From IMG/VR virus record IMGVR_UViG_3300030119_000062, positions 1-48,953 of that record: a stretch of 48,953 bases of DNA; one strand, given 5' to 3'. This DNA comes from a virus. Below the pieces are notes generated by a model. That model did not search any database, was not told the origin of the DNA, and worked only from the letters and a program-made list of their open reading frames with translations. How positions within the stretch are numbered: position 1 is the stretch's first letter; each line of letters opens with the position of its first letter. The position numbers were made by a program, and so were the translations under genes. Shown here in pieces: positions 1 through 48,953 of this stretch.

Positions 1-101
1 TTTAATAACTTTGTAGCTAATCCAGGCTGTCTCATTATTTCAAGTTGATTTAAATTTACATTTAAACCACCTCGACAAGATAAGGCAAAAGGCTGAGACA
101 T
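1..101 (-). CDS. Duplicate N-terminal fragment of the stabiliser/tail protein
   Basis: This is the first 33 codons of the gene that is complete at 47335-48939, repeated here because of the 115-bp terminal overlap. It starts at the ATG at 99-101 and runs off the left end of the window. The ATG shares one base with the stop of the adaptor gene (TAATG), showing that adaptor and stabiliser are adjacent and translationally coupled in the circular molecule. It is not a separate gene. Confidence 0.9.
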   Translation of the reverse strand, partial: MSQPFALSCRGGLNVNLNQLEIMRQPGLATKLL

Positions 102-115
102 TAGAGAAACCTTAT
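1..115. repeat. Terminal direct repeat, left copy (circular overlap)
   Basis: Bases 1-115 are identical to bases 48839-48953. The repeat lies in the start of the stabiliser/tail gene and the first bases after it, so it cuts through a coding gene. A physical phage end there is unlikely. The simplest reading is the overlap of a closed or terminally redundant assembly, giving a unique genome of about 48,838 bp. Confidence 0.95.
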
Positions 116-871
116 TCTGTCATCTTTAAAGTATCCTGGTGCTTGCTCTGTAAGATTTAACTTCATTAAACGTAAACCTCGTTTATAATCTTCTAATGCA
201 AAAGCAGCAGCTTGAGGATTTTCTTTAAACTGATGAACGTAATATCTAGCTCTAGCTAGTAATACAGGCTTATAAGTATTAGGAAATACTAATTGATCGC
301 TATGTGCAGAAAGTTCTGTAGGTAAGTTATAAGCATAAAAAAAGATTCTATACACTTTATCTGGTATAGGACTTAATCCAAACTTTCTATTATCAGGACT
401 CTTAATTACTCTATCAGGAACACCAAAATTTTGAGTATCTGCGTCATCTTTATTTTGAGCAACTCTAAAATAATCTTTCCATTCTTCAGTAGTAGTAAAT
501 CTTAAATTTTTTACAGTAAAAGGAGCTGATTCTCCTGATACACCTACTGTAGTTAAAAGAAAATTATCCCAATCTATAGAACCATAATCTGTATTAATAC
601 TAGAGCTATCACTTTTAAGTAAATACCATCTAGTACCAGCTACTGTTTCTATAAAAACATTGCCATACATAGGATCAGTAGATCCACTTAATCCTGTTGC
701 AAGAAAAGGCCATTGTGGCTCTTCATTAACAATATCAAGATAAGCTCTATTAACACTATCTTTTATATGTGCTTGAACCCCAATAGCACTAGAAAAAGTA
801 GAACTGCTTAAAGTTACTTCATTAAGTTCTCTTAATAGATCATTGCAAAGATTAAGATAAGTTTCTGACAT
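101..871 (-). CDS. Head-tail adaptor / tail tubular protein A-like
   Basis: A 256-aa soluble protein without signal or membrane segments. Its start, in which short helices precede a Trp/Pro-rich stretch (EEPQWPF near residues 50-56), resembles gp11/TTPA-type adaptors of short-tailed phages, which sit under the portal and connect it to the tail. Position supports this: it lies downstream of capsid genes and directly before the stabiliser gene. The start ATG overlaps the previous stop as TAATG, and its own stop overlaps the next start in the same way, so the three are read as one coupled block. Assignment is by context and general resemblance; no diagnostic motif was seen. Confidence 0.65.
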   Translation of the reverse strand: MSETYLNLCNDLLRELNEVTLSSSTFSSAIGVQAHIKDSVNRAYLDIVNEEPQWPFLATGLSGSTDPMYGNVFIETVAGTRWYLLKSDSSSINTDYGSIDWDNFLLTTVGVSGESAPFTVKNLRFTTTEEWKDYFRVAQNKDDADTQNFGVPDRVIKSPDNRKFGLSPIPDKVYRIFFYAYNLPTELSAHSDQLVFPNTYKPVLLARARYYVHQFKENPQAAAFALEDYKRGLRLMKLNLTEQAPGYFKDDRIRFL

Positions 872-1125
872 TACTTACCTACTTTTTTCTGAGCTTTTTT
901 ATGAGCTGCAGTAAAAGTAGAACCTCCTCTCATCTCTTTACGCATCATTGCCATGTGCTTTGCAGAATGATGTTTAGAATGTTTTTTTAAAGTTTCTTCT
1001 TGGCGTTTAGTTAATTTTTTAACTTGACTACCTTTTTTGTAAGTAACTCTACTTCCACCCATCATTTTCTTTTTAGCAGGTGGTCTTCCTCGTTTACTTC
1101 CGTATGTGCCTTTTCCTTGAGGCAT
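871..1125 (-). CDS. Small basic protein, MPQGKGTYGSKRG family
   Basis: An 84-aa, strongly Lys/Arg/His-rich protein with a Gly-rich, basic N-terminus (GKGTYGSKRGRPP, with an AT-hook-like GRP) and a conserved-looking C-terminus (LTKRQEETLKKHSKHHSAKHM). I recall very similar short proteins between capsid and tail genes of many uncultured marine phages; no function is established to my knowledge. The composition fits binding to nucleic acid or to the packaged genome. It is coupled by TAATG to the adaptor gene and follows two further small basic genes. Confidence 0.8.
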   Translation of the reverse strand: MPQGKGTYGSKRGRPPAKKKMMGGSRVTYKKGSQVKKLTKRQEETLKKHSKHHSAKHMAMMRKEMRGGSTFTAAHKKAQKKVGK

Positions 1126-1140
1126 ATTTATCTCCCAATA

Positions 1141-1311
1141 TTATTGTTTAGGTTTAATTTTAGGATCATCTGAATAGTTTTTAACATGCTCAGGAATACT
1201 ATGTTTTCTAGCACACATTCTTTCAAACTCATTAACAGAAACATACTTACCCATAGCTGCTTTCATTCTAGGCATTTTACTACCGCCCATCATTTTTTTT
1301 CTTCCGTACAT
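1141..1311 (-). CDS. Small basic protein (56 aa)
   Basis: An unbroken 56-codon frame starts MYGRKKMMGGSK and ends with DPKIKPKQ. It begins 2 nt after the stop of the upstream 50-aa gene and ends 15 nt before the 84-aa gene, so it fills the gap between them. The N-terminal MMGGS segment resembles MMGGSR in the 84-aa neighbour, hinting at a common origin or a common processing or binding signal. The C-terminal half is mixed and carries a single Cys. No function recognised; the frame, spacing and shared motif make it a likely real gene. Confidence 0.65.
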   Translation of the reverse strand: MYGRKKMMGGSKMPRMKAAMGKYVSVNEFERMCARKHSIPEHVKNYSDDPKIKPKQ

Positions 1312-1313
1312 AT

Positions 1314-1466
1314 CTAATCCTTTTCTTTAGTCTTAGATTTAAAAATTTTATCGTAATTTTCGTAATACTTATTACGATCTTCCATTTTTAAATAATGACC
1401 CCTAATTTTAGATTTTCTTCTAGGACTCATTCTTATAGGATCTTTTTCACTTCCTATTTGTGGCAT
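1314..1466 (-). CDS. Small basic protein (50 aa)
   Basis: A 50-codon frame starting MPQIGSEKDPIRMSPRRK, rich in Lys, Arg, Tyr and Asp. An AGGA-type ribosome binding site lies about 5-8 nt before the ATG. It follows the hairpin after the capsid gene and is tightly packed against the next small gene. The opening MPQ and the basic character match the 84-aa neighbour. No domain recognised. It is likely a minor structural or DNA-associated protein, on position alone. Confidence 0.6.
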   Translation of the reverse strand: MPQIGSEKDPIRMSPRRKSKIRGHYLKMEDRNKYYENYDKIFKSKTKEKD

Positions 1467-1480
1467 TTCTTATCCTTATT

Positions 1481-1516
1481 AAAATAGGGAGCTGCCGAAA
1501 CAACTCCCCACATTTT
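1481..1516 (-). terminator. Hairpin downstream of the capsid gene
   Basis: Reading the minus strand just after the capsid stop, a stem GGGAG/CTCCC is extended by AAAAT/ATTTT arms and followed by TATTTTAAT. It would partly terminate transcription or protect the 3' end, letting capsid mRNA exceed the downstream tail genes. The T-tract is imperfect, so this is a leaky terminator at best. Confidence 0.5.
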
Positions 1517-1520
1517 AATA

Positions 1521-2510
1521 TTAGTCTATACCATAGAAGGCAGAAACTAATGCTTCGGGTCTAAGAACCTTGGCTCCATATACGTGAAGTCCACGTACAA
1601 TGTCACCAAAACTGCTAGGATCACGTAATACTTCTGTATTAGTAATCGTCTGTGCAGTACAGGTAGAAGACATATGCCCAGCAATAACTTTACCTGCAGC
1701 ATTAGATGTTGCAGCAATATTATTACTCTTATACATATTGAATCCACGCAATAGACCAGAACTTACTAGACCATTCCTAATAGAACCTTGTCCTGCATTA
1801 AAGTCTACAGACATTAACTTAGACGAGGTTGCTACTAGCTGCTCGTAGAACTCAGGATTAGCTAAGAACCATCGCCCTTCTTCAGGTACATTTTGCTCAT
1901 CAAGCAAACGTGCCATGTGAGAAAGAACGTCAATAGGATCATGCTCACCAGAAGCGTAACCAATATCTAGATTACCAGTACCATCAAAAGTACCAGCAGC
2001 TAGATCGGTAGCATTATCAGAACCTAATATATGATTAGGTGATGATGCCGATACTCCAGCAAACATTGTCGCAATTACTCCAGTATCGAAAGCATCTCTA
2101 AGAGCATAAGCAGCAGAAGAAGTTGCAACCTCTCTGAAGTTAACGTGAGACATATTTGTTTCAATGTCATCTACGATAAACTTAAAAGCATTAGCAACAT
2201 CTATAATTAACGTAACTTCTTGGTCAGTTAATTTAGTAGCTGTTATGTCTTGTCCTCTTTCATACTGATCTACAGTAATTTCGGGTTCTTTAATAATCCT
2301 TACTGTGTCTCCAAAAGCAGCAATTTCACCAGCATAATCCGTATTTGTAATAGCCTCTGCTACAGAAGCTTTACGGAAAAAGTTTAGAACCTGCTTGGAA
2401 TAGACCTTGGGTAAGAAAAACGAGTTAGTTTGACCCGATACGGAGTTCGCAAAGTTCGCATTAGTATCCGTACTGGGTTCAAAAAATTGATCGCTCGTAT
2501 TTGCAGCCAT
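1521..2510 (-). CDS. Major capsid protein
   Basis: A 329-aa protein without signal sequence, membrane segment or long coiled coil, with the mixed alpha/beta composition expected of an HK97-fold coat protein. Context is decisive: it follows terminase, portal and scaffold, and a hairpin that could act as a leaky terminator lies directly after it. The start is preceded by an AGGAG-like site. The N-terminus (first 30 residues, Ser/Thr/Asn-rich) could be flexible arm sequence. I recognise no catalytic motif, as expected. Family-level placement, such as relation to HMO-2011-type or other marine podovirus coats, needs a structure-based comparison. Confidence 0.8.
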   Translation of the reverse strand: MAANTSDQFFEPSTDTNANFANSVSGQTNSFFLPKVYSKQVLNFFRKASVAEAITNTDYAGEIAAFGDTVRIIKEPEITVDQYERGQDITATKLTDQEVTLIIDVANAFKFIVDDIETNMSHVNFREVATSSAAYALRDAFDTGVIATMFAGVSASSPNHILGSDNATDLAAGTFDGTGNLDIGYASGEHDPIDVLSHMARLLDEQNVPEEGRWFLANPEFYEQLVATSSKLMSVDFNAGQGSIRNGLVSSGLLRGFNMYKSNNIAATSNAAGKVIAGHMSSTCTAQTITNTEVLRDPSSFGDIVRGLHVYGAKVLRPEALVSAFYGID

Positions 2511-2535
2511 TTTATATTTCTCCTAAGAAAAGAAT

Positions 2536-3396
2536 TTAACTTCTGCGAATCCTTCCCTCTGCATGAGCTAGTTTGATCTCATCTTCATACTTGTCGAATT
2601 GATCAAGGGACATCTTCGCAATTTCATCTTCAGTCCAAATTTTAGGCTGCTTAGGTTCTACATTTGTTGTTTTAGTAGAAACCATATCAGCAGCATTACC
2701 TGTAGTTACAGATTTCTTTTTTGGACTTGGTTTTTGAGAGTTCTGTCCTATACCAGTTTCTGCTTTATAAAGATCAATAGCTTTTGAAGCTAAAGTAACA
2801 TTATCAGGATTACGATAAATCCAATCTTGTATTTGATCTGGTTGCTGTTCAGCCCAAGAATGAAAATCATCAGATCCCTTAATATCTTCATAGTCAGGGT
2901 GATTATCTCGCATTGTCTGTTCAGCTTCTCGTATTGCAATCTCTCGTTCTCGTTGCTCAATAGCAGAAAGACGAGGTTGCAAACTACCTACCTGTTCAGA
3001 TGCAATGTTATGGGCTACAGATTCAACTGTATCATACAAGTCAGGATTAGCTTCTCTAAACTCTTGAAGTTCTTCTTGAGATTTAGGAGCTTCGTATCGA
3101 GGCTGAGTTGATTGCAGTTGAGCTTGGAAATCCATCTCTTTCTGCTTGAACTCACCTATTTTCTGATCATAGTGTTTCTTTAGATCATCGTATCGTTTTT
3201 TATAATTGGTAGTAGAAGTATCTTCAGGGGCCGATTTAGTTCTTCGGGTAGCCTGAGTATTAGAAACAAGTTCTTCCTCTTGATAAAAAAGTTCATCAGC
3301 TTTAGGCGCAGGTTTATCCTGCCCTTTATGCCAAGGCTTTCTCATATTGTAAGGGTTAGGAACTTCTTCCTGTTCTACTATATCTGTATCAGACAT
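2536..3396 (-). CDS. Capsid scaffolding protein
   Basis: A 286-aa, highly charged, Gln/Glu/Lys-rich protein with a predicted coiled coil at about residues 65-95 (YKKRYDDLKKHYDQKIGEFK) and a basic C-terminal end (HAEGRIRRS). It lies immediately upstream of the capsid gene in the same orientation, the normal place for a scaffold that directs procapsid assembly and is removed before packaging. Low complexity, lack of Cys and a basic C-terminus likely to contact the coat all fit. Two direct repeats precede the gene. No motif links it to one scaffold family. Confidence 0.75.
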   Translation of the reverse strand: MSDTDIVEQEEVPNPYNMRKPWHKGQDKPAPKADELFYQEEELVSNTQATRRTKSAPEDTSTTNYKKRYDDLKKHYDQKIGEFKQKEMDFQAQLQSTQPRYEAPKSQEELQEFREANPDLYDTVESVAHNIASEQVGSLQPRLSAIEQREREIAIREAEQTMRDNHPDYEDIKGSDDFHSWAEQQPDQIQDWIYRNPDNVTLASKAIDLYKAETGIGQNSQKPSPKKKSVTTGNAADMVSTKTTNVEPKQPKIWTEDEIAKMSLDQFDKYEDEIKLAHAEGRIRRS

Positions 3397-3414
3397 TACT
3401 CTTTCCTTTTCTAA

Positions 3415-3487
3415 GGGGCTTGTTTTCTTGCAAGGTAGCCATTTCTAAACGTCTTTAGAATTTGGGGCTTGTGTATACAAGGTAGCC
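3415..3487. repeat. Two direct repeats flanking a short hairpin
   Basis: The segments 3415-3440 and 3464-3487 both read GGGGCTTGT, then a variable middle, then CAAGGTAGCC. Between them a 7-bp stem (TTCTAAA/TTTAGAA, 3443-3449 with 3454-3460) closes a 4-nt loop. The block fills the only sizeable gap between the 599-aa structural gene and the scaffold gene, so it may adjust expression at the step to scaffold and capsid. A role is inferred from position only. Confidence 0.6.
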
Positions 3488-3492
3488 TTATA

Positions 3493-5292
3493 TTAATTTG
3501 TACCTAATAAGCTAGGCGCACGATTAGACATTAGCATTTGTCTATTGATATCTTCATTAGACATAGCTTCCATCAGATCAGGATCTTCATCCTCCATCAT
3601 CATACCGCCCATCCTTTTAGGCTCTCTCATCATGCCACCATCAAATGCACGTTCAGCATTATCCATCATCATCTGAAGGTTATCTGCGCCTATTTGATCG
3701 GTAGCTTTTTTGGTGAATACAAACTCGCCATCTGACAATCTGGCAGGTATTGAGTCTGATACACCTGTTCCTGGGCCTTCGACTTCTCCAGCACCAGTAA
3801 ACTCAGAAGCGGTCGTAATCACCTTATCAAATATTTGACTTAGCTTTGGATCGTCTTCTAAAGCGTTCATTAAGTAACTTTGTTCGTCATCATCCAGAGA
3901 CTGATCAAGAACAAAGTCCATGTATTTATCTTCCATTTCTGCATCAGGTAACTGTGATGCTTCTGCTGCAGCCATCTCTTCAGGTGGTATATTAGGATAA
4001 GTATCTATAGGCATATCTGATTCCATCTCTGGTGGAACCATTAATGAGCCTTCTTGATACTCTACTCTGCCTCCTTTATTAAAAGGTATGCCTTGCTTTT
4101 TAATTCTTTCCAGCTCTTTAGCATTTTTACGTTTTTGTGCTTCTGTTAAAGGCTTTAAATCTTCTTCAGAAATTCCAAATTCTTTATAACGAGGATCTAA
4201 ATTTCTTTTTCCTAAAGTTTGAGGACTAAGCCTTCTACCTAACCTTTGTTCAGGTGTATCTATAAAGTATGTTTCTTCATCCATAGCACGAGCAGTAATA
4301 TCATCTACACCTTCTAACTCTAGTTCATAATCTTGAATAGCTTTTCTTTCAGCAGCTAATAAAGATCTAGGCATTTCAAAATCAGCCATTTGTTCTTGTC
4401 TTTCTAAAAACTCTGTTGAAGAATCATTTGTTATTTGTTTATATCGTTTTGCATATTTTAGTTCTAACTCTAATAATTTAGCGGCATAAATATCATCAGC
4501 AACATCTTTATCTTTTACTTTACTATAGATTTTTTTTCTTAATTGTTTAATTGCTTTTTCTAATTTAGGCTCTCCAGAAAAAAAATCTTCTAATGCTTGA
4601 ATGTGATATCTATTTTCAATTTGTTGCGCTAAAATTTCTTCTTTAGCTGCATCCTCAAAACCTTGATCAATTTGATCTTGTCTAATTGAATATTGATCTT
4701 TTACTCTATCTTCAACATCACTAGGCAGATCTTTAGAAATCTTTTTAATATCTTTAGTTGCATCATCTAATAATAATTTACCTGCTTTTCTAGCTCCTGC
4801 ACTACTTAATCTTAATAAACCACCAAATATTTTTTTCTCTCGCAGCATCTTAAAATCCTCACCTGAAATTTTCCCATCATTATTTTTATCTAGTAATGAT
4901 TGATTACCTACTAAAGAACCTTTGTTATACATCATGCCGCCCACAGCTTTTGGATCTAATAAACTTCCAGGGCCAAGTCTTGGGCCAACAGGATTACGTC
5001 TTTCTTCCATTTCACTTTCATATTCAGTTGGGCCAGTTGGGCCTCTGTCTGTATTAAAATCTCCAGCATCTGCTTTAGCTTTAAGAGCTTTACCTATCCC
5101 ATAGCCTCCAACCGAAATTGTATTTGCCACCCCTTCAGGGCTGAACATACCTTTAGCTATACCTCGTAAAACTTGTGTTATTGCTTTTGCATCTCCGCTA
5201 AAAGGATTACCCCCACCTCTTCCTCTAGGGCCAGTATCAGATAAACTTGCTTGAGTAACTACTTCTTCTATTACATCTTCTTCTTTAGCCAT
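3493..5292 (-). CDS. Structural protein with EF-hand-like loop
   Basis: A 599-aa protein between portal and scaffold. The first 130 residues are Gly/Pro-rich; residues 135-146 form a calcium-loop pattern (DKNNDGKISGED); the middle (about 170-420) is charged and helical; residues 420-490 are acidic. Near the C-terminus the sequence SIPARLSDGEFVFT is followed by Met/Gly-rich repeats. I have seen the 'LSDGEFV' segment in large structural or internal proteins of other marine phages, where its role is unknown. The start overlaps the previous stop as TAATG. Probably a minor head or ejected protein; function not determined. Confidence 0.6.
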   Translation of the reverse strand: MAKEEDVIEEVVTQASLSDTGPRGRGGGNPFSGDAKAITQVLRGIAKGMFSPEGVANTISVGGYGIGKALKAKADAGDFNTDRGPTGPTEYESEMEERRNPVGPRLGPGSLLDPKAVGGMMYNKGSLVGNQSLLDKNNDGKISGEDFKMLREKKIFGGLLRLSSAGARKAGKLLLDDATKDIKKISKDLPSDVEDRVKDQYSIRQDQIDQGFEDAAKEEILAQQIENRYHIQALEDFFSGEPKLEKAIKQLRKKIYSKVKDKDVADDIYAAKLLELELKYAKRYKQITNDSSTEFLERQEQMADFEMPRSLLAAERKAIQDYELELEGVDDITARAMDEETYFIDTPEQRLGRRLSPQTLGKRNLDPRYKEFGISEEDLKPLTEAQKRKNAKELERIKKQGIPFNKGGRVEYQEGSLMVPPEMESDMPIDTYPNIPPEEMAAAEASQLPDAEMEDKYMDFVLDQSLDDDEQSYLMNALEDDPKLSQIFDKVITTASEFTGAGEVEGPGTGVSDSIPARLSDGEFVFTKKATDQIGADNLQMMMDNAERAFDGGMMREPKRMGGMMMEDEDPDLMEAMSNEDINRQMLMSNRAPSLLGTN

Positions 5293-5519
5293 TACTCGCT
5301 CCTATCTTTAGCTTCATTAACGCTATCCTTCAACTGCTCTAGGCGTACCAGCAAATTCACCTTCCCCTGGCTGCGGTACATTTCCAGTTCCGATGTTGCC
5401 GCCACCAGTACCTGTAACTCCAAGTCCTTGAGCTTCAGGAGGTACTCCTTCAAGGGTTCCCATAACTCCTGGTTGTTGGTTATCGGGGCCAGCTTCCGAG
5501 CCAGTTGCTTGTCCAGCAT
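5292..5519 (-). CDS. Overprinted 75-aa protein overlapping the portal C-terminus
   Basis: A 75-codon frame lies almost wholly inside the 3' end of the portal gene (overlap 5323-5519) in another frame and continues 31 nt beyond it to couple (TAATG) with the 599-aa gene. The product looks like a real protein: MLDKQLARKL then helices with regular Leu spacing and YRSQGKVNLL. An AGGA site lies about 7 nt before its ATG. In the overlap the portal is low-complexity Gly/Pro/Gln/Thr, as expected where another frame is constrained. I recall similar short 'W..L..yL…MYR.QG…L' proteins after portal genes; function unknown. Confidence 0.7.
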   Translation of the reverse strand: MLDKQLARKLAPITNNQELWEPLKEYLLKLKDLELQVLVAATSELEMYRSQGKVNLLVRLEQLKDSVNEAKDRSE

Positions 5520-7497
5520 TTTGTAGTCCTATTATTTGAGCCATTACAGCAGCTTCTTCAGGATCATTCATTAATTCGTCAGGATCTAAATCAAGGCTTA
5601 AAGCTAACTCACTTATTAATTTATTTATTTTAATAAATGGAGCAACTGCAGGATTTTGTATAGTTTGCAAGAAAGTAGTCAGCCTTTGGCTCCTGACTTC
5701 TTTTTGCATTAAACTATTTGTACCTGTAGCTTTAACTTCTAAATCACCTTCTACATCTAGTGCAGAATCTAAAAACTGCATATTCCATTGAAAATAAGCA
5801 TCACCTAAAGGTTTAAGTAAGAAATCATCAAGATTTTTAATAACTGTTTTAATATTTAAACTAGCTGCACCTAGTAACATTGACATCCCTGAAGCAGTAC
5901 GAGTCATACTCTGTACGCCTGTCATGCCATGTGAGTAACTAGGAATACCTGTTTGTTCATCTGCAAGCTGTCTAAACTTATCAAACATCATCATGTTTTC
6001 GGTAGAGGTATTAGGAAACTTTAATCCATTAATGGCTTGGCCTGGAACGCCAGCTTGTCTTCTAAAGATTTTGCCAGGATATATCTCCATTGTCTGACCA
6101 CCTACTAAAGCAGTCTCATCTACATCAAATACAAGAGAACCTGATAAAGCAAGATTATCAATAGCCATACGTGCATGACCATTCATAATATTTTGAGAAT
6201 CTTCCATGTTCTCAGCCACCCCTATACCAAAAAAACTATAAGGGTTTCTTTCATAAGGAAAAGCATGATAAGGCAATCTAAATGGTGTAAAAGGATTAAT
6301 AACAACTCTTAGTAATTGATCGTTACAAATCCAAGCATTAATCTGGACTTCATCAAGATCATCTACATCTTCACTTAGTTCCATACCAACTTGTCGAGCA
6401 TATTCGGCATCCATAACGCCCCAATACTCAATAACTTCATATTGTGCTGCACCATAATCTTCTGATCTAGAATCATCTTCTAAAGCAGTTTCATAATCTC
6501 TTCTTTCATAGTTTGGCCCCATGTTAAGAGCCTCACGGATTGCATCCTTATCAAAATAAGGCATACGAGCTAAAGACCTAACTTTAGTCTTATTCATCTT
6601 ATGGCGATGAAAAACAAACTCACATTCATCTATGTTAGTTGCAGCAGGATCAGGAAAAAAATCCCATATAGATACAAACTCTATTCTAGGAACCCTTACA
6701 TCTATAGGGCTATAATTCCTTTTACCATCTGAATCTTGATTCCATTTATTTAATCTTTTATTAAAATTAAATGGCCCTTTTACAACACCTGTTCCAAATA
6801 AAGCTGATTCAAACAAAGAGTTACGTATCTCACTAGAACCATTAGATTCTTCAATCTGATCATGTACTAGCTTTTCCATTCTCCTTGCAGCTTCTTGTGC
6901 AGGAGAAACTTGAAAAACTTGAGGATCAGGGTTTGCTCCTTCAACTAAAGAGTCTTCAAGTTGTTTTTCAATAGGAACAGTATCAAACTTACCACTACCA
7001 AATGTAGCTCCTGCTTTAAGAACTTTACCATCACCTTCATAACCTACATCAAAAGGATTATCTCTATTTTCAATAGTAGAAGTTTCAATACCAGGATTAG
7101 GATTTTGATTATCTAGGTGAGCTATTGAAGCAGCTCCTTCAGGTACTTTTGTCTCAGAAATACCTATAGGAAACTTATTTGCTCCAAATACAACATCAAC
7201 TAACTGACCAAAAGCAGCAAGCACTTTAGTCTTAGTTACTTTTACAAAAACTCTTGATTTTTCAGATTCTCTAAAACGAACCTCTTTATTATAAAGACCT
7301 CTATAGTTTTGATAAGCTGCTATCCATCTTTGCTCATCGCTATCTCTAGCAGATACAGCACTTTCATACCTATCAAGAACTAATCCAACTAAATTATTTT
7401 TTAAACTTTCTTCAAGATCTAAACTTAACCCTTGCTCATCTTCAACAGATTTAAAATATAATCCATTTGCTGTTAAATTATTTTCTTCTTCAGCCAT
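5323..7497 (-). CDS. Portal protein
   Basis: A 724-aa protein directly after the terminase large subunit, the usual place of the dodecameric portal through which DNA is pumped and the tail attached. Size matches portals of short-tailed phages. Recognisable portal-like features are the core running through about residues 90-600, the stretch WDFFPDPAATNIDECEFVFH in the middle, and the helical segment around ARMAIDNLALSG. The last 65 residues are low-complexity Gly/Pro/Gln and coincide with the overprinted gene. The start is 2 nt from the terminase stop, implying coupling. Assignment rests on size, order and general resemblance. Confidence 0.85.
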   Translation of the reverse strand: MAEEENNLTANGLYFKSVEDEQGLSLDLEESLKNNLVGLVLDRYESAVSARDSDEQRWIAAYQNYRGLYNKEVRFRESEKSRVFVKVTKTKVLAAFGQLVDVVFGANKFPIGISETKVPEGAASIAHLDNQNPNPGIETSTIENRDNPFDVGYEGDGKVLKAGATFGSGKFDTVPIEKQLEDSLVEGANPDPQVFQVSPAQEAARRMEKLVHDQIEESNGSSEIRNSLFESALFGTGVVKGPFNFNKRLNKWNQDSDGKRNYSPIDVRVPRIEFVSIWDFFPDPAATNIDECEFVFHRHKMNKTKVRSLARMPYFDKDAIREALNMGPNYERRDYETALEDDSRSEDYGAAQYEVIEYWGVMDAEYARQVGMELSEDVDDLDEVQINAWICNDQLLRVVINPFTPFRLPYHAFPYERNPYSFFGIGVAENMEDSQNIMNGHARMAIDNLALSGSLVFDVDETALVGGQTMEIYPGKIFRRQAGVPGQAINGLKFPNTSTENMMMFDKFRQLADEQTGIPSYSHGMTGVQSMTRTASGMSMLLGAASLNIKTVIKNLDDFLLKPLGDAYFQWNMQFLDSALDVEGDLEVKATGTNSLMQKEVRSQRLTTFLQTIQNPAVAPFIKINKLISELALSLDLDPDELMNDPEEAAVMAQIIGLQNAGQATGSEAGPDNQQPGVMGTLEGVPPEAQGLGVTGTGGGNIGTGNVPQPGEGEFAGTPRAVEG

Positions 7498-7499
7498 TT

Positions 7500-9176
7500 T
7501 TAATATCCAAACACACTATCTGCAGGTGCATAGGCTTGCTCTAGTCGTAAATCCCTAAGTTGAGATAATGGATCATGTACTCTTGGTCTAGACATAATTA
7601 AATACCTTAAAGCATCATAAGCATGATCCTGTGCTTTTGTATCTACATCTTCAGGATTCGCCTTATCTAAGGGAATACTTTGTAATTCTCGGATGAGATT
7701 AGGACAATTATTAAATATTTGCAACCTTGGCCTACCAGTTTGTTGTAATCTAAGATATTCGTGTAGCTGTATTTTTCCCTGAATTCTATTCTTATCAGCC
7801 CTTCTTAGCTTATGTCCTTGTTTTACAAGTGTTTCTCCAACAGTAGGACCAGTAGTCCCTGTTCTATTCCATGCTGCGGTGTCAAGTACACCTGCTACAG
7901 AAAACGGATCTTGCATTTCCATTTCTGTAATCATATATCCTAAGTCCTGTCCTGTTAGTCCTTTTCGATATAATTCTCTATATATAATTAATGTTGAGTC
8001 ACTAGGGTCTATTGCAGCCCATATACAAGCAGATTCACTTGCATAGCCATAGTCAATGCCTTTTAGTCTTTCCCAATGAATAGGTATCTCAAAAGGAGGG
8101 ATAACGTGTTCTTCTAATGTAAACTCTGTAAAGGCTGCGCCTTCATTAACATCCCAATTACCTTCTAATAATTGTTTGCGCTGAGTAGCAGGTAATGCTT
8201 TAAGCATTTGTTCATAACGACCATCTTCTGCTAAATAAGGATTATCCTCTAATCTAGCAGGTATAAACTTCCTTGTTAGACCATCAGCCCCCTCAAAGCT
8301 AGTATCAGGTACACAAGGATCAATATAGCGTTTCTTTACCCAATGTGCGCCTACACCGCCAGGGTTAGCAGTACATCTCATATAAGGGGTTATTTCTGAA
8401 TCTGTTGTTCTAAGTCGTGAAGCTAAGTAATTCCAGCTAAACTCTGTAGGTAAATGTGTAATCTCATCAAATCCTATCCAACTATAAGCTTGTCCCTGAT
8501 AACGATACACATCTGCATCTCTTTCTAAGAATCCAAACTCTATCTTTGCTCCAGAGGGAAAATTCCACATTTTCTCCACTTCTCTATATTTACAGCCTGG
8601 AAATGCTTTTGGATATAATTCTCTTGATTTATCAATAAGTTCCCTAAGTTCTGGCATAGATCGCCTAATAATCAAGGCTCTATGCGCTGCCCTATGTGCA
8701 TAACGCAATGGATCTACAAGCATAGCATAGGACTTCCCTCCTCCTGCTGCTCCACCATAGAGTACGTCTGTCTCTCCTGCTGCTAAGAACTCTGTTTGTG
8801 GGCCTTCATTAGGGGAGAATATAACATTAGTAGTAGCCTCATCTTTAAGGCTTTTAGGAATACTTGACAACTCATCTTCTGTAATTATTTTAGAAGTATT
8901 GTCTTTATCTAATTGTGCAGAAACAGTTTTAGCTTTTTTTAGAGCTTGTCTATGTTTATTTAGTTTTCTTTCTATTTGCTCTATTTTCTTTTCTTTAGTT
9001 CTGACAACTCTACGTTTTCTAATCTTTTCTTTAGTTTCACTATGAAAATGATAAGCACGACTTTTAACACCTTTAGGCCTTCCTCTTACTTTACGAGGTG
9101 TGCCATCTTTTTTAAGCAGAAAATTACCATTTTCATCTTTTTGGTATAAATCAGGATTATCATCCCAATCAGCCAT
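7500..9176 (-). CDS. terL: Terminase large subunit (packaging ATPase-nuclease)
   Basis: This 558-aa motor cuts concatemeric DNA and pumps it into the procapsid. Visible motifs: Walker A GGAAGGGKS (141-149), Walker B WIGFDE (D237, E238), coupling motif CTANPGG (268-274), and nuclease acids D375 (GIDYGY), D432 (GVLDTAAW) and D517/D521 (QDHAYDALRY). Before the ATPase an extra 100-residue N-terminus carries an AT-hook-like RGRPKG followed by a Lys/Arg-rich helix, probably a DNA contact. It overlaps the preceding small gene by 8 nt. All catalytic residues are present, so the enzyme should be active. Confidence 0.95.
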   Translation of the reverse strand: MADWDDNPDLYQKDENGNFLLKKDGTPRKVRGRPKGVKSRAYHFHSETKEKIRKRRVVRTKEKKIEQIERKLNKHRQALKKAKTVSAQLDKDNTSKIITEDELSSIPKSLKDEATTNVIFSPNEGPQTEFLAAGETDVLYGGAAGGGKSYAMLVDPLRYAHRAAHRALIIRRSMPELRELIDKSRELYPKAFPGCKYREVEKMWNFPSGAKIEFGFLERDADVYRYQGQAYSWIGFDEITHLPTEFSWNYLASRLRTTDSEITPYMRCTANPGGVGAHWVKKRYIDPCVPDTSFEGADGLTRKFIPARLEDNPYLAEDGRYEQMLKALPATQRKQLLEGNWDVNEGAAFTEFTLEEHVIPPFEIPIHWERLKGIDYGYASESACIWAAIDPSDSTLIIYRELYRKGLTGQDLGYMITEMEMQDPFSVAGVLDTAAWNRTGTTGPTVGETLVKQGHKLRRADKNRIQGKIQLHEYLRLQQTGRPRLQIFNNCPNLIRELQSIPLDKANPEDVDTKAQDHAYDALRYLIMSRPRVHDPLSQLRDLRLEQAYAPADSVFGY

Positions 9177-9414
9177 GAGTTATATTCATCCCATCTACTT
9201 TATCTTTTAGTCCCTGATAGCTAAGACTTCTGCCTGTTTTATGTAAAATCCAAGCAGATCCTTCTCGTAAAGATAACACACCCTCAGATACCATTGTTTT
9301 AATCTCTTCAAGGGCTTCTAGCTGTTCAGGTATAGGATCTAGTAAGGTTCTATCTTCTGGATTTTCTTGATAACCAAAAGGAACTCTACCATTACGCCTC
9401 TTGATACTCTGCAT
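9169..9414 (-). CDS. Small protein resembling a serine-recombinase linker domain
   Basis: An 81-aa protein between terminase small and large subunits, overlapping both neighbours (23 nt and 8 nt). It reads like the DNA-binding linker found after the catalytic domain of large serine recombinases: GRVPFGY, then a Pro-rich turn, then a helix pattern ALEEIKTMVSEGVLSLREGSAWI and a short 'GRSLSYQGLK' helix. No catalytic domain or frameshift remnant lies next to it. It may help terminase recognise DNA, or regulate the arm. Resemblance is by eye and not tested. Confidence 0.6.
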   Translation of the reverse strand: MQSIKRRNGRVPFGYQENPEDRTLLDPIPEQLEALEEIKTMVSEGVLSLREGSAWILHKTGRSLSYQGLKDKVDGMNITHG

Positions 9415-9778
9415 CTATTACAGTCTCCTTCTTTGCAGGTAAGATAAAAAGACCTTGATCAGTCTTATGGGTTACATCAATTCTATCTGTTTTACTCAAT
9501 CCTATCCTATCTAAGATAGATTGAGCTGCCTGTAAGCGCATATTAGCTTGAGGTATAGGCTCATCAGAATTCATTATGTTTACCATCTTTAAAGCGGCCT
9601 GTGGAGCAGAACGTGCTAGTATTGTTTCAGCTAGATCTATTATTTCTGTCTTTAGTGCTTTTGTTACCTGATAATGCTCTGTGTATCCTGCTTTCTTAGC
9701 AGCTTCTTTAGGATCACCATTACATTCTATAAGATGACTGAGAAAGTCTTGTTGCTTCGTAGTTAATTCTTTTTTCAT
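9392..9778 (-). CDS. terS: Terminase small subunit (DNA recognition)
   Basis: A 128-aa protein that opens the minus arm. The N-terminal LTTKQQDFLSHLIECNGD followed by PKEAAKKAGY is the helix-turn-helix layout of terminase small subunits, followed by a helical oligomerisation part (about 45-100) and a tail with DVTHKTDQGLFILP that may touch the large subunit. No Shine-Dalgarno sequence precedes the ATG, and a good promoter ends about 9 nt before it, so the transcript is predicted to be leaderless. Its place before terL supports the call. Confidence 0.8.
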   Translation of the reverse strand: MKKELTTKQQDFLSHLIECNGDPKEAAKKAGYTEHYQVTKALKTEIIDLAETILARSAPQAALKMVNIMNSDEPIPQANMRLQAAQSILDRIGLSKTDRIDVTHKTDQGLFILPAKKETVIDAEYQEA

Positions 9779-9786
9779 GGAAATGC

Positions 9787-9815
9787 ACTATAAGGGTTGA
9801 CAAATCTAAAATCAA
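9787..9815 (-). promoter_or_regulatory. Sigma70-type promoter for the structural arm
   Basis: On the minus strand TTGATT (plus-strand bases 9810-9815) and TATAGT (9787-9792) are separated by exactly 17 bp. The predicted transcription start, about 6-8 nt further, falls at 9779-9782, 1-4 nt before the terS ATG. The element shares its bases with the opposite-strand promoter at 9797-9824. Confidence 0.6.
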
Positions 9816-9824
9816 TACTACAAT
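9797..9824 (+). promoter_or_regulatory. Sigma70-type promoter for the early arm
   Basis: TTGACA (9797-9802), a 16-bp spacer and TACAAT (9819-9824) form a near-consensus promoter pointing into the early region. Transcription would start near 9831, at the base of the hairpin 9831-9849. The first likely gene starts at 10670, which leaves an unusually long leader of about 840 nt, or further promoters downstream. Confidence 0.65.
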
Positions 9825-9830
9825 CGAATA

Positions 9831-9859
9831 ACAGCCCGTAGGGGGCTGTATATATACAG
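9831..9859. promoter_or_regulatory. Hairpin plus 14-bp palindrome, candidate operator
   Basis: ACAGCCC (9831-9837) pairs with GGGCTGT (9843-9849). Overlapping its right arm is a perfect 14-bp palindrome CTGTATATATACAG (9846-9859). The palindrome resembles a LexA-type box (CTGT-N8-ACAG) but has only 6 bp between half sites. It sits just downstream of the plus-strand promoter, where a bound dimer would block early transcription. Confidence 0.5.
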
Positions 9860-9874
9860 TAAAGAACTATAAAG

Positions 9875-9934
9875 ATACTTTTAAGTATTCTCTTAAATAC
9901 CCCGACCTAAATATCTCTGAATACCCGACCTAAA
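9875..9934. repeat. Dyad and paired direct repeats in the divergent region
   Basis: ATACTT-TT-AAGTAT (9875-9888) is a dyad. It is followed by two near-identical direct repeats, AATACCCCGACCTAAA (9896-9911) and AATACCCGACCTAAA (9920-9934), starting 24 bp apart. Such paired sites suit a DNA-binding protein acting on the divergent promoters or an initiator protein. No known binding motif was recognised. Confidence 0.5.
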
Positions 9935-10592
9935 CTACTTGACACTAGATTCCTGGTGAAATGTATGAGAATTAGTATATATACCCTACTAGGGGGGTGG
10001 CATCCTACCTACCCTAGTGCGCTAATGTTACGTTATAGTCAGCTTACCAGTGTTCTACTAACTAGATTAACGCTAGGACTACCAGATCTACTTCGTTTGA
10101 GAATCGTTACTTCCGAACAAACTAGCAGCTCTAGAACGCTCTAGGCTTATAAAGTTTCAGCTTTAATTACTAATTGAGTCTACTCGTATTAATGAGACTA
10201 ACACTTCAGAATTAATCAGCAGATCACTTGATCCTCTTTATAAAGCTGAACCTATCTTTTTAGGCTTACTCTTATTCGGAAGACTCCCTCCACAGTCTAA
10301 AACAATGAGGTAGCTTCTTAGCTACTGTGATTGCACTAATGGGCTTTCTCTATATCCAAATTAATTAGTCTCATTGACACTTTGAATTCCTTAACCATAA
10401 CTATTTATGCAGCACTAATGCCTCTGAGATAAAGCTTATATATCAGCATCTTGCGTATTAACGAGCCGTCACAAGCGTATACCATTTGCTTGATATCTAT
10501 GAGCTTGAAAAAGGCCCATAAGGCAGAACTTGTAGGTTCCGCATTTAGCATTACTAAAACTAAACCATTTACGAATTTCCTTCGAGATTGTA

Positions 10593-10645
10593 ACCCCCAA
10601 GCCACGGAGTGGTCGCTGAAGGCGAGGGGTCACAAGATCTCTTGT
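10593..10645 (+). promoter_or_regulatory. Three-way-junction-like structured leader
   Basis: ACCCC (10593-10597) pairs with GGGGT (10626-10630). Between them, CCAC/GTGG (10602-10612) and TCGC/GCGA (10613-10625) form two adjoining hairpins that abut the closing helix. A fourth hairpin ACAAG/CTTGT (10632-10645) follows, then a GGAG ribosome site and the ATG at 10670. This compact fold directly before the first early gene suggests control of its translation. No known riboswitch class recognised. Confidence 0.45.
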
Positions 10646-10669
10646 AAATTCATAAATGGAGTTTTAGAT

Positions 10670-11086
10670 ATGCCAAAAGCAAAACCACAAGTTCAATACC
10701 TTACAGTCCTTTCCCAAGCTCAGAGATATCGTCTTTGTTATACGCTTGCTAGTCTCATTACTACGGAAGAGGCTTCTGGGCCGCTTTATCACAAAGTCAT
10801 GAGAGCTGGCTTTGACGTTATGGTTAAGGAATACAAAGAGGAGCAGAAGCAATACTGCACTTTGGATCTTGATAAAGCCCAAGAGTGCAAGAGCCTCACA
10901 GCAGCTAAGAAGGCGTTTCCTCATCTTATTCAGCCTATGGAGGCACTCTTCGCTAACCCCCCTAAGATTAAGCCTAAAAAGCCAACTCCAGCAGCAGCTC
11001 CCGCTGCAGAGGTATCAAGCAATCAGCAGCTTAATCCTGAAGTGGTAGCAGCTATTAATGCTTTAGTAGCCGCACTTACTAAGTAA
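10670..11086 (+). CDS. First early protein, unknown function
   Basis: A 138-aa protein. The ATG at 10670 is chosen over the longer frame because GGAG lies 8 nt before it and the upstream codons fall in the structured leader. Residues 1-95 look helical (QYLTVLSQAQRYRLCYTLASL); residues 96-120 form a Lys/Pro/Ala linker (PPKIKPKKPTPAAAPAAEV); the end is an Ala-rich hydrophobic helix (NPEVVAAINALVAALTK). The linker plus short terminal helix resembles a tethered interaction tail. A terminator follows. As the first gene of the early arm it may act on the host or on regulation; no family recognised. Confidence 0.7.
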   Translation: MPKAKPQVQYLTVLSQAQRYRLCYTLASLITTEEASGPLYHKVMRAGFDVMVKEYKEEQKQYCTLDLDKAQECKSLTAAKKAFPHLIQPMEALFANPPKIKPKKPTPAAAPAAEVSSNQQLNPEVVAAINALVAALTK

Positions 11087-11103
11087 AGCTGAAGCCTTTC
11101 TTT

Positions 11104-11132
11104 AAAGCCTAGAGCGATCTAGGCTTTTTTTT
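11104..11132 (+). terminator. Rho-independent terminator after the first early gene
   Basis: GCCTAGA (11107-11113), loop GCGA, TCTAGGC (11118-11124) and eight T residues, extended at its base by AAA/TTT. A textbook intrinsic terminator 18 nt after the stop codon, making the first early gene a separate transcription unit. Confidence 0.85.
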
Positions 11133-11152
11133 ATTCTCCAGTAACAGCTAAT

Positions 11153-11275
11153 GTTAAAAGCTAATTAGTCTCTTGGTCTTATACGCTAAGTAAGTAATAA
11201 ATATATTTAACCTACAAGCTACTTAACAAATACTTAGTATCTCGTATATCACCAGGAGACTAATTAGTTTTTAAC
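11153..11275. repeat. 25-bp inverted repeat around an A+T-rich core
   Basis: Arms 11153-11177 and 11251-11275 are reverse complements with two mismatches (23 of 25), centred on CTAATTAGTCTC. The 73-bp interior is A+T-rich and its flanks show weaker inverted similarity (TATACG and CTAAGTA on both sides). The CTAATTAGTCTC core also occurs near 10360. The arrangement is that of a replication origin, a recombination site or a large regulatory hairpin. No protein gene is present. Confidence 0.7.
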
Positions 11276-11328
11276 TATCTATATTAATCTCACAGATAGT
11301 GCTTGTAGCTAGGTGTGTGTTGTTTGTT

Positions 11329-11379
11329 GGGGTTTTTCTTCACAGCCCCTTTTTTGTGAGGGCCTGCTTGAAAAACCCC
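11329..11379 (+). other. Long stable hairpin
   Basis: GGGGTTTTTC (11329-11338) pairs perfectly with GAAAAACCCC (11370-11379). The 31-nt loop contains TCACA/TGTGA, which can extend the structure. No T-tract follows, so it is not a plain intrinsic terminator. Together with the inverted repeat it fills the 414-bp gene-free stretch 11087-11500. Confidence 0.6.
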
Positions 11380-11500
11380 CCAGAGGTCGAGGCGAGGAAG
11401 ATAGTTAGATTATTCCAAAGCCTAGAGAGAAACTAAGGGCCAGGGCGGTAAGGGTAGAATCAGAATCATTAGTTGAATCAATAACTTATGGAGAAAAGCT

Positions 11501-11674
11501 ATGGAGACATTTAAGATTAAATTAGAAAACTATAACACTGATGTTCCTGCATTAGAGTTTGGTTGCTTTAGTTATGGGGAACAGTTAATGTTCCTCTACA
11601 AACAATTAGTTGTACTAAGCTGTCAAGTAATGTACACTAACTGTCAAGTAATACGGAAGCGGAGGGCAAACTAG
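11501..11674 (+). CDS. Small early protein (57 aa)
   Basis: A 57-codon frame starts METFKIKLENYNTDVPALEF and ends VIRKRRAN. GGAG lies 7 nt before the ATG, a good ribosome site. The middle is hydrophobic (LMFLYKQLVVLSCQVMY), possibly a buried or membrane-touching helix, and the tail is basic. The 3' part carries two copies of the DNA motif CTGTCAAGTAAT 21 bp apart, so its codons may be shaped by a DNA-level signal. A terminator-like hairpin follows. No family recognised. Confidence 0.55.
   Translation: METFKIKLENYNTDVPALEFGCFSYGEQLMFLYKQLVVLSCQVMYTNCQVIRKRRAN
11620..11654. repeat. Two CTGTCAAGTAAT repeats 21 bp apart
   Basis: CTGTCAAGTAATGTA (11620-11634) and CTGTCAAGTAATAC (11641-11654) start exactly 21 bp, two helical turns, apart. 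The 15-base version recurs exactly at 14188-14202 in another reading frame. Read on the other strand, the shared part is ATTACTTGACAG, overlapping the TACTTGACA found at 9935 and 16436. This points to a protein or polymerase site rather than coding constraint. Confidence 0.55.
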
Positions 11675-11689
11675 GAGAGATTAGTGATT

Positions 11690-11740
11690 AGCTAAAAAAG
11701 TCTTTCTTGTTCTTACTTCGTAAGAAAGACTTTTTTAGCT
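11690..11740. terminator. Strong bidirectional terminator hairpin
   Basis: A perfect 19-bp stem (11690-11708 with 11722-11740) closes a 13-nt loop; each strand carries a run of six T (or A) in the outer stem. It separates the 57-aa gene from the next early operon and would terminate or attenuate transcription from either side. Confidence 0.75.
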
Positions 11741-11801
11741 AGGGTCAAGTCGGGGAGCTACCTATAAGGTGGCATCAATCATTCTATTAATGGGAGTTAA
11801 T

Positions 11802-12176
11802 ATGCAAGATATTCAGCGAGTCCTGAGAGAGGCTCATGTGGCAGGAGCTAGGGCAATGAAAGGGCATCAGCCCAAGGACGTTGCCGATACTGTCGGGTCT
11901 TTCGATCATTGGAAGAATCATATTGCAGGTAATCAGCTTGTAATCAAGGCAGAGCATTTGCTTGAGAGGCAGGTAGGTTACTTTGCAGCAGAAGATTTTT
12001 CTTATGATTGGAAGTATGAAACGAACACAGGTGGTTTATTCCAGACAGCGACTAAGCTGATTGGTAATAGTAATCATCTTTACGAGCAGTATTTGTATGG
12101 CCTTAACTTTATTCAAGTGATAAGGACATACGGATTTACTGCTTTCCTTACCAACAACACAATCACACTTTACTAA
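11802..12176 (+). CDS. Early protein of unknown function (124 aa)
   Basis: The start at 11802 is preferred to an upstream GTG because GGGAG lies 5 nt before it. The protein begins MQDIQRVLREAHVAGARAM and is mixed helical with several aromatic and His residues (FDHWKNHIAG, DFSYDWKYETN). No signal peptide, and no motif I can assign. First gene after the strong hairpin, and ahead of five further small genes reading the same way. Confidence 0.7.
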   Translation: MQDIQRVLREAHVAGARAMKGHQPKDVADTVGSFDHWKNHIAGNQLVIKAEHLLERQVGYFAAEDFSYDWKYETNTGGLFQTATKLIGNSNHLYEQYLYGLNFIQVIRTYGFTAFLTNNTITLY

Positions 12177-12195
12177 ACTAACCAAAGGAGACTAT

Positions 12196-12429
12196 ATGTC
12201 TATAAGCATACGTGATATCGCAGAAGAAGCCATAACATCTATTGATGTTGAAGAGAAAGTAAATGATTATTTAGAAGGTAATACTTCTGTAGAAGAACGA
12301 ATCAGAGAAGAGATGAAAGATGCTCTCGAAGATAAAGTTCAAGAAGCTGCAGAAGCTAAACTAAAAGAAATGGCAGAACAACTTGCCGATGATTTTAGTG
12401 TTGATGATCTCGTTGACGACTTAATCTAA
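12196..12429 (+). CDS. Small acidic coiled-coil protein (77 aa)
   Basis: A very acidic, almost entirely helical protein: EKVNDYLEGNTSVEERIREE then alternating Glu/Lys/Ala, ending DDFSVDDLVDDLI. GGAG precedes the ATG by 7 nt. Small acidic phage proteins often mimic DNA or bind host nucleic-acid enzymes, for example anti-restriction proteins or inhibitors of RNA polymerase or nucleoid proteins. That role is inference from charge and early position only. A G+C-rich hairpin follows. Confidence 0.7.
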   Translation: MSISIRDIAEEAITSIDVEEKVNDYLEGNTSVEERIREEMKDALEDKVQEAAEAKLKEMAEQLADDFSVDDLVDDLI

Positions 12430-12449
12430 TTACTTTAACCCTTTAATCG

Positions 12450-12468
12450 TGGGGGCTTTATGCCCCCA
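12450..12468 (+). other. G+C-rich intercistronic hairpin
   Basis: TGGGGGC (12450-12456) and GCCCCCA (12462-12468) close a TTTAT loop. No T-run follows, so it is more likely an mRNA stability or processing element than a terminator between the 77-aa and 138-aa genes. Confidence 0.6.
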
Positions 12469-12481
12469 TTAGGAGTCTTAT

Positions 12482-12898
12482 ATGCTAAGAAAAATTGATT
12501 TAGAAATGAATAAGGCAGTCAGAAATAGAGTGCCTTTCTTCAAAGATAATACAGAAGTAAAAATAAAGGGGAATAAAGCAGCTTCTGTTTACTTATTTGG
12601 AAATGATATTGCCAGGATTATTGGGCCTTGGATAATCTTTTCTAAACAATGCGTTGAAGAAGATGAGTGGAAAACAGCCACTACCAAGAGAAGAATCAAT
12701 GCTTTGTTACAAGAGTTTGTACCTAGTCTAAGACTGTATCAGTCTCATAACGCATGGTATTTCTCTAGAGAGAGTATAACGAGCCACGATCTATTGTGGT
12801 CATCTGATAATGTCTCAATCAATCTTAACGAAGAATTCATTAGTTTAAATTACATTCGTTTCCCACTGTTCAGTAAATCATCTAAGGAGGTCGCATGA
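12482..12898 (+). CDS. Early protein of unknown function (138 aa)
   Basis: Soluble protein with a basic N-terminal half (DLEMNKAVRNRVPFFKDN) and a middle containing IIGPWIIFSKQ and WKTATTKRRINALLQEF. An AGGAG site lies just before the ATG. The end overlaps the next start by ATGA, so the two are coupled. No recognised domain; the Trp/Arg-rich middle could bind nucleic acid, which is speculation. Confidence 0.7.
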   Translation: MLRKIDLEMNKAVRNRVPFFKDNTEVKIKGNKAASVYLFGNDIARIIGPWIIFSKQCVEEDEWKTATTKRRINALLQEFVPSLRLYQSHNAWYFSRESITSHDLLWSSDNVSINLNEEFISLNYIRFPLFSKSSKEVA

Positions 12899-13110
12899 AC
12901 GATAGCAAAAAACTAATCTTACAATGTAAGGTTACATTTGGAGAAGAATTACTTTATCCCATAAATGAAGCAGCAGAAATGGTATGCGAACTTATGAGTC
13001 GAGCTACCTTAAATCTTACTCAAGCTAAAAAGCTAAGAGATGAAATGGGATATACGATTGAGATGTATACCCCTTCCTTTGATGATTTACTAAAAGCTAA
13101 CAGGAGATAG
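12895..13110 (+). CDS. Early protein of unknown function (71 aa)
   Basis: A 71-aa helical protein (NEAAEMVCELMSRATLNLTQAKKLRDEM) coupled by ATGA to the previous gene, with AGGAGG upstream of its ATG. The next gene starts one base after its stop. Two helices with a polar turn could form a small dimer. No family recognised. Confidence 0.65.
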   Translation: MNDSKKLILQCKVTFGEELLYPINEAAEMVCELMSRATLNLTQAKKLRDEMGYTIEMYTPSFDDLLKANRR

Positions 13111-13111
13111 C

Positions 13112-13543
13112 ATGGATACACATACAGATGCAAATGGTAACCAAGTACGTAATCGAGTATTGAGATATGAAGTATCAGAACCTGGAGTAACTCTCTATCT
13201 CAAGTGGCGAGAAAAGAACGAAGCCTTTAATAGACAACAACGCACCTTGGGTTTTATTAAGGAGCTACCTTACTGTGATGTAATTGATCTGTTTGGTGAG
13301 CCTACTTACCATGATGGTAGGCCTGATGCAGATTACCAGATGTATTGGGAGCTAGACATTATGCTTGATCATGCCGATGAGCATATTGATCATTGGGAAA
13401 GGAAGTTTGTACTGTTTGCTCCTAATAACAGATACAAGGTAACGAGTACCATTAAAGATCATGAGTGGCAAATATATGGTAATGATATGGAAGATGTAGA
13501 TGCCATTCGTGAAATATTTGAACGTAAACTGAGGAAACAGTAA
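13112..13543 (+). CDS. Early protein of unknown function (143 aa)
   Basis: A soluble 143-aa protein with many acidic and aromatic residues. Central stretch DVIDLFGEPTYHDGRPDADYQMYWELDIM followed by several His/Asp pairs (DHADEHIDHWE), which could bind a metal. The last 30 residues are helical and charged. An AGGAG site precedes the ATG. Coupled to the next gene by TAATG. I do not recognise it. Confidence 0.7.
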   Translation: MDTHTDANGNQVRNRVLRYEVSEPGVTLYLKWREKNEAFNRQQRTLGFIKELPYCDVIDLFGEPTYHDGRPDADYQMYWELDIMLDHADEHIDHWERKFVLFAPNNRYKVTSTIKDHEWQIYGNDMEDVDAIREIFERKLRKQ

Positions 13544-14001
13544 TGAATAGTGGAGACTTACCTGTACCAAAGCAAGTTAATCAAGAGGCTTTTCAAAAAC
13601 TAATTACTTGGGAGCCTCAACCAGATCTTTCTAAAAGTATTATTCCTGATAAGTGGAAAGCTCAGATAGCCTTTCAAAATATGACAGCACCTGATGCAGA
13701 CTTTACAGTATGGGTTGAATGGACTTATGAAACTAAATGGGTATCAGCTACCAGAGATCCAGAAGATGCAGAGGTAGACTTTGAAATATGTGTACGAGGC
13801 TATCGCTTTGTTAATCCTATTACAGGGTTATTCGGTGACTATAATCCTGGATTTATGGTAGAGACTAAAGACTATCACCACCTCAATGAGATAGATCAGT
13901 TTACTGGTATATCAGAGTATTGGGAGATGCATGACTCTGCAATAGAACACTATGAAGGTTCTAGGGCTGAAGAGTTAGCAGAAAGATACTCAGAAGCATA
14001 G
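13543..14001 (+). CDS. Early protein of unknown function (152 aa)
   Basis: A 152-aa acidic protein, coupled through TAATG. The middle looks like a beta-rich domain (DFTVWVEWTYETKWVSATRD, VDFEICVRGYRFVNPI) and the end is helical and acidic (GSRAEELAERYSEA). Its Trp/Tyr and Asp/Glu content resembles the preceding 143-aa protein, so the two may act together. A structured non-coding segment follows. No domain recognised. Confidence 0.7.
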   Translation: MNSGDLPVPKQVNQEAFQKLITWEPQPDLSKSIIPDKWKAQIAFQNMTAPDADFTVWVEWTYETKWVSATRDPEDAEVDFEICVRGYRFVNPITGLFGDYNPGFMVETKDYHHLNEIDQFTGISEYWEMHDSAIEHYEGSRAEELAERYSEA

Positions 14002-14017
14002 GCTAGGAGGACTCCAA

Positions 14018-14101
14018 AGGGCAAGCGGTAGTGTCCTTATCCAAAAACAATAGCTATCCTAGTCTATAGTGCATATTAGTTATTGTTATCTACCGCACCC
14101 T
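14018..14101 (+). ncRNA. Candidate structured RNA between early operons
   Basis: Nested pairings cover this segment: outer AGGG/CCCT (14018-14021 with 14098-14101) continuing as GCGGTAG/CTACCGC (14025-14031 with 14090-14096), then AACAATA/TATTGTT (14046-14052 with 14081-14087), then CTAT/ATAG (14054-14057 with 14066-14069). The order is fully nested, giving one long irregular arm. It lies in the 129-bp gap before the exported-protein gene, either as an untranslated leader or a small RNA. No family recognised. Confidence 0.45.
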
Positions 14102-14130
14102 TCTATTAATTAATCAAAGGAGTACAGGAT

Positions 14131-14427
14131 ATGAATAAAAGTTCGGGTAATGGTATACAGGTTTTACTACTAATTACTTGTAGTATACTGTCAAGTAATG
14201 TATCATCTCACAATCATATTGATAAAGAAGTTTATGATAGAGCAACTGGCAAGTATTACGAGGTTGAGTATGCAGGTGATGGGTTCTATCAATTCTACGA
14301 CCATACAGATCAGTCTTATAGGTACTATAGACCTGATAGTAAACAGGAGTATGGAAAGGTAGAAGAGATTAGGGTGTATGACTCTAATGAAAAAGTATTT
14401 AAAACATACGAGGTGGAGAAGAAATGA
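14131..14427 (+). CDS. Exported early protein (98 aa)
   Basis: The N-terminus (basic start, then GIQVLLLITCSILSSNVSS) is a signal peptide. LITC is a poor lipobox because Thr precedes Cys, so cleavage near VSS-HN is as likely. The mature part is Tyr-rich and beta-like (YEVEYAGDGFYQFYDHTDQSYRYYRPD). A periplasmic or envelope location suggests superinfection exclusion or envelope modification, which is inference. AAAGGAG precedes the ATG. The signal-peptide codons contain the CTGTCAAGTAATGTA DNA motif and an 8-bp inverted repeat. Coupled by ATGA to the next gene. Confidence 0.7.
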   Translation: MNKSSGNGIQVLLLITCSILSSNVSSHNHIDKEVYDRATGKYYEVEYAGDGFYQFYDHTDQSYRYYRPDSKQEYGKVEEIRVYDSNEKVFKTYEVEKK

Positions 14428-14702
14428 CAGGGAAATATTATAAAACTAAAAGAGATATTCCCCCTACTGCACCATCACAATCTGATCTTTTTGGATCAGT
14501 AGATACAGACCACATACCTAAAAAGATGTGGGAAAAGTTTATAAGTAGTAAGTTTTATGGAGATATGTATAAAGATAAATCAGGCTATATAACTAAGGAG
14601 GTGGACGACAAACATATATCAGTAATGTTTTTAACCAATGATGGACTTAGAACATACACTAAGTTTAGAGATGAACAAATGAAGGAGACAATATGGAAAT
14701 AA
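14424..14702 (+). CDS. Early protein of unknown function (92 aa)
   Basis: A 92-aa, Lys/Asp/Tyr-rich soluble protein starting MTGKYYKTKRDIPPTAPSQS. It overlaps its neighbours on both sides (4 and 10 nt), so it is part of a tight operon with the exported protein. Charged beta/alpha mixture with SKFYGDMYKDKSGYITKEVD. No motif recognised. Confidence 0.65.
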   Translation: MTGKYYKTKRDIPPTAPSQSDLFGSVDTDHIPKKMWEKFISSKFYGDMYKDKSGYITKEVDDKHISVMFLTNDGLRTYTKFRDEQMKETIWK

Positions 14703-15034
14703 AAATAGTTAAAAATGCTCCTATTAATGATCTACCAAGTGTAGCTAAAGATTTAGAAAATATGCTGGTAGTATTATTTAATGAGAGCAATATAAAAGAT
14801 GATGCAATCTTTTTAGATAAAGAAAGAGTCTTTAAAAATAGACAGCACGATAATCCTTTTCCAAGTCCATTAGATATTAGTCTTGCAACTAATGCTATTA
14901 GGAGTAATTGTGTTCGATTTGCTAGAAAGATTACTACTGATCACTCAATTTCTATAAGTAAAGTACTTGATAAAGAGAAAAACTTTACAGGGCTTTACAT
15001 TAAATTTAAAAGCAAAAACTTAGGAGACAAATAA
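14693..15034 (+). CDS. Early protein of unknown function (113 aa)
   Basis: A 113-aa basic/mixed protein starting MEIKIVKNAPINDLPS. GAAGGAG stands before the ATG within the previous gene. Helical segments alternate with basic patches (NCVRFARKITTDHS, YIKFKSKNL). Coupled by TAATG to the DUF932 gene, suggesting related function or matched dose. Not recognised. Confidence 0.65.
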   Translation: MEIKIVKNAPINDLPSVAKDLENMLVVLFNESNIKDDAIFLDKERVFKNRQHDNPFPSPLDISLATNAIRSNCVRFARKITTDHSISISKVLDKEKNFTGLYIKFKSKNLGDK

Positions 15035-16032
15035 TGAGTAGTATTATTCTTGATTTTCCAAACAAAACTACAACTATTTCTTTGGATCGTAATGATCCAT
15101 TCCCTACTGGCTATGGCGATGCTGACTTTGATGTGGCAAGAAGCCCTCTAACTTATTTAGATACTGAGTATGAAACTCACTATTCCAATAAGCACGTTCT
15201 TTATAGAACTGATAATGGAGCTGAGTTAGGGATACATGGCAGAAACTACACAACTGATCTCAGGCAGCTTAACTATCGGACTATGATTGATAATCAACGT
15301 GAGGTTATTCGCTCCTCTGGTCTTAATCTAGATGGTTTAGAAGAAGTTATTTCGGTAGGCGGTAATGGTGAGAAGTGTTTTGTTAAGCATACGCTCCCCA
15401 ATGAGATAATGAAGACTCCAGGTGGAGATACAGCTTGCCTTACCTTCTTAGGACTCAGCTCCTTAAATGGTATCTGGCCTGTTAGTTTATCTTGTGGAGC
15501 TAATCAGTCAGCTTGTCAGAACAATCAGATCTTTGTATCTGGAGCATCAATGCTTTACAAGCACCGACACAACCAAAGACTTGATATAGATAAAGGTTAT
15601 AAGCTTATAGCTGGCTCTATAGATATATTTAGTCAAGAGGTTGACCTGTGGCACAAGTGGTCTAATACACCCATTACAGATGCTGAAGCTTTTCTTATGT
15701 TCGCTAAAGCAGCAAACTGTAAATATGTAGCCGACTACAGAAATGAACATGGGTTTGCAGGTATTGTACCTAGCCAGCTAACTTTAGAGGCTCCTGTATA
15801 TAGTAATACAGCTCTAATGTATATGTTTGAAAAAACATGGCTTACCCGTTACAAGCCTGTATTAGGATCTAATTATTGGGCTGCTTACAATACTCTTACT
15901 GATTGGTCATCTCATGGCCCTCAATCTAAAAAGGGTAAGCAGGTTGAAGCTAATAATATGGCTAACCTTAGAAATGACAGATCCAATAAAGTAATAGAAG
16001 TTGTTAAGAATACATTTTCATTAGCAGCTTAA
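15034..16032 (+). CDS. DUF932-family protein
   Basis: A 332-aa protein with the layout of the DUF932/phage-plasmid-like family: an early 'YRTDNGAELGIHGRNY' segment, a central beta-rich part (SLSCGANQSACQNNQIFVSG), then helices (ITDAEAFLMFAKAANC) and a C-terminal segment TLTDWSSHG. The family is common on phages and plasmids, often near recombination or replication genes; its reaction is not known. The gene closes the early operon with a strong terminator 11 nt after its stop. Soluble, no signal sequence. Confidence 0.75.
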   Translation: MSSIILDFPNKTTTISLDRNDPFPTGYGDADFDVARSPLTYLDTEYETHYSNKHVLYRTDNGAELGIHGRNYTTDLRQLNYRTMIDNQREVIRSSGLNLDGLEEVISVGGNGEKCFVKHTLPNEIMKTPGGDTACLTFLGLSSLNGIWPVSLSCGANQSACQNNQIFVSGASMLYKHRHNQRLDIDKGYKLIAGSIDIFSQEVDLWHKWSNTPITDAEAFLMFAKAANCKYVADYRNEHGFAGIVPSQLTLEAPVYSNTALMYMFEKTWLTRYKPVLGSNYWAAYNTLTDWSSHGPQSKKGKQVEANNMANLRNDRSNKVIEVVKNTFSLAA

Positions 16033-16042
16033 TCCCCCTATT

Positions 16043-16075
16043 CCCCCTCTGCAGTTTGGAGGGGGTTTCTTTTTT
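16043..16075 (+). terminator. Rho-independent terminator closing the early operon
   Basis: CCCCCTC (16043-16049) and GAGGGGG (16059-16065) form a 7-bp G+C stem followed by TTTCTTTTTT. A strong intrinsic terminator directly after the DUF932 gene, separating early genes from the replication block. Confidence 0.9.
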
Positions 16076-16089
16076 AACAAGGAGCAATT

Positions 16090-16434
16090 ATGAAAGCACA
16101 GTTAGATGCTGTAATGGACTTTCCTCAGAATGAGAAGATAACGATAGAGTTATTAGATCAGAAAGAGATATGGGTTCACATGTTTTGGACACTACAAACA
16201 GACATTCCAAATGATACTGTTAAGATGTCCTTTTATAATTATGTGTTAACCCACCCTACTGTAAAGAAACATAATAGAAAGTTTGGAGATAGTAATGAAC
16301 TAAGCTTTCCTAACAGTAACTTTAAACCTAAGAAATCTTTAAAGAACTTTAAAGATGATACTCAAGAGATCAGTTTTAGCACGATTTTCGAGATGTTTCC
16401 AGCTTTCTTAGAAGATAAATTTAACAGATCATAA
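16090..16434 (+). CDS. Unknown protein ahead of the replication block (114 aa)
   Basis: A 114-aa soluble protein (MKAQLDAVMDFPQNEKITIE) with AAGGAG before its ATG. It stands alone between the strong terminator and the replication promoter, so it is either read by read-through or has an unseen promoter. The C-terminal half is basic then hydrophobic (NSNFKPKKSLKNFKDD, TIFEMFPAFLEDKF). No domain recognised. Confidence 0.7.
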   Translation: MKAQLDAVMDFPQNEKITIELLDQKEIWVHMFWTLQTDIPNDTVKMSFYNYVLTHPTVKKHNRKFGDSNELSFPNSNFKPKKSLKNFKDDTQEISFSTIFEMFPAFLEDKFNRS

Positions 16435-16439
16435 ACTAC

Positions 16440-16469
16440 TTGACAGCTCTAGTTACTGTACAGTATTCT
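16440..16469 (+). promoter_or_regulatory. Sigma70-like promoter for the replication genes
   Basis: TTGACA (16440-16445), 18-bp spacer, TATTCT (16464-16469). The upstream context AAACTACTTGACA matches 13 of 13 bases with 9932-9944. It would give the SSB transcript a leader of roughly 70 nt. Confidence 0.55.
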
Positions 16470-16547
16470 AGAGCTTCTATCTGGGAGCTTCCTTATATGC
16501 CTTTGTATAAAGAAGCTCCTACTAACCCAAAAGAAAGGAGCATTAAT

Positions 16548-17006
16548 ATGCCAAATGATAAGGCAAAAAAACCTGTATATGGATTTGTTGAAGGTCTAAC
16601 TATGTGGGCTTCTATTGCAAATCCTAATACTAAGTTTGAACCTGTATACTCAGTTAATCTTGTAGTCAGCGAAGAGAAAGCAAAAGAGTTTACTGATAGA
16701 GGATTTGGTTCTTCTGTTGTTAAACACAAGCCTGTATCTTGGGGTGATGAATCAGAGCAGCCTACCTTGATTATAAAGCGTAAAGTTCAAGGGCCAGGAT
16801 TTACAAGAGAAGCACCTAAGTTAATAAGCAATGAAAGAGATGAAGATACAGGTAATTGGAAACCTCTTAATTGTAATGTAGGTAATGGCTCTAAAGTTAG
16901 AGTTAAATACAAAGAATGGACTTCTGGTGATAATAAAGGACTAGAACTCATAGCTGTTCAAGTTCTTGACCTAGTAGAATACGAAACCGATGATGATGAC
17001 TTTTAA
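16548..17006 (+). CDS. ssb: Single-stranded DNA-binding protein (T7 gp2.5-like)
   Basis: A 152-aa protein that coats single-stranded DNA and recruits the replisome. The start at 16548 follows AAGGAG and leaves out upstream in-frame codons that overlap the promoter. The body is an OB-fold-like mix (VYSVNLVVSEEKA, GNGSKVRVKYKEW), and the acidic C-terminus ends in Phe (EYETDDDDF). That acidic tail with terminal Phe is the gp2.5 signature for contact with polymerase and helicase. The primase-helicase and polymerase genes follow. Confidence 0.88.
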   Translation: MPNDKAKKPVYGFVEGLTMWASIANPNTKFEPVYSVNLVVSEEKAKEFTDRGFGSSVVKHKPVSWGDESEQPTLIIKRKVQGPGFTREAPKLISNERDEDTGNWKPLNCNVGNGSKVRVKYKEWTSGDNKGLELIAVQVLDLVEYETDDDDF

Positions 17007-17015
17007 GGAGAGAGT

Positions 17016-17258
17016 ATGGAAAATAAAGAGACTTTAACTATTGGAGATAAGACTTATGTTGTAGCTAAAATGCCACCTGCAGCACAGGTTCTTTGGCCTA
17101 AAGTAGTTGAACATCAAAACAAATTACTTGTACTACAAAATGAGTTTGATTCTCTTAGTAGAGCTAAACTTAGCTATATACAAGAGATTCAACCTCTTCT
17201 TACTGATGATATGTTGGAGGATAAAAAAGAACCAGATTCTGATGAATCTTCCGATTAA
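17016..17258 (+). CDS. Small DUF6447-like protein
   Basis: An 80-aa protein with a short 'ITIGDKTY' N-terminal motif, then a helical segment with Gln/Leu repeats, and an acidic Ser/Asp tail. I recall this N-terminal 'I.GK.Y…L…Q…L….' layout from DUF6447-type small phage proteins between replication genes; function unknown. AAGGAGAGAG precedes the ATG, 9 nt after the SSB stop. The acidic tail could mimic the SSB tail. Confidence 0.6.
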   Translation: MENKETLTIGDKTYVVAKMPPAAQVLWPKVVEHQNKLLVLQNEFDSLSRAKLSYIQEIQPLLTDDMLEDKKEPDSDESSD

Positions 17259-17291
17259 TTATTTATACTTCTAATCCTTGAGGAGTTAATT

Positions 17292-19055
17292 ATGGCGTTT
17301 GTAAAAGAACGATTACCTTGTGTTATGCCTGACTGTGATAGTAGCGATGCAGCAGGACTCAACGAAGATGGATCTTCTTATTGTTTCTCTTGCCAAGGTT
17401 GGGCTAATAATTATGATAACCCAACTAAGTTCAGGAGAAATGGTAAGGATGTAATGGGGCTTGCTGCTAAAGCCCCTGTCCCACCTTCTAAGCCAGTAGA
17501 AAAAGTAACTAATATTAAAACCCAAACACTTAAAAATACTGACTTAGACATATCCAAAGCTTCATTCAATTCATTAAAAGATAGGGGACTATCTGCTGAT
17601 ACTGCTAGATTCTATGGTGTTAAAAGTCTATTGGATTCAGAAGGCAATCCTTTACAACATTGGTATCCCTACTACCAGGACAATGAGATTGTATCTTATA
17701 AAGTTCGCAAGGTTGAAACCAAAGACTTTAGATGGGTACATCTTAAAGATACAGATAATAAGAAGTTATTTGGTCAGCAGTTGTTACAAGGTGGTGGGCC
17801 TATACTTACTATTACTGAAGGTGAGTGTGATGCTATGGCTATCTATCAGATGCAAGGAAGCAAGTATGCTGCAGTATCTGTGAACAATGGCGTACAGTCT
17901 TTGAACGAAATCAAAGCTAATCTTGAGTTTATTGATTCATTTAAAGAAGTATTTATTTGTTATGACAATGAACCTAAAGCAAAAGAAGCTGCTAGAAAGG
18001 TAGCTGATTTGATTGCAGGTAAGGCTAGGATAGTCATACTTCCAGATGAGTACAAAGATGCTAATGAAATGTTACAGGCAGGTAAGGGGGCTGAGTTTAG
18101 CAAAGCTTTCTGGGCGGCTCAAACCTACACACCATCGGGGGTTATCAATCTATCAAATAAGATCTCAAGTCTTAGTACAAGGGAACAGAAGCCCTCTGTA
18201 CCCTATCCTTGGCAGGGACTTAATAAAAAGCTTATTGGTCTGAGACAAGGAGAGTTAGTTACCTTTACAGGTGGTACTGGTCTAGGTAAGTCTTCTGTAG
18301 TAAGAGAGCTAGAGTATCACTTACTTACTAAGACTCAGGACAACATAGGTATTGTTGCGCTAGAGGAGAGCTGGGAGCGTACTGCAGATGGTATCTTATC
18401 TATCGAGGCTAATCAGAGATTATACATTGATGATATACGAGAAGCCTATGGTAAAGATAAATACATAGAGCTATCTAACAAAGTATTAGGTGGTGATAAT
18501 CAAGATAGGTTATGGATACATGCCCACTTTGGAGCTAGTAACTTTGATGAGATCTTATCTAAAATTAATTACATGATTGTAGGATGCAACTGTAAGTGGA
18601 TAGTAGTAGATCATCTACAGATGATTGTGGCTGCATCTGATGATAAGAACGAGCGATCACTCATAGATAAGATTATGACTGAGCTAAGAAAGATAGTAGA
18701 GAAGACAGGTGCAGGACTGTTACTTGTATCTCATCTTAGAAGGCTAGAGGGCAATCAAGGTCATGAGAATGGCGCACAAGTAAACTTATCTCATCTAAGA
18801 GGATCAGGTGGTATAGCTCAGATCTCAGATTGTGTGATTGCATTAGAGCGTAATCAACAGTCTCAGGATGAAGATGAAGCTCAGAAGACTAGGCTTAGAG
18901 TTCTAAAGTCTAGATATACAGGTGAAGTAGGTATTGCTACTCATCTACAATACAATGTAGACTCAGGTAGATTATCTGAGATACTTGACAAAGAAGATGA
19001 TCCTTTTACTGAGTATGAGGAAAGTCAAGATGAGCATGATGATATACCTTGGTAA
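17292..19055 (+). CDS. Primase-helicase (T7 gp4-like)
   Basis: This 587-aa bifunctional enzyme primes lagging strands and unwinds DNA at the fork. Zinc finger cysteines: C10, C15, C31, C34. TOPRIM primase: E176 (TEGECDAM), D180, D225 (YDNE). RecA-like helicase: Walker A GGTGLGKSS at 327-335 and Walker B D440 (WIVVDHLQM). A second in-frame ATG at codon 55 (17454) has AAGGA 4 nt ahead, just after the zinc domain, which could produce a helicase-only form as T7 gp4B. It continues into the polymerase gene with 11 nt between. Confidence 0.95.
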   Translation: MAFVKERLPCVMPDCDSSDAAGLNEDGSSYCFSCQGWANNYDNPTKFRRNGKDVMGLAAKAPVPPSKPVEKVTNIKTQTLKNTDLDISKASFNSLKDRGLSADTARFYGVKSLLDSEGNPLQHWYPYYQDNEIVSYKVRKVETKDFRWVHLKDTDNKKLFGQQLLQGGGPILTITEGECDAMAIYQMQGSKYAAVSVNNGVQSLNEIKANLEFIDSFKEVFICYDNEPKAKEAARKVADLIAGKARIVILPDEYKDANEMLQAGKGAEFSKAFWAAQTYTPSGVINLSNKISSLSTREQKPSVPYPWQGLNKKLIGLRQGELVTFTGGTGLGKSSVVRELEYHLLTKTQDNIGIVALEESWERTADGILSIEANQRLYIDDIREAYGKDKYIELSNKVLGGDNQDRLWIHAHFGASNFDEILSKINYMIVGCNCKWIVVDHLQMIVAASDDKNERSLIDKIMTELRKIVEKTGAGLLLVSHLRRLEGNQGHENGAQVNLSHLRGSGGIAQISDCVIALERNQQSQDEDEAQKTRLRVLKSRYTGEVGIATHLQYNVDSGRLSEILDKEDDPFTEYEESQDEHDDIPW

Positions 19056-19066
19056 AGGTGGAGGCT

Positions 19067-20812
19067 ATGAAGTCGTATGTTTTCGACATAGAAACAGACG
19101 ATATCAAAGCTACTAGAATATGGTGTATATCTTTATTAAATACTGATACAGAAGAACAATTTACTTATGGCCCTTCAGAAATACATGAAGGCCTCAAGAT
19201 GCTAAAAGAAGCAGACAAGTTAATTGGTCACAATATTCTAGGCTTTGATATTCCAGTAGTTAAGAAACTTACTGGCGTTGATCTATATAATAAAAAACTA
19301 GTAGATACTTTAGTATTATCCAGACTGTTTAATCCCATTAGAGAAGAAGGTCATAGCCTTGAAGCCTGGGGATATAAACTCAAATACCCAAAGATAGACT
19401 TTGAGGAATACTCTACCTTCTCTATTAAGATGCTAGAGTATTGTGAAAGAGATGTATCTCTTAACTATAAGATCTATCAGCATCTAAAATCTGAAGGAAA
19501 AAACTTTTCTACTAAGTCTATTGAACTAGAGCATGAGATTGCTGTACTAATAAATAATCAAAGAGATCATGGATTCTTATTTGATTTTCAACATGGTATG
19601 CAGCTACTTTCTAAACTAACTTCTGAGCTAGAAAATAATAAAAACGATATTCAGAAAGACTTCCAAGCTAAGACAGAAGTAATAGAAATATCTCCTAAGT
19701 ACAATTCTAAAGGTACTCTTCTTAAAACTGGTACTACCAAAGATGGAAAAGGTGTTCGATTATCTAATCATGAATTTGCAACTATGAAACAAAATAATAA
19801 GGTTGTTAGATTTAATATCGAAGAATTTAATCCAGGCTCTAGAAAACAAATAGGCATCTACTTACAAGATTTAGGATGGCAGCCAGAAGAGTTTACGCCT
19901 ACAGGCCAGCCAAAAGTAGATGAAGGTATCTTATCTAAGATTGAAGGTATCCCACAAGCTAATCTATTAGCAAACTATTTAATGCTGCAAAAAAGAATAG
20001 CTCAGATTAAAAGTTGGCTAGATGAGTTAGATCCTAAAGATAATAGAGTTAGAGGCTATGTTAATCCTAATGGAACCATTACAGGACGTATGACACATAG
20101 AGGGCCAAACATGGCCCAAGTACCTAGTGTCTCTTCTGTATATGGTTCAGATTGTAGAGCATGTTGGATAGTTCCTAAGAACTATAAGTTAGTAGGAATA
20201 GACGCATCAGGACTTGAGTTAAGAATGTTAGCTCATTATATGAATGATAAGGAGTATACAAATGAAATCATTAATGGAGACATACACACCGCTAATCAAA
20301 AGCTTGCAGGACTTGAATCTAGAGATCAGGCAAAAACTTTCATCTATGCACTCATCTACGGAGCAGGAGATGAAAAACTTGGATCAGTGGCAAAAGGATC
20401 TAAACGAACTGGTAAGAAGCTTAGAGAATCATTTATCGCTAATCTCCCATCATTCAAGCATCTTAGAAATAGAGTTGAAAGAGAAGCTTCAAAAGGAAGA
20501 ATTAAGGGTTTAGATGGCAGGACATTAATAATAAGAAACGAATACAGTGCTTTAAATACATTACTACAAAGTGCAGGATCAATAGTAATGAAAGAAGCAC
20601 TAGTTTGTTTTAGTAAGTTAATATCAAACTTGGATGCTAGTGTAGTAGCTAATGTTCATGATGAGTGGCAAGTAGAAGCATATAAGAACCATGCTGAAGA
20701 AGTAGGAGATCTTGGAGTTAAAGCAATTAGGGAATCAGGAGTAAGGTTATCCTTGAACTGTCCTCTTGATGGAGAATATAAGGTGGGTCTTAATTGGAGT
20801 GAAACGCACTAA
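19067..20812 (+). CDS. Family A DNA polymerase with 3'-5' exonuclease
   Basis: A 581-aa replicative polymerase of the T7 gp5 type. Start at 19067 because GGAGG lies directly upstream; the longer frame overlaps the helicase end. Exonuclease: D7-I-E9, D61 (GHNILGFD), Y125xxxD129. Polymerase: motif A D379ASGLELR, motif B RDQAKTFIY with K423 and Tyr at 427 (the T7 Y526 position), motif C H531-D532-E533. Both activities should be intact. In T7 host thioredoxin clamps the enzyme; whether a comparable thumb loop exists here cannot be judged by eye. Coupled to the exonuclease by TAATG. Confidence 0.95.
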   Translation: MKSYVFDIETDDIKATRIWCISLLNTDTEEQFTYGPSEIHEGLKMLKEADKLIGHNILGFDIPVVKKLTGVDLYNKKLVDTLVLSRLFNPIREEGHSLEAWGYKLKYPKIDFEEYSTFSIKMLEYCERDVSLNYKIYQHLKSEGKNFSTKSIELEHEIAVLINNQRDHGFLFDFQHGMQLLSKLTSELENNKNDIQKDFQAKTEVIEISPKYNSKGTLLKTGTTKDGKGVRLSNHEFATMKQNNKVVRFNIEEFNPGSRKQIGIYLQDLGWQPEEFTPTGQPKVDEGILSKIEGIPQANLLANYLMLQKRIAQIKSWLDELDPKDNRVRGYVNPNGTITGRMTHRGPNMAQVPSVSSVYGSDCRACWIVPKNYKLVGIDASGLELRMLAHYMNDKEYTNEIINGDIHTANQKLAGLESRDQAKTFIYALIYGAGDEKLGSVAKGSKRTGKKLRESFIANLPSFKHLRNRVEREASKGRIKGLDGRTLIIRNEYSALNTLLQSAGSIVMKEALVCFSKLISNLDASVVANVHDEWQVEAYKNHAEEVGDLGVKAIRESGVRLSLNCPLDGEYKVGLNWSETH

Positions 20813-21660
20813 TGAATAATATAATTGAAGATATAAATAAAGCTTTAGAAAGTATATCTCTAGGTAAGGTAGATATATCAGAAGAGTTAATTGAAGAGTT
20901 TGGAGAAGAAGTAAAGCAAGCTTTAAGAGATTGGAGTAAGTCTAAACCACAAACAGGTTTTCAGTTAAGAGTATCTAATATTGGAAAGCCTCTTAGAAAG
21001 CTATGGTTTGAAAAAAGAAAACCAAATCAAAATGAACCTATCTCGCCTTCTCTTAGTCTTAAATTTCTTTATGGTCATATATTAGAAAGTCTAGTTGTAT
21101 TCCTAGTTAAGTTGTCAGGCAATAAAGTAACTGATCAACAAAAAGAAGTACAGATAAATGGTATTAAAGGTCACTTAGATTGCAAGATTAATGGCACAGT
21201 AGTAGATATAAAGTCAGCTTCTAAATTTGCTTTTAATAAATTTAGTAAAGGATTACTTACTGAAGACGATCCATTTGGCTACATCTCTCAACTATCAGCT
21301 TACGAACACGCTGAAAAAACTAATGATAGTTATTTCTTAGTAATAGATAAAGAAAGCGGAGAGCTTTGTACTTATAAACCAGATGACTTTGATAAACCAG
21401 ATGTACCTATGATGGTTGATAGTGTAAAGAATTGGTTAGACGGTGAAATACTTCCTGACAAGTGCTTCCCTACAGAGCCTGAAGGTAAAAAAGGTAATGA
21501 AAAAATTAACAAGAACTGTGGTTACTGTGAGTTTAAAAGAGAGTGCTACAAAGATTCTAATGATGGTAAAGGCCTTAGAGTATTTAACTATGCTAAAGGC
21601 CCACTATTCCTAGCAACAGTTAAATCAGAACCTAAAGTAGAAGAAATATATGAATGGTAA
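20812..21660 (+). CDS. PD-(D/E)XK exonuclease (Cas4/RecB-like)
   Basis: A 282-aa nuclease coupled to polymerase. Core acids in GHLDCKINGTVVDIKSASKF (D…DxK) match a PD-(D/E)XK centre, and the C-terminal NCGYCEFKRECY resembles the Cys cluster that anchors an iron-sulfur centre in Cas4 and AddB-like nucleases. It probably degrades host DNA or resects ends for recombination, the position held by gp6 exonuclease in T7. The first 60 residues are acidic/helical. Metal and cluster residues appear present. Confidence 0.82.
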   Translation: MNNIIEDINKALESISLGKVDISEELIEEFGEEVKQALRDWSKSKPQTGFQLRVSNIGKPLRKLWFEKRKPNQNEPISPSLSLKFLYGHILESLVVFLVKLSGNKVTDQQKEVQINGIKGHLDCKINGTVVDIKSASKFAFNKFSKGLLTEDDPFGYISQLSAYEHAEKTNDSYFLVIDKESGELCTYKPDDFDKPDVPMMVDSVKNWLDGEILPDKCFPTEPEGKKGNEKINKNCGYCEFKRECYKDSNDGKGLRVFNYAKGPLFLATVKSEPKVEEIYEW

Positions 21661-21910
21661 AAAAGCAAAGAAGCTAAGAAGAACAGCTAATTATTTATTA
21701 AAAGCATGGATTGTAAGAAACACCAACAATGATGCAGATATTAATGATCCTATGCTGGCTAACTACTTGCCAAAAGATCCTTACTTTGTAGATAACACTA
21801 CAAGGAAAGCTAATTTCTATACACAAAAATGGGCGGTGAAAAAATTAAAACAGTTAATAAAAGCCAAGCAGCCAATAAATCTAGATCTAAAACTAGAGGA
21901 AATGGTATAG
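21650..21910 (+). CDS. Small basic protein before endonuclease I (86 aa)
   Basis: An 86-aa basic, helical protein (MNGKKAKKLRRTANYLLKAW) with a positive C-terminal helix (KWAVKKLKQLIKAKQ). It overlaps the exonuclease end by 11 nt and the endonuclease gene by 82 nt, so it sits wholly in a dense operon. I recall similar 'MNGKxAKxLRR' short proteins at this place in other marine phages; role unknown. Likely DNA contact from its charge. Confidence 0.65.
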   Translation: MNGKKAKKLRRTANYLLKAWIVRNTNNDADINDPMLANYLPKDPYFVDNTTRKANFYTQKWAVKKLKQLIKAKQPINLDLKLEEMV

Positions 21911-22395
21911 CTTTTAAAAAAGGCTATAGAAAAAAACGAGTGCCTAGACCTAATGATAGATCTAGTGTGGAAGGATATGATTCTAATTGGGAGTATCTTC
22001 TTCATACCAGTATATTAAAAGATTGGAGTATTCACTCTGAAACATTTGATTATACTGTTGATCATAAATATTACCCTGATTTTATTAGGCATATAGATGG
22101 AAAGAAGATCCTACTAGAAGCTAAAGGAAGGTTTTGGGATCATGCTGAGTATAGTAAATATACCTGGATTAAGAAGTATTTATCTGAAGATACTGAGTTA
22201 GTCTTTCTTTTTGCTGAACCTACAGCTCCTATGCCTCAAGCTAAAAGACGTAAAGATGGAACCAAGCGTACTCATTCTGAGTGGGCTGAAGCTAATGGGT
22301 TTAGATGGTTTAGTTCTCATAGTATCCCTAAAGAGTGGATAGACGAAACTTCTCAGTTAGAAGAAGATCCTGAAAGAATATTGGAGGTAGAATGA
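21829..22395 (+). CDS. Endonuclease I-like Holliday junction resolvase (T7 gp3-like)
   Basis: A 188-aa nuclease. After a 50-residue Lys/Arg/Ser-rich N-terminus comes the T7 endonuclease I pattern: SNWEYLL (Glu), HKYYPDFIR (Asp), KKILLEAKGRFW (Glu-x-Lys). These four groups form the metal centre that cuts branched DNA, so the enzyme resolves junctions and debranches concatemers. The ATG lies 82 nt inside the preceding gene, an unusually long overlap; no better start is seen. Stop overlaps the next gene by 4 nt. Confidence 0.88.
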   Translation: MGGEKIKTVNKSQAANKSRSKTRGNGIAFKKGYRKKRVPRPNDRSSVEGYDSNWEYLLHTSILKDWSIHSETFDYTVDHKYYPDFIRHIDGKKILLEAKGRFWDHAEYSKYTWIKKYLSEDTELVFLFAEPTAPMPQAKRRKDGTKRTHSEWAEANGFRWFSSHSIPKEWIDETSQLEEDPERILEVE

Positions 22396-22757
22396 GTAGG
22401 TGGCAGGATAATCTTCCTGAAACAGATATTAAAATAAGTATAGATAATGAGCCGCCTGAAGCATGGGATAGAGCTTATAATGCAAGTAATCGGAAGGAGG
22501 AAAAAGTGACAAAGGTTTTTGATGGCTCAATAGTAGAGGATAAAATTAATCCTAGCCATTACAAGACAGATACCATTGAGTGTATAGATGCTATTGAAGC
22601 TATGCTAACTCCAGAAGAGTTTATTGGATTTTTGAGGGGAACAATTATGCAGTATGATTGGAGATACCCTAATAAAAATGGAATAGAAGACCTTAATAAA
22701 AGTCAGTGGTATAGGGACAAACTATTAGTTAAAGAAAAAAATAAAACCCCTACCTAA
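22392..22757 (+). CDS. DUF3310 protein (T7 gp1.7-like nucleotide kinase family)
   Basis: A 121-aa protein with the DUF3310 core at about 50-115: KINPSHYKTDTIECIDAIEA, then GFLRGTIMQYDWRYPNKNGIEDL. In T7, the member gp1.7 phosphorylates dGMP/dTMP. The first 38 codons are a variable lead-in; at codon 39 (22506) a GTG start follows AAGGAGG by 5 nt, so a shorter product of 83 aa containing the whole core may be made from inside. GGAGG also precedes the first ATG. A hairpin spans the stop. Confidence 0.85.
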   Translation: MSRWQDNLPETDIKISIDNEPPEAWDRAYNASNRKEEKVTKVFDGSIVEDKINPSHYKTDTIECIDAIEAMLTPEEFIGFLRGTIMQYDWRYPNKNGIEDLNKSQWYRDKLLVKEKNKTPT

Positions 22758-22807
22758 CTCGCATATCGTGTTAGAACTCTTAGTTAATAAAAGATAGGGG
22801 ATTTATT
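22740..22807 (+). other. Branched hairpin over the end of the DUF3310 gene
   Basis: Arms 22740-22752 and 22795-22807 pair over 13 positions with one mismatch. Inside, CTAAC/GTTAG and AACT/AGTT form two smaller hairpins, giving a multibranch fold. No T-run follows, so this looks more like a processing or termination-anti-termination element than a simple terminator; it leads directly into the structured segment that follows. Confidence 0.5.
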
Positions 22808-22829
22808 TAGGGCGCAAAGAGTAACAAAG

Positions 22830-22978
22830 CTGTTGCGGGATGTCTAGTTCGTACATGGCTAGATGATCTCCTTGGTCGGTGAGTGGCAGCATCGATGCAA
22901 AAGATAAGATGAAGTATGGCGCAACAGACCTTAATGTATGTAGGTTCATTAACCATCAATCTTATCAACTGCCACACC
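22830..22978 (+). ncRNA. Candidate pseudoknotted structured RNA
   Basis: Helices: GGT plus GTGGCAG (22878-22880, 22883-22889) with CTGCCAC plus ACC (22969-22978); GATAAGAT (22903-22910) with ATCTTATC (22959-22966); ATGG/CCAT (22916-22919 with 22953-22956); TTAATG/CATTAA (22931-22936 with 22947-22952). Bases CGCAACAG (22920-22927), inside these, match CTGTTGCG (22830-22837) outside them, making an 8-bp crossing helix. A small hairpin ATGT/ACAT lies between. It ends 11 nt before the AAAGGAG site of the 67-aa gene, so it may be its regulatory leader or a separate RNA. I recognise no known class. Confidence 0.6.
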
Positions 22979-23000
22979 TATTAACTTAAAGGAGAGATAT

Positions 23001-23204
23001 ATGTCATTTTTTAGTTGGCTTAAAAAATTATTTACCGAACCTGTCATTAAAGAAAAAGCAGAAGCTGTTGTTGAAGAAGTAAAGAACACTGTGTCTGAAG
23101 GCATTGACGAAATTAAAGATAAAAGAAAAAGAGCTAGAGATAATAAAGGTAGGTTTATTGCTGATGACCCTGATACCAAAAAGAATGAAGCCTATAAAGA
23201 TTAA
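23001..23204 (+). CDS. Small amphipathic protein (67 aa)
   Basis: A 67-aa charged helical protein. The start MSFFSWLKKLFTEP is an amphipathic, possibly membrane-touching helix, the middle is Glu/Lys/Val-rich (KAEAVVEEVKNTVSEGIDEI) and the end has RARDNKGRFIADDP followed by NEAYKD. AAAGGAG stands before the ATG, just after the pseudoknotted element. I recall the 'NKGRF.ADDP' ending in other short phage proteins of unknown role. Stop and next ATG overlap (TAATG). Confidence 0.65.
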   Translation: MSFFSWLKKLFTEPVIKEKAEAVVEEVKNTVSEGIDEIKDKRKRARDNKGRFIADDPDTKKNEAYKD

Positions 23205-23263
23205 TGGAACTTATCTTCTGTATTGGTTTTTTAAGTGGATACCTATTAGCTAAACTAACTTAA
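23204..23263 (+). CDS. Possible 19-aa membrane micropeptide
   Basis: A 20-codon frame coupled through TAATG to the 67-aa gene encodes a short, very hydrophobic peptide, MELIFCIGFLSGYLLAKLT, one membrane helix long. It ends at the last bases of the plus arm, overlapping the stop of the opposite-strand gene by 4 nt. No ribosome site of its own is needed if it is coupled. It could be a micro-membrane protein, or a chance frame. Confidence 0.35.
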   Translation: MELIFCIGFLSGYLLAKLT

Positions 23264-23442
23264 TAAAGCTTATTATCTTGTAGTAATAAATCATTCCATC
23301 TAGATATACAAGTAGCTTCAACATCAAAGTTAGTTTGAATATGGGTTTTTAATTTTTGACACTCATCTATTTGATAATCACCTGTAAAGGTTTCAAATAC
23401 ATACCAAGTGTTTAGGGATATTAGATAGAGAACAGTAGTCAT
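23260..23442 (-). CDS. Small exported/membrane protein at the end of the minus arm (60 aa)
   Basis: The start at 23442 is chosen because GAGGGG lies 5-8 nt before it, while a longer frame has none. The first 20 residues (MTTVLYLISLNTWYVFETF) are hydrophobic, a signal or membrane anchor; the rest is short and polar with two Cys (DECQKLKTHIQ, ATCISRW) that could form a disulfide bridge. It is the last gene of the minus arm and overlaps the micropeptide tail to tail. No family recognised. Confidence 0.6.
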   Translation of the reverse strand: MTTVLYLISLNTWYVFETFTGDYQIDECQKLKTHIQTNFDVEATCISRWNDLLLQDNKLY

Positions 23443-23597
23443 TAAATCCCCTCTTTGTGACCACATCTGAGGGGAAAGATGTTCCTTGAAAACTTTAAGG
23501 TGTCAAAAGTTTTTGGTCTTATCATCATGAAAAAAACTTAGAGTTTACGCAGAATCCACTAAGTTATAAGCATATAACCACATTAGCTATAATATGT

Positions 23598-23909
23598 CTA
23601 CCATTTTACTTTATGCGCCCAATATCTAGCTGAAAGTTTAGAAGGTTTGGCATCTTGAGCATTATGCCTAGCATAGTAAGACTTTCTCCTGGCTTTATCT
23701 TTTGCTGTTTTAGGATTCTTACCTGCTCCTCTAACTCCCTGCTGACCAAAACGTATGGTCTTTACCTTATCTCCTACCTTAGCAACAACTACATGGCTTT
23801 TAGTTTTATGGTTAGGAGTTCTTTTAGGTTTGTTATAGCCGCTTACTCCTGCCCTAACTAATCTAGGATCACGTTTAGACTTACCACCTTTTTTATATTC
23901 TTCTCTCAT
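23598..23909 (-). CDS. Small basic protein, YWAHKVKW C-terminus (103 aa)
   Basis: A 103-aa Lys/Arg/Gly-rich protein: GGKSKRDPRLVRAGVSGYNKPKRTP, a beta-like middle (SHVVVAKVGDKVKTIRFGQQG) and an end KARRKSYYARHNAQDAKPSKLSARYWAHKVKW. I recall the 'RRKSFKARH…A.YWA.KVKW' ending from many marine phages and algal viruses; function unknown. Charge suggests nucleic-acid binding. It overlaps the upstream basic gene by 4 nt, and together with two other similar genes forms a basic-protein cluster after the lysis genes. Confidence 0.75.
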   Translation of the reverse strand: MREEYKKGGKSKRDPRLVRAGVSGYNKPKRTPNHKTKSHVVVAKVGDKVKTIRFGQQGVRGAGKNPKTAKDKARRKSYYARHNAQDAKPSKLSARYWAHKVKW

Positions 23910-24154
23910 CCTTTCTTCCTATAGGATCTAGTCTTTTTAGCAATACGTTTAGGCTGCTTAGAATGTTGTTTACCTTTTTTGGTATCCTCTCTTTTCTTTC
24001 TAGTAGTAGCTGCATATTCTTTATCGCTAAGTGCTTTGATGGCTTTCTCAGGTAAATATCTTTCTCCTGTTTTAGCACTAGGTTTACCAGACTTAGTACG
24101 CCATTTTTGTTTAGTCCAGTTCTTTAGAGATCGTTGAGATTTTTTAAGAGGCAT
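23906..24154 (-). CDS. Small basic protein, MPLKKSQRSLKNWT family (82 aa)
   Basis: An 82-aa protein with PLKKSQRSLKNWTKQKWRTK, then GERYLPEKAIKALSDKEYAATTRKKR and a poly-basic tail. I recall near-identical short proteins in many marine phages, without known function. It overlaps both neighbours by 4-11 nt, so the cluster is translated as one. Nuclear-type basic charge suggests binding to DNA or RNA. Confidence 0.75.
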   Translation of the reverse strand: MPLKKSQRSLKNWTKQKWRTKSGKPSAKTGERYLPEKAIKALSDKEYAATTRKKREDTKKGKQHSKQPKRIAKKTRSYRKKG

Positions 24155-24428
24155 TTTTACGCTTCCTTCTTAGGGCTTCTTTACCACGTTTAGCTATGGC
24201 TGCTTGTTGTTTTTTACCAGCTACCTTAGCTCTTTGTTCTAGCACAGTAAGTATTTGTATTTTTCTAGCAAAAGGTTTTTTTATATTTTTAACTTTACGA
24301 ACTGTATCTCTAGCATCTTGAACAGTAGCATATTTAATCCTAACTGTATCTTTAGGATTCTCATCAGTGTAAAGCCTACGTCCTGATCCTTTAGGTTTCT
24401 TGCCTGTACCTTTCTTTGGATCAGCCAT
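24144..24428 (-). CDS. Small basic protein (94 aa)
   Basis: A 94-aa Lys/Arg/Gly-rich protein starting MADPKKGTGKKPKGSGRRLY, a short central part (DTVRIKYATVQDARDTVRKV) and a long helix of Arg/Lys/Ala (KKQQAAIAKRGKEALRRKRK). It resembles nucleoid-type or histone-like tails by composition. No motif. Part of the same overlapping cluster of basic genes. Confidence 0.7.
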   Translation of the reverse strand: MADPKKGTGKKPKGSGRRLYTDENPKDTVRIKYATVQDARDTVRKVKNIKKPFARKIQILTVLEQRAKVAGKKQQAAIAKRGKEALRRKRKNAS

Positions 24429-24430
24429 TA

Positions 24431-24634
24431 TTATTTATAACCTCCACCTTTCTTTTTATATTCAGAGGCCAATAACTGCGCTTTTCTCGCACTCCATTGT
24501 CCAGGCTTGCCTCCTTTTGAACCTGCTTTAATTCTATTAAATAGGTTCTTACGCATAGTAGGTTTGGTGTAATTACCTGCCTCGTTAACTCTACTCTTCT
24601 TTTTCTTTGTTGATGACTTCTTCTTTGCTGGCAT
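24431..24634 (-). CDS. DUF5872-like basic protein (67 aa)
   Basis: The ATG at 24634 is taken because GAGGA lies 5 nt before it, inside the overlapping o-spanin end. After a Lys/Ser-rich start (MPAKKKSSTKKKK), the segment GGKPGQWSARKAQLLASEYKKKGGGYK has the form I associate with DUF5872-type short proteins of phages and large algal viruses, whose function is unknown. Overlap with the spanin gene places it in the lysis operon transcript. Confidence 0.7.
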   Translation of the reverse strand: MPAKKKSSTKKKKSRVNEAGNYTKPTMRKNLFNRIKAGSKGGKPGQWSARKAQLLASEYKKKGGGYK

Positions 24635-25004
24635 CTTGTTCCTCATCTAGTTCTTTATAGTAAGTGATTATAGAAAGTACCTGACGAATGTATCTTTTAA
24701 TCTCTGCCATATTAATAGATAGATTCTCATACCCTGTAGGGCTTACACCATAGTATACATTAGTAGGTGCATTGCCTTCTTTCAAGTCTGTAAGGTACTC
24801 ATCCATAATAGCAGGAGTTAAAACTCTCCATTCTACAGGTCTGGTATTAATTCTATTGGGAAGAGGAGGATGATATACAGCAGCAGGTTTAGTAATAGTA
24901 ACTACTTCTACTGCCTTTACTTCAGGTGTATAAGGCTTGTTACCTATTAAGCTGCAACCGCTACTGGCTACTACTAACAGGAGTGGTAAGAGTTTCAAAG
25001 TCAT
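24591..25004 (-). CDS. Outer-membrane spanin / lipoprotein (Rz1-like)
   Basis: A 137-aa lipoprotein: MTLKLLPLLLVVASSGCSL is a signal peptide with lipobox VASSGC, so Cys17 is lipidated and anchored in the outer membrane. Near the mature start is a Pro-containing part (KPAAVYHPPLPNRINTRP) followed by a helical and acidic tail. It starts inside the i-spanin gene (44-nt overlap, different frame), the normal arrangement of Rz/Rz1. It would bridge the envelope and fuse membranes at the last step of lysis. Length is greater than most o-spanins. Confidence 0.72.
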   Translation of the reverse strand: MTLKLLPLLLVVASSGCSLIGNKPYTPEVKAVEVVTITKPAAVYHPPLPNRINTRPVEWRVLTPAIMDEYLTDLKEGNAPTNVYYGVSPTGYENLSINMAEIKRYIRQVLSIITYYKELDEEQDASKEEVINKEKEE

Positions 25005-25368
25005 TCAAGACCCCTTTAGTTCCTTTGTTAATAATATTTTCTATAAGCTTAGGCTTTCTTAAACTAAGCATATTCATATTGTGTTTATCAAATTTACTTT
25101 TAAGGTTATTAACTTCTTCAAGAGATTTTCTATTTTGTTCTTGTAGTAAATTAATCTTTTGGAATGTAATCTTTTTATCTTCTTCAGCCTGTAATATTTG
25201 TTCATTAAGACCTTTAATACTGTTCTCTAATAATAATTGATTATCTGCACATTGCCTTAATTGTAAGGCCATTTGTTCTTTTTCTGCTTCAGTTTTATCG
25301 TAGTAAAGTTTGAATGATCCTGCTAAAACTACTAATGCTACACCAAGTCCTGCAGTAATTTTCCCCAT
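24961..25368 (-). CDS. Inner-membrane spanin (Rz-like)
   Basis: A 135-aa protein with start at 25368, where AGGAG lies 7 nt upstream; upstream in-frame codons overlap another gene. The N-terminal KITAGLGVALVVLAGSFKLYY is one membrane helix, followed by a long periplasmic coiled coil (EKEQMALQLRQCADNQLLLE onward) ending in a polar tail. This is the topology of an i-spanin, which reaches across the periplasm to the lipoprotein encoded in the overlapping frame. Lysozyme upstream supports it. Confidence 0.72.
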   Translation of the reverse strand: MGKITAGLGVALVVLAGSFKLYYDKTEAEKEQMALQLRQCADNQLLLENSIKGLNEQILQAEEDKKITFQKINLLQEQNRKSLEEVNNLKSKFDKHNMNMLSLRKPKLIENIINKGTKGVLNDFETLTTPVSSSQ

Positions 25369-25378
25369 AGAACCACTC

Positions 25379-25588
25379 CTACTTGTAGATGAATTGCTTG
25401 TTAGAAACCCTTTTAGGAACACAATAGGCTGTAATATTTTCTTGACGGTAGTAAGGTCTATCATTAGGACTCCATTTACCTTGCTCTATTGCACTTGCAA
25501 ATACATTGCATCTGTATACATCTCTAAATAACATTCCATTATCTGATACAACCTCTCCGTCTACAACTACTACTAATAAAAATGCCAT
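25379..25588 (-). CDS. Small exported protein in the lysis cassette (69 aa)
   Basis: Starting at 25588 the ATG overlaps the preceding stop as TAATG; an alternative ATG at 25594 adds two residues. MAFLLVVVVDGEVVSDNGML is a short hydrophobic signal-like start, followed by a polar part with two Cys (YRCNVFASAIEQG, AYCVPKRVS). The arrangement resembles the 60-aa exported protein at the end of the arm. Might be a small periplasmic factor or a pinholin-like peptide; no family recognised. Confidence 0.6.
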   Translation of the reverse strand: MAFLLVVVVDGEVVSDNGMLFRDVYRCNVFASAIEQGKWSPNDRPYYRQENITAYCVPKRVSNKQFIYK

Positions 25589-26139
25589 TAGCATTTATAT
25601 CTACCACATTTTCTCATGTTACGTTGACGTTCTTTAGCTTGTTCTAATCTTTGTTTAGCTGAATCAATCCTTCGTTCCATAACAGCTTCATAAATGTACC
25701 AACTTGCCCACCCTACAAAAAATATAGAAAAAACAATAAAGAGAACAGCAAGACGATCCTTCATTTTTTGTTGCCTTTCTTTACGTTTTTTCTGTATATT
25801 TTTTAGATATTGCTGATGATCCCTTTCTGATTGTTTACGAATACGCTCTGCATCTTTCCAAACATCTGACATTCCCATCATCATTAGATGGTCTTTAATT
25901 TTATTCTCTACAGCTTTGATTTCCCTACGTTTTATGGAGAGATCCATTGCTTCTTTAGGGGTCAGAGGACGTTTAAGTTTCTTTTTTCTTTCCCAATCAT
26001 CTAGCCTTTGAGCAGTATTACTGAATTTTCCTAAGAGTGCAGCAGCATCTTGAGCATTAGCCTTGCCCTCTTTAAAGGTGGATATAGTTTGGTTGATTGC
26101 ACTGATTGCGCTAGTGATTGCAGCTAATTCTGCAAACAT
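25588..26139 (-). CDS. Membrane protein of the lysis cassette (183 aa)
   Basis: A 183-aa protein with a helical, charged first part (FAELAAITSAISAINQTIST, then KREIKAVENKIKDHLMMMGM and WKDAERIRKQSE), one membrane helix near 127-147 (LAVLFIVFSIFFVGWASWYI), and a basic coiled tail ending in CGRYKC. The 'IK…E..LK.…..G…..W' middle recalls a widespread marine-phage family of unknown role. Its place right after the lysozyme suggests holin or holin regulator. Single long helix argues against a typical class I holin. Confidence 0.65.
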   Translation of the reverse strand: MFAELAAITSAISAINQTISTFKEGKANAQDAAALLGKFSNTAQRLDDWERKKKLKRPLTPKEAMDLSIKRREIKAVENKIKDHLMMMGMSDVWKDAERIRKQSERDHQQYLKNIQKKRKERQQKMKDRLAVLFIVFSIFFVGWASWYIYEAVMERRIDSAKQRLEQAKERQRNMRKCGRYKC

Positions 26140-26144
26140 TTACA

Positions 26145-26600
26145 TTATAGAGCTTCTAATCTTAGACAAAGACGTTCAGCCCTATCTCCTACTTGTGAGT
26201 GCCACTTGCTATCTCTAGCTTCGGCCCCTGCTAAAGACCAGTTGTGATCTTGTAAAGCAGCTATGTGTTTTAAGAACTTACTATATCTAGGCCTACCCAG
26301 GTTAAACATCATATTTACACAGACTTCCTGTACTTCATCAGGAAAAGATTCCCAAGTATCTTGACTAAATAATACTTCACATTCACTAATTGCAATAGCA
26401 AGATCATCTTTAAAGACTTCCCATACTCTATCTTCACTTACAGGAGTACCTATAGGCATATTACATTCGGGATCTGATTCTAGTATCTTATGCCCTACAC
26501 CAAATGTAGGCACACCTTCTGAACAAAAATAAGATTCATATTTAATGCCTTCATCTACCTTTAGTTGTTCAAATATATTTTCTTTAGAGGCTTCTTTCAT
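26145..26600 (-). CDS. Endolysin, GH24 lysozyme (T4-type)
   Basis: A 151-aa muramidase that cleaves the peptidoglycan backbone. The signature NIFEQLKVDEGIKYESYFCS then GVPTFGVGH gives E17, C26 and T32, the GH24 triad spacing E-8aa-(D/C)-5aa-T; the second position is Cys rather than Asp, as known in some active members. No signal peptide, so release needs a holin. The rest follows the family (VCVNMMFNLGRPRYSKF, W…WHSQVGDRAERL). It overlaps the 1496-aa gene by ATGA. Confidence 0.93.
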   Translation of the reverse strand: MKEASKENIFEQLKVDEGIKYESYFCSEGVPTFGVGHKILESDPECNMPIGTPVSEDRVWEVFKDDLAIAISECEVLFSQDTWESFPDEVQEVCVNMMFNLGRPRYSKFLKHIAALQDHNWSLAGAEARDSKWHSQVGDRAERLCLRLEAL

Positions 26601-29600
26601 ACTTCCTTTTCTCCATAAGCAATCGCATATTGCTCTGGTTCAAATAGAATAAAAGACTCTTCTTTTTCTGACATAACCCCTTTTTTAGTTCTATCTTTAG
26701 CAAGTGTTTCTACTTGGTTCCTATATTTAATAGAATCAAATCCAAGCTGCTTTAACATCTTAACAAATTCTAAATTTAAGTTAGCTTCATGTATTTCAAT
26801 ATTAAATGTTTTTCCTATTTTTGAGCGATTAGCCTTAACTGCTTTTTCAAAGTATCTATAAAATTGATCAATCTTTTCATTAAATCCATTTAATCCGTTA
26901 ACTAAATCGCCTATTTTTATATTTGATTTATTATTAGATCCTACTTTACTCATAGCTTGTTGAGTAATAATTTCATAAGCTTCAGGATCTTTAAATACAT
27001 TTATTGCTGACCACTGAGGTCGCAGATCATCAAAAGTAGTCGCTATTTCTTGATCAAAAATTAAAGGACTTCTTATGTCTATATATCCTTTGGTCATAGA
27101 AACAGGTTCATCATAGCTTTCTACTACATACGCAAACCTTCCTCTTTTATCTTGTTTACCTGCAGCCAATGAATTAGGAGTAATGTAGTCATTTTTTCCA
27201 ATCATCTTTAGATACTTAGCTTTTTGTACTGCATCATGATTAATAATCTGTTGAGCCTGAATAGATGATCCAAAGTGAGGCCCAATTTCTAAAGGATTAG
27301 AAAATCTAAAATCAAAAGAAGTATTTAAACCAGTGCTGCTTCCTCTATAAATAGGACGTTTAACTAAAGAATACTTAGTATGTTCTTCTTTAGACATTGT
27401 TTTTACTTTTCCTGGCCCTACCATAGGAACTTTCTTTAATATTTTTTCTAAAGCTAATTTCTCTGTTGGACTAAATTCTGTTTCAAGAACTTCTCTTAAT
27501 CGTTGAGGTGTTTTCTTTCTTAATACTTCTTCAACTACTCTAGGAATACCTACAGGAGATTGTGCTAATCTAGTAAGTTCTTTTTCTGATTCGGCTGCAA
27601 CTAAATTTTTATAGTTAGGATAAGCTTCTGATCTTGATTCTAAAAGATTTTTTAAAGGACTTTGAACTACACCTCTTATTACATTCCCTACTCTTGCTGC
27701 TCCTCCTACTACAAAACCTAATCTCCTTAAAGGATCTTCAGGATTATTTCTATCTTCTATATCCATATTAAAAGAACCTGCGGTTACATCATAAGGTTCT
27801 CCTGTATAAGGATTAATTCGTTCTTGAGGCTCTTCAATTACATTAGCTACATTTTTTACAATAGGCCCAACTGATCCTCCTTCGGCATAGCTAGGTCTTA
27901 ATGGTTCTGCTTTGTCTTCAGCTCCCATAAGTTCTAGTGCTTTTTGTTTATAAAGCTTATTAGCATCAGATAATGCTTCTGTATAGTCTGCTTTTAGTTC
28001 GGGGGATAGTGTACCTAATGCACCATAGCCAGGAATCTTTTCACCCATTAGTCGTACAAGATTACCTGTACGCATTAATTTAAAAATATCGTTTCCTACT
28101 GGCCCTAGAACAGAAGCGTAACCAGCTACAGGATCTTGATAAACTTTAGCTGCTTCACTACCTCTCTGCATCATATCAAAGACAATACCATTGCCTCCCC
28201 ATCTTTGAACTGCATCAAAGTATATCTCTTCTGTAGACTTATACTTTTCAGACTCTCCTCTAGTTCTAGCCCAATTAGTCCATCTAGCCATTTCGGTCAT
28301 TATTAGCCCTGCAGCTAATACTTTAGGAGCATTTTGAGTAGGATTTCTAATCATATCTTTAGCTGCATTTTTTAAAACAGTATTAGTAAATGCAACTGGA
28401 TAGCCTAGAAACTGAGTAAGTATGGCTGTTCTAGGGGCAGCTTGAAGAAAAGGTTTTAATCCTGATTCATTAGTAGGATTTAATATAACCTCATTAGTGT
28501 ATCTAGCAGCCCCTCTTTTTATATTCTTATAGAAAGAATCATCTATAGATTCTCCTGAATCTACCCACTTTAATCCTTCATCAATATCAACATTTAGTTC
28601 TTTTAATTGTTCTTTCATATTGCGAATACGATTAGAGTCAGAAAGCCCTTTTACTTTATTAATCTCTTTTAGATTATTAGTAATTAAATCTTTACCTGAC
28701 TTATAAGAAGCAAGTTGAACAAACTTAGTCCATTGATCTAGAAATGTAGCTCTAAAGAACACATTATTTGCTTTAGAAAGTTTTTGGTTTCTTATACCAG
28801 ATCCAGAAAGCCTTTCTACTGTATCCATTAGGATAGGATCAAGCACCATTCCAAACTCTTGTAGCTCTCTCCATGCTTCTCTTTCTGTTAATCCACTTCG
28901 CTTACCAGTTAATTGTTTTAGATTATCTACTGTTTGATCTTGTATAGTCTTTCTAGATTCACTTAATGCACTACCTAATGCTTTAATAGATGAAGTAGGG
29001 CCAGCTTTAGCTACATTAATTAATATTTCAGTTAAACTAGATACAGTAGCTAACGGCAAGTAAGCCATTCTATTAAGAGTGCTATAAGTATCTATTAGTC
29101 CTTGAGCTGATCCAAAACTATCAAGCCCTTCACCAGTAGCGTGCCTATATACATTTAATATTGATTGCCTATCTCTTTTAGTTAAGGTTTTACCTGCTTT
29201 AGCCATTTGCTTTGCAATACCTTCAACATAAAAATTAACGAACTCATCTGCATTAGAAACACCAAATACTTCTCTTTTAGCAATTTGCTTAGATGTTTGA
29301 GATATATAATTAAGCATCACGCTATTTAAGTCAGATTCTAAAAACTCTTCAAAATCATTGTCTTTTAATTTAGTAAAAGCTCGTTTATAAAAGAAACTAG
29401 CTCCTCCTGATGCTCCTTCATCTAATTGGTTTGCTATATCTAACATACTATTAGTAATCTCTGTGGCTTCTACAGCATCTTTTGCTTCCCCAGAGTTTAT
29501 TAATTTACGCTCAAATGCTTCTCTATTATTTTTTATAGCTTCTCTTTTCCATAATCTAGGAAAATAATTAGCTTCATTTTTATTATTAATTACTCCTGAA

Positions 29601-31087
29601 GTAACTAGCCTATCTCCTATGGTATCTAAAAGATTTGTAATATCGCTCATTACTTTAGTAGCAGTAGTAGACTCTGATAAATTTACACCATCTCTAATGC
29701 CCCTAACTATTAGGTCATTCATGGATTGCTCTAGTTTGCCAGAGATACTATTTTGGATAGGATGCAATGCATCTTTAAAATTTACATAGTACCCACCTAA
29801 AGTTTCTTTAAATACTTCGCCAAAGTCTTGTTTATCGTATTCTCTTGGCCCTGTAAAAGATCTTTGAGCATCGTATCTAAACTTTTGTTGTAGACTTTTA
29901 GCTAAATCAGAACCTTTAGTAAAAGGATCTAAGACAGAAGCAGGTTTAAATATAGCCCAACTTCCATATCTATTAGCAAAACGACTTAAATTATAAGTGA
30001 GTGCATTATTAATTTGTTGGTTTGTTCTTCCTTCAAGCTCTGTAAACGTACCCTTAATAATGTCATCAAGTTCTTGATTGCTTCTTGTTCCTGCACCACC
30101 ATGTTTTTTATTAAACTCAATTACTTCAGGAGGTAAAGGTAAGTCTCTAGAAGGTCTTCCTTGAATTATATCTTCTGTCGTATCAGTAATATTAGTTTGA
30201 GCTGATCCAAATAATAAAGGCCCCTCTTCAGGAGTTGCTCTAGGATCTGTTTGTATTCTTACAAAATCCTTATCCTGCCCTTCACCTATAGATTCTCTTA
30301 ATCGTTTCTCTCTGGTAGCTTCTAAGTATCTATCACGGATTAAATCAACTTCAGATTCTTGTATGTCGGGTTTAGTAGGATCATTACTACTAATTGCTAT
30401 TCTTTCATCTACAGCAGTTTTAGCTTCTAACTCTAGTGCTTCTGTTTCTGTAACTTTTTTAGGATCTCTAGTTTTTATAAAGTTAGAAAATTTATGTCCT
30501 GCATAACCTATAGGAGCCATTACACCTGCACCAAAAGCAGTAGAACCAATTACTTCAGGAATAGATATATCATCAATTCTATCTATTTCTACATCTCTAG
30601 ATTGTTCTACAAAATTTTGAGTGCCTCCAAATGCTCCTCCAGCAATAGATGCTCTAATAGCTGTTTTAGCTGCAGTTGTCCCTGCAATGTTTCCTAATGT
30701 CAAAAATGTTTCAGGGCTAGTAAATATATCTATAGCATAGTCTTTAGTTGCTTCTAGTCCTTCTCCTATACCTTTAATCTCTGTTTTATTATTCCAAATA
30801 TCTAATAACTTAGCATAAGAGCGTTTAACATTTTCAGGAGCATTACGGATTGCAGCAGCTCTAGCAGCAAAGGTACTAAGAGAACCTATTTCATCCCTAA
30901 TAGATTCTGAGGGTTTAGAAATCATTTCTTTATCAGTCTCTTTTATACCTAAAAGACCTGTACCTGGAGCTAAATTTTCATTTAGATAACTATGAACTAT
31001 TCTAGATAACTCTTTAACTTCTGGATTAGCGTTAAATTCACTAACACTCATCTTTACATTAGGGTCATCAGAAACAAAAGCAACCAT
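26597..31087 (-). CDS. Giant ejection protein with C-terminal ADP-ribosyltransferase-like domain
   Basis: A 1496-aa, probably virion-packed protein. Residues 1-1050 are helical and soluble, without recognised domain, with a short hydrophobic stretch near 140-165 (TLGNIAGTTAAKTAIRASIA). Around 1240-1490 the sequence has features of the ART domain of phage polyvalent proteins: IYRGSS (R1248), GPHFGSS (H1271), LKQLGFDSIKYRNQVE (E1460) and SFILFEPEQYAIAYG. ADP-ribosylation of a host target such as RNA polymerase is known for other phage ARTs; here it is inference. Coupled (ATGA) to the lysozyme gene. Catalytic competence untested. Confidence 0.68.
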   Translation of the reverse strand: MVAFVSDDPNVKMSVSEFNANPEVKELSRIVHSYLNENLAPGTGLLGIKETDKEMISKPSESIRDEIGSLSTFAARAAAIRNAPENVKRSYAKLLDIWNNKTEIKGIGEGLEATKDYAIDIFTSPETFLTLGNIAGTTAAKTAIRASIAGGAFGGTQNFVEQSRDVEIDRIDDISIPEVIGSTAFGAGVMAPIGYAGHKFSNFIKTRDPKKVTETEALELEAKTAVDERIAISSNDPTKPDIQESEVDLIRDRYLEATREKRLRESIGEGQDKDFVRIQTDPRATPEEGPLLFGSAQTNITDTTEDIIQGRPSRDLPLPPEVIEFNKKHGGAGTRSNQELDDIIKGTFTELEGRTNQQINNALTYNLSRFANRYGSWAIFKPASVLDPFTKGSDLAKSLQQKFRYDAQRSFTGPREYDKQDFGEVFKETLGGYYVNFKDALHPIQNSISGKLEQSMNDLIVRGIRDGVNLSESTTATKVMSDITNLLDTIGDRLVTSGVINNKNEANYFPRLWKREAIKNNREAFERKLINSGEAKDAVEATEITNSMLDIANQLDEGASGGASFFYKRAFTKLKDNDFEEFLESDLNSVMLNYISQTSKQIAKREVFGVSNADEFVNFYVEGIAKQMAKAGKTLTKRDRQSILNVYRHATGEGLDSFGSAQGLIDTYSTLNRMAYLPLATVSSLTEILINVAKAGPTSSIKALGSALSESRKTIQDQTVDNLKQLTGKRSGLTEREAWRELQEFGMVLDPILMDTVERLSGSGIRNQKLSKANNVFFRATFLDQWTKFVQLASYKSGKDLITNNLKEINKVKGLSDSNRIRNMKEQLKELNVDIDEGLKWVDSGESIDDSFYKNIKRGAARYTNEVILNPTNESGLKPFLQAAPRTAILTQFLGYPVAFTNTVLKNAAKDMIRNPTQNAPKVLAAGLIMTEMARWTNWARTRGESEKYKSTEEIYFDAVQRWGGNGIVFDMMQRGSEAAKVYQDPVAGYASVLGPVGNDIFKLMRTGNLVRLMGEKIPGYGALGTLSPELKADYTEALSDANKLYKQKALELMGAEDKAEPLRPSYAEGGSVGPIVKNVANVIEEPQERINPYTGEPYDVTAGSFNMDIEDRNNPEDPLRRLGFVVGGAARVGNVIRGVVQSPLKNLLESRSEAYPNYKNLVAAESEKELTRLAQSPVGIPRVVEEVLRKKTPQRLREVLETEFSPTEKLALEKILKKVPMVGPGKVKTMSKEEHTKYSLVKRPIYRGSSTGLNTSFDFRFSNPLEIGPHFGSSIQAQQIINHDAVQKAKYLKMIGKNDYITPNSLAAGKQDKRGRFAYVVESYDEPVSMTKGYIDIRSPLIFDQEIATTFDDLRPQWSAINVFKDPEAYEIITQQAMSKVGSNNKSNIKIGDLVNGLNGFNEKIDQFYRYFEKAVKANRSKIGKTFNIEIHEANLNLEFVKMLKQLGFDSIKYRNQVETLAKDRTKKGVMSEKEESFILFEPEQYAIAYGEKEV

Positions 31088-31089
31088 AT

Positions 31090-33633
31090 TTAAAGATCCT
31101 TATTAGTATTTAAGAACTCTTTAACAGTTCCTTTCCCTGCTTTAGTATTGTAGTAAGTTTTCCAATACTTAGCTTGATCTTCTTTAGAACTAGGGATAGG
31201 GTCTTCTGTTAATTGCATTAAATACATACGACCAAATGCAATAGATAAAGTATCATTTGTTAAATCTTCATAGTTAACAGTAGTTAAATCTATACCAGTA
31301 GCTTTTTCAAAAGGATCAATATATTTACTAAGACTACTTTTAGGATTAAGTAGTTTATTTTTAACTGCATTAAAAGCTACTTCATCAACTTGAGCTACTC
31401 CATAACTTCCTCTTTGTCCCATTTTTCCTGAAATTTCATAAGTGCCTTTTGCTTTACCAAATAAAGATTCTTGATTAACAAGCCTTTTCATAAACATAGT
31501 TTCATCAGGATTATCTTTAAATATTCGACTTACAAAAGTTACTTTGTCTTCAACAGAATCAGGAATATTAGCTCTTAATAGACTATCTTCTGGGCCTCTT
31601 TGAATACCTTGAGGAGTTACAGTTATAGATCTTGTATTAGAAGGTTCTTCTTTTTGTTCTCTTTGAATAGGCCTTACTATTACTTCTCCACGATTTATTC
31701 TTATATTAGAAGGAGGTAAAGATGGAAGATCTCGTAATAAAATATTTAATAATGTAGGAGAGTTTTCATTAAGTTTAACACCGCCTAAAATAGTCTGTTC
31801 TGATCCTCCTACTTGATTACTTATTATTCTATGTAGATTTTCTATTAATGTTTTTTGTCCTGCATCATAAATTTCTTTAGCTCTTGATTCTAAATCGTCT
31901 GGGCCAATTCTAAATAAATCATCACCTCGTTTACTTTGAAAATAAGCCTCTAAAGAAGTTCCTACTGATCTTACAGAAGGAGTTGTACCATCTGCAAAAT
32001 CAGCCAACCTTCCTGTACTAAAAGCATAATCTATCGCAAGTAACATTTTGCCAGGATCAATTTCGTCTTGAGACAGATCTTTAAATATTTTTGATCCTCC
32101 TGCACTATCATCAAATTTTTGTTGTAAAAAAGAATTAGCATATTTATCTACTAATAAAACAGAAGCAGCTATTTGTTGTTTTTGAACATCAGTAAATTGT
32201 GTACCTGCAAGTTCAACATCTACTCGTTTTTTAGCAAGAGCATATTTAATTCCTAAATTATCTTTAATAGTCTTTAATTGTTCTGTATTACTTGGTTTTA
32301 CTTTCCTATTATCTAAAATACTTGAATATTCCATAGGCGTTTCTTTATCAAGTATTTTAACATTCATATCTTGAGCTATATTTTGATATTCAGCAAAATT
32401 ACTAGCAATCGCTTCCTTAGTTAAATTGCTAGGATTAGGATAAGCTATAACCTTTGCTGTTTCTGGATTAGTTGTTTCTACTATACTAGAATTAATAAAC
32501 GTACCTGTTTGGATATTAAACGCATCTATTCTTTGAAAGCTAGAAACAAGTCCTGTATTAGGATCTATTCGATCTTTTAAATCTACAGGAGCATATCTAA
32601 TATAATTTGAAGCATTAGCTTGAGACTTATCTACATCTGCTTGAGTTACACCATCTGTTCCTATTTGTTGATTAGTTAAAGGAACTAAAATAGGAACAAC
32701 TTTTCCTTCTCTCATCACTAATTTACTTAAAACTTTATAAGTTACTGAAGATTTACCATCTGGAGAAGTAATAGTTTGATCAATTATCTTAGGAGTCTCT
32801 ATTAATCTCTCCATAGGAGAATAGCTTGTATCCTTCATTACACTATTAACAGCAGCATCAAAATCCATACCTGCCTGTCTCTTACCGATCAAGGCAGTTA
32901 ACATCTGATCATTACTTTTAATTGCATCTAGTTTTAATTTAGATAAGTTAGCAACATTACCATCAGCAGATTTATCAAATCCTGATCTTCTAAAGAAATT
33001 TAAAATAGCCTCTCCTGCACTCCTAGAATTAGGATTGCTTTCTTTATAAGCATCGTAAGCTGTAACTTCATCTAAATCATTTAAGCCTTTTATTACTCTA
33101 CCATCCTCAGTAGTAAATCCTTCTAGCATTAATCTTCTTGCTTCTTTTTTGTCATAAGCTAGTTTCTTAAAAAGACCTGCTGCAGTAGCATTATCTTTTT
33201 CAGGATCATAAATAGCATTTGGATCAGTGCCTTCTAAAATAAGAGTTTGATCTGGTTCATCAAATGTATCAAAGCCAGGAATTTGATCTTTTAAAGTATT
33301 ATTCTTTTGTGCGAATAATCTTCTAAACTCATTCTCATGAAATTCTAGTTCAGTTCCATTAAAAGTATCTATTTTGTCTTGTTCTTCTTGTGCAATTAAT
33401 CGTTGTTTAGCTACACGATTAGTTAATCTTTTAGCTAATCTAGCACTTTCAGTTTCATAAAAATCATTATGCCTATTTCGTAAAATAACATTAGTTGCAT
33501 CTAATGCAGCATTAAATAACTTTTGATTTCTCTCTCTTTTTTGATTAGCTCTAAAATCATCTCTTCTTTGCTGCCTTCTAGTAGCTTGCTGAGATAATAA
33601 GCTTTGACCTAATTTATCTATACCTTCAACCAT
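31090..33633 (-). CDS. Ejection protein with C-terminal transglycosylase domain
   Basis: An 847-aa protein. The first 650 residues are helical, charged and without known domain. From about 700 the sequence follows SLT/goose-lysozyme-type transglycosylases: RLVNQESLFGKAKG (catalytic Glu722), GSYGVAQVDEVAF, IAFGRMYLMQL and YWKTYYNTKAGKGT. Such domains on internal virion proteins make a hole in peptidoglycan so DNA can pass, as T7 gp16. It is coupled to the 192-aa gene by TAATG and lies 2 nt from the 1496-aa gene, suggesting the proteins act as one ejectosome. Confidence 0.8.
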   Translation of the reverse strand: MVEGIDKLGQSLLSQQATRRQQRRDDFRANQKRERNQKLFNAALDATNVILRNRHNDFYETESARLAKRLTNRVAKQRLIAQEEQDKIDTFNGTELEFHENEFRRLFAQKNNTLKDQIPGFDTFDEPDQTLILEGTDPNAIYDPEKDNATAAGLFKKLAYDKKEARRLMLEGFTTEDGRVIKGLNDLDEVTAYDAYKESNPNSRSAGEAILNFFRRSGFDKSADGNVANLSKLKLDAIKSNDQMLTALIGKRQAGMDFDAAVNSVMKDTSYSPMERLIETPKIIDQTITSPDGKSSVTYKVLSKLVMREGKVVPILVPLTNQQIGTDGVTQADVDKSQANASNYIRYAPVDLKDRIDPNTGLVSSFQRIDAFNIQTGTFINSSIVETTNPETAKVIAYPNPSNLTKEAIASNFAEYQNIAQDMNVKILDKETPMEYSSILDNRKVKPSNTEQLKTIKDNLGIKYALAKKRVDVELAGTQFTDVQKQQIAASVLLVDKYANSFLQQKFDDSAGGSKIFKDLSQDEIDPGKMLLAIDYAFSTGRLADFADGTTPSVRSVGTSLEAYFQSKRGDDLFRIGPDDLESRAKEIYDAGQKTLIENLHRIISNQVGGSEQTILGGVKLNENSPTLLNILLRDLPSLPPSNIRINRGEVIVRPIQREQKEEPSNTRSITVTPQGIQRGPEDSLLRANIPDSVEDKVTFVSRIFKDNPDETMFMKRLVNQESLFGKAKGTYEISGKMGQRGSYGVAQVDEVAFNAVKNKLLNPKSSLSKYIDPFEKATGIDLTTVNYEDLTNDTLSIAFGRMYLMQLTEDPIPSSKEDQAKYWKTYYNTKAGKGTVKEFLNTNKDL

Positions 33634-34211
33634 TATGCCGTCCTTTCAAGTAAACTTTCCTGTCTAGGTCTAGCTGGCCTATCTAATAAACTTGCTCTAC
33701 CTTCAGGTAGCTCTTCAATCTTACTAATAATTTCTTCGCTTAAAACTCCTTTAGGCATCTCTTTAGTTTCAGAATACTGTTTAAAACCATCTATCATTTC
33801 TTCATTAGTAGCTATATTAGACCTATCAATCAATTCGTCTTGGTCTTCTTCTTTATATACTACAGGTTCTATTAATGCTCTTTCGGCTAGTGCTACTAAC
33901 ATATAAGCAGTAGGTTCTATTAGTAATAATAATAAATCAGCGTTCCATAAACCTTCTGTAAATCCTTGAAATAATATAAAACGAGTAATATCCATTACTG
34001 GTATATCATCTTCCATAGCATCTAATACAACAGTATGTAATTCTTCATCTGTTAGTTTCTCAAATATGTGTTCAGAAGCTCTCATTACAGATACATAAAC
34101 AGGAGGTTTTTCCCAAGGCCAAGGAGACTTAGGATCACTTGTTAATCCTTCTCCTGGTATAGGCCTATCTAAACGACTATGAAAATCAATTAATTCTTTA
34201 TCATTATCCAT
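33633..34211 (-). CDS. Acidic structural or assembly protein (192 aa)
   Basis: A 192-aa acidic protein: DRPIPGEGLTSDPKSPWPWEKPP, then a helical domain with MRASEHIFEKLTDEELHTVV and hydrophobic helices LLLLLIEPTAYMLVALAERA, ending in an acidic/Pro-rich tail. I recall 'DRPIPGQSLT…PWE.PP' proteins in marine phages, always next to large internal proteins, unnamed. It may be a chaperone or minor virion component. Tightly coupled to the 847-aa gene. Confidence 0.65.
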   Translation of the reverse strand: MDNDKELIDFHSRLDRPIPGEGLTSDPKSPWPWEKPPVYVSVMRASEHIFEKLTDEELHTVVLDAMEDDIPVMDITRFILFQGFTEGLWNADLLLLLIEPTAYMLVALAERALIEPVVYKEEDQDELIDRSNIATNEEMIDGFKQYSETKEMPKGVLSEEIISKIEELPEGRASLLDRPARPRQESLLERTA

Positions 34212-34221
34212 TAGTTTGTCC

Positions 34222-35547
34222 TTATGCCCTCATAGTATCAGGACGATAGAGGCCATAGTATTGTAGTTGCTCCATTAAGGCAGGACTACCAAACATATTT
34301 CCTCCAAACATAGATTGTGCAAAGTTAGGAAGAGGTTCAGGAGTATATTGGGCAATATTAGAACTTACATCAATAACTCCCATTCCAGTTCGGTTAAAAG
34401 CTGGATCTTCAGGAGATCCTATAAAAGGACTAGCTAAGTTTTGCCAGTTCTTTACTGATTCTACAAGCCCGACTTCTCCAGGTCTTAACCCTCTAGTAGC
34501 TCTTGCAAACCTTGAAGAAAATGTATTCTCTCTTATTGGCCTTACAGGGGCTATTTCTACACTTGTACGAGTTTTAGTTTTTATTGCTTCTTCTGCTTCA
34601 AAAGGCCCAGTCATTTGATCTTTTGTAGCATCTACTGTTTTAGGAACAGCTTGAGCTTCATTAAAATAGTAAGGAGATTGATCTTTAAACTCTTGTGTAG
34701 CTGCATCAGTAACTGCTTGTGTACCTGAATACATACCAGATGTATCAACTTGTCCTTCTGTTACTGCATCTTTAAAATCTAAACCTCCTCCAGCTCTTGT
34801 TGTATATTTAAAACCTGTACCTTGTGGAGTAACAGCTTGGCTTGCTATTGCTTCTTGATTAAGCTTTGATAAAGCTTCAGGATCAAATCCTAATAAAGAT
34901 CCTTCCGCTAAATCTAAATTAACATAAGTATTTTGAGGTATAGTTATACCATTAGTAAGTTTTCCTTCTAAGCCAGGATTTAATTTAAATAAATCTTTTT
35001 TAGTTATCCCCATTTGGTCACTAAATTCATCTATATTTAAACCATTTTCTGCAGCTACAGTAAAACTTTTATCTCTTATACCTCTTATAATATCTCCTGC
35101 TTCTGAGAAACCATCCATTGTTCTTGAAAAAGCTGTTTCTCCTTCACCAAAGAAATTAGTAGCAGCTCCTTCAATATTAAAACCTACTTTACTTAATGCT
35201 GTCTTACCAAACTCTTTAATACCATTAGTAAGACTACTAAATCCTGCTTTAGCTCCTACAGCAAAATCTCTAGCTTTTAATAATATTTTACCGACACCTT
35301 GAACAGCTTTAGAAAATAAACCTCCACCTACTCCTCCTACACCTGCTAATGTTTTTCCTAAAGCCCCTAGCCCTTTTATAAACATACTGCCTATACCTGC
35401 AGGAAATAAAAACATCATTGCCATTTGACCAACAAAACCTATCTTCCCCATAAACTTACCAAAGGCTTTAAATGCTTTTTTAATACCTCTACCAATTTTC
35501 TTAAAGACTTTACCAATGCCTTTAAATATTTTTTTAATTATTCCCAT
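34222..35547 (-). CDS. Ejection protein with cationic N-terminus and LysM-like domain
   Basis: A 441-aa protein. Residues 1-38 form a repeated cationic amphipathic motif (IKKIFKGIGKVFKKIGRGIK), like membrane-active peptides; 39-75 is hydrophobic with Gly (MAMMFLFPAGIGSMF). Residues 161-211 (SFTVAAENGL…ITKKDLFKLNPGLEG… ITIPQNTYVNL) resemble LysM, which binds peptidoglycan. The rest is Thr/Glu-rich and probably flexible. Likely inserts into or docks at the envelope during DNA entry; inference from sequence design. Confidence 0.65.
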   Translation of the reverse strand: MGIIKKIFKGIGKVFKKIGRGIKKAFKAFGKFMGKIGFVGQMAMMFLFPAGIGSMFIKGLGALGKTLAGVGGVGGGLFSKAVQGVGKILLKARDFAVGAKAGFSSLTNGIKEFGKTALSKVGFNIEGAATNFFGEGETAFSRTMDGFSEAGDIIRGIRDKSFTVAAENGLNIDEFSDQMGITKKDLFKLNPGLEGKLTNGITIPQNTYVNLDLAEGSLLGFDPEALSKLNQEAIASQAVTPQGTGFKYTTRAGGGLDFKDAVTEGQVDTSGMYSGTQAVTDAATQEFKDQSPYYFNEAQAVPKTVDATKDQMTGPFEAEEAIKTKTRTSVEIAPVRPIRENTFSSRFARATRGLRPGEVGLVESVKNWQNLASPFIGSPEDPAFNRTGMGVIDVSSNIAQYTPEPLPNFAQSMFGGNMFGSPALMEQLQYYGLYRPDTMRA

Positions 35548-35555
35548 AATTTAAT

Positions 35556-38500
35556 CTATCCAGTTGGAGTTTGTTGGTCTGTAGCTATAGCTGCTGCTGC
35601 TGTTGTAAATAAATTTCCTATCATCCCAAATGTATTTCTTATATTTCTAGTAGAGTCTTCAGCTTCATTAGCTAATGCAGTTGCATACAATGTAGTTTTA
35701 CGTTGCTGTTCATTTTCATACTGCTGTCTATAATAATTAGCCTCATCTCTTAACTGTTGCCATAAAAAAGACTGTTCCTGTTGAGATAATTGAAATAACT
35801 GTTGAGCTTGTAACTGATTTGCTGCATTAGTAGCTGCAGTCTCTGCCATATTAACTTGTCTTCTCCAGTTAACATTAGATTGCTCTACAGCTTGAGAATT
35901 TTGTTGATTCCATTGATCTCTTTGAAACTCAATCTGTGTATTAAACTGATCTATCTGACTATTTAATTGTGCAGAAAATCTTGCAGCTTCTAAATCATTA
36001 CCTGCCTCTAATGCAGCAATACGATTAGCTTCTGTTGCATTAAACTGTTCCATCGCATTTTGTTGTGCTGCATTTTGTAAATTTAACTGTTGACCTAAAT
36101 TAGCCATAAACTGATCTGTTTGAGCTTGGCTTGTAGCATTAAACTGAATAGCAGCATTTTCAGATGCAGTTGCAGTTAATATTCTTTGTTGCCTTTGTTG
36201 AGAATCTAAAATATAAGATTGTTGCTCTGTACTTAAATTAGCTAAATCTCTTTGTAAAAAGTTTCTAGCATTTTCAATACTAGCTCTACTGGTTAAGTCA
36301 GCTCCCTGCATATCCATAGCAGCCAAAGAAGTAGCATCTCTAATAACAGTTTGTTGTCGATTATTTAAATCTTGTAATGTAGATGTTTGCATAAATTTAC
36401 TATTAGCAAGTTCTATCTGTTGAGAAGCACTAAACTTAGCTAAGTCCATATTAGCTACAGTAGCAGCATTTCTAATAGCTGCTTGTTGATCTACATTTAA
36501 TTGAGCTAATCCCATTTGTTGAGCAAGCCCAGCACTAATTTTATTTACTTCAAGATTTTTATTTAAATTAGCTAATTCAGTTTGTTGAGCTGCTGTTAAG
36601 TTCTGAGACTCTGCTTGATTCTTAGCAGTAAGAAAAGCTAATCGCATTTGTTGCTCATTAGATAAATTAGCAATCTCCATCTGTTGAGCAAACTCAGAGT
36701 TCTTTTGTAAGAAATTAGCTGCTACTTGCATCTCAGCTAATCTTTCTTGATTTACTGCAGACTGATTAGCTCCTAACCTTTGAGCTTCAACTTGTAAATT
36801 AGCAAGCTCTATTTGCTGATCATTACCTAAGTTAGCCATAGCTGCTTGCTGTTCATTCTGCAAGCTTTGAAGCCTAATTTGTTGTGCTTGTTGAGATTCA
36901 GTTAACTCTGTTTGTTGAGTAATCTGCCCTTGCGTTAAATTAATTTGTTGTGCTAACTGTGCTGATTGAGACTCAGATGTTTGTCTGTTAGCTACATTAG
37001 TTAAACGTAGCTGCATCTCTTGATTAGCTTGTAAAATATTAGCTTGTTGCTCATTAGATAAATTTTGATTAGCTCTTTGTTGCAAAGCTGTTGCATTGCT
37101 TTGAGCTATAGGTAATGCAGATTGAATAATTGCATTAAATAATGCATCTCTACCAACTGTAGATACATTTAATCCTCTAGCATTTAACCTGGACTCTACT
37201 AACTGTACTGCAGGTCTAGCCCATGCAGGAGTAGTCCCTTCATCTATACCAGCTAATAAATTCTCTAATTGTACTGATACTAATGCTTCTTGTGGTAAAG
37301 CTGCTATAGCTGCTTGAACCTCTACAGGTTGTGTATCTACCTGTGCTGTTATTTGTGAAGGATTCTCTAAAATAACTTCTGTTATCTCAGAAGGTAATCC
37401 TCCAACTTCAGATAACATAGAAGCTGCTGATCCTTTAGCTGCCTCTCCTTTTACTACTCTTCTTTCTGCAGCCTCATATCCAATAGATCCTTGAATAATA
37501 GCTTCAGTACCTTGAGCTGCAACTTCATCTGTAATAGCTTGTCTTTGTTGTTTTTCAGCATTAGGAGTAGCTGCTAAAGTAACTGTTTCGCCTGTAACAG
37601 GATCTATTTGAGATCTTAAATCTTCAGTAAATACAGGTCTTCTAGCTAAAGCTGCTTGTTCTGCTGCAGCATCTCTTTGAGCTGCTTGAGTTTGTTGTAA
37701 CTCAGAAGAAGTAGATTCAGCTAATCTATCAAAGTCAGCTTTAGCAATTCTAGAAGTATCAAAGGTTAATGTATTACCTTGTTCTATACCTACTTTAGCA
37801 TGGTAATCAAATACATTTTTATATGTACCATCCTGTATAGCTTGTCTAGCTTCAGGATACTTATCAAAGTAATTAGCTTCAGCCTGATTATAGGCTTCCA
37901 TAGTCTGAGCTGATATTTGATCTTGGGCAGCAGCTCCTCTAAAAGTACCTGATGTAGCAGATATATCACCAGCAGTTACATTTCTTTGAGTTATATCTGT
38001 AACATCTGATAATTGCCTACCGCCTAATACTGTTCCCTCTAAAGAAGTCTGTTGTGTTTCAAAAGCTTCAGGCCCATCTACTCTAAAGTCTTTTCTTCTT
38101 TCTTCATTATATATTCTATCTAATACACCCTCTGCAGGATCAGCTCCTGGTTGCCTACCTCCTGCTATTGCTGATCCTTTATAGAAGTCAAACCTTTCTT
38201 GAGGAGTCATTTTGTTCCATTGATCTTCAGCCATAATCCAATTAGTTACTGCTCTTTGCTGATCTTCAAACTGTTTACTATTTGGTGCTGCTCCACTTAC
38301 ATCAAATGTAGGTTTTGGCCCTGCAAAATCTGCATAAGTTCCGCTATATGCTTCTGGAATAGTAGCTTCTTCATCAGGAGCTTCTTCACTAGGAGGAGTT
38401 GTTTCTTTCTCTTCTTCTTCTCCTTTTAAACCAAGGGCACGATTTAAATAATCATAAGCTATTACAGCTCTTTTATTTAAATCAGGATTATTAGAAGCTA

Positions 38501-39206
38501 TATTTCTTAAATCTTGTTGTTGTGCTGCACTTAAAGATCCAAAAGGTACTTGAACAATCCTATTACCTGAGCCATCGTTAACTCTAACATTAAGCACCTG
38601 AGCATTAGGATTTACATTAAGATTACTATAATCAAAAGGACTATTATCTAAATTAACTTGATCTTGAGGCACTCTACCTGTAACAGGAGGCGCAGTAGTT
38701 TGTTGAGCAGCCGTAGCAACAGGTGGAGCAGTTACAGTAGGTGAAGCAGTTGCAGCAGGTGGGACAGTAGGTTGTGAATCTTGAACAGGTGGTAGTTGAG
38801 TTCTTTGATCAGGAGTTTCTAACTCTACAGGAGCATCTCCAACAATATCATCTCCAGCAAGATCAGTATCAGTTGCTGCAGCCTGATCTGTAACAGCAAC
38901 CTGATTACTTATAGGTTGACTACCACTTATATCTGTCCCTGTAGCTGAAGTTTGATTAGCTTCTTGGTCAGTAGAGTCTCCTGCATCTGCCCCTGCAGCT
39001 TGTTCTCTATTAATGGCTGCTCTATTAGCAGCAGCTCTAGCTCTTTTCTCTATCTCTGCCATATCAAGATTAGGAATAAAACCACCAAACTGTGCTTTTA
39101 CTCGTCCACCACCAGTATAGTCCTGCCTTTGTTTTAAAACACGACTACGTCCTTTGGCCTCTTTTCGCCTCTTTAATGCTTTCAAAGCTTTTTTACTTTT
39201 AGCCAT
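35556..39206 (-). CDS. Gln-rich repeat ejection/structural protein (1216 aa)
   Basis: The first 45 residues are Lys/Arg-rich, residues 70-190 Pro/Thr/Ala-rich and disordered, 270-600 mixed, and about 640-1170 a long helix of repeats with LSNEQQ-, LTAAQQTELANLN- and NLGNDQQIELANLQ-type units of roughly 20-25 residues. The repeat suggests a long coiled rod or amyloid-like assembly in the virion. I recall related Gln/Ala/Asn-rich internal proteins in marine phages. It opens the run of large proteins, hence probably an ejected or core protein. Confidence 0.65.
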   Translation of the reverse strand: MAKSKKALKALKRRKEAKGRSRVLKQRQDYTGGGRVKAQFGGFIPNLDMAEIEKRARAAANRAAINREQAAGADAGDSTDQEANQTSATGTDISGSQPISNQVAVTDQAAATDTDLAGDDIVGDAPVELETPDQRTQLPPVQDSQPTVPPAATASPTVTAPPVATAAQQTTAPPVTGRVPQDQVNLDNSPFDYSNLNVNPNAQVLNVRVNDGSGNRIVQVPFGSLSAAQQQDLRNIASNNPDLNKRAVIAYDYLNRALGLKGEEEEKETTPPSEEAPDEEATIPEAYSGTYADFAGPKPTFDVSGAAPNSKQFEDQQRAVTNWIMAEDQWNKMTPQERFDFYKGSAIAGGRQPGADPAEGVLDRIYNEERRKDFRVDGPEAFETQQTSLEGTVLGGRQLSDVTDITQRNVTAGDISATSGTFRGAAAQDQISAQTMEAYNQAEANYFDKYPEARQAIQDGTYKNVFDYHAKVGIEQGNTLTFDTSRIAKADFDRLAESTSSELQQTQAAQRDAAAEQAALARRPVFTEDLRSQIDPVTGETVTLAATPNAEKQQRQAITDEVAAQGTEAIIQGSIGYEAAERRVVKGEAAKGSAASMLSEVGGLPSEITEVILENPSQITAQVDTQPVEVQAAIAALPQEALVSVQLENLLAGIDEGTTPAWARPAVQLVESRLNARGLNVSTVGRDALFNAIIQSALPIAQSNATALQQRANQNLSNEQQANILQANQEMQLRLTNVANRQTSESQSAQLAQQINLTQGQITQQTELTESQQAQQIRLQSLQNEQQAAMANLGNDQQIELANLQVEAQRLGANQSAVNQERLAEMQVAANFLQKNSEFAQQMEIANLSNEQQMRLAFLTAKNQAESQNLTAAQQTELANLNKNLEVNKISAGLAQQMGLAQLNVDQQAAIRNAATVANMDLAKFSASQQIELANSKFMQTSTLQDLNNRQQTVIRDATSLAAMDMQGADLTSRASIENARNFLQRDLANLSTEQQSYILDSQQRQQRILTATASENAAIQFNATSQAQTDQFMANLGQQLNLQNAAQQNAMEQFNATEANRIAALEAGNDLEAARFSAQLNSQIDQFNTQIEFQRDQWNQQNSQAVEQSNVNWRRQVNMAETAATNAANQLQAQQLFQLSQQEQSFLWQQLRDEANYYRQQYENEQQRKTTLYATALANEAEDSTRNIRNTFGMIGNLFTTAAAAIATDQQTPTG

Positions 39207-39219
39207 AACGTCTAACCTG

Positions 39220-39459
39220 TTAGTTAAATATTAATGCAACCCATGCTGCAATAACTGTAGTTGTAACTGTACCTATTACCATCCAAGCTAATTTTTCCCA
39301 TCTTTGAGCATGACTACGAGTAGCTAGTTTTAACTCACGCAGTTCTATCATTGCCTCAGTCCAACGCTCTCCACATTCTTTCTCATGTGTTGCTATTCTT
39401 TCTAAAGCTGCTAAGGCTAGTTCCAAGGCTTTATCTCTACTTTTTTCCATTATTTCCAT
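39220..39459 (-). CDS. Putative holin, XhlA-like
   Basis: A short protein with a charged helical N-terminal part (DKALELALAALERIATHEKECGERW), a long helix (IELRELKLATRSHAQRWEKLAW) and one C-terminal membrane helix (MVIGTVTTTVIAAWVALIF). This topology and the 'RWEKLAW' motif resemble XhlA-type holins. Start at 39459 is a choice between three ATGs (39450, 39459, 39495); an AGGAG exists ahead of 39495, 10 nt away, so the N-terminus is uncertain. It overlaps the EF-hand gene. Confidence 0.6.
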   Translation of the reverse strand: MEIMEKSRDKALELALAALERIATHEKECGERWTEAMIELRELKLATRSHAQRWEKLAWMVIGTVTTTVIAAWVALIFN

Positions 39460-39781
39460 TCTTAGATGTATAGGCTTGGCTACCAAACCATACACTTACA
39501 ACTCCTGCTACTGATATATAATAAATACTGCTCATTGAACCCAATATATCAGCTCCTTTATCTAGACTTAAATAACTACTTACTAATACCAATGATGGGT
39601 ACAACAACATACCCCAAAGAGCAAACCAGCACATATTGCGTTGTGCATCAGCTTTTTCATTCTGTATCTCTAGTTGTTGAAGCCTTTCACTTGCAGCAAT
39701 CTCTTCATCACTTACTACACCATCACCATCAGTATCATACTGAGCATAACTAGATCCTGGTTCTAATTGTTTTGGATTCAT
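39437..39781 (-). CDS. EF-hand membrane protein (114 aa)
   Basis: A calcium loop DTDGDGVVSDEE (16-27) is followed by a helix (SERLQQLEIQNEKADAQRN) and two membrane helices (about 51-70 and 81-102). I recall very similar EF-hand plus membrane-helix proteins in many marine phages, where the role is unknown. A calcium-tuned holin or envelope sensor is possible; neither is shown. It lies next to the holin-like gene, with overlap. Confidence 0.72.
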   Translation of the reverse strand: MNPKQLEPGSSYAQYDTDGDGVVSDEEIAASERLQQLEIQNEKADAQRNMCWFALWGMLLYPSLVLVSSYLSLDKGADILGSMSSIYYISVAGVVSVWFGSQAYTSKNGNNGKK

Positions 39782-39791
39782 TTAATTATTC

Positions 39792-40283
39792 CTATGATGG
39801 CTTTACAGGCCAATCACTTTTATCTGAGCCACCCTCTTCAGGATGCAAACCTGATTCTTTTAAATTAGGCCAATTACTATGTGTTGTAATGTCTCTTAAC
39901 GATTGCCTGTATGTTTTCCAATCGTTGCTCATAGTGACATCACTACAAGCCATCCAATCTGTCTCCGCTAATCGCCTATTTCGTTCCTGTCTTTGTAGTT
40001 CTGCTATTCTGTTAGTTTCTGCTGTCTGTGCTGCTGTCTTTTCACTATCAGTAAGACTTTCTATTTTATGAAGATAAACAACATTATCCTCAATATAGGG
40101 ATCTACGTTAGTGCTTTTCTGTGTCATCCTGTCATAAGATCGACTCATGGTTACAGGCATTACAGAATTTTCTGTCATCCAATCCAATGATGGGCCAGTT
40201 GCAGGAAAGCTTACATTAGGAAACAAATCTGTATGTTCTCCTATTTTTTCTACTGCATTATCTTTTATCTTTGCTATCTGCAT
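39792..40283 (-). CDS. Tail-fibre assembly chaperone-like protein
   Basis: A 163-aa protein. The C-terminal part (RNRRLAETDWMACSDVTMSN, DWKTYRQSLRDIT, DWPVKP) matches the 'phage tail assembly chaperone' (APC-type) motif: R..LL..TDW…..W..YR..LR…. WPVKP. Such proteins fold or attach fibres. The N-terminal half (DLFPNVSFPATGPSLDW) may be a short domain of its own. Sits right behind the LamG adhesin gene, consistent with a fibre partner. Confidence 0.78.
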   Translation of the reverse strand: MQIAKIKDNAVEKIGEHTDLFPNVSFPATGPSLDWMTENSVMPVTMSRSYDRMTQKSTNVDPYIEDNVVYLHKIESLTDSEKTAAQTAETNRIAELQRQERNRRLAETDWMACSDVTMSNDWKTYRQSLRDITTHSNWPNLKESGLHPEEGGSDKSDWPVKPS

Positions 40284-40291
40284 ATTGTTAC

Positions 40292-42334
40292 CTATAGATT
40301 TGGAAACTCTTTAGTTGGTGCGGTGAAGTTGCTCGTATATCGGGCTTTGTTTGTAATTCTAAACTCGTCTATATATCCATTCATTGAATAAGTACCTGAT
40401 TCGTAAGATCCTATTGTGTGTGAGTAAGTAGTCAGGCCAACAACTGAGTCTGTAATTGATGTTTGTTGTCCTTTCTCAAGTCCTTCAACAAACCAAGTTA
40501 ATGTGCCTGCCGAAAAATCACGAACTAACGCAATATGTCTCCATGTGCTAGTGGGAATAACGGTTGTACTCTCAAAGCCGTTTACAAAAAAAGTACCCCC
40601 TGAATTGGCGAGCCAACACTGGAGTTTACCACTCGAATTGACATACATCTGAATACCAGTTCCCGCAGAATAAATGCCATTGTAGTTTTTATTAGCATTT
40701 ACATAGACGAAACATTCAATGGTGAAAGAGCGAGTGCCGACAGGGGCTAAATTTTTGTTACTTAAAACTAACCGATCATCTGTGCCATCAAGCTCTAGGC
40801 TTGCACTTCCGAATTTCTTTATAGAGGTATCTAGTTGAGCATTTGCTTTAGTCATTACAGTTGTTTTACCTGTCTGGTCAAAAATAGCAGCATTGGTAAA
40901 ATTTGCTAAAAGCTTAGTGTTCGTAACTTTTGTAAGCGGTGTTGTTGGGGGAGTAAAGTTTGATGTATAGACTGCCGTTCCATTGACCACTCTCATGTCT
41001 GACATATATCCGTTAAAATAATATACCCCTGGATTAGAATAAAATCCTCCGACACCTCCATTTGCAGAATCACCTGAAAAACTATTACTATATGTTGTGC
41101 TTGCCTCCTCCGTTCCGTTGATATACATTTTTAATACATTACTATTGCGAACAGCCGCTACATGATTCCATGCACGTGGAGTAATTGCAGCAGTAAGTAG
41201 AGTCGTGTTTGTGATGTATTGGAAAAATATAAAGTTAGTACTGCTTGTACCAAAATAAATACCGCCTCTACCTGAAATGTTTGCACAAGTACCTAAAACA
41301 GTTCTGGAAGTTGATGTATCCTGAACGTAAATCCAAACCTCTATTGTAAAATCACCAGAAAAATCAAAATCATTGCTTGTTGGCAGTCTTAAATAATCCC
41401 CACTCCCATCAAAATAACCTGATCCACCATTAACTGTTGAATCGTAAGCCGCACTAGGCGCAAAGGGTGAGAAAGGAACTATTGCAGTGGTGCTGCCATT
41501 TCCAGTGAATGAATTGTTAGAATTGTTGGAGTTATCTACAAATCTATTAGACTGCAAAGTTAACAATTTAGTATTGGTGATATTAGTTAATGGTTCAGTA
41601 GGAATGGTATAAGTTGATCCAGTATAAAGCGCAGTTCCTTTGAGAAACCTAAAGTTAGAATAATAATTTAGACGATTATTGGTTGCAGTAACATATTTTA
41701 ATCCTCCTAATCTGCTTACAGTAGCTGCATTGAAGTTAGTTGGAATTGTTCCAGTAGCGACTTTATTGCCATTCCAAAAAAGAAAAGATTGATTTGTTGA
41801 GGTTGAGCTTCTAACAAATGCAAAATGAGTCCACTTTCCTATGCGATCTGATCTTATATCTCCTGTGGTTCTAACATAATAGCTACCCCCTTCTACAGAC
41901 ATAACTAGTCTTTGACTAGAATCAATTGCTAAATAAACGTATGCCCCATTTGTTGAAGCAGGGCGTTCATCTATTAAAACTGGGCCATATACAGAGTTTG
42001 GCCCTGCCATAAAAACAAATCCTTCAATCGTGAAGGCTTCTGTCCCCCACTGAAAATCACCGCTAGTGTTAGTAACGTCTACAAAAGATTGACCAGATGT
42101 AGCATCTACACTCCACTTACCTTCCTCTGCACTAAAAGGACTGAAGGTTCCCTGCGTAGTATCTCCATTTCGCGTGAGAGTATGTCCACTATCTGATGAG
42201 TCTAAAAACGTATTATTCTGCGCTCCGTTTGAGCCATTAAAATGGTATAAGGCTGTTACCAAAGAAAATGAATCATCTGTTTCTTCCTGTACGCCACCAG
42301 ATGCAGAAATAAGTTTTTCTGAAAGAAAAGCCAT
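40292..42334 (-). CDS. LamG-repeat adhesin (680 aa)
   Basis: Three concanavalin/LamG-type domains about 210 residues each: each has FTIEGFVF/FTIEVWIYV/FTIECFVYV, then W-H-A/V-V-R (WTHFAFVRSS, WNHVAAVRNS, WRHIALVRDF), then 'NGYMSDMRVVNGTAVYTSNF'-like ends. LamG domains bind sugars, so this is a receptor-binding fibre or adhesin. The N-terminal start (MAFLSEKLISASGG) resembles short attachment heads. It is followed by the chaperone and preceded by the 'ILDGVT' fibre protein, coupled by TAATG. Confidence 0.82.
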   Translation of the reverse strand: MAFLSEKLISASGGVQEETDDSFSLVTALYHFNGSNGAQNNTFLDSSDSGHTLTRNGDTTQGTFSPFSAEEGKWSVDATSGQSFVDVTNTSGDFQWGTEAFTIEGFVFMAGPNSVYGPVLIDERPASTNGAYVYLAIDSSQRLVMSVEGGSYYVRTTGDIRSDRIGKWTHFAFVRSSTSTNQSFLFWNGNKVATGTIPTNFNAATVSRLGGLKYVTATNNRLNYYSNFRFLKGTALYTGSTYTIPTEPLTNITNTKLLTLQSNRFVDNSNNSNNSFTGNGSTTAIVPFSPFAPSAAYDSTVNGGSGYFDGSGDYLRLPTSNDFDFSGDFTIEVWIYVQDTSTSRTVLGTCANISGRGGIYFGTSSTNFIFFQYITNTTLLTAAITPRAWNHVAAVRNSNVLKMYINGTEEASTTYSNSFSGDSANGGVGGFYSNPGVYYFNGYMSDMRVVNGTAVYTSNFTPPTTPLTKVTNTKLLANFTNAAIFDQTGKTTVMTKANAQLDTSIKKFGSASLELDGTDDRLVLSNKNLAPVGTRSFTIECFVYVNANKNYNGIYSAGTGIQMYVNSSGKLQCWLANSGGTFFVNGFESTTVIPTSTWRHIALVRDFSAGTLTWFVEGLEKGQQTSITDSVVGLTTYSHTIGSYESGTYSMNGYIDEFRITNKARYTSNFTAPTKEFPNL

Positions 42335-43050
42335 TAAGTTAGATCCTGTCCTGCTGTAAAGCCGTAGTAGGTAGTCCCACCATCTACAGTCATAAATACA
42401 AATACATCTACATCCCCTGATCCTGTACTAAGCGTAGGGGCTGTACCTCCAGCCCAATCTACCGAGCCAGGCCATGTAATAGTTCTAGCTGAAGAGTCTT
42501 GTGTAACCTTCAATGTAAATGAAGAAGCATAGCCAGATGCAGCAGGGTTGCTGAATGTATAGGTTACATTCTCGGTCAAAGTATGTGTAAAAACTGAACC
42601 ATCTCGTAGATTTAATGTTGCTGCATTGCTAGAACTTGTTACTGCTGTTGACTCTTCTTGAATACCATTATCAAACTTAGTAACACCATTTGCGTCTGAG
42701 GTTACGACTTTACTAGCTTGTGTTGTTCCAAGTGTAGTTATATCAAGATAATTTATTTCTGCTGTAGTAGCTGTTACACCATCAAGAATATTTAACTCTG
42801 TTGCTGTACTTGTAACTCCATCAAGAATATTTAACTCTGACGCTGTAGCAGTTACACCATCTAAGATATTTAATTCTGCTGCAGTAGAAGTTAAAGCTGT
42901 CCCACCTATAGTTACAGTAGATGATGCACTTAATGTAGTAAATGAACCTGCTGCTGCTGTAGAACCTCCAATTACACTATTGTTTACCGTTCCTCCAACA
43001 ATAGTTAAATCTTGGTCAACTAAACCATCTTTTACTTTAGTTAAAGCCAT
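42334..43050 (-). CDS. Fibre protein with ELNILDGVT repeats (238 aa)
   Basis: A 238-aa protein whose N-terminus (VKDGLVDQDLTIVGGTVNNS) leads to tandem units of about 13 residues (ELNILDGVTATAS), then a beta-rich C-terminal domain (YTFSNPAASGYASSFTLKV). The same repeat occurs in the 998-aa fibre at 44334, so the two may have a common origin or exchange segments. Probably a tail spike or collar element. Coupled to the LamG gene by TAATG. Confidence 0.7.
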   Translation of the reverse strand: MALTKVKDGLVDQDLTIVGGTVNNSVIGGSTAAAGSFTTLSASSTVTIGGTALTSTAAELNILDGVTATASELNILDGVTSTATELNILDGVTATTAEINYLDITTLGTTQASKVVTSDANGVTKFDNGIQEESTAVTSSSNAATLNLRDGSVFTHTLTENVTYTFSNPAASGYASSFTLKVTQDSSARTITWPGSVDWAGGTAPTLSTGSGDVDVFVFMTVDGGTTYYGFTAGQDLT

Positions 43051-43068
43051 TATTTACTCCAAATTCTT

Positions 43069-43404
43069 TTATGTTACTTCTACCCATTTAGTATTTTCTT
43101 CATCCCAGTTATAAAATTTTCCATCATCAGGAAACGAAACAGGAGCTTGCCAATCATTATTTTCATCTAATATCCAACTTGGAAAAGGTTTTTCACTTAT
43201 AAAAATATCTTTTATAGGATCGTAAGTTCCTCCTATTGCTGCAAAGTTTTTCCTAAAGTTGTTATTATATGATGTTTGTATCCATGTACCTCCAAGCTTA
43301 AGATCTACTGCTAAAAATTCTTGTCCACGATGCTCTTGAGAGTTATCTACAACTAAAACACGAATTACTTTATTATTCTCATCTATTTCTGCAAAGTGTG
43401 CCAT
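43069..43404 (-). CDS. MAHFAEID-family short protein (111 aa)
   Basis: A 111-aa protein with the family pattern I recall from cyanophages and other marine phages: MAHFAEIDENNKVIRVLVVDN, GGTWIQTSYNNNFRKNFAAIGGTYD, FPSWILDENNDWQAPVSFPDDGKFYNWDEE. Function unknown; often near tail fibre genes, perhaps a small fibre or attachment component. Coupled by TAATG with the glycine-rich gene. Confidence 0.82.
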   Translation of the reverse strand: MAHFAEIDENNKVIRVLVVDNSQEHRGQEFLAVDLKLGGTWIQTSYNNNFRKNFAAIGGTYDPIKDIFISEKPFPSWILDENNDWQAPVSFPDDGKFYNWDEENTKWVEVT

Positions 43405-44327
43405 TATGCTAACTCGTACTTTATAATTACTATACCGTAGCCGCCATTTCCACCATTAGCATATCCACCACTATTAGACCAACCAGCACCTGCGCCACCA
43501 CCTCCAGTACCTCCAGTTCCATAGCCTCCAGCTCCAATGCCATTAGCAGCATCTCCTCCACCGCCATATCCTCCAAGTGCTTGACCACTGACACTACCAG
43601 CACCCCCTCCACCTGCGAAGTATCTTGTACCACTTACATTTTCTCCTGTTCCTGTAGCAGTAGCCCAAGCAGTAGCAGAATCTTCTCCTACTCCACCAGC
43701 TCCACCAACATAAGGATAAGAAGTAGTTCCATTACCACCAGCACCTCCAGCACCTCCACCGCCTCCAGCAGAAGTTGAAAGGTTTGCTATTCCAGTTCCT
43801 GTAGCATATCCTCCATTATTTCCATAGGTTCCTCCAGCTCCTCCAGCACTATAGGTTCCAGCACCACCTCCTCCAGAACCTGAAGCATTTCCATTACTTG
43901 TTCCTGCTTGTCCTGCACTAGATGCATATGAACCTGCTCCAGCACCTCCATTTGAGGTCGTACTATTGAAAGTAGTATCGCTTCCATTACTACCCCTAGT
44001 ACCTGTAACACCACCACTTCCTCCACCTCCGATAGTAACAGTATGATCTCCTGCACTAAGCGTTTGGTTTGAATTTACATACCTATAGGCTCCAGCACCT
44101 CCACCGCCTCCACAAATAGAGTGATAGTAACCGCTGCCGCCTCCCCCTCCTCCACCTACTATTAAGTATTGAACATCAAGAGTTTCAACGCCTGAAATAT
44201 TAAAAGTGCCACTACTTAAAAAAACATGATATACAGTAGTCCCATCTATTGCTTGATTTCCTCCAGTAGTTACAATCCCTCCTGAATCTCCAACTCCAAA
44301 GCCTAATACTCGATATCCAAACATCAA
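43404..44327 (-). CDS. Glycine-rich adhesin
   Basis: A 307-aa protein with dense Gly/Ser/Ala runs (GGGGGGGSG, GGGGAGGAG, GGYGGGGDAANG) separated by short polar loops, typical of polyglycine-II adhesins such as gp38-type tips of T-even phages. Variable loops between the glycine helices would bind host receptors. The N-terminal 60 residues (FGYRVLGFGVGDSGG, VFLSSGTFNISG) attach it to the tail. Base composition is rich in CCA/CCT-type codons on this strand, from Gly/Ala content. No catalytic function. Confidence 0.72.
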   Translation of the reverse strand: MMFGYRVLGFGVGDSGGIVTTGGNQAIDGTTVYHVFLSSGTFNISGVETLDVQYLIVGGGGGGGSGYYHSICGGGGGAGAYRYVNSNQTLSAGDHTVTIGGGGSGGVTGTRGSNGSDTTFNSTTSNGGAGAGSYASSAGQAGTSNGNASGSGGGGAGTYSAGGAGGTYGNNGGYATGTGIANLSTSAGGGGGAGGAGGNGTTSYPYVGGAGGVGEDSATAWATATGTGENVSGTRYFAGGGGAGSVSGQALGGYGGGGDAANGIGAGGYGTGGTGGGGAGAGWSNSGGYANGGNGGYGIVIIKYELA

Positions 44328-44333
44328 ATAATC

Positions 44334-47330
44334 CTAAGAATCATTAGCTGCATCAGTAGTAAAGAACAGTTTAATACCCAATAGTCTGGCATCACCTGAT
44401 TGAGTGTCAGCAGATACGTCTCTCATAATCTGAAAATAAGTTTGAGTATCAACAGCAGCGTTAGCAATAGTAACCGCACCGCTCTCAGCACTAACCATTA
44501 TATCGTTAGATGTTCCACTAAAAGCTTTAGCTGTAGCAACTACATTAGTACCAAAAGCTGTATTAATAGAAGCATCATCTGCAATAGAAACTCCTGATAA
44601 TCCCCAAGCAACAGTGCCTGTATTAGTTCCTGTTACAGTCCAAAACGCTTGAAAAGTAACAGTTCCCTCATTCCAACTTTTAGGAAAACAAACTGTAAAC
44701 TGAGCATTTTCATCTGAACTTGCATCAAAATCTAAACATTTTAATTCAGGCCCATTAGATAACTCTACTTGTTCTAAGTCAGCACATCCATTAGTTGTAT
44801 TTGGATACATAGCTGCTGCTGGAACATAAATAGTTTCTTTACCTACTATTTTTCCTGTCTGAAAAGAAAGAGTTCCACTTCCATCGGTAGTAAGAACTTG
44901 ATTAGCACTACCATCACTTACATTAAGCCTAGCAATATCTACACTATTGTCTGCTATCGCAGCAGCAACTACAGCATCATCAGCTATTAAGGCTGATGTT
45001 ATAGCATCATCTGCTATTTTTGCTGTTGTTACTGCATCATCCACCATAGAAGCTGTAACAACTGCACTTGCTGCTAACTGATCTGCACCTACCGCATCAT
45101 CTGCAATCTTAGCTTGAGTTACATTATCATCTACTATAGATGCCGTTACTACTGCACTAGAGGCTAACTTAGCAGCTGTTACTGCATCATCAGCTATTTT
45201 AGCTGTAGTTACATTAGAATCTAAAATCTTTGCAGTAATTACTGAGTTAGAAGCTAACTTAGCTGCTGTAACTGTTCCATCGCCAGGAGTGCTACTTGCT
45301 GCAACATTAGATATAACTAATACTTCAACTTTAGATCCACTAGGAGGAGCTTCACTAAATGTAAGTGTAGTTCCACTAAAACTAAATGTATCTTTATGTT
45401 GATTTACACCATCTATACTTACTTGTATTGAGTTTTCAGAAGCAGGAGTAGTAGACATAGTAAGAGTAGTATCGCTACCATCACCTGTCATCGTATCTAA
45501 CGTAAACTGTGCTTCACCGCCTCCTATGTCTCCCCAGCTATCTGTATATCCTTCAAACTTACCTGTGGTTGAATTATATCTAAAATAACCTGCAGCAGGA
45601 GATCCTGGCCTTTGTGCTGTTGTACCAGAAGGTACATGAATAGAGTCAGTTGCTGATCCTATATCCAGTGATACATCAGGAGAAGCATTTAATATTCCTA
45701 CTCTATTATTTGTACTATCTACTTTAAGAGTATTAGTATCTACTACTAAGTCACCTGTTATTGTAGGTGCAGATAAAGTTTTATTTGTTAAAGTATCAGT
45801 AGTAGTTTTTCCTACTAAAGTGTCTGTTGTAGCAGGAAGAGTAATAATAACATTACCACTAAAATCACTATGAGCAGGAGCTTGAAGTTGAGCATAGTGA
45901 GCATTAGATACTTCACAATAAAATCTTACATAAGACTGCGCTCCACCATTTTTTATAGATACAGCTCCTTGAGAAATATCTACACCATTTGAACCATCTA
46001 TTCTTACTACACCAGTTCCGTTAGGTGTTAATGCAATATTTCCATTAGATGTAGAAACTAATCCATTACTATTAACATCTAAATCTCCACCTAATTGTGG
46101 AGTAGTATCTTCTACTACATTAGCAATAGCACTAGAGGTTGCTAATCCTGCAACTAATGTACTTCTTGATATTTTCTTTAGCCCACCTCCAGAAGTATCT
46201 ACTGCTAGTAGAACATCATCATTAGCTACTGTAGATATCTCAGATAAAGAACCAACTGCTATTGAGTTGAAATTAGTACCGTCTGCAATTAATAAATTGC
46301 CTGCAGTATTAGTTCCCATTGTAATGTCATCACCTGTTACAGTGAGATCACCTGCAATAGTTACATTTTGAGAAGCATCTATTGTTAAAGCAGTAGTTCC
46401 TCCAGTAGTTATAGTAATAACATCAGAACCACTAAATGCAATAGAACTATTAGTATCTGCATCTCCTGCGATACTATCTAACTGAATAGATCCTACATTA
46501 GTGATGTTATTATCATTAAAAGAGGCCGCACCTAAAGATACAGTTCCTGTTGCTGTAAGATTAGAAGAACCTATATCTATAGCTCCAAAGCCAGATGTAA
46601 TAGATCCTGCATTTAAAGCACCTACAGTAGTTAAATTTGTACCTGTATCTAAAGCAGCTTCAAAGTAAGTTTCAAAGTCAGTTAGTGCTACCTGCTTCAT
46701 TGTGCCATTATCATTGACAATTACACGATCAGCATCTGCTAACGTAGTGCTAGTAGCAGAGGTATCACCATCAATAATATTAATTTCAGCCGTAGTAGCT
46801 GTAACGCCATCTAATATATTTAATTCAGCAGTAGAAGATGTAACACCATCTAAAATATTAAGCTCTGATGTACTAGATGTAACTCCATCTAATAAATTTA
46901 TTTCTGCAGCAGTTGCTGATATAGCAGTACCATCTAAATTGATAGCATCTAAGTGAGCAGTTCCATCTACATATAAATCTTTAAACTCTAGTGAGCTTGT
47001 ACCTAGATCAATATCATTATCTATAACAGGTACGATTGCACCATCTTGTACTCGTATCTGTTCTACTGCACTACTAGATACTTCAACATAAAAACCAACT
47101 CTATTATTTGTGCCGTCTACTTCAACTTTATTTAAAAAGTCTATGTCTCCAATCTTTCCAATATTACCACCTTGACCACTAGAGCCATCATGTCTATGTC
47201 CTGTGTCAGATGCACTAGAAGAGGAGTAAGCAAACGCATTTAATAATTGATTATATTCATTATTAAATATTGCTGCTGTAATAGTATCTCCATCAGAGAT
47301 CGAACTTTGTCGTGTATATGAATTAGCCAT
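44334..47330 (-). CDS. Long tail fibre protein (998 aa)
   Basis: A 998-aa protein. After an N-terminal attachment-like part (GDTITAAIFNNEYNQLLNAF), residues 140-200 carry ELNILDGVTSSTA repeats shared with the 238-aa protein; the central part is beta-rich; residues 715-830 contain about ten units such as IADDAVTTAK and LASSAVVTAS; the last 150 residues (GKETIYVPAAAMYPNTTNG) form a C-terminal globular head. Repeats suggest a beta-helical or rod-like shaft. Follows the stabiliser gene, so likely the main fibre. Confidence 0.75.
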   Translation of the reverse strand: MANSYTRQSSISDGDTITAAIFNNEYNQLLNAFAYSSSSASDTGHRHDGSSGQGGNIGKIGDIDFLNKVEVDGTNNRVGFYVEVSSSAVEQIRVQDGAIVPVIDNDIDLGTSSLEFKDLYVDGTAHLDAINLDGTAISATAAEINLLDGVTSSTSELNILDGVTSSTAELNILDGVTATTAEINIIDGDTSATSTTLADADRVIVNDNGTMKQVALTDFETYFEAALDTGTNLTTVGALNAGSITSGFGAIDIGSSNLTATGTVSLGAASFNDNNITNVGSIQLDSIAGDADTNSSIAFSGSDVITITTGGTTALTIDASQNVTIAGDLTVTGDDITMGTNTAGNLLIADGTNFNSIAVGSLSEISTVANDDVLLAVDTSGGGLKKISRSTLVAGLATSSAIANVVEDTTPQLGGDLDVNSNGLVSTSNGNIALTPNGTGVVRIDGSNGVDISQGAVSIKNGGAQSYVRFYCEVSNAHYAQLQAPAHSDFSGNVIITLPATTDTLVGKTTTDTLTNKTLSAPTITGDLVVDTNTLKVDSTNNRVGILNASPDVSLDIGSATDSIHVPSGTTAQRPGSPAAGYFRYNSTTGKFEGYTDSWGDIGGGEAQFTLDTMTGDGSDTTLTMSTTPASENSIQVSIDGVNQHKDTFSFSGTTLTFSEAPPSGSKVEVLVISNVAASSTPGDGTVTAAKLASNSVITAKILDSNVTTAKIADDAVTAAKLASSAVVTASIVDDNVTQAKIADDAVGADQLAASAVVTASMVDDAVTTAKIADDAITSALIADDAVVAAAIADNSVDIARLNVSDGSANQVLTTDGSGTLSFQTGKIVGKETIYVPAAAMYPNTTNGCADLEQVELSNGPELKCLDFDASSDENAQFTVCFPKSWNEGTVTFQAFWTVTGTNTGTVAWGLSGVSIADDASINTAFGTNVVATAKAFSGTSNDIMVSAESGAVTIANAAVDTQTYFQIMRDVSADTQSGDARLLGIKLFFTTDAANDS

Positions 47331-47334
47331 TTAT

Positions 47335-48939
47335 TTATTTCCTACCTGCTGGCATATAATCTATATAAAAGCCATTTATAATATAAGGAGATCTTTGATC
47401 ATCACTAGAGATTCTTAATGAAATTGTATTGCCTGTTCCTTCAACTGCTTGCCTAACTAAAGGATTTTCAGGCGCACCAAATGTATCTGTACCAAATACA
47501 GCAGTTCCAAATACTGCAGGAAGAGGGATGTGATCTAATACATAAGTAGGAGGTTGAGGAGTATTATTATCCTCAAAGTCATACTTTACATTTAGTTGAG
47601 GTTGTATTGTTCCTTCAGGAGTTACAGATAACTTAATATATTTTATTGTCTTTCTAGTTCCTATATCTCCAAAATCTAAATCAGGTGTAAAGTATTCTGC
47701 AGACATATTAGTAGCTGTTCCTGCAGGATTAAATGTACTCCCTGTATCATGGTTATAAACATAACCTGAGTTATCGCCATGATAAGCCTGTTCTATACCA
47801 TCTTTATCTAAACCTGAAGCAAGTGCATTAGCCTGTATGCCTTTTGTTTCAGACCATTCAAATCCATTAGGAGTAAGTGTTCCTATAATACCTTTAGCTT
47901 CTGACGAGGCTAAACTTGTGTTTGTATAAAATAATCTATATTGAGATTTACTTCTAAGAACACCGCTGCTAATAGTAAAGTTATTAATATTATCTGCTAA
48001 AGCAGTAGTAACTTTTTGTATCTGCCTACTAACAGAACTTAACTCTACGTCACCAATTCTTGCTGTACCTGCAAAAGTACGAATACCATCAGGACTAAGA
48101 AATAAAAGATCACCACCTATCTCCTGAATACTTTGTCCATCTAAACAGCCAACATTTCTTGTGACAGGCACAACTGCAATATTTGTAGAGTCACTAATGT
48201 TTATTAATCTAAAAATACTATTAGTACAAAAAATAACTAAATCACTACGGAAGCTTGCAAGTCCTACAACTGAATCAGTTAACTGTATACTTCCTGCGCC
48301 TGAGCCACTAAAAGAATCAGGATCAACACTAGAACTAAAAAATATAGTGTTCTTTGCAGTAGACGCACCGCCTACTACAAAATGATTCTCGTGCATTACT
48401 CCTACTGAAGGAGCTGTTGTACCATCAACTGTAATCTCACCTGCAAAAAAAGTTCTGGTATTTAAATTACCTGTACCTGTCATTCTAAAAAAGAAAGGTT
48501 TATTAGCTCCATCACAGATTAATAAATCACCATAATCTGTAGTGCCTTCAAATATAGAAAAAGTACATTGACCTTGACCTGTTCGATCATCATTAGATCT
48601 AGCATTAAATGTAGTTAGATTATCACCGCTTCCAGATACACTAGCTTTATTTATTTGTATCCAGCTAGTTCCATCTTGACTAAAAAATATACCTGTACCA
48701 GAACAAACAACTAAACCATCTGCATACACAGCCATTCCCAAAACAGGATTACTAGAGTTAGGCCTAGCTGAAGATCCTCCACCAAATAAATTAAATCCAC
48801 TTATTCGTCTATAGCCTCCATCAGGATCTACTTCAAAGTTTAATAACTTTGTAGCTAATCCAGGCTGTCTCATTATTTCAAGTTGATTTAAATTTACATT
48901 TAAACCACCTCGACAAGATAAGGCAAAAGGCTGAGACAT
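47335..48939 (-). CDS. Tail stabiliser / tail tubular protein B-like
   Basis: A 534-aa protein, beta-rich throughout (GLVVCSGTGIFFSQDGTSWI, SGSGAGSIQLTDSVVGLASF, LLFLSPDGIRTFAGT). Repeated short strands suggest a beta-propeller, as in stabilisation proteins and gp12/TTPB of short-tailed phages, which close the portal exit and carry fibres. In the circular genome it follows the adaptor gene with a TAATG overlap; its start is repeated at 1-101. No enzyme motif. Confidence 0.7.
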   Translation of the reverse strand: MSQPFALSCRGGLNVNLNQLEIMRQPGLATKLLNFEVDPDGGYRRISGFNLFGGGSSARPNSSNPVLGMAVYADGLVVCSGTGIFFSQDGTSWIQINKASVSGSGDNLTTFNARSNDDRTGQGQCTFSIFEGTTDYGDLLICDGANKPFFFRMTGTGNLNTRTFFAGEITVDGTTAPSVGVMHENHFVVGGASTAKNTIFFSSSVDPDSFSGSGAGSIQLTDSVVGLASFRSDLVIFCTNSIFRLINISDSTNIAVVPVTRNVGCLDGQSIQEIGGDLLFLSPDGIRTFAGTARIGDVELSSVSRQIQKVTTALADNINNFTISSGVLRSKSQYRLFYTNTSLASSEAKGIIGTLTPNGFEWSETKGIQANALASGLDKDGIEQAYHGDNSGYVYNHDTGSTFNPAGTATNMSAEYFTPDLDFGDIGTRKTIKYIKLSVTPEGTIQPQLNVKYDFEDNNTPQPPTYVLDHIPLPAVFGTAVFGTDTFGAPENPLVRQAVEGTGNTISLRISSDDQRSPYIINGFYIDYMPAGRK

Positions 48940-48953
48940 TAGAGAAACCTTAT
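48839..48953. repeat. Terminal direct repeat, right copy (circular overlap)
   Basis: Identical to bases 1-115. The copy contains the first codons of the stabiliser gene and the last codons of the adaptor gene (stop at 48939-48941 reading from the minus strand). It marks closure of the assembly; remove one copy to obtain the unique circular sequence. Confidence 0.95.

Follow-up and report, generated by a model that had tools for sequence, protein, structure and literature searches.

To our knowledge, only a few pseudoknotted leaders that control translation are known in phage mRNAs. The T4-type gene 32 leader carries a pseudoknot that serves as an autogenous translational operator (PMC3014915), and in Escherichia coli the pseudoknot of tisB allows translation from an RBS that is masked by default (PMC7708055). 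From cyanobacteria and marine metagenomes come the glnA / Downstream-peptide RNAs (RF01704), structured 5' UTR RNAs in front of short marine ORFs (17-100 aa) of unknown family, while the manA and wcaG RNAs are candidate cis-regulatory RNAs of marine phages, found in T4-like cyanophages with metabolic genes (PMC2864571).

Comparison of homologous sequences supports a structured, pseudoknot-capable RNA upstream of a 67-aa gene in the IMG/VR virus record IMGVR_UViG_3300030119_000062, analysed here over positions 1-48,953 (the window, 48,953 nt). By function we are inclined to liken it to the translational operators of phages or to RBS-masking leaders. As in T4 gene 32, the pseudoknot lies in a phage mRNA leader upstream of the RBS of the controlled gene (the control being predicted in our case), and it is present in some related phages; the gene 32 pseudoknot was not seen in RB49 (PMC3014915). 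In T4, however, the pseudoknot is located 67 nt upstream, and the A+U-rich RBS behind it is unstructured and coated by gp32 (PMC3014915). Our element has several helices, its crossing helix is long-range, the Shine-Dalgarno (SD) sequence is predicted to be base-paired, and the target gene does not encode an SSB. An autogenous operator of the gene 32 type was rejected because the 67-aa protein has no SSB match, nor a confident match to any other family. With tisB the locus shares a 5' pseudoknot, a distant masked RBS and a tiny hydrophobic product (PMC7708055), but no antisense RNA was identified, there is no known toxicity and no sequence relation, and the hydrophobic peptide is encoded by a second gene. 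The position in front of a short marine ORF recalls RF01704, and the marine phage setting recalls manA and wcaG; unlike these, our element is without an Rfam match.

Structure of the element

The first-pass annotation of this DNA had described four nested helices and an 8-bp crossing helix within 22830-22978. An exact check of the sequence found every block at the positions given (Table 1). The boundaries were drawn too narrowly: the folded RNA is about 170 nt long, with the true domain at approximately 22829-22995 and its 3' part reaching into the RBS. Beyond those helices we recognise the anti-SD/SD helix, a competing stem, the P4 hairpin and an overlapping hydrophobic ORF. At the 5' end the boundary is sharp, 3 nt past the stop codon of the upstream gene in L001-L003; at the other end a near-invariant linker of fixed length (AUUAAYUUAAAGGAG) leads to the SD.

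Table 1. Coordinates of the structured RNA, its helices and the neighbouring features in the window.
Feature	Position	Strand	Remarks
Terminator-like hairpin, AAAUAAA.CCCCUA ... UAGGGG.AUUUAUUU	22739-22808	+	Between DUF3310 gene and RNA; fold z -2.0
Crossing (pseudoknot) helix, 8 Watson-Crick pairs	22830-22837/22920-22927	+	Exact sequence
Crossing helix, 5' strand CUGUUGCG	22830-22837	+	7/8 pairs invariant
Crossing helix, 3' strand CGCAACAG	22920-22927	+	Invariant
Competing outer stem of hairpin A (22837-22841 with 22866-22870)	22837-22870	+	Conserved in 8 sequences, one broken cell
Hairpin A, 6 bp (22842-22847/22859-22864)	22842-22864	+	100% of cells paired; loop near-invariant
Anti-SD, UCUCCUU	22867-22873	+	Complementary to 22989-22995; 6/7 nt invariant
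Core (P2 + P3 + P3b + P4)	22878-22978	+	Every cell paired; compensated pair in P2
P2, 10 bp	22878-22880 and 22883-22889 with 22969-22978	+	GA bulge
P3, 8 bp	22903-22910/22959-22966	+	
P3b, 4 bp	22916-22919/22953-22956	+	
P4 hairpin, 4 bp	22928-22931/22942-22945	+	Not in the first-pass annotation
SD of 67-aa gene, AAGGAGA	22989-22995	+	Predicted mean unpaired 0.06 vs 0.32 with shuffled leaders (3/150 as low)
67-aa gene, presumed target	23001-23204	+	N-terminus looks amphipathic (MSFFSWLKKLF)
19-aa hydrophobic micro-ORF MELIFCIGFLSGYLLAKLT	23204-23263	+	Overlap TAATG with 67-aa stop; conserved among relatives
Rz-like spanin pair	24961-25464, 24591-25004	-	
Protein with hydrophobic segment	25588-26139	-	
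Endolysin, lysozyme-like	26145-26600	-	

The abundance of complementary blocks, earlier judged too great for chance, is borne out by shuffling: there are five perfect 7-bp blocks against a mean of 0.72, a number reached in 19 of 2000 shuffles. The strength of the crossing helix, calculated with explicit stacking energies, was reached in only 2 of 1000 shuffles, in a test run after the helix had already been pointed out. The pseudoknot is thus favoured by this test and by its invariant complementarity, while covariation support is absent, the helix being invariant in seven of its eight pairs. We infer that it forms in vivo and that two states of the leader interconvert. By eye, the loops of hairpin A and P4 might form a kissing contact, but this was discarded since it is not conserved in L018.

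The first-pass annotation had also held that a folding energy no lower than that of shuffled sequence would refute the structure and, taken alone, the nested MFE gave just this outcome (z -0.16, with 89 of 200 shuffles as low). We have therefore dropped the single-sequence MFE as proof of structure, and the case that the element is real is built on homology, that is, on comparative evidence.

Occurrence in related phages

IMG/VR was searched with the 67-aa protein and with three DNA patterns taken from separate parts of the element. The element is carried by the window and 13 contigs, giving eight distinct full-length sequences. It is complete in twelve of these contigs (L002, L005, L010, L017, L018, L019, L022, L023, L024, L025, L026 and L027) and cut by the contig end in the thirteenth (L130). 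In all 13 complete copies, window included, the 67-aa gene lies directly 3' at fixed spacing and on the same strand, and the three pattern scans found no copy of the element away from this gene. Six other records (L020, L021, L028, L129, L131 and L132) were rejected as carriers, their pattern matches being due to chance.

Seven records (L006, L007, L008, L012, L013, L014 and L042) have the 67-aa gene without the element, and the relatives lacking the RNA retain both the gene and its SD. In L001 and L006, which share the same SNase-like upstream gene (an assignment that comes from a weak Pfam match), the distance to the start codon is 174 nt with the RNA and 14 nt without it. The seven element-less records and this short gap indicate that the element is a presence/absence cassette. 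A compact leader naturally present or absent in matched relatives, within a phage group allied to the pelagiphages, would let the L001/L006 pair serve as a clean test of how streamlined marine phages time gene expression after transcription.

No resemblance to a described RNA class had been recognised from the sequence, and Rfam 15 agrees, with no match on the element: at the gathering threshold there were 0 matches in the window, and up to E 10 over 22700-23050 only three chance-level matches appeared, all upstream of the element. No tRNA or tmRNA was found. HDV-like, hammerhead and twister ribozymes, considered because of the layout of the element, were set aside as lacking Rfam support. Blastn with the element against INPHARED gave chance matches only, two patterns found no match in the GTDB genomes, and model R1 returned nothing convincing over 91 loci (779 kb) surrounding related genes for the DNA polymerase and the 67-aa protein (best E 1.5), nor over positions 1-26000 of HTVC103P. 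A second match within the window (30454-30510, E 0.09) covers 57 nt of the 149-position model and was judged to be chance. The element belongs to no curated RNA family and represents a new one, of a functional kind already known.

Selection on sequence and pairing

Copies of the leader are 86-97% identical, compared with 69-91% at the silent third positions of the adjacent 67-aa gene. Coding can be excluded, since indels of 1, 2 and 3 nt across the eight sequences break any shared reading frame; a coding or antisense ORF inside the element was ruled out on the same grounds. Of the 368 base-pair cells that the complete structure comprises, 367 are paired. P2 contains a compensated change from C-G to U-A (in L005, L018 and L022) with a U-G intermediate in L025, and two more of its pairs are G-C or G-U throughout all sequences. 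Hairpin A varies solely by purine changes opposite U.

Counted manually, the pair is kept in nine of ten one-step transitions within helices (a probability of approximately 0.01 at an expectation of one half, for changes that are not fully independent). Compensatory changes, the proof originally looked for, are represented by one compensated pair, and column shuffles reach the observed covariation score in 40 of 500 cases, which is only suggestive. With sequences this similar, covariation is weak evidence by itself. No variation occurs in P3, P3b or the greater part of the crossing helix, which therefore provide no covariation information. The comparison as a whole shows a real element under selection on both sequence and pairing.

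Predicted masking of the ribosome binding site

When the leader is folded together with the gene start and the strands of the crossing helix are held open, the best fold pairs the anti-SD with the SD in 8/8 sequences, and the resulting helix closes the whole nested structure. Opening the SD in these same folds costs 1.3-4.6 kcal/mol. Without holding the strands open L010, which has a C at the first letter of the anti-SD, favours another fold (probability of the SD helix 0.04). In seven of the eight sequences the SD is more occluded than with most shuffled leaders (0-6 of 150 as low), the exception being again L010 (18/150). The median unpaired value for the SD of 20 other genes of the window is 0.27 and about two of them are about equally hidden, so masking alone is not unique; partial masking is also predicted in relatives without the RNA (0.22 in L012 and 0.20 in L013).

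Part of the anti-SD (22867-22870), together with 22866, can alternatively pair with 22837-22841 and extend hairpin A. Variation in this competing stem keeps the pairs (G-U/A-U) except for one cell in L010, and the stem appears in the SD-free folds. If it formed, the anti-SD would be sequestered and the RBS exposed. An anti-SD with two conserved partners that exclude each other, as the folds predict here, is the layout typical of RBS-masking switches. Since the fold is predicted to hide the SD, the RNA is probably a switch for the timing of small proteins.

We consider it probable that the element is a switchable cis-regulatory leader that masks the RBS. It would be the 5' leader of a bicistronic message, encoding the 67-aa protein and an overlapping hydrophobic peptide of 19-20 aa, and would act in cis as a translational switch. 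In the OFF state the compact core P2-P3-P3b-P4, braced by the crossing helix, would be closed by the anti-SD/SD helix and the ribosome blocked; in the ON state the anti-SD would be drawn into the extended hairpin A and the SD exposed. Refolding might be driven by a phage or host protein, a metabolite, passage of the ribosome through the upstream gene or RNA processing. Among the points that count against this reading, relatives without the RNA manage without leader control, which is therefore dispensable, and the near-invariance of both SD and anti-SD leaves their pairing without support from covariation.

The first-pass annotation had offered two roles, control of the 67-aa gene or a separate phage RNA. 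The former is favoured, because the RNA merges with the RBS at a fixed distance, a scan found no terminator between the RNA and the gene, the SD is masked in folding, and the element was found only before this gene. A trans-acting RNA of about 150 nt, cut out of the operon transcript or transcribed from a promoter of its own and merely co-inherited with its neighbour, seems unlikely to us. Its compact fold with conserved unpaired stretches, the sharp 5' boundary and its gain and loss as a cassette, as for other accessory genes, would all suit such an RNA, but no promoter or terminator was found at the ends of the element in a scan, none of the pattern scans separated it from the 67-aa gene, and a separate RNA does not need the fixed-length linker to the SD.

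By analogy with tisB, the pseudoknot could instead be a stability or ribosome-standby structure in an activating leader, enabling translation from an RBS masked by default. The layout is similar: the pseudoknot is at the 5' end, the masked RBS follows over 100 nt further downstream, and the operon also encodes a small hydrophobic product; a single-stranded standby region was, however, not recognised and the conserved SD-freeing stem would be superfluous in a pure standby model, which makes this option quite improbable. Conservation might also reflect a function of the DNA (recombination, packaging or a protein-binding site) or recent exchange, as the great similarity of the sequences and the clear local mosaicism of L010, L023 and L025 could suggest. 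This is very hard to reconcile with substitutions that preserve base pairing in the RNA, with G-U pairs on one strand among them, with the strict orientation of the element to the gene and with the lower conservation of that flanking gene. Returning to the RBS-masking leader, it is rather doubtful that it represents a new class of signal-sensing switch (responding to a ligand, host factor or protein), known so far from a single marine podophage-like lineage and timing a membrane-active pair of small proteins, possibly linked to lysis. For a riboswitch in the strict sense no ligand suggests itself, and the 67-aa gene has no confident family match.

Downstream genes

Changes in the hydrophobic micro-ORF are mostly synonymous or conservative, in relatives with and without the RNA. 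It is conserved down to L013 (MELAFCLGFIAGYLICKLSI) and missing in L011 and L042. It is probably translationally coupled to the 67-aa gene, and the conservation of this overlapping ORF means that the leader may govern two products. That these are late or lysis-related small proteins timed by the leader is a guess. In L045-L047 genes for proteins distantly related to the 67-aa protein (36-38% identity) have a stop codon overlapping the start of the next gene, which by eye resembles a lysozyme gene, but the lysis cassette of the window (24591-26600) is on the minus strand, convergent with the leader operon, so the link of the 67-aa gene to lysis is only a hint. The distant homologues in L043, L045, L046 and L047 share a RARDRKGRYIKDDPNT / VRAKDCKGRFVADDPST motif.

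Phage context and upstream region

The terminase shares 66-68% identity with its counterparts in the SAR11 phages HTVC103P, HTVC104P and HTVC115P, a group with structural modules of the HMO-2011 type (PMC8528129). This kinship and a G+C content of 36% make a SAR11-type host plausible for this marine phage. The genes upstream of the leader form a replication module, and the region is a recombination-rich accessory spot.

The terminator-like hairpin upstream of the RNA is found in most RNA-bearing phages, not all (absent in L001-L004), with fold z values in homologues of -2.3, -2.4 and, in L005, -3.6; because of its long insert, a simple terminator scan did not list it. Its counterparts in L005 (3330-3400) and L018 (5180-5252, minus strand) have A-rich and U-rich arms around an insert that differs by phage. 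A similar unit seems, by eye, to be present in L008 and L012, both without the RNA, so the presence of the hairpin is not tied to that of the structured RNA.

Over the DNA polymerase L010, L023 and L025 have approximately 70-73% nucleotide identity to the window, compared with 90-96% over the leader. The DUF3310 gene (22392-22757) sits where most relatives have the SNase-like gene and, among those examined, is shared only by L010.
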